A stretch of DNA of 64,000 nucleotides from Neoscytalidium dimidiatum (lineage: Eukaryota > Ascomycota > Dothideomycetes > Botryosphaeriales > Botryosphaeriaceae), in the NCBI GenBank assembly GCA_037367355.1, contig CM074704.1, positions 1,736,001 to 1,800,000 of the forward strand, in the 5' to 3' direction. The first letter of the stretch is position 1. The number at the start of each line of letters is the position of its first letter. Below the pieces are notes generated by a model. That model saw nothing but the letters and a program-made list of their open reading frames with translations. It made no database searches and was not told the DNA's origin. Below, in pieces: positions 1-64,000 of the stretch. The position numbers and the translations under genes were made by a program.

Positions 1-1
1 C

Positions 2-1282
2 GCTACAGGTTTCGCTTCTGGTCATGACTTAGAGAACTCTGATCAAGGTGAAGAGGGTTTGAATCGCGGTAAAGAGGGTCAAAACCATGGCAGAAGGGAG
101 ACCAGCTGCGGGACCAAGCCCGATGGATTATCACGTAAGGATTGGGCCGATAACCTAGATGGCGTGCGCAGAATAATCACCTCCGCTGGTCGTACGCTCC
201 CCTGGCACCTTCGACCGCTTACTTTCGAGACTTGGAAGAAGAGGGTTGATAGAACGATCGAGCTTCGTGTGAGTTTGGATCTCCAATCCTTGCAGGATCA
301 ACTTACATACGAGTAGAACAGTAGGGAGTCTCGGCTTATGCAGCTACCGCGCGAGATCCGCCTTCGAATCTTCGAATATGCACTGGTGTGTGAGAACTCG
401 GTCCATTTCTGCCCCAGGCTACGCCCTGACTTTCGCCGCTCGTACAACGAAATGCTCAGAGCCGGAGTGTACGAGAAGAACCAAAGCAGGGATTTCAAAT
501 TGCAGAAAGAGATCAAAAATGCAAAAAAGAAAAACTTCTCGCACTACTTTCTTGGCGACGACTTCGTATGGTGCAAGTCTCCAGGCCTCCTCCACGTGTC
601 GAGGGCTGTCAGCGAGGAGGCCGGCATCATCCTATACAGAAAGAATACGTTTTCATTCCGCGACGTCTATGGCTTCGTCGCCCTCGAATGCTTCCTGAAC
701 ACTGTCAGTCAATTCAACCTCAACCAGATCCGCAAGCTCGAAGTCCATGTTCCTATTTGGTTCCACGGTCCGACTCTAGACAAGCTTCGCTCTACATGGG
801 TCCTCAAGTCAGCCACGTCTTTCGGTCTCGTTCCTACCATGCCACACAAGGATAGGCTCAGGGGCTCCTTCGAGACGTGCATCCGCAAGTTGGCCAGGTC
901 CGGTAGACTGAAGGAGCTGAATCTCATCGTCAAACCGTCGTACGTCGAGCACTGGCACATGGAGTACCACGAAGCTACATCTAGTATGCCTAAGAATAAG
1001 CAGATGGTCTACGCGAAGCGCCTCAGTGTCGAGGAGTTCTGCTTTCGTCATATTCTTGCCAGCATCCCCAAGCTGAAGATCACAGTCATTGCCGAGGAGG
1101 GCTTCGGTGCACCTTGGATTCACGGAGAAGAGTTTCCGGGCGAGCTGGAGCAGTACAAGCAGTACTACGCTGCGGTCGAGGCTAAGTGCAAGCACTACGG
1201 GTTCCACTACGTGCAGAGGCACCCGGCTGAAGTACGTGACTTCATCACGATCATGTTCGAGGAGTATACTTGTTCTATATAA
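2..1282 (+). CDS. 2EXR-family hypothetical protein, 5' end outside window
   Basis: The reading frame is open to the left edge of the window, so the start codon is missing. I read two exons, 2..268 and 317..1282. They are joined by a 48-bp intron (GTGAGT donor at 269, CTTAC-like branch near 302, TAG acceptor ending at 316) that keeps the frame. The joined protein contains LPREIRLRIFEYAL, the opening motif of the fungal 2EXR/F-box-like family, followed by further conserved-looking text (a CKSPGLLHVSRAVSEEA segment, typical of the 'LL.vcr.i..Ea' second block). The family is common in Pezizomycotina and has no established biochemical role. No signal peptide or membrane segment is seen in the visible part. 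The ATG at 338 could instead start a shorter 314-residue product, but it falls inside the conserved motif, so I prefer the longer model. Confidence 0.75.
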
Positions 1283-3598
1283 TGGTTCTACTTCGAAGGT
1301 GCTGCAGGCTGTTGATCAGGGCATTGATCTGCGGATCATCCGCCGCGAGGCTCAAAGGCAGATGCCGTCGCCTTCAATTGGCGGTCCGCATAACATGGAA
1401 ACCATCGCTTTTACGCCGGGCTATAATTCTCCGTTCACGTAGTTGAGCTTGGCTTACCGCGAAACATGGTTATTCTGTTTCCCGCTTTCTCAGAATTGAA
1501 TTGCGGGGCTCAGATCTGGAAAGGTTAGGTTTCTTGTTAGGTTGAGGAGAGGTGAGAAGCTTCATAGAACGAAAGCGTCATAGCTTCAAGATATCAGGTT
1601 TTTTGTCATCTCCCATTAGGGGATGAACAACCGCAAAAGACTTGGTCTCTGGCTTTCACCTTTTCATACGGTGTCTACAACAGAACAATGTACTTTGCAA
1701 CAATTCTTGGTTCCACCGTGGCAGAGGGTCTGCGGCCTGGCGACTCTTTATTCGTATTTCCATCTTGAAGGACATACTGCGCGTCTTGTGCAAGGTCGAT
1801 TTCCAACATCTTGCACTCGAATTTGAGCTTGTTTAAGGGAATCGAAGCCGTGATATATATTGAAAAAAAAAAAAAAAAAAGCTCGGCTTATCTATGCCCC
1901 GTGCGTACTCGGGGTTTAAAAAGCAAGAGACATGCAACGAGATCCTCTGCTCCGTTGGGAATGGGGCTGATAGAATTGATGATGTACCGATTGGAATTTA
2001 CCATCTTGTGGCCAGTCGTATTAGACGTGCGGACGCGAATGCAACTAGCATGACGCATACTGTACATGACCATATCATCGAAGGCCTCACCGTCGAATTC
2101 CCGAAGGACATCTCGACGACTTTTCACCCGGGGTACCCCTCCATTATGAGCATGCCCCAGCGCACAGTGGCAAAACCAAAGCATCGTTGTACGACGAGGC
2201 ATGCTTCAGATTAAACCCTCAAATGGCATCTACTGACATGGTTATAGGCGGTTGTGCGATGCTTGCAGCCACTTCTTGATACCGTGAAGGAGAGCCGTCA
2301 CAAGTAACGGTGCGGAAGGTCACGAGTCCATTGCTTGACAGCTCTGTCGACTACGCCTTGCCTGGCATTGCCGTTTCGCTATGTTAGGAAACCATCTCTT
2401 ATTCCAACTTATCGTCGATGCTCGCCAAGCTGCAATGACAACGTGCACATGCAAGTTTTGAGTTTCTATAGCTGGGCAGAAACTGCAGGACAACGGAGAA
2501 ACCTCCGGCATAATGCAGCATAGGCGAATCGCCCCTGCATTCGCATCCCTCAGCCTTCTTGCAGGGGCGGGCCGTTTTATGCGCGCAACGTTGCAGGAAG
2601 GCCTTGACCAGCAGAGAGCACGCATGTTTCATCAGACGGTGGCGACGACGCCGAATATTGGGCCATGTCCGCTTCGCTGGCTGCTATTGACTCGGGAAGT
2701 GGCTGCATGATGGGGCGATAATCAAACGACGCTACCGGGATATATTACACGGAACATCAACAGCAAAACCTCCCCAGTACGATCTCGCCTCTGGATGTCT
2801 TTACTCAGTCCCCTCTTTCTTGCCGTCTCGACTGTTCTCGCTTACCGGTGGATTGTCCTTCTGATCCCAGTGGGCCCGGGAAAGGGGAAATGAGTGGATC
2901 TGCTGATGCAGATGCTTCTCCGGAGCTTTGGCGAGTTCGTATCGAGAACGCACATTCCAGATGGAGCAAAGGGGCAGAGGCATTTGAGTTTGCGCCATCA
3001 TTATTGCCGGATGACGTGTTGGAGCTGGGGGGGGGGAAGAAGCAGGCGATCAAGCTTTCGCGCCGCGTTTCACGGATCCCGGCAGAGAGCGAAGCTTCAA
3101 GAAAATCTGCAGCACGGCCGTTGGAAGAAAGCCGCACTTTGGTGTTGTGAACGTTCGATCGAAGCAAGGGCAGCACACATCGACAACACGATTCGCGACG
3201 AATTCGACGGACACTATCAAGCATTCCTCGTCATTTCCCGCTTCATATTCTTGGCCCAATCACGCATCCATGAGGGCAACTCAAAAGCACTCAGTACGGG
3301 GAGGTGAACAAGCAAGAATTACACACAGCGAATGCGGCACTGCTCTCTCTCCCTTCATCATTCCTTGCACGAGCGTGCGGTCGTACTACCGGTACGTTGG
3401 TGAGCAGAGCCTCTTAATCGTTTTATAAGACTATCTGAGTCACGGAACAGGGAGCTGACACCACCACGTCGTCCTCAGGACGCATCTTGAAGGCCGCGTA
3501 AAAGCAGGACGATTCTCAGCACTCAAATTTTACAGTATATATTTGCCAAACACATTTTCTTCCCAACAACCCCGGAAAAGGGGTTGGCGAGCGCATCA
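1283..3598. other. Intergenic, no convincing gene
   Basis: A 2.3-kb stretch. It holds an 18-nt A run at 1863..1880 and several short ORFs on both strands that overlap one another and lack any family motif. The best is 1894..2214 (+, 106 residues), which has an ATG but no recognisable domain. A G8 run sits near 3028. I find no transposon ends or repeats here. Confidence 0.5.
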
Positions 3599-3672
3599 GC
3601 GATGGTGGTGTAGTTGGTTATCACGTCAGTCTAACACACTGAAGGTCCTGGGTTCAAGTCCCGGCCGTCGTA
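3599..3672 (+). tRNA. tRNA-Val (anticodon AAC), no intron
   Basis: A complete cloverleaf can be folded by hand. Acceptor 3599..3605 pairs with 3665..3671, with two wobble pairs. The D-arm has GTG/CAC at 3608..3610 and 3622..3624. The anticodon stem is TCAGT/ACTGA (3626..3630 and 3638..3642) around the loop CTAACAC, placing AAC at 3633..3635. The T-arm is CTGGG/CCCGG around TTCAAGT (3653..3659). The discriminator base is A at 3672. The CCA end is not encoded, as expected for a eukaryotic nuclear tRNA. T-rich tracts follow at about 3678..3700 and can serve as the RNA polymerase III terminator. AAC is the usual major valine anticodon gene in eukaryotes (read as IAC). Confidence 0.95.
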
Positions 3673-4793
3673 CGCTCTTCTTCTTTTGCCTTTTTGCGTG
3701 CTGATCATGGGTGGAGAGGGGATTCTGGGCTGCTCTTTTGGTGGGCAAGGAGAGATTTTGGCGGTCGGGGGGTGTGCGGCGCACGGACGTTGCAGTAAAC
3801 CAACAGGAGTAAAGCGACCATGGAGAACGGCGAGACTTGCGCCGCCTGTTCGGCAGCTAGAGCAAGAGTACGGGAGGGTACGTACACGTTCCCCATCAGC
3901 TCAGCTTGGCGTCGAGACCCTGCCTATCTCTCAGCTCGTGGCGCCGCCCTTGCAGCAAGCTCGAAGCCAGCGAGCAACGCCTGCGGCACGTTCAGCTCGC
4001 CAATTCACCATGTCCAACGGAATGCGACAGCTGAAAGGGCCGAAGACGAAGTGCAGGAGGGAAAGAAAAAGAAAAAGAAAGAGGGAAAAACGGCGGTGCT
4101 TGATTGTGGTCGTTTCAATTTGCGGTGCTCAGGCCAGCGGCGGCACATCAGCCCCATCAGGCAGCCCTGTCCGCCCATCAGTCTGCCCGCTTGTCCATTC
4201 CTAACCCGACCCGACCATTGGGCCTGGTCCCAAGGGTCCCGCTATCTGCGTCAGCTTATATGCCCTCTCCCCAAACGCCGCCATCTCGCGCGCGTGCAGC
4301 TGCGGCCCTTTTCCTTCCTCTTCCTCTCTCTCCGCGCTCCGTGTGTGCCTAGCCCCGCCCCCCCCCCTGGCACCGATAACGACAACCTTCCGGAGGACGC
4401 GACTCCTGCATTCTCTCGTTACGACTGGACGGCTGTTTTTGCGCCGCGCTACTGAGGCTGCTGTAGCGTGCGCGCGCGCGTGAGCAGGGGGCTTGAGACC
4501 CTTTTTCTTTTTGGGCGGAATTGTGGAGTGAGAAGCAACGCCCGTGGTTCCGGCTTTCGAAACGGCCAAGAAGTTGGATGAAAGAGCAAAGTTTACCGCA
4601 CGTTCGCAACGGCTCCGTCGCAGCTCCTGGAAGGAAAAGTAAGGAAAGGGGAAAAAAAAAAAGAATAAAAGTGTCTGTTTATCACGAACAAGGGGTGGAA
4701 AAAGAGAGAGACGACCTTCGTTGTCGTCCGTTCACGACTCTCCGCCATTGGAATCCACGAAACAGGGCGGCGTATCGGCTTAACTGAGGAATC
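3673..4793. other. Intergenic, upstream region of the FAR-17a-like gene
   Basis: A region of 1.1 kb with several overlapping ORFs (for example 3686..4204 and 3820..4455) that show no family motif and are compositionally biased. It contains a C10 run near 4360, an alternating CG tract (GCGCGCGCG) near 4470, and purine-rich A/G tracts at about 4060..4090 and 4630..4670. I treat it as promoter and leader of the gene starting at 4794. Confidence 0.45.
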
Positions 4794-5996
4794 ATGTCGA
4801 TCCTCAAAAGAGTCGGCTTCGTCATCGACAAGCCCTTCGACCCTTCGCACCGCTTCGTGACATCGTGGCTGCTGCCTCCCGGCGCGCTCTTCGCCCTGCG
4901 CGCGCTGCTGTCCCTCTACGTCTTCGTGGCCATCTTCTTCAACCTGGGCTGGCGAGGCGCCCACCACCTGGGCGGCGTCGGCCAGTCGTTCTCCTTCTTC
5001 ACGAACCTAACCTACTGGGGCCTGGCATTTTATTTCGCCTTTTCCGCGCTTCACACCGGCACCTACTGGTTGACCGGGCGCCCTCTGCTGGCCCGCTGGC
5101 CGGTCGCCCTGCAGGTCCTGCATGGCATTTACTACAGCACCGTTACCAATTTTCCGTTTATCGTGACGAGTGAGTACTTTCCTTTTTTTTCCCCCTAAAT
5201 TTCCCGAATCTCGCGACCAATTCAGCCCATAATTCGCCCGGAGCAAAAAGAAAGAAAGAAAAAAGAAACAAAAAAGCAAAGCTTTTCCCAAGCATCTCTT
5301 GGCAACAGCCAGCCCCGCCCATCCTCCCCACCCCTAATCCTTCCTCTATCTTCCCTCCAGGAAACCACCCACCCTCCCAAAAAAAATAAAATAAAAAACA
5401 ACAAGGAAAAGAAACAAAACACTAAAACGTTCCCCCCCACAGTCGTCTACTGGGCCATCCTCTCCACCGCCTCGTTCGCCAACCCCTTCACCAGCTGGTA
5501 CAACGTCTCGGCGCACGCGATGAACTCGCTCTTCGCGCTGCTCGAGATCGCGCTGCCGCGCACGGCGCCGCCGCCGTGGTGGCACGCGGCGCCGCTCGCG
5601 CTCCTGCTGGCCTGCTACCTCGCCCTCGCCTACGTCACCTACTACGCCCAGGGCTTCTACGTCTACTCCTTCCTCGACGTCCGCGCCAACGGCAGCGCCG
5701 CCGTGGCCGGCTACTGCGTCGGCATCCTGGCCGGCATGGCCGTCGTCTTCGTCGCCGTGCGCTGGGCCATCCGCGGCAGGGTCGCGCTGACGGAGGGGGC
5801 GTGGCGGTGCGAGGGCCGGTGGAGCCGCAGGGACGGGGCCAGGCGCGCCGCCGACGGCGGAGGAGCCGACGGCGGCGCCGGCGAGGACGGGTACGTCGAG
5901 ATGGAGGCCGCCACGCAGGTGCACGAGGCCGTGAAGATGCGGTTGAGGGAGGAGGCGGAGATGCAGGCGCAGGCGCAAGTCGGGGTGAGGCATTGA
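4794..5996 (+). CDS. FAR-17a/AIG1-like multi-pass membrane protein
   Basis: Two exons, 4794..5169 and 5443..5996, give 309 residues. The 273-bp intron (GTGAGT donor, ACTAAAAC branch near 5421, CACAG acceptor) is long for this window; joining reads FPFIVT-IVYWAIL without a frame break. The protein has about six hydrophobic segments and the family signatures GQSFSFFTNLTYWGLAFYF (about residues 63-81), a GIYYSTVTNFPF block, and YYAQGFYVYSFLD near residue 205. The FAR-17a/AIG1 family includes mammalian ADTRP and AIG1, which hydrolyse fatty-acid esters of hydroxy fatty acids; whether this fungal member does so is untested. The C-terminal tail (about 70 residues) is polar, Gly/Ala/Glu-rich and probably cytosolic. 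The start is the first ATG after an in-frame stop. Confidence 0.85.
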
Positions 5997-6814
5997 TGTG
6001 GGGAGGTCTTTTCCCTTTTTTTTTTAATGTTTATTTTTGGGGAGGAGGCGAGGAGGGTTGTGGGGGGGAGGTTGCTGTGTGGAAAGATGGGACGCATGTG
6101 CTTATGTCATTTGTACGATGAAGTTGCTGATGACGTCGGGGAGGTTTTGTTGCATTGTAGATGTGGTGTGGAGTTTGGTGGATATACCTTCCAGGACATG
6201 TTTGCTTCGGTCTGTGATCGCGAGGCAGGAGAAATCACATTTGATACCTCATCAGAACTTCCCTCGACTCCATCAAGACCCTGCTAGAAGAGTGCTTGCG
6301 TTGAACCCCCGATTTAGGCATATCGTGTTTCCCTTTTTCCCTGAATGCTCGGCACGACCTGGAAAGTGTGACATGCGTCTGAATTTGGTTTGCTAGATGG
6401 CTGCGAGGCGCGCAAGGGCGCAGCTCGCACCGAAGACTAAAATTGTGTTATAGTGAAATATTGAAAGTTGTCACAGTCCCGCAGTGAACCCGCTTTGTCA
6501 CCTGAAATGGCCCTCCAACGCGTATATAGCGACTTCGATGGTCTTCGCCTTACGAGAATCCTAAAACCCTTCCGCGGCAATCGGACCACCTTGGTTTGTT
6601 GTCATAAAATGTTGTTATTACAGACTATGAGCAGAGCCAGGATATCTAAATACCAGAAGAGTTACAGGTCTGCTAATTACTGGACAGGTATGAGACCATC
6701 CTCATCACCATGCCGAAAGACCAAAATGTAGGCACGAGTCTATACCCATCTAACATGCGCCCCGTCTATCTATCTTACCGGTCGTCGAATCATGACTTTC
6801 CCCCCTCAAAGTCC
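5997..6814. other. Convergent intergenic region
   Basis: Lies between two genes that end towards each other. It contains a T10 run near 6016 and G/T-rich sequence. No ORF with recognisable content. Confidence 0.5.
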
Positions 6815-8727
6815 TTACCGCTTCTCCTCATCAGCCACCTTCTTCTCCTCCCTAAACCCCTGCTCCGTCTTCAAAGCCTGATCGAGCGGCAAGCCCTCGG
6901 CGAACAGGCTAATCACCCCGGCCAACCCCGCCAACGCGCACATGACGATCCACACGCGCCTCAGCCCGAACACGTACGCCACCTTCAACTGGTCCTTGGC
7001 CTCGCCGCCGGGCATCGCCTTGATCACCTCGACCAGGCCGCTCGCGTCCTTGCTGTACTGGCCCGCGAACGGGGCGAGGGCGGGGTAGGTCAGCAGCTTC
7101 TCGCGGATCTGGTTCTGGAAGATGACGCCGCCGATGGCGACGCCCAGCGTCTGGCCGAGGGCGCGGAGGAAGGCGAACATGGTGACGGCGGCGGCCTGGT
7201 CCTCGGCGGCGGCGGCGGCCTGCACGGCCATGCCCATGCTGGGGAAGAGGATGCCGGTGCCGACGCCGGGGACGAGGTTGAGGAAGATCCAGGCCGGCAC
7301 GGACGTGTCGACGTCCAGGTAGATGAGCAGCCCCAGCCCGAACGTCGTCAGGAACCAGCCCGACCACAGCGCCCAGCGGTAGCGGCCCGTGTGGGCGATG
7401 GCGAAGCCGACGGCCATGGCGGCCGGCGCGACGGTGAAGGTCTGCGGGAAGAGCGCGACGCCGGCGAGGATGGGCGAGTAGCCTTTGACGGCTTCGTAGT
7501 AGAGCGGCGCGTAGTACAGCTCCGACCAGAGGACCAGCCCGTGCAGGACGGTTTGCGCGAAGGTGGAGGCGGCGGTGCGGTTCTTGAAGACGCGGGTCTG
7601 GATGAGGGGGTTGGTCGCGTAGCGGTCTTCGTAGACGATGAAGGCGATGAGGGCGACGCCGCAGAGGATGAGCGGGACGAGCGTGCGCCAGGAAGACCAT
7701 GCGTACATGACGCCGCCCCAGGTGATGGGGATGAGGAAGCCGGTGGTCGAGGCGACGAAGACGATCACACCGGGCCAGTCGATGCGGAGGAGCTTGTGCA
7801 TGAGCGAGGTTGGGTGGAAGTGCAGCTTCATGAAGAAGATTATGAGGGGGACGCCGATGCCGATGAAAGGGAGGTTGATCCAGAAGATCCAGCGCCAGCT
7901 AACGTTCTCGGCAAAGCCGCCGCCTGTTGACAGTCAGTCGTTCTGTTACCGTTTGCATTGTTTCGGGGAGGGGAACCACTACATACCCAGCAGTGGTCCA
8001 AATACTGTTCCCAACGCCCACATGGACGAGATCATACTGAACCACTTGCCACGTTCCCGCAGCGGTACGAGATCAGTTACAACGATCTCTGTGAGAACGA
8101 TGATGCCTCCGCCGCCGATACCTTGGATGCTGCGGCCTACGAGGATGACTGTGAAGTTGTTGGCAACAGCGGCGATTATAGCACCGGCGCCAAAGAAAGC
8201 CAGTGACACGAATATCATGGGCTTGCGGCCGAAGACATCGCTGAAGGACCCTAAGACTGGCTGGAATACAGTAGAGGTCAGGAGGAAAGAGGTTCCAGCC
8301 CAGAATGCCTCAATGGCCGAGCCTTGAAGTACTTTAGCCATGATCTAGACGTCGTTAGCCCACAATCTGGGATGCTGTTGGCAAGAAATCTGACCGAAAG
8401 AGCGACTGAGATGCTAGTTGCGTCGAGAGCAGCCATCAGGGTGATGACAGACAAGGATGTGAAGGCGACATAAAAGCGCCAACCAGGATTGAACGATGCG
8501 GCTGGTTGGGTGGTTTCGGCAGTTTCTGAGGCCAATGGCGCGGGCTCTTTGCGGCCTTCTGCTGATTGGGGAGCGATATCGTTGGACAGGGACTCTGATT
8601 TCGCCGAAGCGACTTCTGATTGTGGTAACGACATTTCGGCCATGTCTGTGGAGGGTGTCGACAATGTTGTAGAGCCAACCTTTAGCCTCGAGAAAGACCC
8701 GAGTCTTTTTTTGTGGGGCAGCTGCAA
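6815..8727 (-). CDS. MFS multidrug transporter (DHA2-like)
   Basis: Three exons on the minus strand: 8727..8395, 8344..7987 and 7923..6815, giving 599 residues. Introns are 50 bp (GTCAGA donor, CTAAC branch, TAG) and 63 bp (GTATGT donor, CAG). A polar Ser/Glu/Pro-rich N-terminal tail of about 80 residues precedes FNPGWRFYVAFTSLSVITL, the usual first membrane segment. The diagnostic MFS loop GSFSDVFGRKPM follows, then VGRSIQGIGGGGI (DHA2 motif C region) and NVSWRWIFWINLP. The count of hydrophobic stretches fits 12-14 segments. The role is proton-coupled export of toxic compounds across the plasma membrane; the substrate cannot be told from sequence. The start could instead be the ATG at 8643 (MAEMSLPQ), which only shortens the tail. 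No biosynthetic cluster genes are adjacent. Confidence 0.88.
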
Positions 8728-10225
8728 CCTTCAAGAGCCCTCAGGCTAGTCACGGGGCTGCTAAGTGTGGTGGTTGAAAGAACTTGATCAATGGAGCGGC
8801 CAGATTCCGGTCCCGTCTAGAGCACTGTGGTGGGGCTGAAAGCAGAGCACACAACGTTCGGTGGCGTGAATCAGAAAGAAGAGATAAGGTGAGGCGGATT
8901 TTGTCCTCTTGACCTGGTGGGGTATTGTGGGCGTAGAGATATCTAACGTCAAGCACGCGCTCTCTCATGATTTATAAAAGAAAACATCCACATTTGCAAC
9001 GCGCAAAAGTTGCTCCATCTTTTAGAGCCGGCCGGACATAGGATAAGCGGGCGCATGTTGGGGCTGCGTTTGGATGACATCGGACCGTCTTGATGACCGT
9101 GTCAGAGGATCTTTCGGTAAAGTCATTTCGAGGCTGAACTTCGCAGCACCTATGACAACAACGACTGTAAGGCTGGCGGCAGGACGGTGGAGCCGGCTGC
9201 CGACGCGGCTGGTCTGCGAACAGTAAAGCGTAAGCTGTGGGCGGACCGATGTCGCTCCCCATCCTTCGATGCAAGCCTCCGGGCGTGTTGTCGAAGGCAG
9301 CAGCTGGCTAGTCGTGGTCTGGTGGAGCAGTAGTGGCTGCCGCGCGGCAGGATGTTGGTCCGCACTGAAATAGAGGCGGTGGGCAGGGTCGGAGGAAATC
9401 AGGCGTGCAGGCAGAAGAGTCGGCCTGACGTTCGCCCGAGCCCTTCGCCGATCACGTGCTCGCTTCGCCCTCCTCAGAGGTATTAGGCAGCACTCGTTCG
9501 CGCGAGCCCCATTCAACCTCTCCTCTTCATCTCAGACACCTGCCGGCGAACTCTGTCATAACCTCCATATGAGAAATTTCCACACTCTCGGCGTCGCATC
9601 ACACCACCAACTTGATCCGGACAGTGCCGATCGGCGACCACTGCCGGTCGGCGACCACTGCCCTTGTACTGTACATACACACCATCTCTCTTACGTTGAT
9701 AGCAAACCCAAATGCAGATCAAGCAGTCCCCAGATCGGACGACAACTCTCATGGTCGACTGTCTCTAGCTGCGCCGACCTCTTGGTAGACTCGTGAGCCA
9801 ACCAGCGCCGGCCGTGCTCAACCTTATTTGAAATATCGATCGCAGGAAACCCAAGAACATGGTCCCTCTCCCAGATCTCCAACGGTCTCCGCAAAGGCTG
9901 TCGGAAGAAGATTTTATGAGCAGGATCTGTCAATCTGTCCTTAAAATCAACACCGGCTCCTGTTACTGGCCAGACTTCTCGCCCTCTCATTTCTCTCAGA
10001 TCGATGCATTTCTAGACCGCCCGTCATCCACCAACCGTCCTTTCTTTGTTGATTGCCCGCCAAGCACCAAATCCGGAATGCTTGCTCATTCATCACGCGG
10101 GCTTGCATGCCCCTTTGTTGTACGTGCCTGCCTCGTGAAGTCTTATCATTCCCGCCCTCTCTCCATTGCAGTTCTTGAAACACTTGAGTCATTCTGCTAC
10201 ATCTATCGTAGCCCTCGCATCAGGA
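8728..10225. promoter_or_regulatory. Divergent intergenic region between the MFS exporter and the Ser/Pro-rich gene
   Basis: A region of 1.5 kb between divergently read genes. ORFs on the minus strand (for example 9022..9516) are Arg/Pro/Ser-biased and show no motif. At 9623..9660 a GGCGACCACTGCC block is directly repeated, a possible transcription-factor binding pair. A CCATTGCAG acceptor-like site at about 10163..10171, with the frame open through to the ATG at 10226, leaves room for an unrecognised 5' exon of the downstream gene. Confidence 0.4.
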
Positions 10226-12757
10226 ATGTATTACGCCAAGGACCATCCCCCTCCAACTGTTCCCGTATATGGGGGCCACAATGCCTCTCTTGGCGGTATG
10301 GAACAATCCATCCCGTCTTTCCGCGCCTTCATGAGAAGCGCGCCGCCGTCTGACCCTCCACAGCTCAAGCCATTGCCACCAGTTCCGCACCAGCAAAGGC
10401 CTGCAGCTGTACCTGTCATTCCAATCCAAAGCTCGTCAAATCCTCATGCGAGTCGCTCAGAGGCTTCTCTGAAGATAGCAGTTGCATCATGGGCAAGCGA
10501 CGATGAATTTGACGGAGGTAGAGCTCTCGAACTACCAAAAGATTTTTTCTTGCAGCCGGCAGTATACACCGTCAGCAATCCAGCTTTGTCGAAACCAGGT
10601 GGAAAGGCACCATCAGTCCTTGAGCCAAGAAAATTTGCCCTGCTGATACCGGACCCTTCACCTCAACCAAGTCCTGGTGTGATGACCCCAGCTTTCGAAT
10701 ACGAGCCTCAGATGGACTTTCCGCCAAGTCCGGCTTCAAGCAAACCACCTCAGACACCGCTTCCGCCCATCCCTGGCGCTATCAGCGCCGCAAAGCTTAA
10801 TGATTTATCCATACTCAAGAACATCCCCACACCGCCTTCTCCCGCTCCGTCCGGAGGCTCAGGAGCAACGAGTCCTAACGCGGCTTTCTCAGAAGAATCT
10901 CTGGTCGTTTCTCCGTTCAGGGTGGTATCACGCGGATCCCGCCAGTGGGCACCAACACCGCAATCTCCACCGGGGTCCCGAGATTTCTCCCAGTGCGACC
11001 AGCGGTCCATTCCGCCTGTATCGCCTCAGAGGCTTGTGCCTCGAAATGCTGCACCGGGGGCGGATGGCGAATGTGAGGACATAGAAGAGACTCGACGCAT
11101 CCGCAAGGATAGATTATCCGTGGATTACCACGTAGCTCTCGTGGAACAGTACCGCAATCTCGTTTCTCCTTCTTCAGACATGTTCGCCGATGAGCAGCGG
11201 GACAATCTTTGGACTCCTTCTTACAGCAGCCCACCGACAGATGACGACATGGTACCACTGCCACTCACGCCGACATCCGTTCAGGATAGGTCTTCCGATC
11301 CCTATGATATTGTGGATCGCGACAGCTCCTTCTCTGAGGACCATCACGCGAAGCCCTTACCACAGCACCATCGGCGAAAGTCAAGTCTCCGCGAGAAGCT
11401 TCCATCACTAGCGGCTGGCACGCTCAACATGATCCGACCACCGCAGCATTCACGCAAGTCAAGCGCCACGAGCTTACGCAGCGGCGACATTCCAATCTCT
11501 CCGCCTGCCGACCATGAAAGCTTCATAAGAGCTACTCCGCAACCTCGCTCCAGACCAACAGCAAGAACCAGACCTCGTAGTCGCGCTTTCCCCGCCCCCT
11601 CAGCACGACCGCAGTCCGGTGTTTACGCCGTCACACGCGTGAAGCCCGTCCTCAAGAGCGTGAAGAAGAAACAAAGGAAAGACAGGAAAGAGACGGAGCA
11701 GCAGGAAAAAGGACACATTCCTCCGCTCCCCTTGACGCTCACCTCCTCGCTGTCAACCAACACCACAACGTCCACCCGTCCATCAGCCGAGCACAACCGA
11801 CCAGCCGCAGCCACACCGATTCAAAGCCAGCCACTCATCAACAACAACAACAACCTTCCACATGATTGCTTCCTCTCTACGCCCCGCCGCCGTCGGCCCG
11901 CGTCCGCCTCCACGACCAGCACCGGCTCATCCACGCGTTCCGCTCTCTCCAACCCACACCACCACCATTCCCGCTTGAACTCCCCGCCCCCGGCTCGTAC
12001 CCCCAGCCCTCTCGTCCGCGGCCTCACCCACGCCGAACTCTTCTCCCTCTCGGCCCTCCCGATTACCACCACTCCGCCCGACCCTGCTTCTCCCCCTTCC
12101 TCTTCCCGCAGCGCACCAAGTCGCCCAAGCCTCTCCACTTCTCCCCGCCCCACCTACCCGCGCCAACTGTCCGCCGGCCCGCCACTGGCGCCGGTATCAG
12201 TACCCAGCGGCGGACACAAGCGCCAGAAAGGCTCGACAGCAAGAGCCGCACTGAGCGCGCTGGGAATCAGCGGTAGCAACAGCGGGCAGACCCGCAGCGC
12301 CACCGACCGCCCGCTCTTCGTACACGAGCGACGCACACCATCTAACACCAGCGCGGCGAGCCTGGCCGCCTCTCCCTCCACGACCACTCTCTCCAGTCCT
12401 TCCAGCGCTACTACTAACGCTCTCCCCATCCACACTCCGAGCACGGCGTCATCGGCATCGGCGACGAGTGCAAAGAAAGAGGGCGTCTCGCTGGTCAAAC
12501 GTGCGGTCGAGGCGCACCGCAACCACCGGCGCGAGCGGCAGAAGGCCGAGATGAAGAAGAGCATCCGCGTGCTCGGGCAGACGGATCCGCTGGTCGTGGG
12601 CGGGTACGTCAGGATGGCGGCGGGCGCCGTCGCGGGGTCGGGCGTGCGGCCGATTTACAGTGGCGAGTTTGGGGGCGCCGCGGCGGCGGTCCCGCCGAGT
12701 GGGGATGGTGGTGGTGGTGGTGGTGGTGGTGGTGGGAGTAAGGAGGGGTGGTTTTGA
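10226..12757 (+). CDS. Ser/Pro-rich, largely disordered protein
   Basis: One uninterrupted frame of 843 residues from the first ATG at 10226. I do not recognise a named domain. Most of the protein is low-complexity and rich in Ser, Pro and Thr, with many proline clusters (PLPPVP, PPLPP) that look like SH3- or WW-domain ligands, several basic KKKQRK patches near residues 480-495, and an Asn run near 540. A more ordered, charged segment near residues 755-785 (KRAVEAHRNHRRERQKAEMKK) is followed by IRVLGQTDPL, likely the conserved core. The protein ends in a run of about ten glycines encoded by a GGT microsatellite. A scaffold or signalling role is possible but not shown. Confidence 0.7.
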   Translation: MYYAKDHPPPTVPVYGGHNASLGGMEQSIPSFRAFMRSAPPSDPPQLKPLPPVPHQQRPAAVPVIPIQSSSNPHASRSEASLKIAVASWASDDEFDGGRALELPKDFFLQPAVYTVSNPALSKPGGKAPSVLEPRKFALLIPDPSPQPSPGVMTPAFEYEPQMDFPPSPASSKPPQTPLPPIPGAISAAKLNDLSILKNIPTPPSPAPSGGSGATSPNAAFSEESLVVSPFRVVSRGSRQWAPTPQSPPGSRDFSQCDQRSIPPVSPQRLVPRNAAPGADGECEDIEETRRIRKDRLSVDYHVALVEQYRNLVSPSSDMFADEQRDNLWTPSYSSPPTDDDMVPLPLTPTSVQDRSSDPYDIVDRDSSFSEDHHAKPLPQHHRRKSSLREKLPSLAAGTLNMIRPPQHSRKSSATSLRSGDIPISPPADHESFIRATPQPRSRPTARTRPRSRAFPAPSARPQSGVYAVTRVKPVLKSVKKKQRKDRKETEQQEKGHIPPLPLTLTSSLSTNTTTSTRPSAEHNRPAAATPIQSQPLINNNNNLPHDCFLSTPRRRRPASASTTSTGSSTRSALSNPHHHHSRLNSPPPARTPSPLVRGLTHAELFSLSALPITTTPPDPASPPSSSRSAPSRPSLSTSPRPTYPRQLSAGPPLAPVSVPSGGHKRQKGSTARAALSALGISGSNSGQTRSATDRPLFVHERRTPSNTSAASLAASPSTTTLSSPSSATTNALPIHTPSTASSASATSAKKEGVSLVKRAVEAHRNHRRERQKAEMKKSIRVLGQTDPLVVGGYVRMAAGAVAGSGVRPIYSGEFGGAAAAVPPSGDGGGGGGGGGGSKEGWF
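12708..12734 (+). repeat. (GGT)n microsatellite encoding poly-Gly
   Basis: About nine consecutive GGT triplets inside the 3' end of the Ser/Pro-rich gene. Triplet unit, so length change keeps the frame. Confidence 0.9.
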
Positions 12758-13342
12758 GGCATTGTTTTAATTTTTCTGCTTTTTAATATTTGTGGGGTTT
12801 TTATTGCGATATCCCGTGTGTTTGGGTTTTGGATATGATTGGCTTTGGGGGCTTTTGTGAGCGAAGGCCCGGTACCTGGGGGACTTTATTCACATAATTC
12901 GTGTTGCAATGGTGGGGCTGCGTCATCGGTCTCTTGAACTTTGGCCACTTGAAACGGGTGGAGATATTGACAATATATGGCCCTTCCCATGCTTTTGATA
13001 AGGGCTGTAGCGACGGTGTACAGAGAGCGAGATGTGCTCGACGATGGTGTCGAAATGGAGAGGCTATCATGGAAAGGATGCCGCATGGCATCTCCCTCTA
13101 CAAGGCGCAGACCAAAGAGCTGATACAAGAACCCTTAAGCTGAAGGATCCTAAAAGTGGCGCTCGTTGAAAATGAATATTGACGTAATAAACAGGATCAA
13201 GAGCTAACGACACAACATCTCAATAGGTACAATGTACTTGAAACGTGGGAAGATGACGATGCACTAGAGCACTGGTAAGCCCGTCCGTATCCCTCGCGGT
13301 ACTCTCGGTATCAATCGACTAGAATACTAGGCCGGTGGCGCT
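12758..13342. other. Intergenic, nothing clear
   Basis: T-rich 3' flank of the Ser/Pro-rich gene, then short ORFs without motifs. At 13228..13273 a stretch reads as NVLETWEDDDALEHW followed by a GTAAGC donor, so an exon of the small fragmented gene to the right may start here. Confidence 0.35.
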
Positions 13343-13818
13343 ATGGACAATGGCGCAGGCGGGGCTTCTCCCATCAGGGCAGCCAGGGATCCCATCATCG
13401 AGCCACCACAGGGTCCAGGCAATGGCAAGAACTGGACATCAGCTATTAATTTCGGTCATGTAAATCGGCAGGATCACACTTACAGTACTCAGACGAGCGG
13501 GCCCGCTTATAGCGGTCCACAGGGCTACGCCAACGGGTTCTCGTTCTTAGCAACCTCAGGATTCTGCTAAAAATCGGGACCCCTGGAATCGTAGCACTTA
13601 ACAAGGGCATGTAGGACATACGAGGATCAGTAGTACTCACGATGCCGCATCAAAGCCACGCTCACAGTACTCAACCAAGCGGCAGCAGTCATAGCGCTCA
13701 AGAGGGTCACTCAGGAAACTCCACGGCAAGCGGCAGAATCCATGGCTACCAGCCACGTCAGGAGTACGACTGGGATCCTCTCAGGAGGCATTTCGGCTAT
13801 TTGGTGGATTGGCGCTGA
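13343..13818 (+). other. Possible small gene or remnant with a duplicated segment
   Basis: Two short ATG ORFs lie in succession: 13343..13570 (75 residues) and 13642..13818 (58 residues). They share a related block: CAGTACTCA at 13483 and again at 13664 opens segments that translate as YSTQTSGPAYSGPQGYANG and HSTQPSGSSHSAQEGHSGN. GT/AG sites are present between them (GTAAAT at 13460, TTACAG at 13485), so these could be exons of one small Gly/Ser/Gln-rich protein, or a decayed duplicated gene. I do not recognise a family. Without transcript data neither reading is secure. Confidence 0.3.
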
Positions 13819-14474
13819 TGATTTCCTGTAATTGTTCTCAAGAGACCGACGAATGGTGGTTGCCCCTGGATGCTTCCGACGTGATGCCTAGACTCTATCT
13901 GATTCAGGTAGACTTAATCTATACACAATACTAACAGAAAACCTTCGTAAAACTTTAGGCATACTGAGTGAGATGTCTCTAATCCTGTAGTAGCTGTCTC
14001 CAGGTCAGTTTCTCAGGCTCGCATACTTTGGCACATGCTATCCCGCATTTCCTCATCTCAAGACCGGCTGCATACCTTGAGAGAGATCCTTAGCTTTAAG
14101 ATCGAACGTGTCCTACATATCATTCCTTGAGATTGACTGTGGGCGCGGATGTCCTTATGTGCTTCCGATTACCCTCTGATGCCCTGGTAAAGTCTTTGGG
14201 ACCTTGTTGGAGCCAAACCGCCACTGGGCGTCGAAGTACTCACACAGACGTAATTCCTTGATGATCATGACTACAGACGTCTGGACGGCTGCAGATGTTC
14301 CGATTGGAAACGAAAGACTTGGTTGCTTGCGCTTGCCAAAAGTTTTAGCGTGATGCTCGATATGAGAGGCGTTCTTTCCTGTTTGGTCGGACCTCAACCT
14401 CCTTCTAAGAAAGCTACTCAATGACCATACCTGCAACTTCACACTTCTGCATCCTCTCCATATTTGACTCGGCT
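13819..14474. other. Intergenic, nothing clear
   Basis: A region of 650 bp upstream of the BTB/POZ remnant. Only short overlapping ORFs without motifs. Confidence 0.45.
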
Positions 14475-15698
14475 ATGGCTACACGTCCAGAAGACAGCTA
14501 CACGACGATACCGCGTAAGAGAAAACGCCCGGCGGACTCTGCGGCGCCGGTAAACCCCCATGCTGTTATCATCATCTCTCACCACACAGACGCCGGAGAA
14601 CCTCTAGTGCTTCCCATATTTCGATGACGGCGACGTGAAGATCAGGCTCACAGACGATCACGCTCACAGACGATCCCGCTCACCGACGATCCCGCTCACA
14701 GACGATCCCGCTCACAGACGATCCCGCCGACACATACATTCTTCACTCTCCGATTCTTATGGCGCACTCCGAATTCTTCCGCGAAATCTTGAATGAACAC
14801 GCGGCCAGCGACATCACATACGGTAGCCCCCATCCGGTCTATGAGCTGAGGTTCAAAGAGCGAGCATGGGATGGGACGGTGATCCGCGTTGTGAGCTCTC
14901 GCCGCAGGGACCGGTCAAGAGCACTCGTCAAGCTGACGTGAAACAGAAGAACGAACATGCCCGAGCCCGAGCCCGAGCTCCTCACCATGTTTAACTCCCA
15001 CAAAGGCGGGGGCGGGAAGATCCATCGGATCTCCTATACGCCGCCAGGGAACGACAAGTCGAGGCGCACAACACGCTCTTGGAAATGCTCTATGGTATTC
15101 GGGTCACGTTCCACGCCACCGGCGATCAGTGGCACATCAACACGCTCGCGGGCCTGGCAGGAATGTACGGCTGTGAGAACATCGTGGACCTCCACATAAC
15201 CAGCTTTCTGGCGGAGAACAAGTTCTACATGAGAGAGATCGGCACTAACCCATTGGTGAAACCCTCAAGATATCGCTCAGGTTGGAAAGCGCCTGGCTGT
15301 TCAAGGAAGCGGCTACCGACATCATCTTCGCGGACAACCGTCTCCGGGCAAACGCGGTCGCCGAAATCGAACCGCTGCCCCTCAGCGGCTGGTTCCAATC
15401 CAGGGGGGAGGACGTCAGCTTTGAGCTGTTGGCAATCGACCACAAGCTGCCCTGCATGCCCGAGAGTGAGGGTCTGCTCAAGTACTTCCTGCGCGACGAC
15501 CGACTCCGGACGGACAAGGATGACCAGCAGCTTGGAGCCGATTTGGGCGAAGTCTTCCGCGTTGCGGGGCGGCTCGTCGAGCCTCTGCTGATGAACAATA
15601 CCCTCTCGGCGAATTCGCGTCCAGGTATCTTTACCAGACTTACCCACATCAACATCAACGAGGGTGAGCTCCCTTGGAACAGATACGACGCTCCCTAA
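14475..15698 (+). pseudogene. BTB/POZ-domain protein gene broken by repeat expansion and indels
   Basis: Fragments in three frames line up as one fungal BTB/POZ protein. The first starts at the ATG 14475 (MATRPEDSYTTIPRKRKRP). After a one-base shift near 14622, frame 14623 reads DDGDVKIRLTDD, the typical BTB opening. A 16-bp tandem array (14646..14725) then adds 64 nt, which is not a multiple of three. Past the array the frame reads TYILHSPILMAHSEFFREIL, a canonical BTB helix. Later fragments read HATGDQWHINTLAGLAGMYG (from about 15115) and, after another one-base shift near 15250, ISLRLESAWLFKEAATDII, running to the stop at 15698. No set of GT-AG introns that I can find repairs all breaks. 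BTB proteins of this class are usually adaptors or substrate receptors in fungi; this copy is most likely inactive. Confidence 0.75.
14646..14725 (+). repeat. Five tandem copies of a 16-bp unit
   Basis: Units GCTCACAGACGATCCC begin at 14646, 14662, 14678, 14694 and 14710; unit 1 ends in CAC and unit 3 carries one substitution (CACC for CACA). The array lies within the BTB/POZ remnant exactly where a single unit would encode LTDDPAD in frame. Four extra units add 64 nt, shifting the frame by one. Confidence 0.95.
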
Positions 15699-15889
15699 AC
15701 ATGACCCGGAAGCTGTCAAGAGCCTAGAACGTAGCTGAAGCCGACCTGAACTGGAACAGCACGGTCTGTGGGCTGGTAAGAAAGGATTTAAAGAAGTGAA
15801 GGGTATACGAAACGGAAAACGGGAACGGGGGTATTGCTGCGCAAAAGGACTTAACGATAGCAAGGAAAATAGACAGCATGAACAGCAGA

Positions 15890-16747
15890 TCAAGGCTCAA
15901 ACAAGTCCTCCTCGGGCCACTTCAAACCCGTGACATCGCACCCGCCCCTCAACCAAAACACGCACGTCGTCCCCCACCCGGGCGTGCCAGCAACACCCCA
16001 CTCGACATGCCTCTCTCCGCATCCACCACCAACACCACCACCACCCTCCTCCTCCCCACACACCCTACAGCATTCCAGCCCCCTGAATCCCCCTCCCCTC
16101 GCCCTCACCCGCTCAACGAACGGCGACACATCCCCGACGCGCACCTCCTCCACCCACCCGACGCCCGACCCGCCTTCTTCACCTCCTTCTCCCCCTCCTC
16201 CCCCGGCCCCATCATCCCCGCCCTCGTCGTCGTCGACGACCCAGCCGCCTTGCTCCATGATGTGCGTGACGCGCAGTACGGCGAGGCACGCGTGCGCGAC
16301 GGCGCGCGCCAAGAAGGTCGGGAAGAAGTTCTCGGGCGCGGAGACGTTGGCGAGGGTGAGTTTCGTCAGCACCGGGCAGGCGGCCAGGACGGCGGAGGGG
16401 ACGTCCCAGCGCTGGCATTTGCAGTCGTTGAGGGAGAGGGTGCGGAGGCGGGCGAACCAGGAAGGTGAGGCCGAGGGGAAGGGGGAGGGGGAGGGGGAAG
16501 AGTGGGAGGGGGCCCCTTCGGGGCAGAAGAGCCGGTACACGTAGCCGTGGGCGATGTCGTAGCCGGCGGACAGGCGGAGGCGGGTGAGGGATGGGAGGGC
16601 GGTGAGGAGGGAGCGGGCGGATTCGTGGGAGGGGGCGAAGGTGGCGGCGGTCGGGAAGGTGCTGAGGGCTAGGGCGTCGAAGGTGAGGGCGAGGGAGTGG
16701 AGGTGGCGGAGGGCGTGCCGGACGCGGCGGCGGGCGAGGTGTTCGAG

Positions 16748-16780
<33 letters not shown>

Positions 16781-17653
16781 CTCCTCCTCCTCCTCTTTCT
16801 TTCTCCCGTCATTGGCGGCGACAGGTAGGCGGGGTTGGTTCTTGCTGGTGGTGCCCTTGAGAGACGACGACGACGACGACGACGACGATGTCGACAACGC
16901 TATCCGGAAGGCGGCCGCCATGCCGGGGAAGTGCGCGTGCGAGAGGTACAGCGCGTGGCAGGAGACGCCCTGGAAGTAGCGCACGCGCATGGTCAGGGAG
17001 GAGATGGAGGCGGTGCCGCTGATGGCGAGGGCGGCCAGCACGGTGACCAGCACGTGCGACGCGTAGCCGGTCACGCCCTTCTCGCGGCCGGACACGGTGG
17101 GCGGGAAGATGCCGGTGCTGTCGGCCAGCGTGCGGGCGCCCCAGCTGTGGTAGACGAGCTCCTCGGCCGGGCTGTGGTGTTGGAAGGCGGTGGCGGCGGG
17201 GATGTGGTTGCCCACGATCTCGACGGCGCGGCAGTTGGGCAGGTTCCTCAGGGCGTCGGCCAGCGTCAGGACGTCCCAGCCGGCGTCGCGGCGGCGCTTC
17301 TGGGCCGCGACCTCGGCGGCGTGGGCGTCGAGCTGGGCGGGCGAGAGCGCGGCCAGGGCGTTGTTGAGCATGGGGTCGGCATAGCGGTCCTCGTACTGCT
17401 CGGTCCCGATCATGAGGGTGGTCACGGCCGGGCCGAAGTCCTGGTGGCGCGACAGGTCCAGCAGGCCCTCGAGGCTGCGCTCGGAGAGCATGTGGCGCCT
17501 CGTCGCGAAGCACACGTTCTTGAAGGCATAGGTGGTCTTGGTAGCGAGGGCTCTGCAGGCGAGGCGGAGAGAGGTCAGGTCGAGCGGCTGCAGCTGCAAG
17601 GCAATGGCATCGATGATCTCGGCGGGCAAAGCATGCAGGTTCGCGCCGGGCAT
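15890..17653 (-). CDS. F-box protein with poly-Ser, poly-Asp and poly-Gly tracts
   Basis: A single-exon frame of 587 residues from the first ATG at 17653. The N-terminus LHALPAEIIDAIALQLQPLDLTSLRLACRALA (residues about 6-37) is a clear F-box, the motif that binds Skp1 in SCF ubiquitin ligases. Downstream text resembles the degenerate leucine-rich region of fungal F-box proteins (LHSLALTFDAL, LTRLRLSAGYD, LRTLSLNDCKCQ, LTKLTLANVSA), which would bind the substrate. Three homopolymer tracts interrupt it: about ten Ser, then EEEEE plus about ten Asp, and later Gly-rich runs. The whole gene is very GC-rich, which leaves long false ORFs on the other strand. The target protein is unknown. Confidence 0.85.
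16748..16795 (+). repeat. (GTC)n/(CTC)n trinucleotide tract
   Basis: About eleven GTC triplets run into CTC triplets on the plus strand; read on the minus strand they encode Glu followed by Asp in the F-box protein. The triplet unit preserves frame. Confidence 0.9.
16863..16890 (+). repeat. (GAC)n trinucleotide tract
   Basis: About nine GAC triplets on the plus strand, encoding the poly-Ser tract of the F-box protein when read on the minus strand in its frame. Confidence 0.85.
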
Positions 17654-17976
17654 TTCACCAAAGAACTCCAAGACAACGAGAGGAAGGGAATGTCTGAAGT
17701 TCGATGGACCCGGGGGCGGGAGAGCCGGAAGGCTGAAGGTCAGCGGTGATGGGGTTAAGATGGGGTACTATTTCTGCACGTGATCACGACGACGGCGGCG
17801 ACGACGACTGGGGGCCGGGGGTTTGCGGGCGCGCTGGCTGGCTGGGCTGGCTGGGCTGGCTGGCAATCCCCCATGCGGCTGCTCTCCGGCGAATGGCAGC
17901 GCAGGTAAAGCTTCCAACATCATCGCCAGCGAGCGAGCATTGGCATCACCGAACCTCTCCCCTCCACCACCACACC
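17654..17976. promoter_or_regulatory. Divergent promoter region, F-box gene / complex I subunit gene
   Basis: A 323-bp region between divergent start codons. It contains a GGCTGGCTGG-type imperfect repeat at about 17829..17863. Confidence 0.5.
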
Positions 17977-18842
17977 ATGCTCGCCGCCCGCCGCAGCGTC
18001 GCGAGGGCCGCCCAGGCCCCGCGCGCCCACTTATCGCGCCAGTCGCGCCGCCTCGCCCACGACGCCCACCACGACGCTCATCACCATGCCGGCCCGAAGG
18101 AGGAGCACTTCAGCGTACGCACACATACACCCGCCCGCCACCACCACGACATGCACCACCCGCCGCGCCATCCCACCACACCATTGCTCCACACACACAC
18201 GTCCCCGGAACAGCTAATTGACGCGTTTCCCCGACCGTCGGATATAACAGACCGGCTTCTACGTCGCCGTGGGCCTGATCCCGACCGCCGTCCTCTTCCA
18301 CAGCTGGACCGGCAGCGCCTCCGACCCCGGCCGCAAGCCCTACTTCACCCGCATGATCGAGGCCTACGACGGCTACAAGCAGGAGTGGGCCGACCGCAAC
18401 AAGCTGCACGCCGACATGGTCGAGCGCGCCGCCTTCGACCGCCACCTCTTCCTCACCTCCACCCCGCGCCGCCACGTCGACCTGAACTTCCCCGAGTGCG
18501 TCCCCCGAAATCAATTCCCCCCCCCTTACCCTACCCTACCCATTGGAAGCGAATATGGAGAAGGAGAGGACGAGAGAGAAAATGGGGCAGCGATGACTGA
18601 TCGAATTTTTTTTTTAATTTTATTTTCTTGACAGGCAATTCAACACCGGCTCGCCGTACAACGTCCCCGCCGGCTCGCAAGCCGACATCAGCAAGGTAGT
18701 CGAGCACTACGAGAAGACCAACTACGAGGAGAACGCCAGGAAGCTCGAGGCCCTGAAGAACGGCACCCTGAAGGCCGAGCAGCCGCCTTCCAAGCTCGGC
18801 GCTGGCGTCGCCCCGACCTTTGTCCCTCCGTCCGCGAAATAG
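17977..18842 (+). CDS. NADH:ubiquinone oxidoreductase 17.8-kDa subunit (complex I accessory)
   Basis: Three exons, 17977..18114, 18251..18495 and 18635..18842, give 196 residues. Introns are 136 bp (GTACGC...ACAG) and 139 bp (GTGCGT...ACAG). The first 25 residues (LAARRSVARAAQAPRAHLSRQSRR) are Arg/Ala/Ser-rich without acids, a mitochondrial targeting presequence. A single hydrophobic stretch follows (TGFYVAVGLIPTAVLF), then the blocks EWADRNKLHADMVERAAFDRHLF and FNTGSPYNVPAGSQAD, which match my knowledge of the Neurospora crassa nuo-17.8 protein family. It is an inner-membrane accessory subunit of respiratory complex I. Splice sites are supported by frame continuity (LNFPE-QFNTGSP). Confidence 0.85.
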
Positions 18843-19275
18843 ATGAGGAGAGGAGAGGAACCGGAGATGTAAATATATCGTCAAATTCTCATTCAAGAGC
18901 TGCCTAAGATTCTCTTTTGTTGTTCCAATATGTGTTCGCACTCCTGCAGCTGATGCAGAACTGTGCCGTCACCTCAGATGTCAGGAAGTGCACCTGATAC
19001 CGGGCTCAAAGTCTCATCAATCGATTCTGACCATGAATCATCCTCATGTCAAAGAATCTCATATTGCTAAACTATCACTGTCGATGCAACTCTGGTTCTC
19101 TACCTCTGTAGACCATTGCAGTAATCGAAGTTTGGAGAAAAACGCAGCCCCATTTGGGTATGCACGTCCCAAAAAGGTAATCCTTGAGCTGCCGGAGTTG
19201 ACTCGCGAGGACCAGCTGAAGAAGGAAAATTGATCGACGTGGGTAATGAAGAGAGCTACGAAGAACCAAAAGCCC
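18843..19275. other. Convergent intergenic region
   Basis: 3' flanks of the complex I subunit gene and the deuterolysin gene. The long minus-strand ORF here is read-through of the deuterolysin frame past its final donor site, not a separate gene. Confidence 0.55.
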
Positions 19276-20613
19276 TCATATTGGCGCGGCGGCAGATGTT
19301 GGTACTTCCGTTTCAAGCGGGCAGGAGAGATATGCGGCTGTCTCGGCATCAACGATGGAGTATTTACAGGGGTCCGGAAGAACATACCTTGTGCGTACAT
19401 CCTGTACGAGTCCGCGTTGTTAAGGGCCTCGTCCGGGGTCAGCTTCGTCGGATCAGTAACTGCCTGCCATCCGATGACATAGTCCCTGGCCGCCGGCTTC
19501 CAGATACTGGACAAATGCGCAAGTTCATGGACTATGACGCCGGCCAGATCATTATCGTGGCACTTCTGTGTTACCGCCGGGAGATCGTACGCTTTCTCAC
19601 AGAGGCATATCTGGTTAAGCTTGTCGTCCGTGTAAGCTGCGGCCCACTCGACTTCCAAGTCGTAGCAGAAGCCCCATATGTCCTCGCAGTAGAACTTGAT
19701 CGGGCCAGGCTCGATTTCTTCGCACTCCTCGACCATCGCGACCAAGCGTCCGGAAACCTGCTCTTTCGTGAAGTCATTGTCGTTCCGAAAGATTAGCTTG
19801 AATCTAAGAATGTGTCAGTTCAGCAATATTAGCCCTCAAAATGAATTTTTTTTCCCCCCATAGTAGCTACTTACAAGTCTGTCGTGCTTTGAGACTTGAC
19901 GTCTTCGTTCGCCGCGACAGCCTGATCAACGCAGCCGCCATCACCGTTGGTTGCTTCCTCGAGCTTCTCCAGCAGCTCGCCCTCACAGCTGTCCTTGATG
20001 TCGAGAGCCGTGACGATCGCGGAAAGCCTGCTGCTCGCCGTCTTGACCACGCCGGCCTCGTTGCCATCCACTTCGATCTCAATGACGTTGCTTTTGTATG
20101 ACAGGGTGCTACCAGTCAGGACGGTCGAACTGCCTTCGGCGTACGGGATGGCTCCAGCGGCGACGGCGGTAAACGTGCCTCCACGAGAAAGGTTGTATTG
20201 CTCCGCGGCATCGAACACGACCGTGACGGTTCGGCCAACGGGGACATGGGTGAAGCTGTCTTCGCCGAGGTTGCCGCGGAGAGGTAACCCGAACCTGACG
20301 CCTTCGAAGCTGACGGCAGTGTCTGTGCAGGTAGGATTCAACGTATGTCTCCAGATAAGAACTAGCTTCAGGTGAGCAACTTACTGTTCGAATAGACCAT
20401 GACCTTCTGGCACGCAGCATCGCCGAGTATGGTGCCTTTATTCAACAGGTTGAGATCGACAATGCCATTGTTGGTTAATACGACCTGCATGGCAGTGTTG
20501 CCAATGGGGTTGAGCTTCGCATCAATCGATGCGGTGCCCCTGCCTTCAGTGAGTTGGACGCAGGCTGCCAGGGCCAGGAGGGCCGCAAAGCAGAGCTTGA
20601 GTAGAGCTCGCAT
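19276..20613 (-). CDS. Secreted deuterolysin-type metalloprotease (peptidase M35)
   Basis: Four exons on the minus strand: 20613..20385, 20322..19875, 19803..19388 and 19337..19276, giving 384 residues. The introns are 50-71 bp, and all junctions keep frame. The protein opens with a signal peptide (LLKLCFAALLALAACVQL), then a propeptide-like region. The zinc site is IVHELAH, with the aspartate of ARDYVIG exactly 15 residues after the first histidine, the spacing of the aspzincin third ligand (His128, His132 and Asp143 in Aspergillus deuterolysin). The expected GTxDxxYG loop is degenerate here (ARDYVIGWQ). The short last exon supplies AAYLSC, the usual C-terminal end of the family, plus a 14-residue tail not typical of it. 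An extracellular protease for protein breakdown; the gene is single, without cluster context. Confidence 0.85.
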
Positions 20614-21320
20614 GCTGTGTGCGTGGCAAGGGTTGTCGATTTTGGGGTGGTCTGGAAATGAGGTAGAAAGGCCGTAAGTACCTTGCAACGAGTGTGGTAG
20701 GGGGCGTTTGGCTTTAGCCTGACTAGATGCGTGAAGAAATCTAATAGGGTGGAGAAAGATTGAGGTCGATGGGGTGCCAAGGTGCACTCAAACAGGAAGT
20801 CTATGAAAGCGATTATGCTTTCCGCTTTGGGAGGACGCTCCTGGAACACCCTCCACTTCTACAACACACCCCTCTCTCAAAGCCATCAACACATGGTCAT
20901 TTAGTGCCAGGGTATCTTTAATGTGGTCAATGAACCTCGGAATGTTGGGCCTCTGATCGAGAAATACTATTCTCTACTATCAAACGTCGTTAAATCATCT
21001 CTACGGGCAAGCCATCAAGATCTCTCTACCTCTCCGCCCTAGAAATCAGGACTTTTAGCCTTCGATCACACCAGCCTCGGGACTCAACGCCCAGTAACTC
21101 CCGCTTACAGCCCCTCAAACAAAAAACAAAAGGAAATATGGCAAGAAGAAGAAAGCACAGTAGAGTTGTGCCCCGACAGCGACGCAAGAGAAGAGAAAGA
21201 GACCACCACCGCTACCCATCCCCCCTCCATGCCATCCACCAAAAAGAAAAACAAGAACAGCGCCCCCTCCGAATCAACCGCCCCCCCTCGAAAGAAAAAT
21301 AATAAAAGGAAATGAAACGA
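20614..21320. other. Intergenic, nothing clear
   Basis: Upstream region of the deuterolysin gene and 3' flank of the small Cys-rich gene; A-rich and C-rich tracts at about 21120..21310. No ORF with recognisable content. Confidence 0.5.
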
Positions 21321-21623
21321 TCAATACGCCCTCCTCTTCGCGGCACCACCCCCCTCGCTCCCGGACGAGCTCGACCCGCTCCCCGCCACCGTCCGCCCCA
21401 GCCTCACCCTCTCGGCGGCGCTCTGCTGCAGCCTGGCGGCCAGCCCGTCGACCTTGGTGCCGCGGCACTCCGGGCACGCGAAGGCCGTGTGGCGCTTCTC
21501 CTGCACGTGGATGCGCGCGCAGGCGTTGCGCGCGGCGCGGCTGCACGGCTCGATGCGCCGGCGGGCGGCGTCGCCGCCGCGCAGGTGGCCGCATTTGTAG
21601 AGGTGGAGGGTTTCGGTGCACAT
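21321..21623 (-). CDS. Small Cys/His-rich hypothetical protein
   Basis: A 100-residue frame with ATG at 21623, flanked by a clear upstream T run and CT microsatellite. It opens MCTETLHLYKCGH and continues with further cysteines (PCSRAARNACARIH, FACPECRG). The CxxC pair (FACPEC) and the early C...CxH pattern suggest a small zinc-binding fold. The C-terminus is a Ser/Gly-rich tail ending KRRAY. I recall similar short fungal proteins opening with a C...CGH motif, but no function is established. No intron is needed. The reverse strand has an overlapping frame that is Pro/Ala/Arg-biased, so I take this strand as coding. Confidence 0.55.
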   Translation of the reverse strand: MCTETLHLYKCGHLRGGDAARRRIEPCSRAARNACARIHVQEKRHTAFACPECRGTKVDGLAARLQQSAAERVRLGRTVAGSGSSSSGSEGGGAAKRRAY

Positions 21624-23378
21624 TTTTTTTTGTTGTGTTCTCTCTCTCTCTCTCTCTCTCTTTCCTTCTAAATTCTTGTTGGTGTAGGTAGTGTGGTTGG
21701 AGGATGATTACGTGTGGTTATGGAGAGATTTGTGGGTGGTGTTGGTGGTGGGGCTGTTTGTGGTATAGTAGGTAGATGGTTGCTTATGGACCCGGTAGGC
21801 GGCTGAGGTTCTGTGGTGTCGGTGTTGGTACTTGTGGTGGTGTGGAGCGGTGTATTGATATATCGGAGGCCGAAGCCGCTCGGCGCGACGCGTAGGCCGA
21901 GATGGAGAGTTAACGCGCACCGGAGGGAAAAAAGAAAAGGCTTGATGCAGAAAAGGTTACGGAAGACTCGGTCGGCGGGTTGGGGAAGAGTTTAATGTGT
22001 TGGGTCGAAGTGTGCGCGTGTGGATGGGCGAGTCCTGTTGCGGATGGCGTGGCTTGTGCGAGTATATGTGTGTGACACCAAGACAGCAGGGCCATGCACG
22101 CGCAAGCAAATCACCGTAGATCACATCCCCACGGATCAAGCACTCGCGTGCTTGGGGCTGGTGATATGGTGATACGAACGAAGAAGGACAATCAAACAAA
22201 TAGAATTTGAGAATTCGGGAGGGAGGGGCGGGTAAGGCAGCCTAACGTTCGTTTCCTCCGACTGGTTGGGAAGAGCAGCGTATCCCGGTATCTCCAGGCG
22301 TGAGGCTCTCCTCACTACCTGCCCACCCGAAGCCACAAGGATACCTACGTGTACATCCGCGAGCGAAACGTCATCCATGGCCGTCATTCGCATTATCCGA
22401 GAGCACCCGTGCGTGCTAGAGCGGACTTTAGATTGCGGGCACCCGCATTGGTGCCCGAAGTCGGTGAGATGCTATCTTAACACTTAGCGGCCTCTCCGAC
22501 CATGGCAATGACGAGCGAAGGAAGACAACACGAGGCGAGCCTGCTCGGCCCTTTCTCCCAGTCCTGCAAGGTAGCGACTAGCCGAATCGAAGTCCTTCGT
22601 GGGATCGGCCGTCACTCTGCATCATCGCCGAATGCAGTAATGCAGTGCCTGCGTCCGGAGATACAACCGTTGAAGGAATTTTCTGCGGGATTCCTGTGCG
22701 TATGCGCGCACATGCATGCATGCTAGCCGGAACTCTGCTGGGCTGCGCGGGAGCATCAGTGCGGGCGGGCATCATATTGCGTGACAGGGCTGTGTGTGGT
22801 TGGGGAGACGAAAAGAGAGGGCTGAGTCGTGAGTGGCCGTCTCCGCTTGCATCGTTTCCCCAAAGCGGATGGGGCCGGGACGCATCACGCGGGAGATGGC
22901 GGAGGCGGGGCGACCACAAGCAACGCAAGTTGCGGGTCAGTCCGCCTCGTGCAGCCACCGGCCCAAATGATACGTACCTGACCATGCCGCCGAATCATGC
23001 TGCCCGACTGGCTGCACTACACGTCGGGCCATGATTCTGCCGGCAACAGCTGCTGCTGCATCCTCCCACGCCGAGAAGCGGATAAGGCGAAGAATCAGAC
23101 ACGATTTACTTCGACGCATGGGATCTTTTTTTTTATTTTCTCCAATTCTGGCGCTATCTCGGTTTCGTTGATTCAATGCCACGAGTCCACCCAAGAATCC
23201 CGGCAGGAAAAGTATCCAATCAGTTGGGATTGATGCCGTCTTGGGCTGGGAACGAAAAGAAAGCCAAAACCACAACCATCCCTGCATTACTGCCCCACCA
23301 TATTCCTTATCCCCGGGTATCTCCTTCCAATGTCACTTCTTCTTTGTGCCAACAGTAACGAGCTGCTTCGTCGCCACA
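21624..23378. other. Intergenic, about 1.75 kb without a convincing gene
   Basis: Contains a TC microsatellite (21641..21662) and a 7+5-bp inverted repeat at 22993..23036. The ORFs are short and mutually overlapping, with no motifs. A GC-rich self-complementary stretch at about 22436..22460 (GCGGGCACCCGC / GGTGCCCG) can fold but matches no RNA family I know. Confidence 0.45.
21641..21662 (+). repeat. (TC)n dinucleotide tract
   Basis: About eleven consecutive TC units just upstream of the small Cys-rich gene, in its 5' flank. Confidence 0.9.
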
Positions 23379-26300
23379 TCAGACCACAGTGGGGAACAAG
23401 ACGTCGAACAGTGACCGCCGTCCATCCCACTTCTCCTTGTACCGGCCCAGTTCCCACGTGAGATCCGCATCGTCCCAAGAAGTGTTGCGGAACCAGAAAG
23501 CCGAGGGCATCGAAGAGAAAGCCGTCTGCCGGTCCCAGCGCTGGTACTCGACCTCGGATTCCGGATCATCCCAAGTCCACGCGCATCCGACATTCCAGCG
23601 AAAGGCTGGCGTGCCCTGCGGGTCCAGTTGATCGGGTAGAATATCCGTAGGGTATTCGCCATCGTCATCTAAGGAATGTTGATAGGGCGCAGCAGGCGGC
23701 GAGCCAATCCGCTGCTCCTCTCCGTCCGGCATTGCCTCATCACCACCGGTCTCTTGACTGGCTGTCTCCCCATCAGCGGGATGCTCGCCACCGGCGATCA
23801 ACGGCTGGTCTTTCCTCTCAATATCCCCACCGTTTCCAATATCCACTACGTCACTACGAAAGTCCTCCTCTCCGTGACCGTGTTCGTTTGAAGCTGCCGA
23901 GGAGGGTGTTCCCGCGTGCTGTTCGTGTGCCACCGTCGTTCCAGTACCGGCAGGGACATCAAGAGCGACTGTGCCAGGACCCTGCACCCACGCACCGACC
24001 TTACTCTCAAGAGCCGCTATGCTGTCCACAATCTGGGTCTGAACACGCTGGCTTGCCTCCGCACGCCTGAGCAACTCCGCCTGGGTCATCCTACTTGCCT
24101 CCATATTCCTGACGAGCTCAGCTTGGACCTCTTCGCCAGCCTCCAACCTCCTCAGCAACACCTGTTGACTGTCAATGCTTCTCGTCATCTGCCTCGCTTC
24201 CATGTTCTGACCATTCCGGATGGACCTCAAATTCCTGCCGATCCTGTCCTGAACCTCCTCGCTGGCCGTGACGCGGTCTAGCAGCTCTTTCTGCAAGCCC
24301 TCGCTGGTCGACATGCGGGAAATCAGGTCCTCCTGCGCGCGTCTCACCGGCTCGAGCTGCTTCGCCACTTCGTGCATGATCAGCAATTGAACGTACTCAA
24401 CTTCCTGCGGCTGCATGCTCTCACATGCGTTGACCAGTACGTCTTCAATACTGCCACCAAGTAACGGCAGCTGAGTCTTCGGCTTGCCGATCTGCTCCTC
24501 CTCGGGGACATCGAGCAATGGTCCTGCCTCCATCTGTTCAACAGGGTCCTCCTCAACAGTTGTGTACCGTGGCTGCTGTGACGCCATCTCCGGGATCTTG
24601 CCAGAAATAGCATGTGGTGGCTCGACATCTTGGTGCTCGAGCAGGCAGTGCTCTGGCTCCTGCTCTGCCATTTCTTCGTCTTTCTCCACCGACCAGGCAG
24701 CTTCGTGGGATGATGAGAACTCCAGCATAGCTCGACTATGCTTGAAATCCCGGTCCACAGATTGCCTTTCTAGAAGCATTGCAGCTTCGTGCAATAAGGA
24801 GAGTCCTTCCGACTCACCTGGGCTCTGATCAGGCTCGGATATCGGCATCTCTTCTTGGACCGGCGTTACAACTCCTTGTGATGATGGAGTGTCCTGCTTG
24901 AGCTGAGTGTCTTCTGATTTTTGCTTCATGATCCCCTCTTCGATCGGGCGAACAATCTCGCGTGGCGAAGAGGCCTCTTGTTTCTCGACAGTGTTCCGTT
25001 CCAATCCATACGACGGCACCACTTCCTCCACAAGCTTAGTGCCAGCCTCATCATGAACCGGGTCAGCTGTTTCAAAAGCCTCCATATCATAAGTGCCCGC
25101 CCTGATACTCCGCTCGACCTCAGGATCCGCAAGAGCGTCAGCCAGGGCCGGAAACCAGTTCCTGAAGTCATTGGTAATGTAAGGCCAACGCAGGCGTTCC
25201 GGCTTGTCAATCTGCACGACCGTCTCCCTAGCCTCGTCTCCAATCCTCTCTGCCAATTCGGAAGGTACTGGAGTCCCAGCTGCCGCAGACCGTGGTAACG
25301 CAATCATAGGGTCCGCGACCAGAGCCGCGGGCGACACACCACAGCTCTCCTTGCGCGCATCCAGGCCCGCGCGCTCCCACTCCACAGCATCGTACTCCTG
25401 CCACACTTCTTCGTCCTCTGGCTCAAGCGGCTGCTGCTCCCACTTCTCCGGATCATACTCCTCCCACACCCATTCTCTCTCTCCCTGTTCACTCCCGTTC
25501 TCTTCGTCCTGCGCTCGAACAGCGCCCGGCTGCGGTCCATCGGCGTTCTTCCACGCCTCGATCTCGTCCCTAAGCGCGTCCAAGGACTTCTCCGTTTCGA
25601 GACTCAGCGCGCTCCACGTGGGGCTGGCTTGCGCAATGGCGCCGTCACCGACGGTGAGACCCGCACTGTCGGCGCGATCCGCGTTGCCGGACAGCTTCCT
25701 GCGGACGAAGGTCTCGATGTCGATTTTTTGGTCGGGTTGGGGGTTCTCAGGGAGAGTGGGCGGTTTCTGCGGTTCGGCGGGATCGGGTTGCTTGCCGGTG
25801 TTCTTCGTCTGGGCAACGGTGTTCTGCTCCTTCTGCAGCGATGGCTCAGAGGGGAGGGCCTTGGCTGATTGTTTCTTCTTCTGCTTCTTCTTTTTCTTCT
25901 TGGAGTTTGCAGTACGAATTGGTGCGGAAGAAGCGTTCTCTACGTCATTCTCTGATACCTGAGGCTTGGCTGGAAGCGTCAAGTCAATGTCTTGTTTCGG
26001 TTCCACCTTCTTCGGTGCGGTATAAGGGTTAATATCCTGGCGCTGCGCTTTCTTTGCTGTTTGAATATCCAAAGAAGCCGAGGTTGAGGCTTGAGAAAGT
26101 ATACCGGCGCTCTTCACTTCCAACTTCGGCACATTTGGCCGCTCAGCGCTCTGCTTCACCTCTTTCTTTACCTGTAGCTCTTGAACTGCCAGTACCTGAG
26201 CACATTGGTCTTCGCCCACTCGAACCGGTCCAATCGCTGAAACAGCATCACCGCTCTTCCCCTCTTCTGAGTGCGAGATGCCCTGAGGCACGATGTCCTT

Positions 26301-29151
26301 AGTCCGCTTCTTCCGGGTGTTCTTCTTCTTATTTTTCTTCTTCTTGTTGTTCTTGTCCTCCAGCTCGACCGGAGGTGATACACTCGACCGTAGTTGTGGC
26401 TGCTGCTGCACACCCGCACCAACCTCATCAGTAATAACGACCTCACCATCGAGCGAAGCAGTACTTGCCGGCGTAGGCACCCTCGCAAACTCATCGTCCT
26501 CGTCCTCGTCCTCATCCTCCTCATCATCCTTATCAAATCCACCCCGCCGCTCCACACCTCCCCAATCCAGCACCTCGAACGGCTGCTCCTCCGGCCGCGT
26601 GTACGCGTTCACCCATGCTGTCCAGTGCACGTCATTACCCTCCCTCTTCGCCTCCTCCAGCGCTTGCCAAGCAGGTTCCGCCGGGCGCGACCGTGGAGCA
26701 CTGGGCGGCGACGAGTGCGGAGGGCCCAGAGGCGGCAAGCACTGCCCGGGTTCGTGGCCGTAGCCGGGGGAATTGGGGCAGCATGTGCAGAACACGAGTT
26801 TGTTGTCGTTCTCACCGCTGTCGGCCTCTTTCCTGTCCGTGTCGCGCTTACTGTTAGGGGGATCTTTGCCTTCGTGCGAGGAGGAGGTGGCTGGGTCTGA
26901 GGTCTTGTGCTCCTCGATGGGAAGTGAAGAGTAAGCGGGAGGAAGGTCGAGGTCTGGGACGTAGTCATTGTCAGTTCTACGTCGCTTTCCTGGGAATAAA
27001 CTGACGGGGGCTGAGAATGGGGCGTGGTGGCGGCAACGGGTCTCACGCTGCGTTGTGTTGTTGGAGTTGGCGGCGGGGTTCTTCTTGGACTCGCCAGGTT
27101 TGGTAGCGAGTTCGCCAGATATATCGGTGTGGACGTCTTTCAGAGAAAGGGGAATGGGTGGCGAAAGGTCCTCAGCCGTGATGCCTAGACCAAGTGGTGG
27201 TGAGCATTCACCACTCTGGCTGTTGGTGCTGCTGTTTGCATCACCGTCGGGTTTCTTCAAACCCTGTTCTTTGTAGTATTTGTCTTTGGCTTCCCTTAAT
27301 TCGCCGATGGTTCGAATGTAATCAAGAGCGTAAGCTGACAGGTTAGCAGGACTGTCAAGAAGTAAAATAGGAGAGTTGGTTCTTGTACCGGTCTCTTCTG
27401 TAATCGGCACTGTCTTCCGCTCGTCTGAATTCAAAACCTTGGCACTGTTTTGATCCTTAAGCAATTCGGCAAGGACGGCAGTGAGAGTCGTAGCTGAAGA
27501 GCCAGCGGAGGGGCCATGAGTAGAAGAGGGAACTCCTTCTTCGTTTGTGATACCGAGGCCATGCCTTGCTTTTCCGTCCTCCTGTTTCTTTTCACCAGCG
27601 GCTTTCTTGGCTTTGGCTGTAGCAATTTTGGTCTTCTTTGCGGTGTTGCAATCGCCAATTATCGAATCACGGGCGTAAACGCTAGCTCCGACCGCCTCCG
27701 GAATATTTCCAGAGACCGCAGCCGAGGCGAATTCAGTAGCTGAGGGGTCAGCGGATATATCAGGAAAAGGGTAGGATAAGCCAGGTGTTGTACCGAACAG
27801 AGCCCTAATCATCTTCCCATCGTCTATGGCTGGTTTAGACTGCTCGCTAGCACTGTTCATGGCGGAGGACGCGGCGGCGTGAGCGTCGTTGTCAAAGACA
27901 AGGTTCGCTGGTCTTCCGTCAACAGTGGACTTAGAGTCTTTATGAGTTGACTTAGCAATAGTACCGAGTTTGGCAACAAAGCTTTCGACTTTATTACGGT
28001 CTGCACCCTCCGCCAACGCAGCCTTTACCGTTTTTCCGTGCGGTGGTAGCCAGTTGCCCATCATCTCCAAGATTCTGACCGCGTTCTTCTGCGGCTCACC
28101 GTCTTTGATGAGTACGTCCCCAGGAAGGCTGATCAGACACTCCTTTCCGCTCGAAATTCCTTTGAAATTGTTTTCCTTGGCCTGTTTAGACATCTCACCA
28201 CAATCGAGAGCTTCGCTGACAATGCCGCTCAACACGTCGATCTGGCGATTCCAAGACTCGGCCTTATCCTCATCACGCGGAGGAGGCGCGGCTGACGTAC
28301 CAGCGGCGGCGACGGCGGGACCAAATCGAGTGGAAGAACCATCGCGATCTGCAGCAACAAATTCAGCTCTCGTATCAAGATATTCGTCGAAAATGTGGGT
28401 GCTGGCGTTGCTGTTCGCGCTCTCGCTGGCTATCCTCGCGTGTCCGTGTTCCGCCTTACCTGCACTCTCATCATCGTCTCCGTTCACAATATACTCGCCT
28501 GATCGTGCTGGTCGCACTTTCGGGGTCTTATCGTTCGGGTCCTTACTCTTCTCCACAATTAGCAGGCCACGATCTGGTGTAACATAACCAACTACCTCGT
28601 CATTCGAGTCAGTGATGGTCTGAATTACATGGATCTTTGGATCGCTCCGGCCTTGGTTCTGTGCGGCTGAGGAATCGAATGGGAAATTCTCTGAGCGTGG
28701 CGGGCCGGCGGTCACGGTGCGACTGTTTCCGATGTTGCTGAGGTCGACGATGTTCGGTTGCTGCCGTTGCTGCTCAACTTTGTTATTTTGTTGCCATTCC
28801 TTCAGTTCGGCGAGGTTCTTGAAGCGCGACTTCCTAGGGACGGGAGGAGGAAAGGGTTGACTGTGATCCTCATCAGCTAGCCTAATTATTGTCAGACGTT
28901 TCTGCACATGTGCCGCGAGGTAGCGACTGCGGCGAGAACACATACGGCAGCTCCGGGTCACGAGTTTGATTCTGAGATGTCTCGGATTGCTTTCCAACCT
29001 TCTGATTGGAAGGCGCCGGCTGGGATGTCATATTGACTGCTTGGTCTACCAGGCGTTCGAAGTCCTCGAAGGAGCAGTCGGCGTCCTTGTGCTGCTCGTC
29101 CTGGGCCTTTTTCGAAGTAGTAGGCTTCTTCTTCGACTTTCTTGACGGCAT
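23379..29151 (-). CDS. Very large, mostly disordered hypothetical protein (1,902 residues)
   Basis: Two exons: 29151..28946 and 28881..23379. The 64-bp intron (GTATGT donor, CTGACAAT branch, TTAG acceptor) is supported by frame continuity into PLADEDHSQPFPPP. The N-terminus is basic (SRKSKKKPTTSKK), and several Lys-rich runs (KKKKKKQKKK, KKNTRKKRTK) may be nuclear or nucleolar signals. Most of the chain is polar and low-complexity, with two WEEYDPEKWEQQ-like acidic Trp/Tyr repeats near residues 1270-1310. A segment near residues 1595-1720 has regular repeats (RxxEASQxVQ, RNMEASRMTQAELL) and should form a coiled coil. The C-terminal 50 residues (YQRWDRQTAFSSMPSAFWFRNTSWDDADLTWELG) look folded and aromatic-rich. 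I do not recognise a family; it is probably lineage-specific. Confidence 0.75.
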
Positions 29152-29715
29152 GGTTGCGGGTGGAGTGGCGCGTGTCGTTCTCTACTAGAAGAGAGAATAA
29201 AAACGAAGGGTTTAAGAATTGCCAAAGTGTGGTTGCTGCGCGTCTGGACTTTGGGTCGGTGATGTACACAAACCAAGAGTCGCGCGACAGTCAGAAATGA
29301 GAGCCTGCGTTCTGTTGTTGTGAAACAATTTGCGAATTGCGGGTTGGCTAAGGATAGCTGCGAAGCGGGAGTGTCTCGCGGATAGATTTAGTAAGGCTGA
29401 TAGATTACTGACCGGCGTGACTGATGTTGACGGAGCGGCGGCGTTGATCAGAGCAACGTGACTGACAGGGCTATCATTTAGGGAAACAGCAAACCGGTGC
29501 CAGAGGTAATGGTCAGGGTCCAATTCGGCAATCCGCAAGTGTTAACACGCTCTTACAGAAACTACCTCTGTAACTCCGCAGCGACACACGAGACAAGGAG
29601 CGGTCGTAACAAGATACTTGCAGCTCTGGACACCTTCTCTTATAGTTCCATAGCACAATCCAATTTTACGAAGCCGTCCCACTCCAATCAAGCATACCGC
29701 CACTCTTCTGTTGAA
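29152..29715. other. Intergenic, upstream of the very large gene
   Basis: No ORF with recognisable content; probable promoter of the minus-strand gene starting at 29151. Confidence 0.45.
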
Positions 29716-30213
29716 TCAATCCAGCCCACGTCTCTCCTCCAAGCAGTTATTCATCGATATCCAAGTCCCATAGAGAATCAGAAAGGCCAGGTAGAGCATC
29801 ACTGTCCCAGAACCTGCCTCGTCGGCTTCGCCGCGTTTTCTGTGCCATGCAGAAGAAGTATTTCCAGCCAGGAATCCGGAGCAAGAGCTGACAGCTTCCA
29901 CAATGTGAATCCCCAAAGACCGGTCCCACATGCTCGAAGTCTCCGACGAGCTTCCATCATCCTCGTCCAATGAGTTACCCCTGTCCTCCCACGGGCTCTT
30001 CTCCAGCAACTCTTCGAAATCGACAGATCCATCCACCAACCTCTCCGCTCTTCCGCAGTCGTACACAAGAAACGGTGCTTCCCACGCGGCTGAAAACGCC
30101 ACCACCCACTCGCGCCATTTAACGTGACAACCCAGCGAGGCTTCGTGTTGGAGAGTTCCCCAGTCAGTCCATTCACTGCGAGGGAAGAGGAGGATATCCA
30201 GATATGCGGACAT
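29716..30213 (-). CDS. Hypothetical protein, possible C-terminal membrane anchor
   Basis: A 165-residue frame from the ATG at 30213; the frame is open further upstream to 30312 without another ATG, so a 5' exon may be missing. Composition is protein-like: WTDWGTLQHEASLG, WREWVVAFSAAWEAPFLVYDCG, an acidic Ser-rich middle, and a hydrophobic stretch near the end (TVMLYLAFLILYGTW) that could be a tail anchor. I do not recognise a family. It may be a real small gene or a remnant. Confidence 0.35.
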   Translation of the reverse strand: MSAYLDILLFPRSEWTDWGTLQHEASLGCHVKWREWVVAFSAAWEAPFLVYDCGRAERLVDGSVDFEELLEKSPWEDRGNSLDEDDGSSSETSSMWDRSLGIHIVEAVSSCSGFLAGNTSSAWHRKRGEADEAGSGTVMLYLAFLILYGTWISMNNCLEERRGLD

Positions 30214-30970
30214 GAGAGTCTGGCCAGCTCGAGGGCAATGGTGGAAACAATGAATGTTCAATACTGATATGTCCTGTGAAAGTGCTGGGCAATCCGCCGT
30301 CTGAAAGGCCACGGTAGAGGCTGGCGACCAAAGAAGATGGTATGGACAAACGGATTGAAGGAAAGAAGATCAAAGACAGGACTGTAGTCTCATAAGACCC
30401 CTCTCGACTTTTCTACCTGGGTCATGAGAGGAGGTTGGGCGGCGACACGAAAGATGGAATGCGCCCCGTCCCTTAAGCACAAAGTGTGTGGTTAGCGTAC
30501 ATTTTTACGACCAAGACAACGCGAACGGAACGGAGCTTACCGTTTCTATAAGCCCTGCAGATGGCCATAAAGCAATACCATAGCTCTTGGAGAGAAATTA
30601 TGGGCAAACCTGGGGCAAAATTCCAGCGTGCTTATATATCGAGTCCCAGAATCCTTCGACGGGGCGACGGGGCGACATGCCAATCCACAGAGCTCGTGCC
30701 ACCGACAAATGAACGTGAACGGTAAAATAAAAGACAAGACATTCCACGGAAAAATAAGTAGGCTAGTTTGACCATGAACGACATAAAATTGAAGTCTAGC
30801 AGTGAATCATACTCTATGCAAGCGAATAGCTACGCCTTTCCAATAAGTTTAGTGGGAACCTATCCAGCAATACTCGCCCTTGAACTCCAATTATCCCATG
30901 AGATTTTGTCAACTGAACTCTATCAAGGAACGGAAGAGATTCCGGTATCATATGTCGTGGCTCAAACGCT
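30214..30970. other. Intergenic, nothing clear
   Basis: 3' flank of CYS3 and upstream sequence of the small hypothetical ORF. Short ORFs only. Confidence 0.45.
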
Positions 30971-32338
30971 TCAAGCACCATTGGCGACGCCGTTGCCATT
31001 GTTGATCTTGCCACCAACAACGGCTTTCTCCAACGCTTGCAGAACATCCCGCTTGAGGTCCTCGCCATCCTCAATACCACAGCTTACTCTCACAAGGTCA
31101 TCGAAGACGCCGGCGGCCTCCCTCTGTTCCCTGGGAATACCGGCGTGTGTCATGCTGCCAGGAACCTCCACTAGGGACTCGACACCGCCTAGAGACTCGG
31201 CTAGTGTGAAGATCTTGGTGGCCTGGCAGAAGCGCTCAGCGGCATCCTTTCCGCCGTGGATGCGGAAAGAGAGCATACCGCCGCCCATACCGTTGCGGTG
31301 CTGCTTGGCAGTGATGTGGTGCTGGGGATGCGAGGGGAGACCAGGGTAGTTGACAGCGATGACATGCGGAGAAGCCAAGAGAGCGTTGGCAATTAGGGTA
31401 GCGTTGGTTGTGGCCTCCCTCGCGCGCAAATGAAGAGTCTTGAGACCGCGGTGAGCGAGCCAGCAGTCGAAAGCGCTGGGAACAGCGCCAATGGCGTTCT
31501 GCAGGAAGGCCAAGCGCTCGTACAGAGTGTCTGAGTTGAATGCGCAAGCACCCATTAGGACGTCCGAGTGGCCGTTGATGTACTTGGTCACGCTGTGCAC
31601 GACAATGTCGGCGCCGTGGTCCAGCGGGTTCTGGACGTAGGGAGAGAGGAAGGTGTTGTCCACGACAACCATGATACCATGCCTGTGGGCGACAGTGGCA
31701 ACAGCCCGGATATCCACCAGGCTCAGCGTCGGGTTGCTGGGCGATTCTATCCAGATAAGCTTGGTCTCGTTAGGACGGATCAGGTCCTCAATATCCAACT
31801 CGATCGAGGGCGAGAATGTAACGTGCACGCCATGGGCGGCGGCGACCTTGGTAAAGTAGCGGTGTGTACCACCATAGACATCGGATACCGAGACGACGTG
31901 CGAGCCGGCAGCGAGGGACTGGAGAATGATTGCGGTGGTGGTGGAGCCGGAAGCGAAGGCGAGAGCGTAGCGGGCATGCTCGAGAGCGGCGATAGCTTTC
32001 TCGAAGTTGTCTCTGCAGCGAACGACATTAGGCTAGGCCAGACGAGAGGGACGAGCGGGGGAAAATCCTACCTGTTCGGGTTTGAGCTCCTGGTGTACTC
32101 ATATTCACCAATGGGCTTGCCGACGGCCGACTGGGCAAAGGTGGTGGACAGAGAAATCTGGAGTAGGGTAAGCGGGGCAAAGGAAGACGAGGTGGGGTTC
32201 CGCGCTACGTACAGGAGCAATGACGGCACCGGTGACGGGATCGTGAGGAGAGCCAGCGTGGACAGCCAGAGTGCCGAATTGGTGGACTGGCGAGGGCGCG
32301 CGGGGCGGCGTGTCGATAGGATGTTCGGTATGCGTCAT
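30971..32338 (-). CDS. CYS3: Cystathionine gamma-lyase
   Basis: Three exons on the minus strand, 32338..32213, 32157..32072 and 32012..30971, give 417 residues, normal for the family. Introns are 55 bp (GTACGT...CCAG) and 59 bp (GTAGGA...GCAG). The protein runs from HQFGTLAVHAGSPHDPVTGAV through ISLSTTFAQS and EYTRSSNPNR to ALAFASGSTTTAIILQSL, the phosphate-binding turn. HSVTKYINGHSD holds the lysine that binds pyridoxal phosphate. The ending GVFDDLVRVSCGIED is closely like yeast Cys3. The enzyme cleaves cystathionine to cysteine, alpha-ketobutyrate and ammonia in the transsulfuration pathway in the cytosol. The ATG at 32338 gives an N-terminus of normal length; an upstream in-frame extension lacks ATG. 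Confidence 0.95.
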
Positions 32339-33136
32339 GGCGGCGATTTTGGGTCGAGAGTTTCGGGGCCGAAGGGATGCGACGCACAACGGTATTGGGA
32401 GCTCTCAACGAGGAGGTGAAGGGCGACGAGTCCACGATACGAGAGAAAGGAGGGCGACAGCGCGGGCTTAAGAATCGCAGGCGCTCGAGCGGTTTGGTTA
32501 TGTCAGAGTCAGACAATGGAATGGACACGGAGGGCGCACGGCTGCGACGGTGGAGATGGCGCAATCGCCCTAAAAGTAGCAGCTTGACAGCGGCTCAAAG
32601 TGGCCTGCCTCTTTTTTGAGTTTACACCCGAGGTCCTCGAGGCATGTTATTAATTGCCGGGAAGCGCATCGAAGAAGGCGGGCGTTATCTGTCAGCAGCG
32701 CGCCGTCACAGTCACAATTGCAGCAGCTCGGAGGACGCGCCGCGCTTCCCCGGATTGCTGGACTTACGCGACCGCCGCTGCACATCGCCGCATTGCATCA
32801 TCGCCCAGGCGCGCGTTCCTGCGCAAGCACACCTTCATCCCTAAAACGCATCTCCTGAGCCTCTCTCAGCCGTCACTAAGCGTCCAGGACAGACACGTTA
32901 CAATCCAGCCCTCACCGAATTTCTCAGCGGCCCCGCCTCTCGTGAGACGCCAACAAAAAATTGTCGCCGATGATGCCGCAGAAAATTCTCTCTAATTAGG
33001 TAACCGCTTGCCCTTCACGTGCCAACTGACTCTACACTGCTTGCTGCACTCCGCACGATACGCGCACACCTTCCTATTGCCGACAAAAACTGCTGCACTC
33101 TCACCGCCGACCGCATGTACATACAGGGCGCCTACC
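32339..33136. promoter_or_regulatory. Upstream region of CYS3
   Basis: About 800 bp between the CYS3 start and the 3' end of the next minus-strand gene. Plus-strand ORFs here (for example 32654..32995) are Arg/Ala/Ser-biased with no motif. I could not assign a sulfur-control (CYS3/MetR-type) binding site with confidence. Confidence 0.4.
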
Positions 33137-34450
33137 TCACCCATACAACTGCCCCGCATCGTCGCTCAACCCGAACTTTCCGCTCTGTCTGGATGTCAGT
33201 CCGATATGGCTGATCGGCCTGCCCATCACCGGTCCTGACGCATAGTACATCCAGCTGGACCCCTTCTCATCGATGGCCTTATCCAGCTCTTCATTGGAAT
33301 AGCCCGCGAGATCCGGGCCCAAATCCTCGCGGATTGCCTCTGCCAAGTCCAACACCGCCCGCCACATGCCCAGCCGTCTCCCGCGCCGCCACAGCTTGCT
33401 GTTGCGATGCGTGTCGAACCACACCAGGTACATGCCCGCCGTCCAAATCAGCATCAACGGAATCCAGATGAGAAATATCCCAGGTGCCAAACCCCACTCG
33501 TACGTGTTTTCGTACGTCGGCACGCATTCAAACGGTCCGCCCTGCAGTTGCAACCTCGCGCTTCCGAAGTGCGGCACAGCGTTGGTGCCACCAGGCGTGA
33601 ACAGATCTGTCGCCTTGAACGTGTCTTCAAGTAGATGAAATGTGCCGTCCGCATCGGGAACGTTTTTGTAGAAGAAAGGGTCTGAGACATGGAAGGTTTG
33701 CCCACCTGTCACGTAAGTCGCATTCATCCACGGCATGAGCACCCCGTTCGACAGCTTGACCAACGCCTGCTTTTTGGAAATGTATCCGGCCATGAGGTCC
33801 AGGATACTCGGTGATACGAGGATGAAGATGATTGAGAAGACCAACCACAGCAGTGTCGCCTTCAGCTTGGCACCGCCCATCTTCCCGAAGTTCTTGACTA
33901 TGTGCCATAGCGATGCCGGAGACCCATGCTGGAAGGCTAGTGAGGAGTAAACATTGTAGGGTATTGGCGTGCGCTCCGCGTGGCGGAGGAGAGCACCCAT
34001 GAACACCCAGTACGAACTGAGAACCAGGATGGCTTGGATGCCTTTGCCGACCACGAAGTTCCATGCTACTTCGACGGCTTTCGCCTCCGCCCAGCTGAGA
34101 GTTCCCGTGGAAAAGGTTACTGACGAAAATTTATTGATTGCCCGAGGCACCTCCCGTTGCGGCCGACAGATTGCTTTGTTGGCTGATTCTTGTCAATGCT
34201 CTGTCGAAAGCTTAGCGACGGATTCCTTACCATCTATCTCATTCTCGACATCTGTCTGACTATTGAAGTGGTCAAGCGCGATGATGAACACGATAGTCGG
34301 CGCGAGGCAAGCGAAGAGCGCACCGGCCAGGATGAAAGCATGCCGGGAAACGGATAAGCACCAATGTCGTCGACGCTTGAACAGAGCTTTCGGTGATAGA
34401 TGGCCGTCTTGAGTGGGTGAAACCAGAACGTATGGCGTCGGTCCAACCAT
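33137..34450 (-). CDS. Multi-pass membrane protein, unknown function
   Basis: Two exons, 34450..34231 and 34182..33137, give 421 residues. A TGA lies in the same frame at 34193..34195; a 48-bp intron (GTAAGG donor at 34230, CTAAG branch, ATCAG acceptor ending at 34183) removes it. An acceptor 6 nt earlier in the transcript (ACAAG) would also keep frame. At least four hydrophobic segments are clear: AFILAGALFACLAPTIVFIIAL near residue 40, GIQAILVLSSYWVFMGALL near 115, LKATLLWLVFSIIFILVSPSI near 165, and GIFLIWIPLMLIWTAGMYLVWF near 315. The stretch between the third and fourth carries NAT and cysteine and is probably extracellular. The C-terminal 80 residues are polar. I recall similar hypothetical proteins in Dothideomycetes but no assigned role. 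Confidence 0.75.
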
Positions 34451-35830
34451 ATTCCTGAGCGGAAGGATGACGAACCCAGAGGTAAGATGACGGGGAGGAG
34501 GAGTCGGTCCCAGCTAAGGAAAATTGGGAGCTTGAGGAGCATACCTTCTTACTTATGCTCCATCATTTCTGCTTAGATGACGTTCTACAACGGCCGGCCC
34601 TCAAACTCTACCACCGCCTCGTCCCATCTCGGTTAAGCAGAGTAAGCAGTAAGCTTGCCAGCGTTGCATCTATTACTCCTTACGTATAAGCTTGTATGTT
34701 TCCTGGGGGCCAGAATGGCATTTTGCGCTTGTGGCGTTCGGAATGGGAAAATGAATGTCGCGTGGTAGATTGGTCTCGGCTTAGAGGCAAGGGAGTTAGC
34801 GCGCCGCTCCGCTGGCCCCCATGAGCGCCAATATTATTTCACGGCGACGACACCTTCCTGAAGGACCCGTCAATCGGATGCAACGGCGGTACTTACACTA
34901 CATGTCTAAATTTCGTTTGTACCACATCGATGAAGTGCCCTTCTTCTCATGGCTATTCGCGAAATTCACCGAACCGATAGATGGTAAGCTTTAGAAAATA
35001 CAGTAGCTGAGAAATGTCATGGACAGCTGAAGCAGCCGTCAGGCCGTTTTGTCTTCATATTTATTGGGATTTACGTTCGGACGAACAATTCAATTGCCCA
35101 TGCGCATGTTCTTGTTGTGATGCTTAGGCTGTTATTCTATATGGCGTTCAGTTACATGAGACCATTACGGAGCTGATAGCTGTGGGCCATAGCCACAAGC
35201 CTCGTATAAAGCTTGGCAGTTGGCTTTCAGCCTCAAACATTCCCTCCCGATCCGCCCGTTGAATGCATGTTCCACAAACTTGGACCACCTGATGACAAGG
35301 GCGACAAACCTATTCATAGTACACCCAGAAGTAGTGCGTGAATAGACACGCGCAATAGCTTAACCGAGCAATCGATTTGTTTTACACGTCCTCCCGGACT
35401 CCTCCCTGTTTGTCTGGTATGGACGATCCAACGCACCGGAAAGGCCACATCTGGACCAGATTTATTGAGTGGTAGTCATTCTCTGTAAATTGTTCCGTAC
35501 CACTCATATTTTGTCCCTCTGATGCACTTATGTACATCTCTCCTAATGATAGCATTTAACATGAAAGCATACAACAGTGTGGCAGAGAAAGCCTCACATT
35601 TCGGCCCCCAAAGATATGGCAGGTGACTTACTTCACTAGGCTAGATGCATGGAATGTGGGCGCTTCCCCTGTCTCGCTCGGATAACGCCGTGAGGCTGAG
35701 ATGTCCAAACATTCCCTCAGCTCGTTTCTCCGCTTTCTGCTACCAATTTACTTTGCGACGAAGACGGACAAGGCACCTTTGGTCGCTGTCTCAGCGTGCT
35801 AGATCATGAGTGGTCCGGCACCTCTTGGAA
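34451..35830. promoter_or_regulatory. Divergent intergenic region, membrane protein / kinase
   Basis: A 1.4-kb AT-richer region between divergent genes, with no ORF of interest. It presumably holds both promoters. Confidence 0.5.
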
Positions 35831-37540
35831 ATGTCGCCTAAGTCCAGCGAGCTTCTCGCTGCGTACTTCCCGGTCTCCGCCGTTGGAAGCTCATCGCCGC
35901 GACAGTTTGACGACATCGAGATTGAACACATAGCCTCTCTCCTTGAGGATCATGAGGAATCATGGAGCCGAGTTCCTCGCACGTATATTGTCCTTCGTAC
36001 TATCGGCCATCTCGACCTGTTGAACGAGCTTTTGCAGCTCGGATTCACCGACCATTGGTTCCCCGTCGAAGCCTCAGCTCTACCGCCACGGCTACAACCG
36101 TCTGTTCGCAACGCCATTGTCAAGGCTCAATCGATTATCCTCACGAAATCAGTCGATCTCGAAAAGGGAGAGAATGGGAGACACTGGCATTTTGCAAAGG
36201 GCGAACCACAGCCGTTCAAGGTCGTCAGGTTGCTTGGCTCCGGAGGGTACAGTCAGGTGTATCAAATACGCAGCACTATTAGTTTTAAGGAATACGCCTT
36301 GAAGCGAATGCGGCGCCGTCGTATCTTTGGCAATAATTCTCAGGAATCCCTTCGGCAGTTTATCACAGAAATGAATCTGCTCAAGTCCTTACGACATAAG
36401 CATATCGCGGAGTATATTGGAAGTTTTACCGACCCCTCCTACCTCGGTCTCATTATGGCGCCCATTGCGGACATGAACCTCTCAGATTATTTGGATAGCG
36501 TCTCAACACAGCCTGGGCCCGTTTATTCGCAGACGAGCGAGCTAATAACCCTACGCAGCTTTTTCGGGTGCCTAGCCTCAGCCCTGCAATATTTGCACAG
36601 CCAGTCTATAAGACATAGGGACATCAAACCACAGAATATCCTAGTGGATGGCAGCAATGTCCTTTTCACAGATTTTGGTCTTTCCAAAGAATACTCCCCA
36701 GAAGTCGGCAGCACTACCTCTGGAGCTACGAGTATGACCCCGCGTTACGCCGCACCCGAAGTGCTTTTCGGGGATCCTCGGAACACCTCATCGGATGTCT
36801 GGTCTTTAGGATGTGTTTTCCTTGAGATGGTCGCAGTTATCAAAGGAAGAGATGTCCCTTTCTTAAAGAGATACTTTCTTAGCAACGGATCAATGCAGCC
36901 GTTCGCCTGTCGAAATCCGACTGCGGTCGCAACACTTCTACAAGAGTTAGAGATTCTTGGGAAATCATCTGACAGTATGCCTTTACTTCTGACCAAAAGG
37001 ATGCTAGAAGAGGAACGCAAACTACGGCCCACGGCAGCGGAGGTCTTCTCGGTCATGACAACCCCCGAAGATGGCGATTCAGCAATCCGTTTCTGCGGGC
37101 TCTGCTGTCTGGACGAGGATGCCTCCGACTCACACGACAGTCTCTGCGAGGATCCAGACACTTCTGTCACAATAAATTCCGTCATAAATCCATTCGACAA
37201 GGTTTTGCATGATGAGCGTCAAATGCCGAAGTCAGATACGTCTAGCGTAACACCCTTTCCTAGTGCTTCACCAGGTACAATGGCTACTCCCGGCTCTGTC
37301 AGCACACCTTTCTCGTCTGACGTACACGCGAGCAATACCGTGTCATCCAGGATCCAGGAGGTGCTTGTAATCGAGGCTTCCGAAAGCCGGGATGAAGGGA
37401 TGGATTTTCAAAGGCAATTTGAGCAGAGTGAGGATGACAAAAGTGTTTTCACGCCAAGTGCTAATCTGAGCGATATGAATGTCGCCCAACAGGTGAATGT
37501 CGCCCAACAGGTTCACCAGCCCAATGTCTGTGGAAGATGA
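35831..37540 (+). CDS. Serine/threonine protein kinase
   Basis: An uninterrupted frame from the first ATG at 35831, 569 residues to the TGA at 37538..37540. An N-terminal region of about 125 residues of unknown fold (LLAAYFPVSAVG, IVLRTIGHLDLLNELLQLG) precedes a complete kinase domain: glycine loop LLGSGGYSQV near residue 135, catalytic lysine in YALKRM near 155, HRDIKPQN near 260, DFGLSKEY near 279, and APEVLFGDPRNTSSDVWSLGC near 307-327. All key residues are present, so it should be active. The tail after residue 410 is Ser/Thr-rich. The last residues (NVAQQVNVAQQVHQ) come from an 18-bp tandem duplication that overlaps the RhoGAP frame beginning at 37497. No GT-AG intron I tested joins the two frames. 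It may be a separate gene, or the N-terminal half of a kinase-RhoGAP protein. Confidence 0.8.
   Translation: MSPKSSELLAAYFPVSAVGSSSPRQFDDIEIEHIASLLEDHEESWSRVPRTYIVLRTIGHLDLLNELLQLGFTDHWFPVEASALPPRLQPSVRNAIVKAQSIILTKSVDLEKGENGRHWHFAKGEPQPFKVVRLLGSGGYSQVYQIRSTISFKEYALKRMRRRRIFGNNSQESLRQFITEMNLLKSLRHKHIAEYIGSFTDPSYLGLIMAPIADMNLSDYLDSVSTQPGPVYSQTSELITLRSFFGCLASALQYLHSQSIRHRDIKPQNILVDGSNVLFTDFGLSKEYSPEVGSTTSGATSMTPRYAAPEVLFGDPRNTSSDVWSLGCVFLEMVAVIKGRDVPFLKRYFLSNGSMQPFACRNPTAVATLLQELEILGKSSDSMPLLLTKRMLEEERKLRPTAAEVFSVMTTPEDGDSAIRFCGLCCLDEDASDSHDSLCEDPDTSVTINSVINPFDKVLHDERQMPKSDTSSVTPFPSASPGTMATPGSVSTPFSSDVHASNTVSSRIQEVLVIEASESRDEGMDFQRQFEQSEDDKSVFTPSANLSDMNVAQQVNVAQQVHQPNVCGR
37478..37511 (+). repeat. 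18-bp tandem duplication at the kinase/RhoGAP junction
   Basis: The unit AATGTCGCCCAACAGGTG (37478..37495) is followed by a second copy identical over 16 nt (37496..37511). It lies exactly where the kinase frame runs out and the RhoGAP frame can start (ATG at 37497). Confidence 0.9.
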
Positions 37541-38898
37541 CTCGACGAGATTATCCAGCGACTCGGCTACAGAAAATGCTGCGACTCAATTGCAAATGAA
37601 TCCAAACATTTCTTTTGGAAATGATATCACGTGGGCCGATATCGTGCAAGAGGTCAAGGGACAGATGGATCAAGATGCAAGAGTTGTGATTCATCCACAC
37701 AAGGTGCCTTCTCGACGCCCAAGTCCTGTTGACACGTCGCAGGACTTGTCCACGTATAAGAGATACGTGAAATTTCTTGACGATTCACCTCTTCATCAGA
37801 CAACTTCTATTATCACGGATGAAGCTCCTGCTTCTGAAGTCGATCCTTCTATGTCTGAAGTTGATGTTGAGGCTTCCAGCTCACTAGCGGAAATCGGATC
37901 CTCCACTGCCGACAAAGAAGCATCTGAGTCAAAGATCAACTCCAGTCCATCACAGCTTGGCAAGGCTGAGAAGCCATACAAAAGCAGTAGAAAGAAACTT
38001 ACAACCCGCTTCGCGAGAATGTTTCGTCTACCAAGGTCTTCCAACGACTTGATGGAAGATATTGAAAGTCAGCCTGCCAAAGGTTCGTTGGCATTCACTA
38101 AAACTTACAGTAAGCGTTTCAACTAATTAAGTTGTTCCAGGCGTCTTTGGTATCCACCCTGATGTGAGCATTCGATACGCGAATGTTGCAATCAGTTTGT
38201 TTGACAAGGATCGCAACTCGTTTATCTGTGGGTACATTCCCATAGTGCTGGCCAAATGTGGAATCTTCCTGAAAGAAAAAGGTAAACCGGCATTACGTTC
38301 CTAAGATGACCGGGCTAACCAAAATGCAGCCATTGAAGTCGAAGAAATATTCCTTCGCAGCGGAGACGAGAAGAGGATCTCACAGCTTCAGCATGCATTC
38401 GATTCCCCTGAGAGAAGATACGGAAAAGGCCTTGATTTGAGTGACTGCTCAACGCACGACATAGCCAATGTCCTGGTCCACTACTTCAAGTCTCTACCTG
38501 AGCCCATCATATCAGCCTCATCTTACGAGTCTTTCATCCAGCCGCTTCGGACTGAGACTTTGAGTTTTTCCTTCGACGAGGGTCGGATAAATCCTGTGAA
38601 TCCTGAAAAGTGGACTTGGTACTACAAGCTTGCTCTCGCAGATAAAGTGTCACCTGTCTCGATACAGGTCATGCTCTATCTTCTGGACTTGTTAGCAGTG
38701 TTCGTCTTGAATTCGGACCGGAATAAAATGACGACAGCAAGGCTCGTACAAATTTTCCATGAAGCCATTTTAGGTGATCGTCACAAACCTGAGCCTGATC
38801 ACACTTACGCTCTGTTATACTTCCTGATTGGGAACAACGATGAGTTTCTCTCTCTTCTAAGCATCGAAGATAAGCACAACCAGGCCGTTGCGGACTAA
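37497..38898 (+). CDS. RhoGAP-domain protein (SAC7/BAG7-like)
   Basis: Exons 37497..38109, 38141..38281 and 38330..38898. The N-terminal 200 residues are Ser/Glu-rich and disordered. The RhoGAP domain begins at VFGIHPDVSIRYANVAISL and continues GYIPIVLAKCGIFLKEKAIEVEEIFLRSGDEKRI. The arginine-finger position in the usual EGIFRLSG is here EEIFLRSG, so the arginine has moved by one place, which may weaken GAP activity. YGKGLDLSDCSTHDIANVLVHYFKSLPEPI is the second conserved block. It would stimulate GTP hydrolysis by a Rho-type GTPase. The second intron is 48 bp (GTAAAC, GCTAAC branch, GCAG). The first is either 31 bp (GTAAGC at 38110), unusually short, or 58 bp with a weak GTTCGT donor at 38083; both keep frame. 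The start is uncertain: no promoter gap separates it from the kinase frame, which it overlaps by 44 nt. Confidence 0.75.
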
Positions 38899-39804
38899 TT
38901 GCTCTGATTTATTGGCCTTTTTTTCTTCGTTTCTTTTTTTTTTTTTTTTTTTTAAAAAAAAGCGAGAGTGAGGTCAACTCTCTATGTCAACTGGATAATC
39001 ATTACAATCATGTACCACGCATGCAGAGATATAACAGAATCTGTGACGGCAGTCAATGCACCTTCGTTTTCAACATGAAAAATATTACCAGAAGAGCATG
39101 GAAAACTTGGTTAAAGTAGGCATTAATAAAAATAGCGAATGTGCATGCTTAGATTTATGAGGATGAGAGTGTTGCACCAGTAGGCCAATACATGGGCAGC
39201 TGGAGGAGCCTTCCGGACGCAAATACCCTTCAGACTTTTTTTTTTTTAAACAAAAAAACCGTTTGAGTCTAGATGACTGCTTCAACTACCTGTGCTGCGC
39301 GATGGCCTATTCGGTGTAATATTAAGTATAAGACCAACCTCATGTCACTAACACAATGCCTTTACTATTGTCCTACCTGACACGATCGTCTACCAAGTAA
39401 ACATCAGAAAGATGGGCTGTGTTCTGAACCAGCCCTGGTCACCCCAAAGAATTCTCTGAAGGGCAAAGGCATTACGAAGACAGCGATAGTCTGATATGCC
39501 ATTATAGCAATGCAGTTTACATTGAAGCCGGGCTGAAAGAGAATTACACCAATGAGGCTCGTCACAATCAGATGAACTGTAACTTCACACTGTAGGTCAG
39601 GGTAGACAAAAGCACCAAATCAATAGGGAGATGTCAAATATCTTTGGAAGTTGACTCTTATTTTTGTGGTGGCTGGCATCACCAGGTTATCACATCATAA
39701 GCCAGATCTGATCAAGGAGACTTTTATTGACTCATGTATCCCTCATGATATCCGTAGTCTCCATGTACCCCAGTTACCATGCAACCCGAACCCAAAGCAA
39801 GCAT
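38899..39804. other. Convergent intergenic region
   Basis: About 900 bp between converging genes. It holds a T run of about 20 followed by A8 at 38934..38961, and a T12 run near 39237. The ORFs are short with no motif. Confidence 0.5.
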
Positions 39805-40598
<794 letters not shown>

Positions 40599-41129
40599 TT
40601 TTGCGGTGGACGAAGTGCGGGTTGTTGGGCTTCGAAGGGGGCGCAAAGGTTGATGTCGCGGTTGAAGTTGTGTCGTCGGCGGCCAGACTCGCCCAAATTG
40701 TGGTGTGAAGGCCTAAGCGAGCGCCAAGACTCACCTCCGAACTGCTCACCGAGCGCCCTCACAGCTATCGATACGGCATTCTTTGGTCACCGTTTACCAG
40801 TCACGAACCGCAGATACTAAATGCACATTTAGCATGAAATTCAATAGCATGACAGTATATCCTTCGACACTAATCGCGGATTATTACTGCACGGATTCAC
40901 ATTCGAAACAGATTTTGAAGCGACAATTGGAGGTGTACGGCTTTTTTCATATTTTTGGATATCATACAGCGTTTCCGCTGCACATGTTCCTCGTCCTAAG
41001 GACGCCCTTTTTCAGCCAGCACTGGTCCCTCCAAATTCCCAAGCCATACACGTGAGCCTCTCCTTGCCGGATCCCGAGCGGTGAAACCCCATCCTGCGCA
41101 GAAATGGCCGAGCCTTGACCGTGATACGC
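40599..41129. promoter_or_regulatory. RPS15 upstream region and RPP2 3' flank
   Basis: A 530-bp region. No gene seen. It should contain the RPS15 promoter on the minus strand. Confidence 0.5.
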
Positions 41130-41527
41130 TTAGTCGAAAAGACCGAAGCCCATGTCCTCGTCGGACTCCTCCTTCTCCTCCTCCTTCTCCTCGGCCTTCT
41201 CCTCAGCAGCGGCGGCACCGCCAGCAGCAGCACCACCAGCAGCGGGGGCAGCAGCGCCGGCAGAGGGAACAGAGGCAAGCTTCTCGGAGCCGCTGGAGAT
41301 AAGCTGTTCGCCGTGTTAGATAATGTCCTTGTGCAGATTAACGTTCAAACGCCGATTTGCAATCGTACCTCCTGGATGTCCTTGCCCTGGAGCTCAGCGA
41401 TGAGCTTGTCGAGGCGCTCGGAGTCAGCCTCAACACCGACGGACTCGAGGACGGCCTTGACGTCGGCAGCAGAGGGGCTGGCGTTACCGCCGAGGCCGAG
41501 GAGGAGGTAGGCAGCGAGGTGCTTCAT
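41130..41527 (-). CDS. RPP2: 60S acidic ribosomal protein P2
   Basis: Two exons, 41527..41369 and 41303..41130, give 110 residues. The 65-bp intron has GTACGA, a CTAACAC branch and ACAG. The N-terminal dimerisation domain [20 protein letters not shown] is followed by [21 protein letters not shown], then the Ala/Gly-rich hinge and acidic Glu/Lys stretch, ending in [11 protein letters not shown]. That invariant C-terminal tail contacts the elongation-factor GTPases on the ribosomal stalk. The partner P1 is not in this window. It sits in the same orientation as RPS15. Confidence 0.96.
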
Positions 41528-42115
41528 TTTTGTAGTTGCTGCGAAATGTTAGCGACTGCCCATGCAAAAATCAAAAGGTGCGGTTCCTGTGCAGTCAAGC
41601 CGCGGCAGGACAGGCGTCGTACTTGTGGAGAGGGTTTTGGAAGAACAAGCGAATCAATCGGTTTAGCCGCGTTGGCGGAGACTGAAACGTCGAGTCCTTG
41701 GAGGTTGTCGTTGGGTGTGGAAGAAGAAGCAGAGAGCAGCCGCGCAGAGTAGCAGAATAGAGCACGCTGAATGTGCGGACGCTAAGCTCGATGTGGTTGC
41801 TTAGCGCGGCGGCGTCTCAAGGCAAATGCGGTCGCCGGGTAGTGGAACAGTGGGCTTGTGCTTCGACTGGATATTCCGGCGCCGAGGGCCGCCTTTAAGA
41901 GAGCGTCATGTTCTCTTCCTCGCCCTCTTCCTCACTCTTCACTGTTCTTCTCCTTTCCTCGCCCGCTACCGCCCGCCGGTCGCTTCCCCCACTCCTGCCG
42001 CCCCTGCTCATCCTTTTGCCCGCCCCGCCCCGTTCTTCTCATGCCCGCAGCATGAGCGCCGGCTCAACTAGCACGTGGCGGTGATCTTAGAACAAACGAC
42101 TGGGCCTTCTCCACG
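41528..42115. promoter_or_regulatory. Divergent promoter region, RPP2 / SPT2-like gene
   Basis: A 588-bp region between divergent start codons, C/T-rich on the plus strand near 41910..42040. No gene seen. Confidence 0.5.
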
Positions 42116-43288
42116 ATGAGCGTGAGTCAGTTTGACGCCGCGCGTCGCCATCTCTGCTAATAATGTTTCCAGTTCCTCAACAGTGTTCTCTCTTCTATCG
42201 GCGGCGGCGCGAGCCAGTCGCAGTCGCAACCTGGACGAGCCGCCCCTTCGCAAGCCCCCGCCACGAAACCTATGCAAACTCCACGTGTTGGTGGCTCGAG
42301 CAACGGTGTGGCATCAGCAACGGCGCCCAAGCGTAAGGCAGAAGGTGATCCCGCATCGATACCGACAAAAGCGCCGCGCAAAGAAGCAGACTCGTCCCGT
42401 TCAAACCCCGTATCTCGTACGGGCACCGCCTCCCCGGTTGTGAAACCCGCCACGTCCTCGGCGGCCAGCTCGATTCCTTATCGCGGCACTGCCCAACCTT
42501 CGGGCACTACCAACTCCCTTCGCAAGCCTACCCTCCCTACGCCTTCCGCTAAACCGAGCGCTTCCACAGCTGCCGCAAAGCCCGCTGCAAAACCTTCGCC
42601 CACACCCGCCGCTGCCACGCCAGCGTCTGGTCCGGCTCCTAAGAAAGGATCATACCAGGAAATTCTGGCTAGAGCAAAGGCTGCACAACAGGCAAAGGCT
42701 CCGGTTGGCGCTATCAAGCACAAACCGGTTGAGAAGATGTCCAAAAAGGAAAGGCTCGCCCTCGAAGAGAAGAACAAGCAGGCAGCAGCGGCTGCCAAGG
42801 ATCCTAAACTCGCACAGAAGCTGGGAGCGAAGGGACAGACTAAAGCTGTTGAACCGAAGGCTGGCGAGCCTGCTAAAGAGAAGAAGAAGGCCGCGGATCT
42901 TGGCTATCAGGGCACCATGCGTCCAGCCTCGAAAGAGCCAGCGTACCAGGGAACCATGAACCGTGGCGCACCACCACGAAAACCCGGGCTGGACAGAGGA
43001 GACAGGAGCAGGAGTGGCTCGCTTGGACCCAAGTCGGCGGAGAAGCGGTACAGGTACTATGAAGACTATGACGACGAAGAGGAAGAAGATTATGATTCAG
43101 AAGGCTCGTCAGACATGGAGGCAGGTATCTTCGATGTGGACAAAGAAGAAGAGCTGGCCTTGCGCATTGCTAGGAAAGAGGACGAGGAAGCTTTACGTGA
43201 AGAAGAGGAGCACAGGCGGAAGAAACTGGAACGCAAGAAAATGCTCGAGAGGATGAATTCTCAAGCAAAGAAGAAGAGAGCATACTAA
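42116..43288 (+). CDS. SPT2-family chromatin protein
   Basis: Exons 42116..42121 and 42173..43288, giving 373 residues. The first exon is only ATG AGC; the 51-bp intron (GTGAGT, GCTAAT branch, CCAG) leads in frame to FLNSVLSSIGGGAS, the conserved fungal N-terminus of this family. A long Ala/Pro/Ser/Lys-rich disordered region follows, with QGTMRPAS and QGTMNRG repeats. The C-terminal 90 residues form the SPT2 domain: an acidic block (YEDYDDEEEEDYDSEGSSDMEAG), FDVDKEEELALRIARKEDEEAL, then a basic helix ending AKKKRAY. SPT2 proteins bind histone H3-H4 and limit nucleosome loss during transcription. The tiny first exon makes automated start prediction difficult, and the ATG at 42272 would wrongly truncate the protein. 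Confidence 0.88.
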
Positions 43289-44299
43289 GATACCGTCGGG
43301 GCTTGCTTCACTATTTTCACTTTGTCTTCGGCTCATTGACGAGCATCCATTCCGTCAAGATCCTCGGTTTCGGATTGGTGTTTTACAGCATTGCATGGGG
43401 CATCGGGTAGACTTATTGCTGGGTATAGCGAGGCGTTCGTCATCACTTGTCGCTGCACGATTCATGAAAGGCTTTGGGCTTCAGAGGAGTCCGCACTCAT
43501 CATCACTTTGGTACTTGTAGAGAGATAGTCTCCGCAAAATCTAGCGCTAATCGATACAAGAGTAATGGCGCATTACGCGCTTCTTCTGCACATTCTCTCC
43601 CAGTTTGCTTCTCGTCTTCAACTACCTTGCATGTCGCCCGAGCAAAAGATGTTTTCTTTCCCCTTTTGGCAGCATTCTTCTCTTTCGGCCAATTAAACAT
43701 TGCCCAGAACCGAGCCCATCCCAGCATTGGGCGAGTCTTCCTGCTCGCGTCCTTCCAACAGACACCCAAAGGACGCATCACGGAAGCCACATCGCGATGC
43801 GACCATACAATTCGTCAAAACCATAGCATATCTATCATGTGCGTTTCCCGTTACGTTTAGTCCTTGGAGTACAAGGTGATCCCATGCCGTACCTGCGAAT
43901 GAGAAAGAAATGCATGGACGCAATTTCCAACAGCAAACAAACTCCACGCCAAACGAAGTCAGAAAACCATTACCTGACGTGTTTGCTGTGACATAACAAC
44001 ACGTACAGACGCCATCTGGCATGATGACCCCTGACTAGCGGGGTTGTGGCCGAGGGACCGAAGGGGTGGAGCAGACAAGACTGCGGTTGCTCCAGACTTT
44101 CGCCCTCTCCGAGCATCCCCCGCAAAAGAGTGCATGCCTCGGCAAGACGGCAGATCCAAGCTCCCACCTCCGCTGACAGCTCCCGCGGCTAAACCGTCCA
44201 CGCGAACAAACATGTTGCTGGGCCCTCGGAGGAGGAAGACTGGGAATCCACCGTTGAAATTACTGGTATCGAAGAAAGAACGTGAAAGAGGATACAAAC
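43289..44299. other. Intergenic, nothing clear
   Basis: A 1-kb region between two plus-strand genes. Several ORFs of 70-130 residues overlap one another on both strands without motifs. Confidence 0.5.
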
Positions 44300-45565
44300 A
44301 TGGCGGGCGAAGTTCGCCAGCCCATCAACGTCGCCGCGCTGTCGAGGTACATCGACGCGAACGTGCCGGAGATCAAGACGCCCATTGACGTCAAACAGGT
44401 GGGTTCCCTCCACACCGAAGGAGCTTCCGTACCACGAACTTGCAATTGAGAACTGACCGTGTCTCCAGTTCGGCTACGGACAATCCAACCCAACCTACCT
44501 CCTCACATCCGTACCCACGGGCTCCAGGTTCGTGCTACGCAAAAAGCCGCCAGGCCAGCTGCTCTCGAAGACGGCGCATAAGGTCGACCGCGAATACCGC
44601 ATCATCGCCGCACTCTCAAAGACAGACGTCCCCGTTCCCAAAGCGTATTGCCTGTGCGAAGATGACGCCGTCATTGGTACCGCTTTCTACATCATGGAGT
44701 TTCTGGATGGACGTATATTCGAGGATCCCAGCATACCCGACGTGAGCGTCGAGGACAGGACAAAGATGTACGTCCAACCACCGTGTAGGGCAAAGAAGGC
44801 ATATCAGGTGTATTCCCGAAGCTAAACTCTCACCCAACCCTCTCCAGGTGGCACGACGCCGTCCGCACGCTCGCGAAATTCCACCGCATCGCGCCGGCCA
44901 GCATCAACATGGGCAACTACGGCAAGCCGTCGGGCTTCTTCAACCGGCAGATCTCGACGTTCGCGACCATCTCCGAGGCGCAGGCCTCGACGCGCGACGT
45001 CGAGACCGGGGTGCCCGTCGGCAAGATCCCGCACTACGACTCGATGGTGGCCTTCTTCGCGGACGCGCGCACGCAGCCGCGCGACCGCAGTTCCTTCGTG
45101 CACGGCGACTACAAGATCGACAACGTCGTCTTCCACAAGACCGAGCCGCGCGTCATCGGCATCCTCGACTGGGAGATGTCCACCATCGGCCATCCGCTGT
45201 CCGACCTGTCCAACCTGCTCTCGCCGTACGTCACTGCTCCCGCCGGCGTCAGCATCGGGGCCGGCGGCCGCGGCACCCAGTCGTTCCGGCCGGGCGCGAC
45301 GCCCGGTCTGCCGACGCATGATGAACTGGTGGCGTTGTATGCGGAGACGGCTGGGTGGGATCCCGCGCCCGATATTACTTGGGGAGAGGCGTTCAACTTG
45401 TACCGCGGCGCTGTGATTTTGCAGGGGATTGCAGCGAGGTATGCGAAGCGCCAAGCCAGTTCGCTGAAGGCGAAGGATTACGGGAACGGGATGAAGCCGA
45501 TGGGAGAGCTTGCGTGGGATTTGGTGCAGAAGATTAAGAAAGGGGAAGGGAAGTCGAAATTATAG
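44300..45565 (+). CDS. APH-family phosphotransferase (ACAD10/11 kinase-domain-like)
   Basis: Three exons, 44300..44398, 44469..44767 and 44848..45565, give 371 residues. Introns are 70 and 80 bp, and all junctions keep frame (TKM-WHDAV). The N-terminus [14 protein letters not shown] is the nucleotide-loop region. The chain continues [27 protein letters not shown] (lysine and glutamate), then [12 protein letters not shown]. The catalytic loop is [13 protein letters not shown] and the metal-binding aspartate is in [17 protein letters not shown]. This is the aminoglycoside/choline-kinase-like fold found at the N-terminus of mammalian ACAD10/ACAD11, which phosphorylate 4-hydroxy fatty acids. In fungi it occurs as a free-standing protein; the substrate here is not known. 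Exon 3 is distinctly GC-rich, producing long false ORFs on both strands. Confidence 0.87.
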
Positions 45566-45992
45566 AGATGTTGAATGAAATATGTCCGTGCAATTGACAA
45601 AGAGATCCTTGTGGGTTCAAAAATTAAAATGCGCAAGAGTTGTGCACATGGGTGAAGTTTGTCTCCGATTTGTACAGACTTTCATCTGCCAGCTGCTTTG
45701 ACTTGAGCAGCTTCGCTATCCATTCGCCCGTTTTGGTTCCGATAAACGCCTCCGAATTGGTGAATGAAGGAAACCACTCTTATGATTTTGTCAACGAAGG
45801 TGTTTACTCAAAGCGTGAGGGCTTTTTTTTTGGATTGAGCATACCATTGATGCTTTTTCCCTGCTTCCTATCCATTTGTACACTAAGCAAACTAGTCCAG
45901 ACTCCCCTCGCTTTGAGAATCATCGGTGTATGGTGTGGTGGTATCCGTAAAAGAGAAGAATGTCAGGTCAACCCGGCCGCACTTGCACTGGT
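45566..45992. other. Convergent intergenic region
   Basis: 3' flanks of the APH-family gene and the SmG gene. No gene seen. Confidence 0.5.
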
Positions 45993-46555
45993 TTACCTGC
46001 GGTCGTCACCCCCAATACGCTCAAGAGCCTATGAAGTGTTACGTCAGCTATCACACATTTCAAGTTGTACATTCTAGTTGGATGCGGATAAGCAGCCGAG
46101 GGAAATTCGGGATCGTACCTCGAGCATAACGACAGAGTTTCCGCGGATGACCTATGAGGTCTGGTCAGCGCCTCATTCAAAGCAAGATTTTGGGGAGGCT
46201 GTTAACATACACACATGCCGATGCGAACCTTCTCGCCGCCAGCCTTCTCCTCAACAGCCTCGTCAAGGACAATGTTCAGGAACACCTGAGAACCACAAGC
46301 GTCAATAACGTATCGCGTAAAGGGCGAAGCATCCAGCCTGCAGGGCTTTGCCGAAGGAAGATGCTCACATCGTAGCCACGGAGGACGCCAATGACCTTGC
46401 GGGAACCGTTGAGCTGTACAAAAAGGCGCTTGTCAAGATACTACGCCAGGCAAAAGCCCATCTATTAGTCCATTGTTGCGGATACAGTTGTAAGGAAAGC
46501 TTATAGGGACGCGTCCGAGCAGTACCTTCTTGAGTTCGGGTTGCGCTTGAGGCAT
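45993..46555 (-). CDS. SMX2: Small nuclear ribonucleoprotein G (SmG)
   Basis: Five short exons on the minus strand: 46555..46526, 46440..46369, 46285..46211, 46151..46119 and 46028..45993. They give 81 residues, the normal size. The introns are 59-90 bp. The assembled protein reads MPQAQPELKKYLDKRLFVQL, then NGSRKVIGVLRGYDVFLNIV (Sm1 motif) and GMCVIRGNSVVMLEALERI (Sm2 motif with the RNA-binding RGN). It ends GGDDRR. SmG is one of seven core Sm proteins that encircle U1, U2, U4 and U5 snRNAs. The cysteine in GMCVIRG replaces the more usual valine and sits at an exon end; the donor there is GTATGT. Four introns in a gene of 246 coding bases make it hard to call by ORF alone. Confidence 0.93.
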
Positions 46556-46897
46556 GATCGCGGGCGGCGTGAGAAAGCGGTCAAGTGATTATTTCGGGAA
46601 GCAGTTGGCGAAGGTCGGTGCGGGCGGTCGTCGGCGGGTAGATGGTGTTGGAAATGCGACAGCAACTGAGCTCAACTTCGCGCGCCGACGCGCGCCAAGA
46701 CGGCTTTCTGCCACATGTTACCGCCTAAGAGCGCCGCTGCATTTCTGGAGCTGTAGGCCGAAGCACTTTAACACCAAGACATCATTGTCGCAGAAACTAC
46801 GCGCCCGCCCAAAACAAGCGCAGACCAGAATTCTTAACCATCCTGCCCTTGTACTTTGGCACTCCATATCACATCTCGACTTGTATCAAGAGCAAAA
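46556..46897. promoter_or_regulatory. Shared divergent promoter of SmG and Ntr2 genes
   Basis: Only 342 bp separate the start codons of two splicing-factor genes read in opposite directions. Shared regulation is plausible but inferred from the spacing only. Confidence 0.6.
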
Positions 46898-48310
46898 ATG
46901 AGAAAATCCTTCGGCGCGCGGCGCGTCCCTCGGAAGATCGGCCAGGACGACGATGAAGACGCAGGCGCCACCAGCTCCGGCACTGAGGGAGGCGCCAAAA
47001 CACCAGGTCAGTATTCCTACATCGCACCCGAATCACGCAAGAGAGTTTCCTATTCTGACGCGCTTGCCCTGGACAGATCGCTGATCAAAAATCTAACAGA
47101 ACCCGTCGTAAAACGCCCGGCCGTTGCGAAAGCAAAGAAAAGCTCGTCCCTCCGACTCTCCTTTGGCCCTGGTGAAAGTGGCGCCGAGGGCGATGGGGAA
47201 GGTGGTGCCGTCTTCACACCCAAAAAGTCGAATCTAAGCAGGATAGCGGCCGAGAAGAATGCGGAACGCAAAGGCCTTCGCGTCTCGTTGACGTCAGACC
47301 AATTACCCTCACGGAGAGAAGTTACGGAGGACCGTCCGAGTTACAGTAAGGAAGCGCTGGCCGAGTTACGCGATTCGCAACCCTCTACACCCAAGGACAT
47401 GGGCCCCAGCGCGGGCGAGGAGGATGAGGCTACGGCAAAAGAACTAGACATTGCCGCAAAATTCGGGCCGCTCGCAAGCTTGAAAACTTCCTCAGCTATT
47501 CCCACGGAGGCGGAGATTCGAGAGAAGAAGGAGCGCAGGCGACGGCTGGCGAGGGAGTCAGGCTACATGTCCCTGGATGCAGACGAGGATAGAGAGAGAA
47601 CTGTGTACGATGAGGAAAATGCGTATGACAGTGATGATCTGGACCGCCCGCGTGATGTTACCATCCGAACATCTTTTAAGGAGAAGTATCCCGAGGGCCG
47701 TTTGGTACATGAGGACGAGGATATTGCTGAGGGTTTCGACGACTTCGTGGAGGATGGACGCATATCGCTTGGCCGCAAAGCAGAACGTGAAGCTAAACTC
47801 AAGCGCCGTGAGGAAATGGCAAGCATGATCGCAGACGCTGAGGGTGTTGGTTCAGGGGATGATGAATCAGATGATTCCGATGCGGAGCGCAACGCTGCAT
47901 ACGAAGCTGCTCAGACCAAGGCTGGTACTTACGGCTCGAGAGAGAAGATTCTGGATGATCCTCAAAGGCCTCGAACGCCACCGAAAATCACTCCTCTGCC
48001 AGAACTTGGAGGTGTCTTGGCGCGTTTGCGCGCTTCACTGAAGGAGCAGGAGGAGGTAAAGGCCGCGAAGGTTAGAAGAATGGAGCAACTGGCAAGAGAG
48101 AAGGCGGATATTGCGTCACAGGAGACATGGATACAGAGTCAACTAAAAGAAGCGGGAGAAAAGTACGAGAGACTGAGAATCGAGGCTGGAGGTGCGGGCG
48201 GTGCTGCAACGCCAGTCAACGGGGTAGATAGCACGGCTGCAAGTGAGAGAGGCCTGGACAGCTTGGGTGGGACGCCGGCAGCAGTAACCAGTGATATAGA
48301 TGATGCATGA
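46898..48310 (+). CDS. NTR2: Nineteen complex-related protein 2 (Ntr2)-like splicing factor
   Basis: A single exon of 470 residues from the first ATG at 46898; the frame is open upstream but has no ATG there. The N-terminus MRKSFGARRVPRKIGQDDD is basic then acidic. The segment RPSYSKEALAELRDSQPSTP (about residues 145-165) is the hallmark of the Ntr2 domain. It is followed by FGPLASLKTSSAIPTEAEIREKKERRR, GYMSLD, and a C-terminal coiled-coil region (LARLRASLKEQEEVKAAKVRRMEQLAREK). In yeast Ntr2 joins Ntr1 and the helicase Prp43 to dismantle the post-splicing complex. The acidic middle (EDEDIAEGFDDFVEDGRISLG) is also typical. The assignment rests on these motifs and not on a computed alignment. 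Confidence 0.82.
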   Translation: MRKSFGARRVPRKIGQDDDEDAGATSSGTEGGAKTPGQYSYIAPESRKRVSYSDALALDRSLIKNLTEPVVKRPAVAKAKKSSSLRLSFGPGESGAEGDGEGGAVFTPKKSNLSRIAAEKNAERKGLRVSLTSDQLPSRREVTEDRPSYSKEALAELRDSQPSTPKDMGPSAGEEDEATAKELDIAAKFGPLASLKTSSAIPTEAEIREKKERRRRLARESGYMSLDADEDRERTVYDEENAYDSDDLDRPRDVTIRTSFKEKYPEGRLVHEDEDIAEGFDDFVEDGRISLGRKAEREAKLKRREEMASMIADAEGVGSGDDESDDSDAERNAAYEAAQTKAGTYGSREKILDDPQRPRTPPKITPLPELGGVLARLRASLKEQEEVKAAKVRRMEQLAREKADIASQETWIQSQLKEAGEKYERLRIEAGGAGGAATPVNGVDSTAASERGLDSLGGTPAAVTSDIDDA

Positions 48311-50377
48311 TACTAGGAAATCAGTACCAGGCTAGATCAATAGGAGAAGAACAAATCAACAGTATCCCCAATTTCTTAAACCCGGATTTAGACCCCACTT
48401 ACGATGCACTTCAAAACGTTGTAAAGGTTACAGCAGCGAAATAGTTGTAGACAGACTTCTTGTTGAAGGGCTATAGCGTCCGTAAACTAAGGGCTTATTA
48501 CACTTCTTCCTTATCGAGTTAACTGTTTATGATGTCCCGAATTCACCAAATTTAAAAATAGTACAGCAGGGAGATAGCAAGGTACTATGCTAGAAGTGAT
48601 GTTTGTATAGCGATAAGCTCGGTATTTCGCGGATGCAGGAAGATTGGGCATGGACGCCCATCGAGTTGCTATGTTTACTGAGCACATCATGGCTGGACAA
48701 TTCATTTCAAGGACGAAATGGTTCAAGCAAAGAAATCTCTAAATTGTAGATTATAGGCGTTATAATAAAAGCCAGACCCTGAAGTGAAGCAAAAGGCGAG
48801 GAGAATAACCGTTTCTCGCAATCTATGCCACGGTTTCGCTCTGGTAAGTATCCTGTCGAGAATACTCTGATCTTTCTAACACATAGTTTGGTTATGCCGT
48901 ATTTTACGCGGGTCCGTGAAGCGTGCAAGTCCCGCAATTGTCATGCTCTTGCCTCTAAGTAGTTTGTTTCACGAGCAGTTCCTGGGTTTCTTCTCGGGGT
49001 GCCCAGCTAACAAGCAATGGGCGTGCTACATCGGGCTCATTTCCACATCCTAATAATGTGAAGTAACATGATTGTGATCGCGCCGTGCTTATGAATTTTT
49101 CATAGCTGCTTCATGCCACTTTTCCCGTGTAGTCTCGTGTCTTTTCCAGCAATAAGATACACTCCAACGCATCCTCGTTCAGCCAAAGAGCGGTTGCAAG
49201 ACACCCACACGAGTTGTGCAGATGCGAAAATCCACAACTTCCAAAACAACATCGCTGAAGGGCGCGATCCCACCCACACCCCCTTCACGACAGCGACACG
49301 ACATACGTATACTGAGCTGGTCTTCTGCTTCTCCTACATCTGTTTGACGTACTGTAGACCTGGAAGAGCGGGGTTTCCTGTTTTAGTTAGTATATAAGAT
49401 AACGAAGGATCTCGTCCTCCTTCAACACCCGGTAAGACGTCGACCACATCTTCCCACAGCCGCCCGGCTGGCTCGATCGGTAGAGCATAAGGCCCGCGTT
49501 AGGCTCAATTCCCATATCTATTTGCTTTTAGCACCCCTGGCGTCAACACTGATTTTTTTTTTTTTCACGGCGGGTCGGCCGGAGTAGTCTGAGCGCGTCC
49601 CCCGGGCGAGAGCCAGCTCCAAAGAACGCTGGAATATTGGTTGCAGCTGTCCCATGTACTTATGAGCTTCAATGGGGTGTTTTGAGTGCTGCAAACGCTA
49701 CTTTCAGGGGTCTCAGTCGAGGCTATGCGATTTGTATATACAGGAGGGCCTGCGTGTGCTTAAGAAAATAAAACAGAGCCTGCGTCGATCGTGGATGGTG
49801 TATTTGGAACAAGAGACGGGGTCGGCGAAGGCATTTCTATTTTTCGCGTGCACGAGACCGGCGTTGTCCACATGCATATCACCGCGTTTAGGCAGGGGAC
49901 AGTATTTGAGATAAAGATCGGTCGAGACGCCTGCTTCTTGGTAAGGGCGGTGCTGATGAAACATTTCGGGTTGCTGATGCAAGATACCAAGGGTGGGAGG
50001 CTAGAAGGCTGTCAATGGTATCTCTGCGACCCTCCTTTGAGGAAGGCGCATACTTCGGAATCATTGCAGCTGCATGCTACAATTAAAGGGGAAGCTTGAA
50101 TTACAGGCATGTATTTCAATTCGGGGGAATCCCCTGCTTTTGACTGCGTATGTGTTGCTGCTTCTTAGCATTGGGTGCTGATAAGATACACGTCTGAAAT
50201 TCCGAGATTGCGTCTTCCGAAGCTTCCAGGAGATCCCCGCCTTCGCTGTCGTCATCGCGGGGTCTGAATCATGCCATATATATAGTCCACAACCACTGCG
50301 ATTCAACACTGTCTCGGCCCTAGCTGCCTGTTGAGAGTCCTCTGTCTCAGTTTTTCATCTCAGATATCTATCGAAAA
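48311..50377. other. Intergenic, about 2 kb, with a tRNA remnant
   Basis: No convincing ORF. It holds a truncated tRNA-like sequence at 49462..49505 and a T14 run near 49553. AT-rich at 48500..49100. Confidence 0.5.
49462..49505 (+). pseudogene. Truncated tRNA pseudogene, probably tRNA-Lys
   Basis: GCCCGGCTGGCTCGATCGG continuing to TAGAGCATAAGG is a near-perfect tRNA 5' half (acceptor strand, D-arm, start of anticodon stem). It then jumps to CCGCGTTAGGC, which resembles the 3' side of a T-arm and acceptor strand. The anticodon loop and most of the T-arm are missing, so no functional tRNA can be made. The assignment to lysine is from memory of the fungal 5' half and is tentative. Confidence 0.5.
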
Positions 50378-51163
50378 ATGGCATTGAACCCCAGGTTTGC
50401 CGGCCAGAAGCTTGCCTCTGGCGTCAAGACTGTCCACACCCTCGAACTTTGTAAGTACCAGTGTTCGGCGCACGGAGGTAGATACTGATGCATTCACTCT
50501 TTCATACAGATCTCGACTACGTCTGTCCTGTACGCAGCTTCCGCATACGTATTCGTGCTCATATTGCTGACATGCGTGTATCCAGTTCTCCAAGAAACTT
50601 TTCACGACACTCTACGACCATGTCCTGCCCACCGTCCAGAGCAAGTACGAATCGAAACTCCAGATCATCTTCCGCCAGCAAATCCAGCCATGGCACCCTT
50701 CTTCCACTCTCGTCCATGAAGCCGGCGCCGCTGTTCTGCGGCTTGCGCCAAACAAGTTCTACGAATTCAGCAAGGCACTGTTCGACAAGCAGACCGAGTT
50801 CTTCGACGTGAACGTTGTCAATGAGACAAGGAACAACACCTACAAGCGCCTGGCAAAGATTGCTGGGAGTGTTGGCGTTGACGAGAAGGATGTTTACTCG
50901 CTGCTGGAGATCTCGGACAAGCCAGGCCCCGACGGAAGTCTGAACAGCGGAAACAAGGTGACGGATGATGTCAAGGTTTTCGTCAAGACGAACCGTCTTG
51001 TCGGCATCCACGTCACTCCCACCGCCGTTTTCAACGTGAGTTTGATTCTGAACAAGCGTGCTTTCCTGTGCTAATTGCGATACAGGGCGTTGTCGAGAAC
51101 GGCATTTCTAGCAGCTTCACGAAAGAGCAGTGGGAGGAGTGGTTGGAGAAGAACGTGGTTTGA
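50378..51163 (+). CDS. Thioredoxin-fold protein, DsbA-like
   Basis: Four exons, 50378..50450, 50510..50529, 50586..51035 and 51086..51163, give 206 residues. Exon 2 is only 20 nt. Introns are 50-59 bp with GTAAGT, GTACGC and GTGAGT donors. The strand-turn-helix start is HTLELYLDYVCPFSKKLFTTLY, where CPFS takes the place of the CxxC redox motif. With only one cysteine it is unlikely to be a dithiol oxidoreductase, and it fits the fungal Thioredoxin_4/DsbA-like family seen in mould genomes. A helical insert follows, then VGIHVTPTAVFN containing the cis-proline (TP) typical of the fold, and a final WEEWLEKNVV helix. No signal peptide, so probably cytosolic. The specific reaction is unknown. Confidence 0.85.
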
Positions 51164-52385
51164 AGCCGTTCATATACCAGTTACAGCTTCACGAAGTCAA
51201 CGACTGATTTTGGTCTGCCCGCTATTATTCAAGTAGGCGGACCCACCCGTTTCCGTACAATCAATTCAATCCATATTATTGAGTCCACGTCTTTGACGGA
51301 ACCTATTCACGGACCTCAATTGATTATTCAAAGGGCGTACTGGCGGTAGTTCTCACATATATGCATGTGTCCGCTTACATGCACGAAGAAAGAACCAAAA
51401 ATGGTTGCAGGAACAAAGGCAGGTGCGGCTATGGAGCAATGTTTACTAAATTGATAGAATTTATATTTGGATATTTGCTTCGACTGTCCAAGAACCATGA
51501 GGCCTGACTGGCCTTCTTGATCAACTGTTCTAACAGCTCAATCGTAAAAAATTTCCCCTGTCACTTGACATGATGTCGCCGTCCGAATTGCAGAAATCCC
51601 ATGCAGCATCTATAGCACGCTGACCCGATGCAATGCCGCTCATCACAAGGCAAACAGAACCAAGCGAAGCGACGTAACCATACCCACATCGCAGGATTCA
51701 ACCCCCCCCGACTGCCATGCACCTCTTTGCTTCCCCTCGCCCGCCCTGTTCTTGGCATCGCAATCAAGCCTCCACCCTATCCGCCCCCTCCCAACCAATC
51801 AAGCATCCCCAGCCAGGAACGTTTCCTCCCCAGCCCCTCAAACCGCGGCTCCCAGGTACCACCACAACCCTACCCTTCTCCTGGTCGGCAAGAGAGCGCC
51901 ACAGTTACGGCATCGAACGGCAACATTGTCGCATGCGGCTCAGCAGGCACGCGATCAAGGCGCGCCATCCTACTCGCCCGTAACAGCACGATACGACAAC
52001 CGGCGGGCCCGACGCCAAGCACTTGGCGCTCCTCCTCCGCGTCTGCTGTGCGGCGGGAGGAGGCATGCAAGCATGCGGATTGCCACTAGTCGCACATATT
52101 AGGCCAAGAAAGACGGCGCACAAGCTGCGGGCTGAATGATGCTCTTGAACGGAGCGAGGCGCCTTTTTCTCCCCTTCTACATGGGCGATAAGGACCAGCA
52201 TTGGCGGAGAGGGGAGGATGGGGGGACGCATGGGTGGAGAGTATAAATCGAACGAGGTAGCGAGATGCTTTCTGTGCACTCAATTGCTGTCCCTTCCAGA
52301 GAGCAATTGACGGCTTCCTCCTCTCTCTCCTTCTCTCCGTGGCGTCAAGCGTGTCTCCGGTGTCGAAGCTCGGATCCAGACAGCC
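51164..52385. other. Intergenic, upstream of the GDPD gene
   Basis: A 1.2-kb region. Pro/Ser-rich ORFs at 51628..52102 overlap on both strands and arise from C-rich sequence. No motif. Confidence 0.5.
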
Positions 52386-53677
52386 ATGGCCGCTTCTTCC
52401 TTTGCGCTCGCCGTCGGCGTCGCGGCCCTCGTCGGCAACATCGCTGCGTATCCTATTCCGTTCAATGACTTGACCGGCCGCGTGGAGGTGCAGGCGCATC
52501 GGGGTGGCTTGGGATTGAGGAACGAGGAGTCTCTCTGGGTAAGCTTACATGTGCCTCGGCGACCGCGAGGGATGCCGAAATGAGAGAACCTGGCACTAAC
52601 CAGTTTTGGCAGGCATTTGCGTACGCATTGGTAAGCCCTGAGAACAGGAAAACGGTGAAGATGACTATATTTGCTGAATTGGTGTAGGAAATTGGTGTCG
52701 ATACGCTGGAGATGGATACGGTGTTCACGAAGGATGGGGTACCCGTAATTTGGCACGACGTGAGTGAAGCTTCCGGATCGAAGGATCCTCGTATCCTGAC
52801 AGGAAGCAGCACTACATTTACCCGACTAAGTGCACCGGTGACTATGTTGGAGAGTTCATCAACAACTTGACGTTGGCTCAAGTGAAGTCGTTGGACTGCG
52901 ATCTCCAACTGGAAGATCATCCTCAGCAAGAAAGTATGTCAATTTCTCTACCCTGGGAGATTACAATGTCGGGAAATGCCATGATTTGATACTAAAAATT
53001 CCCCAGTCCATCCCGGAACGAAGATCGCGACTCTCGAAGAAGTCCTAGAGTTGGTTAACTGCTACGGTGACAAAGGAGTCACTATCAACCTGGAGACCAA
53101 GATCGATCCCACAACGCCCGGGCAAACCTGGCCCGTCGAGAAATACGTCGAACTCATCCCCATCATCCAAAAGCACGGCCTCCTTGAGCGCACCTACATC
53201 CAGAGCTTCGACTGGCGCACTTTGATCCTTATCCACGAGCAGTATCCTTCCATCCCCATCGTCGCGCTGGTGGACGAGACGACCGTGGTCCCCGATGCCA
53301 ATGGCACGTACCCCTGGCTTGGCGGCCTGAACCTTGATGAATATAGTGGAGACTGGGTTGCCGCAGCCGCAGCAATCGGTTCGAGCGTGGTCAGCCCCGT
53401 ACATGGATTTCCGTCGAATTTGACCGTCAACTCGCCCGGCTACACGCCTTTCACGACGAAGGAGGTTGTCGACGAGGCGCATGAGCTCGGTCTGCAGGTC
53501 ATCCCATGGACCGTCGACCACGAAGTTACGATAAGCAAGCTGATTGATGACGGCGTCAATTCGATCATCGGCAACTATCCGGAGCGGGTCATTGCCATTG
53601 CGAAGCAGAGAGGTCTGTCTGTCGGACGCGCCAGGAACCCCAGCAAGCCCGAGTGTCTTGTCAATGCGAGCGGTTAA
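52386..53677 (+). CDS. Secreted glycerophosphodiester phosphodiesterase
   Basis: Five exons, 52386..52538, 52613..52630, 52688..52759, 52810..52933 and 53007..53677, give 345 residues; exon 2 is only 18 nt. The signal peptide MAASSFALAVGVAALVGNIAA precedes a GDPD TIM barrel: VEVQAHRGGLGLRNEES has the first catalytic His and Arg, EIGVDTLEMDTVFTKDGVPVIWHD holds the metal-binding Glu and Asp and the second His, and GVTINLETKID has the third acidic ligand. QSFDWRTL and VIPWTVDH complete the family set. The enzyme would hydrolyse glycerophosphodiesters to glycerol-3-phosphate and an alcohol outside the cell, for phosphate or choline uptake. NLT and NGT sites suggest N-glycosylation. All junctions keep frame. 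Confidence 0.88.
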
Positions 53678-53784
53678 AAGGGTTTAACGACAAGGAATAA
53701 TGTCTGCACTGTGAAGTAAATGTCTATGAAACATAAATGTATAGAGTAATGCCAGGATAATCAAAACATACATGGCTCCGGCGT

Positions 53785-55219
53785 TCAAGCACTTCCGACT
53801 CTGTCCGCCGGAACAATCTCCTCGGCATTCATTATGCTTGCTGCCGAGTCTTGCCGTTGTATGGTCATGGACCCGGTCTCCTCATCGCGGCGTGTCTGTT
53901 CATTGATAGTGCGCATCGTAATGGCAATTTCGTCCTCTTTGAGCGTAGTGTCCCCTTCGAGCGAGGTCCACCATCCACGCTCATCCCTTTCTCTCTGCTC
54001 GCGATCCTTGCTCCCTTCTTCGACCAACTCTACCTGGCCGCGTGCTGCACGGGCCTTCTTCCAACGGAGCAATGGCGCGAGCATCCTGACGATGACGGGC
54101 CTGCAGGCTGGAAGGCATCCGCAAACGATTGCCAGGTTAGTTTCAATGGCGGGCAGGATGAAGATCCACACGCCATCCCAAAATTTGTCGTCGGCGTCGA
54201 ACCAAACGAAAAAGTACCATATTCGTATGACGCCGGCAGTGGAGACTCTGATACCGATATAAGTTCCCGTACAAACAGACCGAAGGAGGAAGAAAGGAAT
54301 ATTCGTGGTCCAGAAGTATCGCGCGGATCAGGAAGGGAGATTAAAGGCTCACTCACAAGCAGCCCACGCAGAAGAGGCCGATCAAACCCAAGCGCTTCTC
54401 TTTCGGGAGCTGAACATCCCAGAGGAAGCGTGCCGGCCACAGGAAGACAATCAAGTCAGTGAAGCTATTCAGAGCCGCGGCTGCTATGACGAGTTGTCCC
54501 CGATTGATGCAAAATGTCATGTTCTCGCCTTGCCCCCAAGCTTTATCTGGAGTTGTTGATTCAGGGCAGAGAGCAGCATTAGCAGCCTGCACCGAGACTA
54601 TGATGATACAGTAACAGATGGAATAGGCTATAACTGCCCAGCAGAACCACTTGTTGTACGTCTTGTGGGAGAATATGCGAAGGTACGCAATGCAAACCGA
54701 GATCTTGTTCAGCGAGACGCCGGGATAAAAAACGCGCTCATAGACAGAATTGAGCTAATCATGGCCTCGTTAGCGCCAGGCTTTGATTTGGTGACCCGGA
54801 AGAAAGCAAGAAAATTATTGCGCGGAATAAATGCAAAGGGTGCCTGTACCTTCATGATTTTTGGGATAAGCTCAGGCCTCACATCCCACGTATGCCTTCC
54901 GTATCCCAACTTGGTGAAATAAAGGACCAGAATCGTTTGGCATAAGGTGAAAGCCTGTTCCGGGGGAAAGAGCACGAAGGCCGACGTCAGTATATTATTC
55001 CACTCAGCATATCTTACGTACGGACTGATCGGGCAGTCTTACCCAAGCAAGCAACATGATCCAATCATCCCAGCCGAGGACTCGACGCACATATCCTCTG
55101 ATATAGAAGCGTGCAGCTACAGTGGAGGTCATGAGGATTGCGAGAGGTACCATGATTCCAAACAGAAGACCCGCGCGGGTGGCAGGATTGACGTAATTTG
55201 GCGTGGGGCTAGAGTCCAT
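53785..55219 (-). CDS. Fungal rhodopsin-domain integral membrane protein (SAT4/PTH11-like)
   Basis: Four exons on the minus strand: 55219..55043, 54954..54850, 54754..54357 and 54247..53785. They give 380 residues. The protein starts MDSSPTPNYVNPATRAGLLF with the first membrane segment, followed by VLGWDDWIMLLAW (the conserved GxDDxxM motif). It continues FTKLGYGRHTWDV, FYPGVSLNKISVCIAYLRIF, and an extracellular loop ALCPESTTPDKAWGQGENMTFC with paired cysteines. Then come INRGQLVIAAAALNSFTDLIVFLWPARFLW and GVIRIWYFFVWFD. Seven membrane segments fit the family. The last intron (109 bp) has its acceptor at ATCAG, ending at 54248. The cytosolic tail is charged. Members include the rice blast surface sensor Pth11, but most, including this one, lack a CFEM domain and have no known ligand. 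Confidence 0.85.
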
Positions 55220-56871
55220 GACCTTTGATCTAAACCACGGAGGTCCGGCTTCAACATCTGTCCGATGCCAATTTTGATACCACGAAAGTTGGAATCGAGA
55301 TAGAGTGCAACGGAGCTCAAATATTCAAGTAAAAGCACGAAGGCCGGCACAGCGACGAGTGAACATTGGGTCGACAGAGATGATTTTGGGAAAGACAAAA
55401 GAGGCTACTAGTGATATAATTCAGCTGGGCGAGAATACTCCGGCTTCGAGGTGATATGTCTCACGCCAAGGTCGTGTGAACAATGGAGAGATAAAAGATC
55501 CGGTATGGCAGGCCTTCGGGTTTCTGATCAAGGCAGTTGCTACGGTTGCCGCATGAAAAGCGTGCAAACTCACCTCAACGGAAGCAGAAGCCTATTATTG
55601 TAGTGGACTACCATGATTCGCGATGGGGGTGGACGACGGCCACGACCCAGTCTGTGCAATGGGACAATGGATCGAGACGCTACGGGAAATTCCAAACGAC
55701 GCGAACCGGATCAAAGGCAGACTAAAGAAGCTTCCCGGCGGAATCCAGACTCAGCAAGTCACGTTGTCCTTGCATACTGATGCTCTTGAACGTAGCAGGT
55801 GTATGGATTTTTTGCATGGAAGAAACAGGTGGCGTCAAAGTATAAAATGGCCTATCGGACCGTCGAACAACCTAAATGATGGGTCGGGTGCTGAGCCGAG
55901 TCCACTGCTCCGGGTATCCCGGTGGTTGATTCCTCGTCCATCGTATGGGTGAGGATCATCCGAGCATGGTAAATCAGCCCAAGGTCCTCTTGAAATCTCA
56001 AGGCGGCATTCGGTATTCGGAGCGAGCAAGAGCGGGGTGATGACAGCCGCCAAAGAAGCATGAGAAAAGGCCCGTATGTTTCGTGCCGAGAGACGCCGGA
56101 AATATGAGACACCTCATCTGGCGGCAATCGGTTCAGAAAAGGCTTTCCGCTTGCACTCGCGAGAGAAGTCGAAGACAAGCACAAGTCGAAGATGCGGCCA
56201 CGTTTTTGAGCTCGTCGCGCAGACCGCTAGCCCGGAAACAGCTAGCATGTCCTTCGTCGACTCATCAACTGTTCTCCACCTTGCATTTGAATGTCCAACT
56301 CCACCTTCGTTGTGTGCTGTTGGATACGCATGATGCAAAGGCCTGGGTTTTCTAACCTCGAAGCCGACAAGAGGGTATCTCGCCTTGGGATGCCACTATC
56401 CGTGATGCGATTGTCCCGGCTTTCTTTAGCTGCCTCACCTCCAGGCCGTAAGGCGGGAGAAAGGCTGAAACCCAGGGATCCGTATGGACATGGTATCAAT
56501 AAACTGCACCCCTATAGTGAGGGATTCTTCACGGTCAGGACTCGTACTCCAGGTGCGAGGATAGAGAAAGATGAGGCAATGGCTGGATGAGGACAGCAAC
56601 TATGATGAAGAACTAGAGTCCCGGCTAGTCTCCATTGCGAGGTAGTGATGCCTTCCTAAGCTGAACCTGCCACAATTGCACTAGTCCGAAACGAGTTTCC
56701 TCACCATGGCCGCTCTACCTGTATCTTCCTCGCCCCTATCCGCATCACAAGCGTCGCCCCAACCTCAAGCCGACCTCAATCGATTCGGCTTCCTTAATAC
56801 GACCCACGGCTTTGCGTTGACAACTTGCGCTCCTCAACCAATTCTCCTATCATCCGCTCTACCTCAACATC
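55220..56871. other. Intergenic, about 1.65 kb, short ORFs only
   Basis: ORFs such as 55623..55952 (+) and 55835..56184 (-) overlap and lack motifs that I recognise. The plus ORF has a charged IKGRLKKLPGGIQ segment that looks protein-like, so a decayed gene cannot be excluded. Confidence 0.4.
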
Positions 56872-57627
56872 ATGACCACCTCACCCGAAGACAACAACGA
56901 AGGGTACGCCATCCAACTTCCTATCGTGACATGCTCAAATCAGCAATCACAAGGCGAGACGCTCTTCCCTGAAGAGCTCTGGCACATGAATGCCGCTTGC
57001 GCAGACCAACGCACGCTGAAGAGCCTCCGGTTGTGCTGCAAGAAGCTCGCACCGATCTCCGCTACTCACCTCTTTCGGACCATTCGGATTCGCTGCGCTG
57101 CGCGCGGAAACCGCATTCGCCACGTCGCGGGAGTATCCAACAATTCCGACCACGTGCAGTGTCTGCTGCTTCACCGCAATGTTTTCGTCCAGCACTTAGG
57201 AGATGCTGCTGGGAACGTCCACAACACTATTGTGAATCTCACCGATGTGAGGTGCAAACTCAATATTAGGAACGACAGAACCGTGAGGAGCCTCTCGGGT
57301 TTTCTTTCATCGGTTAAGAAAGTGGAAGTCCTGTTCATCGGTGTCGATGACGAATCACGTCACGATATCCTTCTACCATTTCGCCACATGCGGTCTGGCT
57401 TGAAAAATCTCCGTTCCGTGATACTGGCTGCCGACATGAGCGGCGCATCTCTGTTGGCTTTCTTTTCCGAGATCGCGCTGAGCTTGCGGGAGCTGGCACC
57501 CTTGAAGTGCAAGCTTTCCGACTCTGAGAACACCTGGCCTAATATCCTGGAACAAGCTCGACAATTGCTCTCGTTGGACCGAGTCGAGCTTGTTCATCTG
57601 AGGGGATATCATCATGAAGCTACATGA
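56872..57627 (+). CDS. F-box-like hypothetical protein, possibly broken at its 3' end
   Basis: A 251-residue frame with ATG at 56872. The segment LFPEELWHMNAACADQRTLKSLRLCCKKLAPISATHLFRTI (about residues 31-71) has the shape of a fungal F-box. The middle is leucine-rich (VKKVEVLFIGVD, LKNLRSVILAAD, LRELAPLKCKL). The frame stops at HLRGYHHEAT, whereas the overlapping frame 57614..57844 continues with QERIFDYILRKTDVYPQWEFDSETYRLHD, which is the normal C-terminal block of such proteins. I found no GT-AG intron that joins them, so the gene has probably suffered a deletion or frameshift near 57600. If so it is a pseudogene or encodes a shortened protein. Confidence 0.5.
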   Translation: MTTSPEDNNEGYAIQLPIVTCSNQQSQGETLFPEELWHMNAACADQRTLKSLRLCCKKLAPISATHLFRTIRIRCAARGNRIRHVAGVSNNSDHVQCLLLHRNVFVQHLGDAAGNVHNTIVNLTDVRCKLNIRNDRTVRSLSGFLSSVKKVEVLFIGVDDESRHDILLPFRHMRSGLKNLRSVILAADMSGASLLAFFSEIALSLRELAPLKCKLSDSENTWPNILEQARQLLSLDRVELVHLRGYHHEAT

Positions 57628-57844
57628 TGTTCAGATATCCAGGGTGCGATATCCTCCACAGCTTCAGGAGAGGATCTTCGATTACATACTCAGGAAAACC
57701 GACGTATACCCCCAGTGGGAGTTTGACTCGGAGACATATCGCTTGCACGATGCCCCTGGTGGGAATTCTACGTCCAGAGAACATAGTAGGAAATGTTTCG
57801 GGCCGAATGGCTATGGCTGGAATCTGTTCATGGCTATGGGTTAG

Positions 57845-58273
57845 AGATATCCGCCAATTTGAGCTGCGTGTTCGACAACTTGAGCACGGCCGGGAATCTG
57901 CTTCAGCCAGCTCACGTGCGAAAAGCTGATACCCCGTCCTGTATCTGGAACCATGGTCTTCGCTTGCTGGTTTCCACTTCCTTCATTGGTCGCCTATCCT
58001 TTTGCGTATGACAGAACTTCGATCTATCCATATGCGGTCACAGATCAGACTTCAGACGTTAACTTTCCCTCCTCATTCTCTAGTCCTTCATCATACGACG
58101 ACGTCGAAAATTGAAACATGAAGCCACCGAGCTCCCAAAGAGGTAAACTCATCATGCAATGGCAACGGCACTTCCTCGGAGCTCACACACATGCTAGATT
58201 ATCGGGCGGACTCTCTCCAGCGCACAGATGCTGCACAAAAAAAATTTCTGATCCAACCGACAAAAATTACAAA
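57845..58273. other. Intergenic, nothing clear
   Basis: Region between the F-box-like frames and the first 5S rRNA gene. Short ORFs only. Confidence 0.45.
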
Positions 58274-58392
58274 ACGTACAACAGCCGGTATTCCCCAATG
58301 GTCACCCACTTGAGTACTAATCGACCGGTTCGCAGCTTAAATATCGGGGAGCGGACGGGACCCGTTGCTTTCTGCGGCCTATGGTCGTACGT
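58274..58392 (-). rRNA. 5S ribosomal RNA gene, copy A
   Basis: A 119-nt sequence on the minus strand with the fungal 5S layout: terminal helix ACGTAC/GTACGT, the central GGTCCCGTCCGCTC segment, the internal control region around GAACCGG...GATTAGTACTC, and GTGGGTGACCA...GGGGAATACC. Helix II (CGCAG/CTGCG) and helix V pairs are intact. A T-rich Pol III terminator follows directly (TTTT, then TTTTT). Dispersed single 5S genes are normal in Pezizomycotina. Confidence 0.93.
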
Positions 58393-58843
58393 GACAGCCA
58401 AGCTGACTCCTGAAGTTTATGTCCTGAGTGGGCGTGGAAGGCGGGTGCGTTGCAGCCATCTCGATTGAGATTTGGAGCGAATATAACATGACAACCGGGG
58501 TGGATCTGATCCTTTTTTGCTGCTAGCTTTTCCAGAGGTTTACTTGCAAGAGAGAAGCGTACCATGTGCTGAAAGAAGTATTCAAGGCTATCAAGGCGGA
58601 AGATTGCATGAGCTCTTGGGTGAAGGCTTCGAAAGTATTACCGCAGGCAACAAAATTGTAATTTGATCTTTGAAGTCGGCCCCAAAACCCCTTTGTCGTG
58701 TGCTGCACAGGTATTGACTGTCGCGTTGGCCAGACTTTGCTCCTCCAGATATGTACAGTACAAAAGGCTATTTCATAAACGTATGAGCGCCTACAATCAG
58801 TTGAGCGTGAATCAACATTGGATGAAGGAACACATGACATCCA
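58393..58843. other. Intergenic, 5S upstream and sulfatase 3' flank
   Basis: No gene seen. The minus-strand ORF at 58317..58565 runs through the 5S gene and is not coding. Confidence 0.55.
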
Positions 58844-60906
58844 TCATGTCATGAGCGCCCAATCTGGGTCCAATCCATCTAGCTCGGATGCTCCTGACCT
58901 TCGGGACAGCCCCACACCTTGAAATTGGGGCCCTTCAGAGCTGACAAGATAGCCGCCCTCGCAAGCGGAGAATGAAACTTTGGGAAATGTCGTTTCAAAG
59001 TAGTCATCATGTTCTGGTGCCAGCGCATCAAGTAAGCTGGTGATGCTCCCATCTGGCTGTAAAGAACTCCACGGTTTGCGGCATGTGTCCGCTTGGCACG
59101 ACTTCAACACAAGCAGTAACGCATCCAGGCGAGACGTCAGCTTTTCTACTGTAACGCCAAGGATCTCGGTGGTCGATGAACCAGGAGCAAGCAGATTGTC
59201 CATCTGGCCGGGATCAACCTGCGGACACATGAGCTATATTTCAGGGAGATTTACCGGCACAGGATAAGAACACTTACACTCATATCGTACAGCTCGTGCT
59301 CATTGGTGCACCAAACGGAGTAGTAAAGATTGTAGGATTCGCCTACCGATCTGAGAGACTTGTACGTATTGTTGACACCCGAGTCCGCTGGACAAAGTCA
59401 ACCTTTGCCACACCGCATCTCACACCGCACCCCAAGAACTTACACGCATACGCGTTCCACTCATTCGGATCGTCCCTCCCCCAAAACTCAATCTGCACGT
59501 GCTCCCTGCCCTGCGCGGAAGGCGCAGCAGCCCCGTTACCCACGACCAACGGGATGGGCGCGCCATCGAAATCATCCCTCAGCGGGATGCCCAGCACGTC
59601 CAAAAACGTCGGCGCGAGGTCGACGTGCGAGGTCGGCACGTCGACGCTCGCGCCCTCGGGGACGCCGGGCCCGCGCACGATCAGCGGGACGTTGACGTCC
59701 TCCTCGTAGCCGCACTTCTTGCCGGGCTGCAGGCGGTGCTGGCCGATGTGGAAGCCGTTGTCGGACGAGTAGAAGACGTACGTGTTGTCCAGCACGCCGT
59801 GCTGCTCGAGCCGCGCGAAGACCTGGTCCACCATCTCGTCCACGGCCTGCAGCGAGCGCAGGCGGTCGCGGTAGAACTCGTCGTTCTGCTCCACGTTGCT
59901 CGCGTTCTGGAGCGGCAGCTGCGCGACCCAGCTGGCGCCAGACGGCTGGTGAGGAGTCAGCTTCGTGGTCATCCGTAGGGACGCTCTGCTTCTTCAGAGC
60001 CGAAAACTTACTCTGTCCGGATTGAAATTGTTTGTGCGCGGCACTTTGGCATCGGGGAAAAGGCCCAGGTGCCTCGTCGCAGGCATGGGAGATCCGTTGC
60101 TGAGCGTGTATGAAAATCTCAGGACGTCTATAGTGACGTTCACAGTGACGTGGGGAGCTATCGGGGCTATGGTTAGGAAGAACGGTGCGTCTTCTGCAAC
60201 GGCGTCGTCAAGGAAGTCCAGAGCCTTCTCTGCCACCAGATCGGTGGAGTACTGATTCGGATATGTGCGGGGGATCTGCCAATTCCTCTGGAATCCCGGG
60301 TTCCAGTACTGGTATTGGTAAGGGTCGAGCAGGAACTCCTGATGTTTACCAGATAATTAGCCCTCTAATTACGTTGCAAGGAAAGAACCAGTAACCCATG
60401 GTGCCGCACCGTTCCTTTGAACCCGGCAGGAAAGGGAAGAAAGTAATTGGCGATGGTGTGGGAATTGAACAATTTCCCAACGTAGTAGCTGTTGTACCCA
60501 GCTTCCTTGAGCCAGACGGGTAGCCAGTTGTCATTCAGTCCCTGGGAGACAAACTTGGGGTATCCGCCTACACAACCGTCAATTTCGAGCCAGTAATCGG
60601 CATCTCGCGCATGAGTTTCATACCGTACGGCTGTACCACGTCCGTCACATTGTGATTATGTGCGGCTTTCCCAGTCCACAAGGTGACTCTCGATGGACAA
60701 CAGAGAGACACGGTAGAATAGTGCTTCTGGAAGGATGTGCCACGTTGAGTCAAATGACTGTTGATGTGAGGAAGGTAGTCCATGCTGCTCAATTGCATGT
60801 CCTGGTCGTCGGTTAAGATGAAGACTACGTTAGGTCGCGCGGCCGCCACTGCCACCCGCAAGGCAATTGCCATTAAAATCGCAAACATGGCTCTCTTGGC
60901 TCCCAT
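58844..60906 (-). CDS. Secreted arylsulfatase (type I sulfatase)
   Basis: Six exons on the minus strand: 60906..60624, 60567..60410, 60338..60012, 59945..59444, 59387..59278 and 59218..58844. They give 584 residues. The N-terminus has a signal peptide (MFAILMAIALRVAVAAA) and RPNVVFILTDDQD, where the paired aspartates bind the metal. The activation motif CCPSR carries the cysteine converted to formylglycine. KAAHNHNVTDV, GYNSYYVGKLFN, FLTIAPIAPH, YVFYSSDNGFHIGQHRL (metal-binding DN) and ELYDMS follow in order. The introns are 56-71 bp with matching phases. The enzyme would release sulfate from sulfate esters outside the cell, for sulfur scavenging. The formylglycine-generating enzyme is not in this window, and many fungi seem to use an unidentified route. 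The ATG at 60906 is chosen because it places the signal peptide correctly. Confidence 0.9.
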
Positions 60907-61425
60907 ATTTGCATAGCGGTGCTGGCCTGCAAGAATTTGCTCACGTAGGTGGGTAATCATGTCAATTTGGAGCGCAGATAGCGAGCATTCTTGCTGTTAA
61001 ATTTCTATTCCGCGGTCGCCTGTCAATGCCAATTGTGAGAAACTAGGGTCACATTACGACATGAGCGTCGCTTATAGACCGTGAACATTTCTCCGGAGAC
61101 GAGGCTGGGGATAAAGGAGAGTGGACCGAGAACGATGTGGAACATGCATGTGATGGAGGAGGAACGCTTGCGGCTTTCGAATAAGGCTAATGGACCGGTC
61201 GGATTAACGTCCCCAAACGAATGAGCTACCCGAAGCGGAAGGGAAAAAGTTCTCGATTTAGCTTAAGTGTCGTTGTTGTTGCAGTTGTATACCTGATCTG
61301 GTGTTGATATGGTGTGGAATTCCGGGGAGCCTCGGCCGATTTTGCCCGTCCCGGACCGACGGTAGCCGATGCCGCCACAACACTACGGGGGTACAAAAAA
61401 AAAAGCACAAACAAACACAAAAAGA
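60907..61425. promoter_or_regulatory. Sulfatase upstream region
   Basis: A 519-bp region holding the probable promoter of the sulfatase and, near its right end, A-rich sequence that is the T-rich terminator of 5S copy B on the minus strand. No gene seen. Confidence 0.5.
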
Positions 61426-61544
61426 ACGTACAGTAGCTGGGATTCCCCAATGGTCACCCACTTGAGTACTAATCAGCCGGTTCACAGGTTAAGTACCGGG
61501 GAGCGGACGGGACCCGCTGCTTTCTGTGGCCTATGACCGTACGT
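61426..61544 (-). rRNA. 5S ribosomal RNA gene, copy B
   Basis: A 119-nt sequence on the minus strand, the same length as copy A, with 14 substitutions and no indel. At least four base pairs have changed on both sides, keeping pairing: 8-112 (A-U to G-C), 9-111 (C-G to U-A), 18-61 (G-C to A-U) and 70-107 (C-G to U-A), in RNA numbering. This argues that both copies make working RNA. A T5 terminator follows within 10 nt. Confidence 0.92.
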
Positions 61545-62667
61545 GGTATAGGAGGTTGCGTGCAATGTACATAACCATTCAAATTTTCTCTAATCGTCTG
61601 ATGCGGGCGTAAATTGGAGACTGTACAGGCGTAGTAGTAAAAAAATCTTGAACAAGTTGTATGTAAAAGTCTGGGAGCAACTAAGTATCCGAGCTCTTGA
61701 ACAAGCATCGCATACATATGCACCATTACGACTTTGTGATCGTCATACGAGGCCGACTTTCTTTTACTAGAGAGACAGCTGCTTCATGTGAGTGAGCCCA
61801 TGCAAAGTCACGTCGGAGGACACATTCTGCACACCCTATAGACGCTGATGCCCTGAATTCTGCACCGTCTAAACGTCTGGACAAGGCGTAATGGAGCAGA
61901 ATTCTCGCGTAGTTCGGAGGTGCGCTGTGAGATCGATCGGAGCGTAGGTGATGGATCGCGTGTTCGTAGCAACATTGAATTGCCGACCAATGCTGCGCCT
62001 ACCGAGAATACACGGTGAGCGGTGAGGAACATCTGGTAGGACGTATGTGTGCAGTTACAGTAAATTGTATTACCGAATGCACAAGAGCAACGAATTCTGG
62101 TGAAAGTTAAGTGAACTCATGCGGAGACACGCGGGGGGATGGTATGCATACAAGCACAATCTTCCGTCTCCTACTTCAGCCCAAATCCGCCTTATGATTC
62201 ATTCCTGGTGAGTAGATTCTTGGTAGGCATCCTCTATACCACCTTTCCCTTGGACAAGAAGACACCTTCACTTTGCTCTTCCCCCAATTCTTCAGCAAGA
62301 AGGTCTTTGAATCTGACGTAAGAGGGCTCAGACGACTGGGTGCCTACAGTTTCGTGGCACCTTCTGGGTAACTTAGTTAACGTCTGTCTTACCGCATCGA
62401 GTAGTTTGACGGGATGGTACGGCGGCGAATACAGTGTCAGGCTTCGTACTTTCGCTTGCCTGCTCCCGCATGTAGAGAATATTCATTGCGTACAATGTCA
62501 GCTCAAGGCATGTTTTCGTCGTCTAATGCAGGAGGTACGCGGGGAGTACGAACAAAAATGGTGGGGCTCCTCGGACAAGACAGGCAATTGCAACTGAAAC
62601 CAGTCATCATTAGACAAAGAGGGGCAGCAGCGACGAGGCAGCCACAAAAGCAAGAGACAAAAAACAG
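61545..62667. other. Intergenic, 1.1 kb without a gene
   Basis: Short ORFs without motifs. The minus-strand ORF at 61469..61726 partly runs through 5S copy B. Confidence 0.5.
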
Positions 62668-62813
62668 TGAGGACGGTGCGATTTGAACGCACAGCCTTCA
62701 GGAAATTCCAGTAGTATTCGCTGGAATCTGACGCTGTAATGAGAGTTAGTATGAGGTGCCTGAGCCTCTTGGTAAGTGGAGAGGACTTACCGCTACCATT
62801 GCGCCACGCCCCC
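62668..62813 (-). tRNA. tRNA-Trp (CCA) with a canonical intron plus a GT-AG insertion in the D-arm
   Basis: On the minus strand the acceptor GGGGGCG (62813..62807) pairs with CGTCCTC (62675..62669), and the discriminator A is at 62668. The D-arm GCGC-AATGGTA-GCG^C is split after position 24 by a 57-nt insertion, 62790..62734. The insertion begins GTAAGT, has TACTAAC at 62751..62745 and ends in CAG. The anticodon stem starts TCAGA and the anticodon CCA is at 62724..62722. A 17-nt canonical intron (62720..62704) follows G37 and contains CTGGAA, which can pair with the anticodon region TTCCAG as tRNA introns do. The T-arm GTGCG/CGCAC around TTCAAAT and a T6 terminator (62664..62659) follow. Box A lies wholly upstream of the insertion and box B is intact, so transcription should be possible. 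The exon text closely resembles known eukaryotic tRNA-Trp. One A-C mismatch closes the anticodon stem. Confidence 0.92.
62734..62790 (-). other. Spliceosomal-type intron inside the tRNA-Trp D-arm
   Basis: A 57-nt insertion with a GTAAGT 5' site, TACTAAC branch sequence (branch A about 12 nt from the 3' end) and a CAG 3' site, matching the protein-gene introns of this window in size and signals. A perfect 7-bp inverted repeat, GGTAAGT (62791..62785) and ACTTACC (62777..62771), covers the 5' splice site. Confidence 0.75.
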
Positions 62814-63035
62814 AAGTTGTTCATGCAAGCATGTTTCGCCATTTTCTCTTAAAGTGGTTTGCACTCTTTCGGAAAGACATCAACTTAGTTGCGCTTGTAA
62901 TTTGTGGAGGAAAGAAACGGGAAAGAGACCAACGCGGCTTGCAGGGGATCAAGAACACCATCGCACCACGCCGCCAAGAGAGCAACGAAACATCCAGGGA
63001 ACAGTGCTCAGCTATTATTCACGATCATTACACAC

Positions 63036-64000
63036 TCACAGCTCATCCCTCTGCCTATGCTCTTCCCGCTGCTGCGCCTCGAACTTCGCCCTCTCGACCC
63101 CCTCATCCCACATTCTCTTCTTTGGATTCCTTGGTTTATCCGACTCCACCAAAGGCTCGCCATCCCCTCTCCTAGGCACATCACCCTTTGGTGCCTCACC
63201 AGCGGCCGCCGCTTCTGCCATCTGGCCGACCTGCTCGGACATGCTTCCCGGCTCGCTCGGATTTTGTTGCTGCTGCTGGGGGTCACCCCTCTTGACACCA
63301 GCGCCGCCGGCGCCAGCGGGAACGTGGTGGGCAGGCTGATCAGGCATTCTGCGGTGTGCTCTGTTACTTGCGCTGGGCTGGACGATAAGACTAGAGGACG
63401 AGGATAGCGTTGTTGCCAGTGACGACAGTGCCTGAGAGGGTGCTGCACCACCTGCGAGGCCGACTGCTGCAAGGATGCTGAAGAGAAATTTGTATGCAAA
63501 CTTGAGCGGAAGCCAGGCGAACCACCAGAGGGGGCCGTAGAGAATGCGGCGGAAAAGGAGCCAACAGATTGTGGTGAGGAGGATGTAGAAGGTAGTTTCG
63601 AGGTACCAGGTATCGCTCTTCTGCGACCGGAGGAGCGAGTTGACGAGAGTCTTCGAGTTGGCGAGGAGGGTGCTGAGATCCGTGTACTTCTCTCCGAGCT
63701 CTGCAAGCGCGGCAGTCGACTGGTTAAGTGTCTCTTGTGCGAAGCGTGAGCGGGACAGCTCAGATGTCATCAACTGGTGCGTGCGTCGCAAGGCAGCAGT
63801 GACGTCGCTCGACGCGTTTGCGACGATTTCGTCTTGTGTGAGCTTCTCGGTGCCGCCGCGGCGTCGTCCAGCGGTGGGCGAAGCGTTTCCTTCTTGGATA
63901 CCAGCGAAGAGAAGTTCACGTTCTTTCTGCTTTGCGACCTCTGCGTTGCGCTTGGCTTGTAATTGAGCTTTACGGAACTGACTTCGAGCTCTGTAAAGCC
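63036..64000 (-). CDS. SEC20: SNARE protein Sec20, 5' end outside window
   Basis: The minus-strand frame is open from the right window edge to the TGA at 63036..63038, with no intron in this part. The visible 321 residues begin with a coiled-coil Arg/Lys/Gln-rich region (YRARSQFRKAQLQAKR), then ASSDVTAALRRTHQLMTSELSRS and FAQETLNQSTAALAELGEKY, the Sec20 SNARE motif. A membrane anchor follows, TWYLETTFYILLTTICWLLFRRILYGPLWWF. A luminal tail of about 150 residues ends in QRDEL. Yeast Sec20 is a Q-SNARE of the ER that receives Golgi-derived COPI vesicles, and its luminal tail ends in HDEL. The RDEL-like terminus here fits the same retrieval role. The long Gln/Pro/Gly-rich tail is larger than the SNARE core needs. 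Confidence 0.9.
   Translation of the reverse strand, partial: LYRARSQFRKAQLQAKRNAEVAKQKERELLFAGIQEGNASPTAGRRRGGTEKLTQDEIVANASSDVTAALRRTHQLMTSELSRSRFAQETLNQSTAALAELGEKYTDLSTLLANSKTLVNSLLRSQKSDTWYLETTFYILLTTICWLLFRRILYGPLWWFAWLPLKFAYKFLFSILAAVGLAGGAAPSQALSSLATTLSSSSSLIVQPSASNRAHRRMPDQPAHHVPAGAGGAGVKRGDPQQQQQNPSEPGSMSEQVGQMAEAAAAGEAPKGDVPRRGDGEPLVESDKPRNPKKRMWDEGVERAKFEAQQREEHRQRDEL

Follow-up and report, generated by a model that had tools for sequence, protein, structure and literature searches.

Introns of nuclear tRNA genes are commonly assigned to the tRNA endonuclease, and spliceosomal introns are regarded as a feature of mRNAs and of a few snRNA and snoRNA genes. In the available part of one report, the U6 snRNA gene of fission yeast is described as a Pol III gene that carries an mRNA-type spliceosomal intron (PMC10484740), and U6 introns in other fungi are reported by the title of a cited reference. 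Fungal U3 snoRNA genes, Dothideomycetes included, likewise contain normal mRNA-type introns within a short structured RNA gene, according to the accessible text of PMC5832005. Ectopic tRNA introns, which lie outside position 37/38 and, in Archaea, can also occupy the D arm, are described for Archaea and Cyanidioschyzon merolae in the parts of PMC4090602 and PMC3978253 that were available. In this study, we analysed a stretch of 64,000 nucleotides of Neoscytalidium dimidiatum DNA (hereafter the window; contig C10, 1736001-1800000), in which a tRNA-Trp gene is interrupted in its D arm. Judged from its sequence, the insert is very probably a U2-type spliceosomal intron in an essential nuclear tRNA gene, and one of a set located at position 24/25 in all the tRNA-Trp genes (three) and initiator tRNA-Met genes (three good and one decayed) that were found.

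The tRNA-Trp gene extends from 62813 to 62668 on the minus strand, to which all the following coordinates refer, and contains an ordinary intron of 17 nt at 37/38 in addition to the D-arm insert of 57 nt. Exon 1 (62791..62813, tRNA positions 1-24) supplies the 5' strand of the acceptor stem, the D arm, and the Pol III A box. It is followed, between positions 24 and 25, by the predicted D-arm intron (62734..62790, GTAAGT...ACAG), the sequence of which offers a 5' splice site GTAAGT (62785..62790), a branch site TACTAAC (62745..62751), and a 3' splice site CAG (62734..62736); the putative branch A (62746) precedes the end of the intron by 12 nt. Exon 2 (62721..62733, positions 25-37) contains the anticodon CCA, and the 17-nt intron (62704..62720), which can pair with the anticodon, separates it from exon 3 (62668..62703, positions 38-73), which contains the T arm and the Pol III B box (62688-62680). 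A T6 run directly 3' of the gene (62659..62664) is likely to be the Pol III terminator.

When both introns were removed, a tRNA of 72 nt with the anticodon CCA was obtained, in which pair counting gave 7/7 pairs in the acceptor stem, 4/4 in the D stem, 5/5 in the T stem, and 4/5 in the anticodon stem. The missing pair was an A31.C39 mismatch, which was observed in the spliced form of all three tRNA-Trp copies (in the window, within 62703-62733). The lowest-energy structure given by RNAfold for the unmodified spliced tRNA-Trp was not a cloverleaf in any of the three copies, and the cloverleaf assignment is accordingly based on the pair count and ARAGORN, not on the RNAfold structure. In the predicted fold of the window copy, GGTAAGT and ACTTACC (62771-62791) could form a 7-bp hairpin that would cover the 5' splice site; this hairpin was absent from the folds of the other two tRNA-Trp copies. 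The first-pass annotation of this DNA had described a 57-nt insert at 24/25 with GTAAGT, TACTAAC, and CAG, a perfect D stem after its removal, and an ordinary 17-nt intron after position 37 that pairs with the anticodon. All of these were reproduced: the minus-strand coordinates were exact, the four D-stem pairs were restored, and the anticodon pairing was possible in the predicted fold. An insert of the same kind was present at the same position in five further genes; the single interrupted gene noted there was real, and it is one of six genes in a set of two isotypes.

Subsequently described copies were obtained from a genome assembly of 43.76 Mb in 40 contigs. A DNA similarity search with the whole locus, insert included, found three tRNA-Trp genes, namely the window copy and two copies on contig C1 (C1a and C1b) at a distance of 0.7 kb from each other, the exons of which were nearly identical to those of the window copy. 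With the initiator anticodon arm as the query, four initiator-type tRNA-Met loci were obtained, three good (L054, L055, and L056) and one decayed (L057). The D-arm insert was present at 24/25 in 3/3 tRNA-Trp genes and in 4/4 initiator-type loci. These copies were not picked by their splice signals, since whole-locus similarity had been used for tRNA-Trp and exon sequence alone for the four initiator loci. No uninterrupted tRNA-Trp was found when the genome was scanned with a 32-nt pattern over the joined junction at up to three mismatches. Likewise, no uninterrupted initiator tRNA-Met was found in a DNA search of the genome with the joined initiator tRNA; of this query, the 3' piece (23-72) matched at each of the four loci, whereas the 5' piece (to 23) matched at three. 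Because the genome search scores the best candidates only, these negatives are strong but not absolute.

All three tRNA-Trp genes showed what is expected of a nuclear tRNA-Trp, that is, cloverleaf pairs (apart from the one mismatch each), the anticodon CCA, A and B boxes, and a T-run. Their 37/38 introns were 17, 16, and 11 nt in length, and the initiator genes had no second intron. Eukaryotic initiator tRNA-Met is characterized by A1-U72, A54, three G-C pairs adjacent to the anticodon loop, and CAT, and the sequences of all three good copies had each of these hallmarks. In the available text of PMC3978253, A54U55C56 is given as a hallmark of initiator tRNA.

The inserts were compared with mRNA introns of the host. 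As the reference we used 23 predicted GT..AG introns of four tubulin loci, which were obtained by spliced alignment of beta- and alpha-tubulin proteins with only GT..AG permitted, and the splice matrices were trained on these introns. The six good inserts were 57, 58, 53, 54, 56, and 57 nt in length, and the host introns 48-129 nt with a median of 56 nt. The 5' ends of the inserts were GTAAGT, GTAAGT, GTAGGT (C1b), GTATGT, GTAAGC, and GTAAGT, all of which fit GTANGY, and the 3' ends were CAG or TAG. Each of them contained CTAAC or CTAAT, and the predicted branch A was at distances of 12, 12, 10, 12, 12, and 12 nt from the 3' end. In the tubulin introns, a CTRAY motif was present in 18 of 23 and absent from the other five, and its branch A was 10-12 nt before the end in 12 of the 18. 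An additional AG between the branch and the 3' end was observed in two of the six introns, at 7 nt in C1b and at 3 nt in L054.

The splice scores of the tRNA inserts were 12.5-21.8, compared with 10.7-23.6 for the training introns. Five of the six scored 17.2-21.8, within the main host range, and C1b, at 12.5, was at the low end. None of 20,000 plain shuffles of the window insert scored as high as the insert itself. When the shuffles kept GT..AG, the p values for the six good inserts were 0.00015 (window), 0.00035, 0.041 (C1b), 0.00035, 0.0025, and 0.00075. In six of the seven inserts, sequence features of a U2-type intron were found: GT..AG, a host-like 5' splice site, and a branch motif at the host distance; the length of 53-58 nt also agrees with that of the host mRNA introns.

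The degree of conservation differed among the parts of these genes. At the 14 splice-signal positions, agreement was 70/84 within isotypes and 108/126 between isotypes. The insert cores among the good copies of one isotype were 27-47% identical, and five of the six core pairs were inside the range of ten shuffles each; the pair of the window copy and C1b (0.47) was above all ten. When L057 was included, the core pair L056/L057 (0.50) was also above its shuffles. The flanks of the good copies were 13-45% alike, and identity of the mature tRNAs was 99-100% for tRNA-Trp and 92-100% for the initiator. Between L054 and the other two good initiator copies (L055 and L056), six bases differed, and these make up three compensated pairs, two in the acceptor stem and one in the T stem. 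The tRNA bodies of the six good genes are under functional constraint. As the genes belong to two paralogous families, they do not represent six independent events, and the families perhaps go back to two origins or to one.

The fourth initiator-like tRNA-Met copy (L057 1420-1545, corresponding to C12:1574833-1574958) carries an insert at the same place of the D arm. It had GCGAGA at the 5' splice site, no CTAAY, an acceptor mismatch, and its first T-run (T4) 30 nt away, and the GT..AG-keeping shuffle test of its score gave p = 0.083. One T-stem pair was nevertheless compensated. L057 is probably a decaying copy and would thus serve as a natural control.

Standard tRNA finders overlook genes with such D-arm introns. 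No tRNA was reported in the intact window locus by ARAGORN or by Rfam (to E = 1). When the D-arm insert was deleted from the window gene, ARAGORN reported tRNA-Trp if introns were allowed, and tRNA-Gly if they were not, until the 37/38 intron was also removed. ARAGORN also gave tRNA-Trp for shifted deletions, at 10 neighbouring starts of 73. Since it tolerates such shifts, we placed the exact junction by the D stem and by comparison with the other copies rather than by ARAGORN. None of the seven interrupted genes was reported by ARAGORN in the default mode or by Rfam at the gathering score, and weak sub-threshold Rfam matches were observed at three initiator loci. With introns allowed, ARAGORN gave tRNAs with a wrong anticodon in three of the seven intact precursors (C1b, L054, and L056), and we took these results as chance. 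A search for non-canonical introns is included in tRNAscan-SE 2.0 and, in the available text of PMC8450103, is described for archaeal tRNAs.

The occurrence of such inserts elsewhere was also examined. A pattern of the D arm followed by GTRNG with 7-nt D-loops had 11 matches in the genome, which were the six genes and five sites without a tRNA, and the reversed control had three. Two forms with 8-nt D-loops gave one match, which was not a tRNA by model R1, and none, with eight and four in the controls. The Rfam tRNA search at E 0.001 gave 63 matches, 24 on contig C40 and 39 elsewhere. The 38 retrieved Rfam tRNAs and a tRNA-Val of the window were read as Thr, Val, Ser, Arg, Ala, Lys, Gln, Gly, and Leu, and no D-arm insert was present in any of them. 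One further Rfam tRNA match at E 10 was the initiator gene on contig C7. The Rfam search, in which the best candidates only were scored, yielded no genes for Asn, Asp, Cys, Glu, His, Ile, Phe, Pro, Tyr, or elongator Met, and a human elongator-Met query had no genome match in a search run without a positive control. Trp and initiator Met are therefore the known cases and not necessarily all, the forms covered being 7- and 8-nt D-loops with the insert at 24/25. Two tRNA-Arg genes, L047 (C5:3487287-3487367) and L035 (C3:1430919-1431016), have a D arm almost that of tRNA-Trp and no intron, which suggests that the D-arm sequence alone does not set the intron site. In other sequence sets, three scans gave no match in viral contigs, and no match was obtained in plasmids. 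Bacterial and archaeal contigs gave 35 pattern matches; model R1 matched at seven of these 35 loci, in no case on the same strand behind the pattern, and we therefore took all 35 as chance.

Two observations were made on individual contigs during these searches. The tRNA matches on contig C40 (308 kb) recur about 176.85 kb apart, so that a circular genome may be present in C40 in more than a single unit; our guess is that it is mitochondrial. On contig C7, two U2 snRNA matches (L064 1-189 and 2898-3002) are located within 3 kb on opposite strands, the second covering only about 105 bases.

The six precursors had an intact A box (TGGCGCA, starting at position 8) and an intact B box, 98-118 nt apart from start to start, and T-runs of 5-14 began 3-19 nt behind all six good genes. 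This layout of boxes and T-runs is consistent with Pol III transcription. Two dispersed 5S rRNA genes are located on the minus strand of the window (58273-58392 and 61425-61544), the nearer of which is 1.1 kb away from tRNA-Trp; each of them matches the whole Rfam model and has no introns. Another gene of the window (46856-48310, plus strand) encodes an NTR2-like protein (Nineteen complex-related protein 2), of a family linked to spliceosome disassembly. Among the best 120 of 1150 matches listed, it shared 84% identity with a Macrophomina phaseolina protein and 77-80% with full-length proteins of Neofusicoccum, Lasiodiplodia, and Diplodia, so that on this one protein the host most likely belongs to Botryosphaeriaceae (Ascomycota).

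The first-pass annotation had left two possibilities for the removal of the insert, passage of the tRNA precursor through the spliceosome or the action of a different enzyme. The latter could be the tRNA splicing endonuclease, which would cut an ectopic intron, with rejoining by tRNA ligase, as in Cyanidioschyzon merolae and Archaea. Some eukaryotic endonucleases are able to act at non-canonical sites, according to the available parts of PMC4090602 and PMC3978253, and the Trp genes do bear a 37/38 intron for this enzyme. However, when the junctions were examined for a bulge-helix-bulge (two 3-nt bulges around a 4-bp helix), the best pairing in the seven genes was 5-7 of 10 pairs, against means of 5.8-6.5 for shuffled inserts, and 33-99.7% of the shuffles reached the level of the genes, while the synthetic positives, which were the only positive controls, scored 10. 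Cutting by the endonuclease would furthermore leave the GT, the branch motif, and the AG without a role, and we regard it as very unlikely. An intron of the Ire1/HAC1 type, which has the consensus CNG|CNGN at both sites, was rejected, as 0 of 12 sites in the six genes matched. Self-splicing was rejected as well: a group I or II ribozyme core takes some hundreds of nucleotides, the inserts of 53-58 nt are too short, and no group I or II Rfam match was obtained at these loci. The bulge-helix-bulge, Ire1-type, and self-splicing readings were thus all left without support, and the spliceosome gains from the presence of host mRNA-intron signals in six genes of two isotypes. Counting against it are the additional AG in two of the introns, the hairpin over the 5' splice site of the window copy, the weaker signals of C1b and its core similarity to the window copy, the A31.C39 mismatch and the non-cloverleaf fold of spliced tRNA-Trp, the grouping of the six genes into only two families, and the use of predicted introns to train the matrices.

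Two further explanations concern the genes rather than the enzyme. If the interrupted genes were dead, working tRNA-Trp and initiator genes would be located elsewhere, and intact tRNA-Trp copies, together with an absence of spliced reads, are what the first-pass annotation had named as a sign of a decayed gene. None was found within the limits of a search that scores the best candidates only, although the assembly may miss genes and L057 does look decayed. The six tRNA bodies are intact or altered only in compensated pairs, except for the A31.C39 mismatch common to all Trp copies; moreover, the splice signals were kept while the cores were scrambled. Both tRNA-Trp and initiator tRNA-Met are indispensable. 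Decay was accordingly rejected for the six genes, for which it is highly improbable, and considered likely for L057. Alternatively, the introns might be parts of longer Pol II transcripts extending across the tRNA genes, with the Pol III transcripts unspliced. About 220 nt upstream of the window tRNA-Trp, a Sec20-like frame does end on the same strand, and Pol II may read through into this copy. Nevertheless, the six loci have unrelated flanks and the intron is exactly at 24/25 in each of them, and the interrupted genes must still yield a functional tRNA; we consider this explanation extremely improbable.

If the D-arm inserts are spliceosomal introns, the following pathway may be proposed. 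Transcription by Pol III would be directed by the A and B boxes, which flank the D-arm intron. With the D stem split by the intron, the unspliced precursor would be unable to form the normal D arm and could not take the tRNA fold; removal by the spliceosome, presumably in the nucleus, would consequently precede folding. Folding, end trimming, and export would then take place, and the tRNA endonuclease would afterwards cut the 37/38 intron from tRNA-Trp. On the sequence evidence, it is likely that in this fungal lineage the spliceosome is an obligatory step for two indispensable nuclear tRNAs, such that every initiator tRNA-Met and tRNA-Trp passes through it as a Pol III precursor. If this is true, translation would depend directly on the spliceosome, with initiation and tryptophan decoding coupled to splicing capacity. 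It would also suggest that very short Pol III transcripts are good splicing substrates, and these genes would provide a natural system for the entry of introns into structured RNA genes.

The first-pass annotation knew of no described spliceosomal intron in a fungal nuclear tRNA, and no report of one in any tRNA gene was found among the literature matches listed, for which titles and the starts of abstracts were covered in a partial literature without preprints and most subscription journals. In the available text, the word start 'spliceosom' is absent from the review PMC4090602, and its single use in PMC3978253 concerns protein genes. As far as searched, the intron is thus of a known kind, and the tRNA is a gene class new to it.

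The D-arm introns resemble those of U6 in being mRNA-type introns of a Pol III gene. U6, however, is itself a spliceosomal component, and reverse splicing near the catalytic bases is regarded as the source of its intron, whereas a tRNA is not part of the spliceosome; U6 of the host genome matched the Rfam model as one continuous piece and has no intron. The U3 gene is comparable as a short structured RNA gene, but it is not a tRNA, and intronless U3 paralogues are reported for eight genomes in the available text of PMC5832005, in contrast to the present genes, of which no uninterrupted copy was found. The ectopic introns of Archaea and Cyanidioschyzon merolae share the location outside 37/38 and bear bulge-helix-bulge motifs for the tRNA endonuclease, whereas the D-arm inserts do not. 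Finally, the canonical fungal 37/38 intron is present as the second intron in 3/3 Trp copies, and the D-arm intron differs from it in position, in signals, and, presumably, in the enzyme that removes it.
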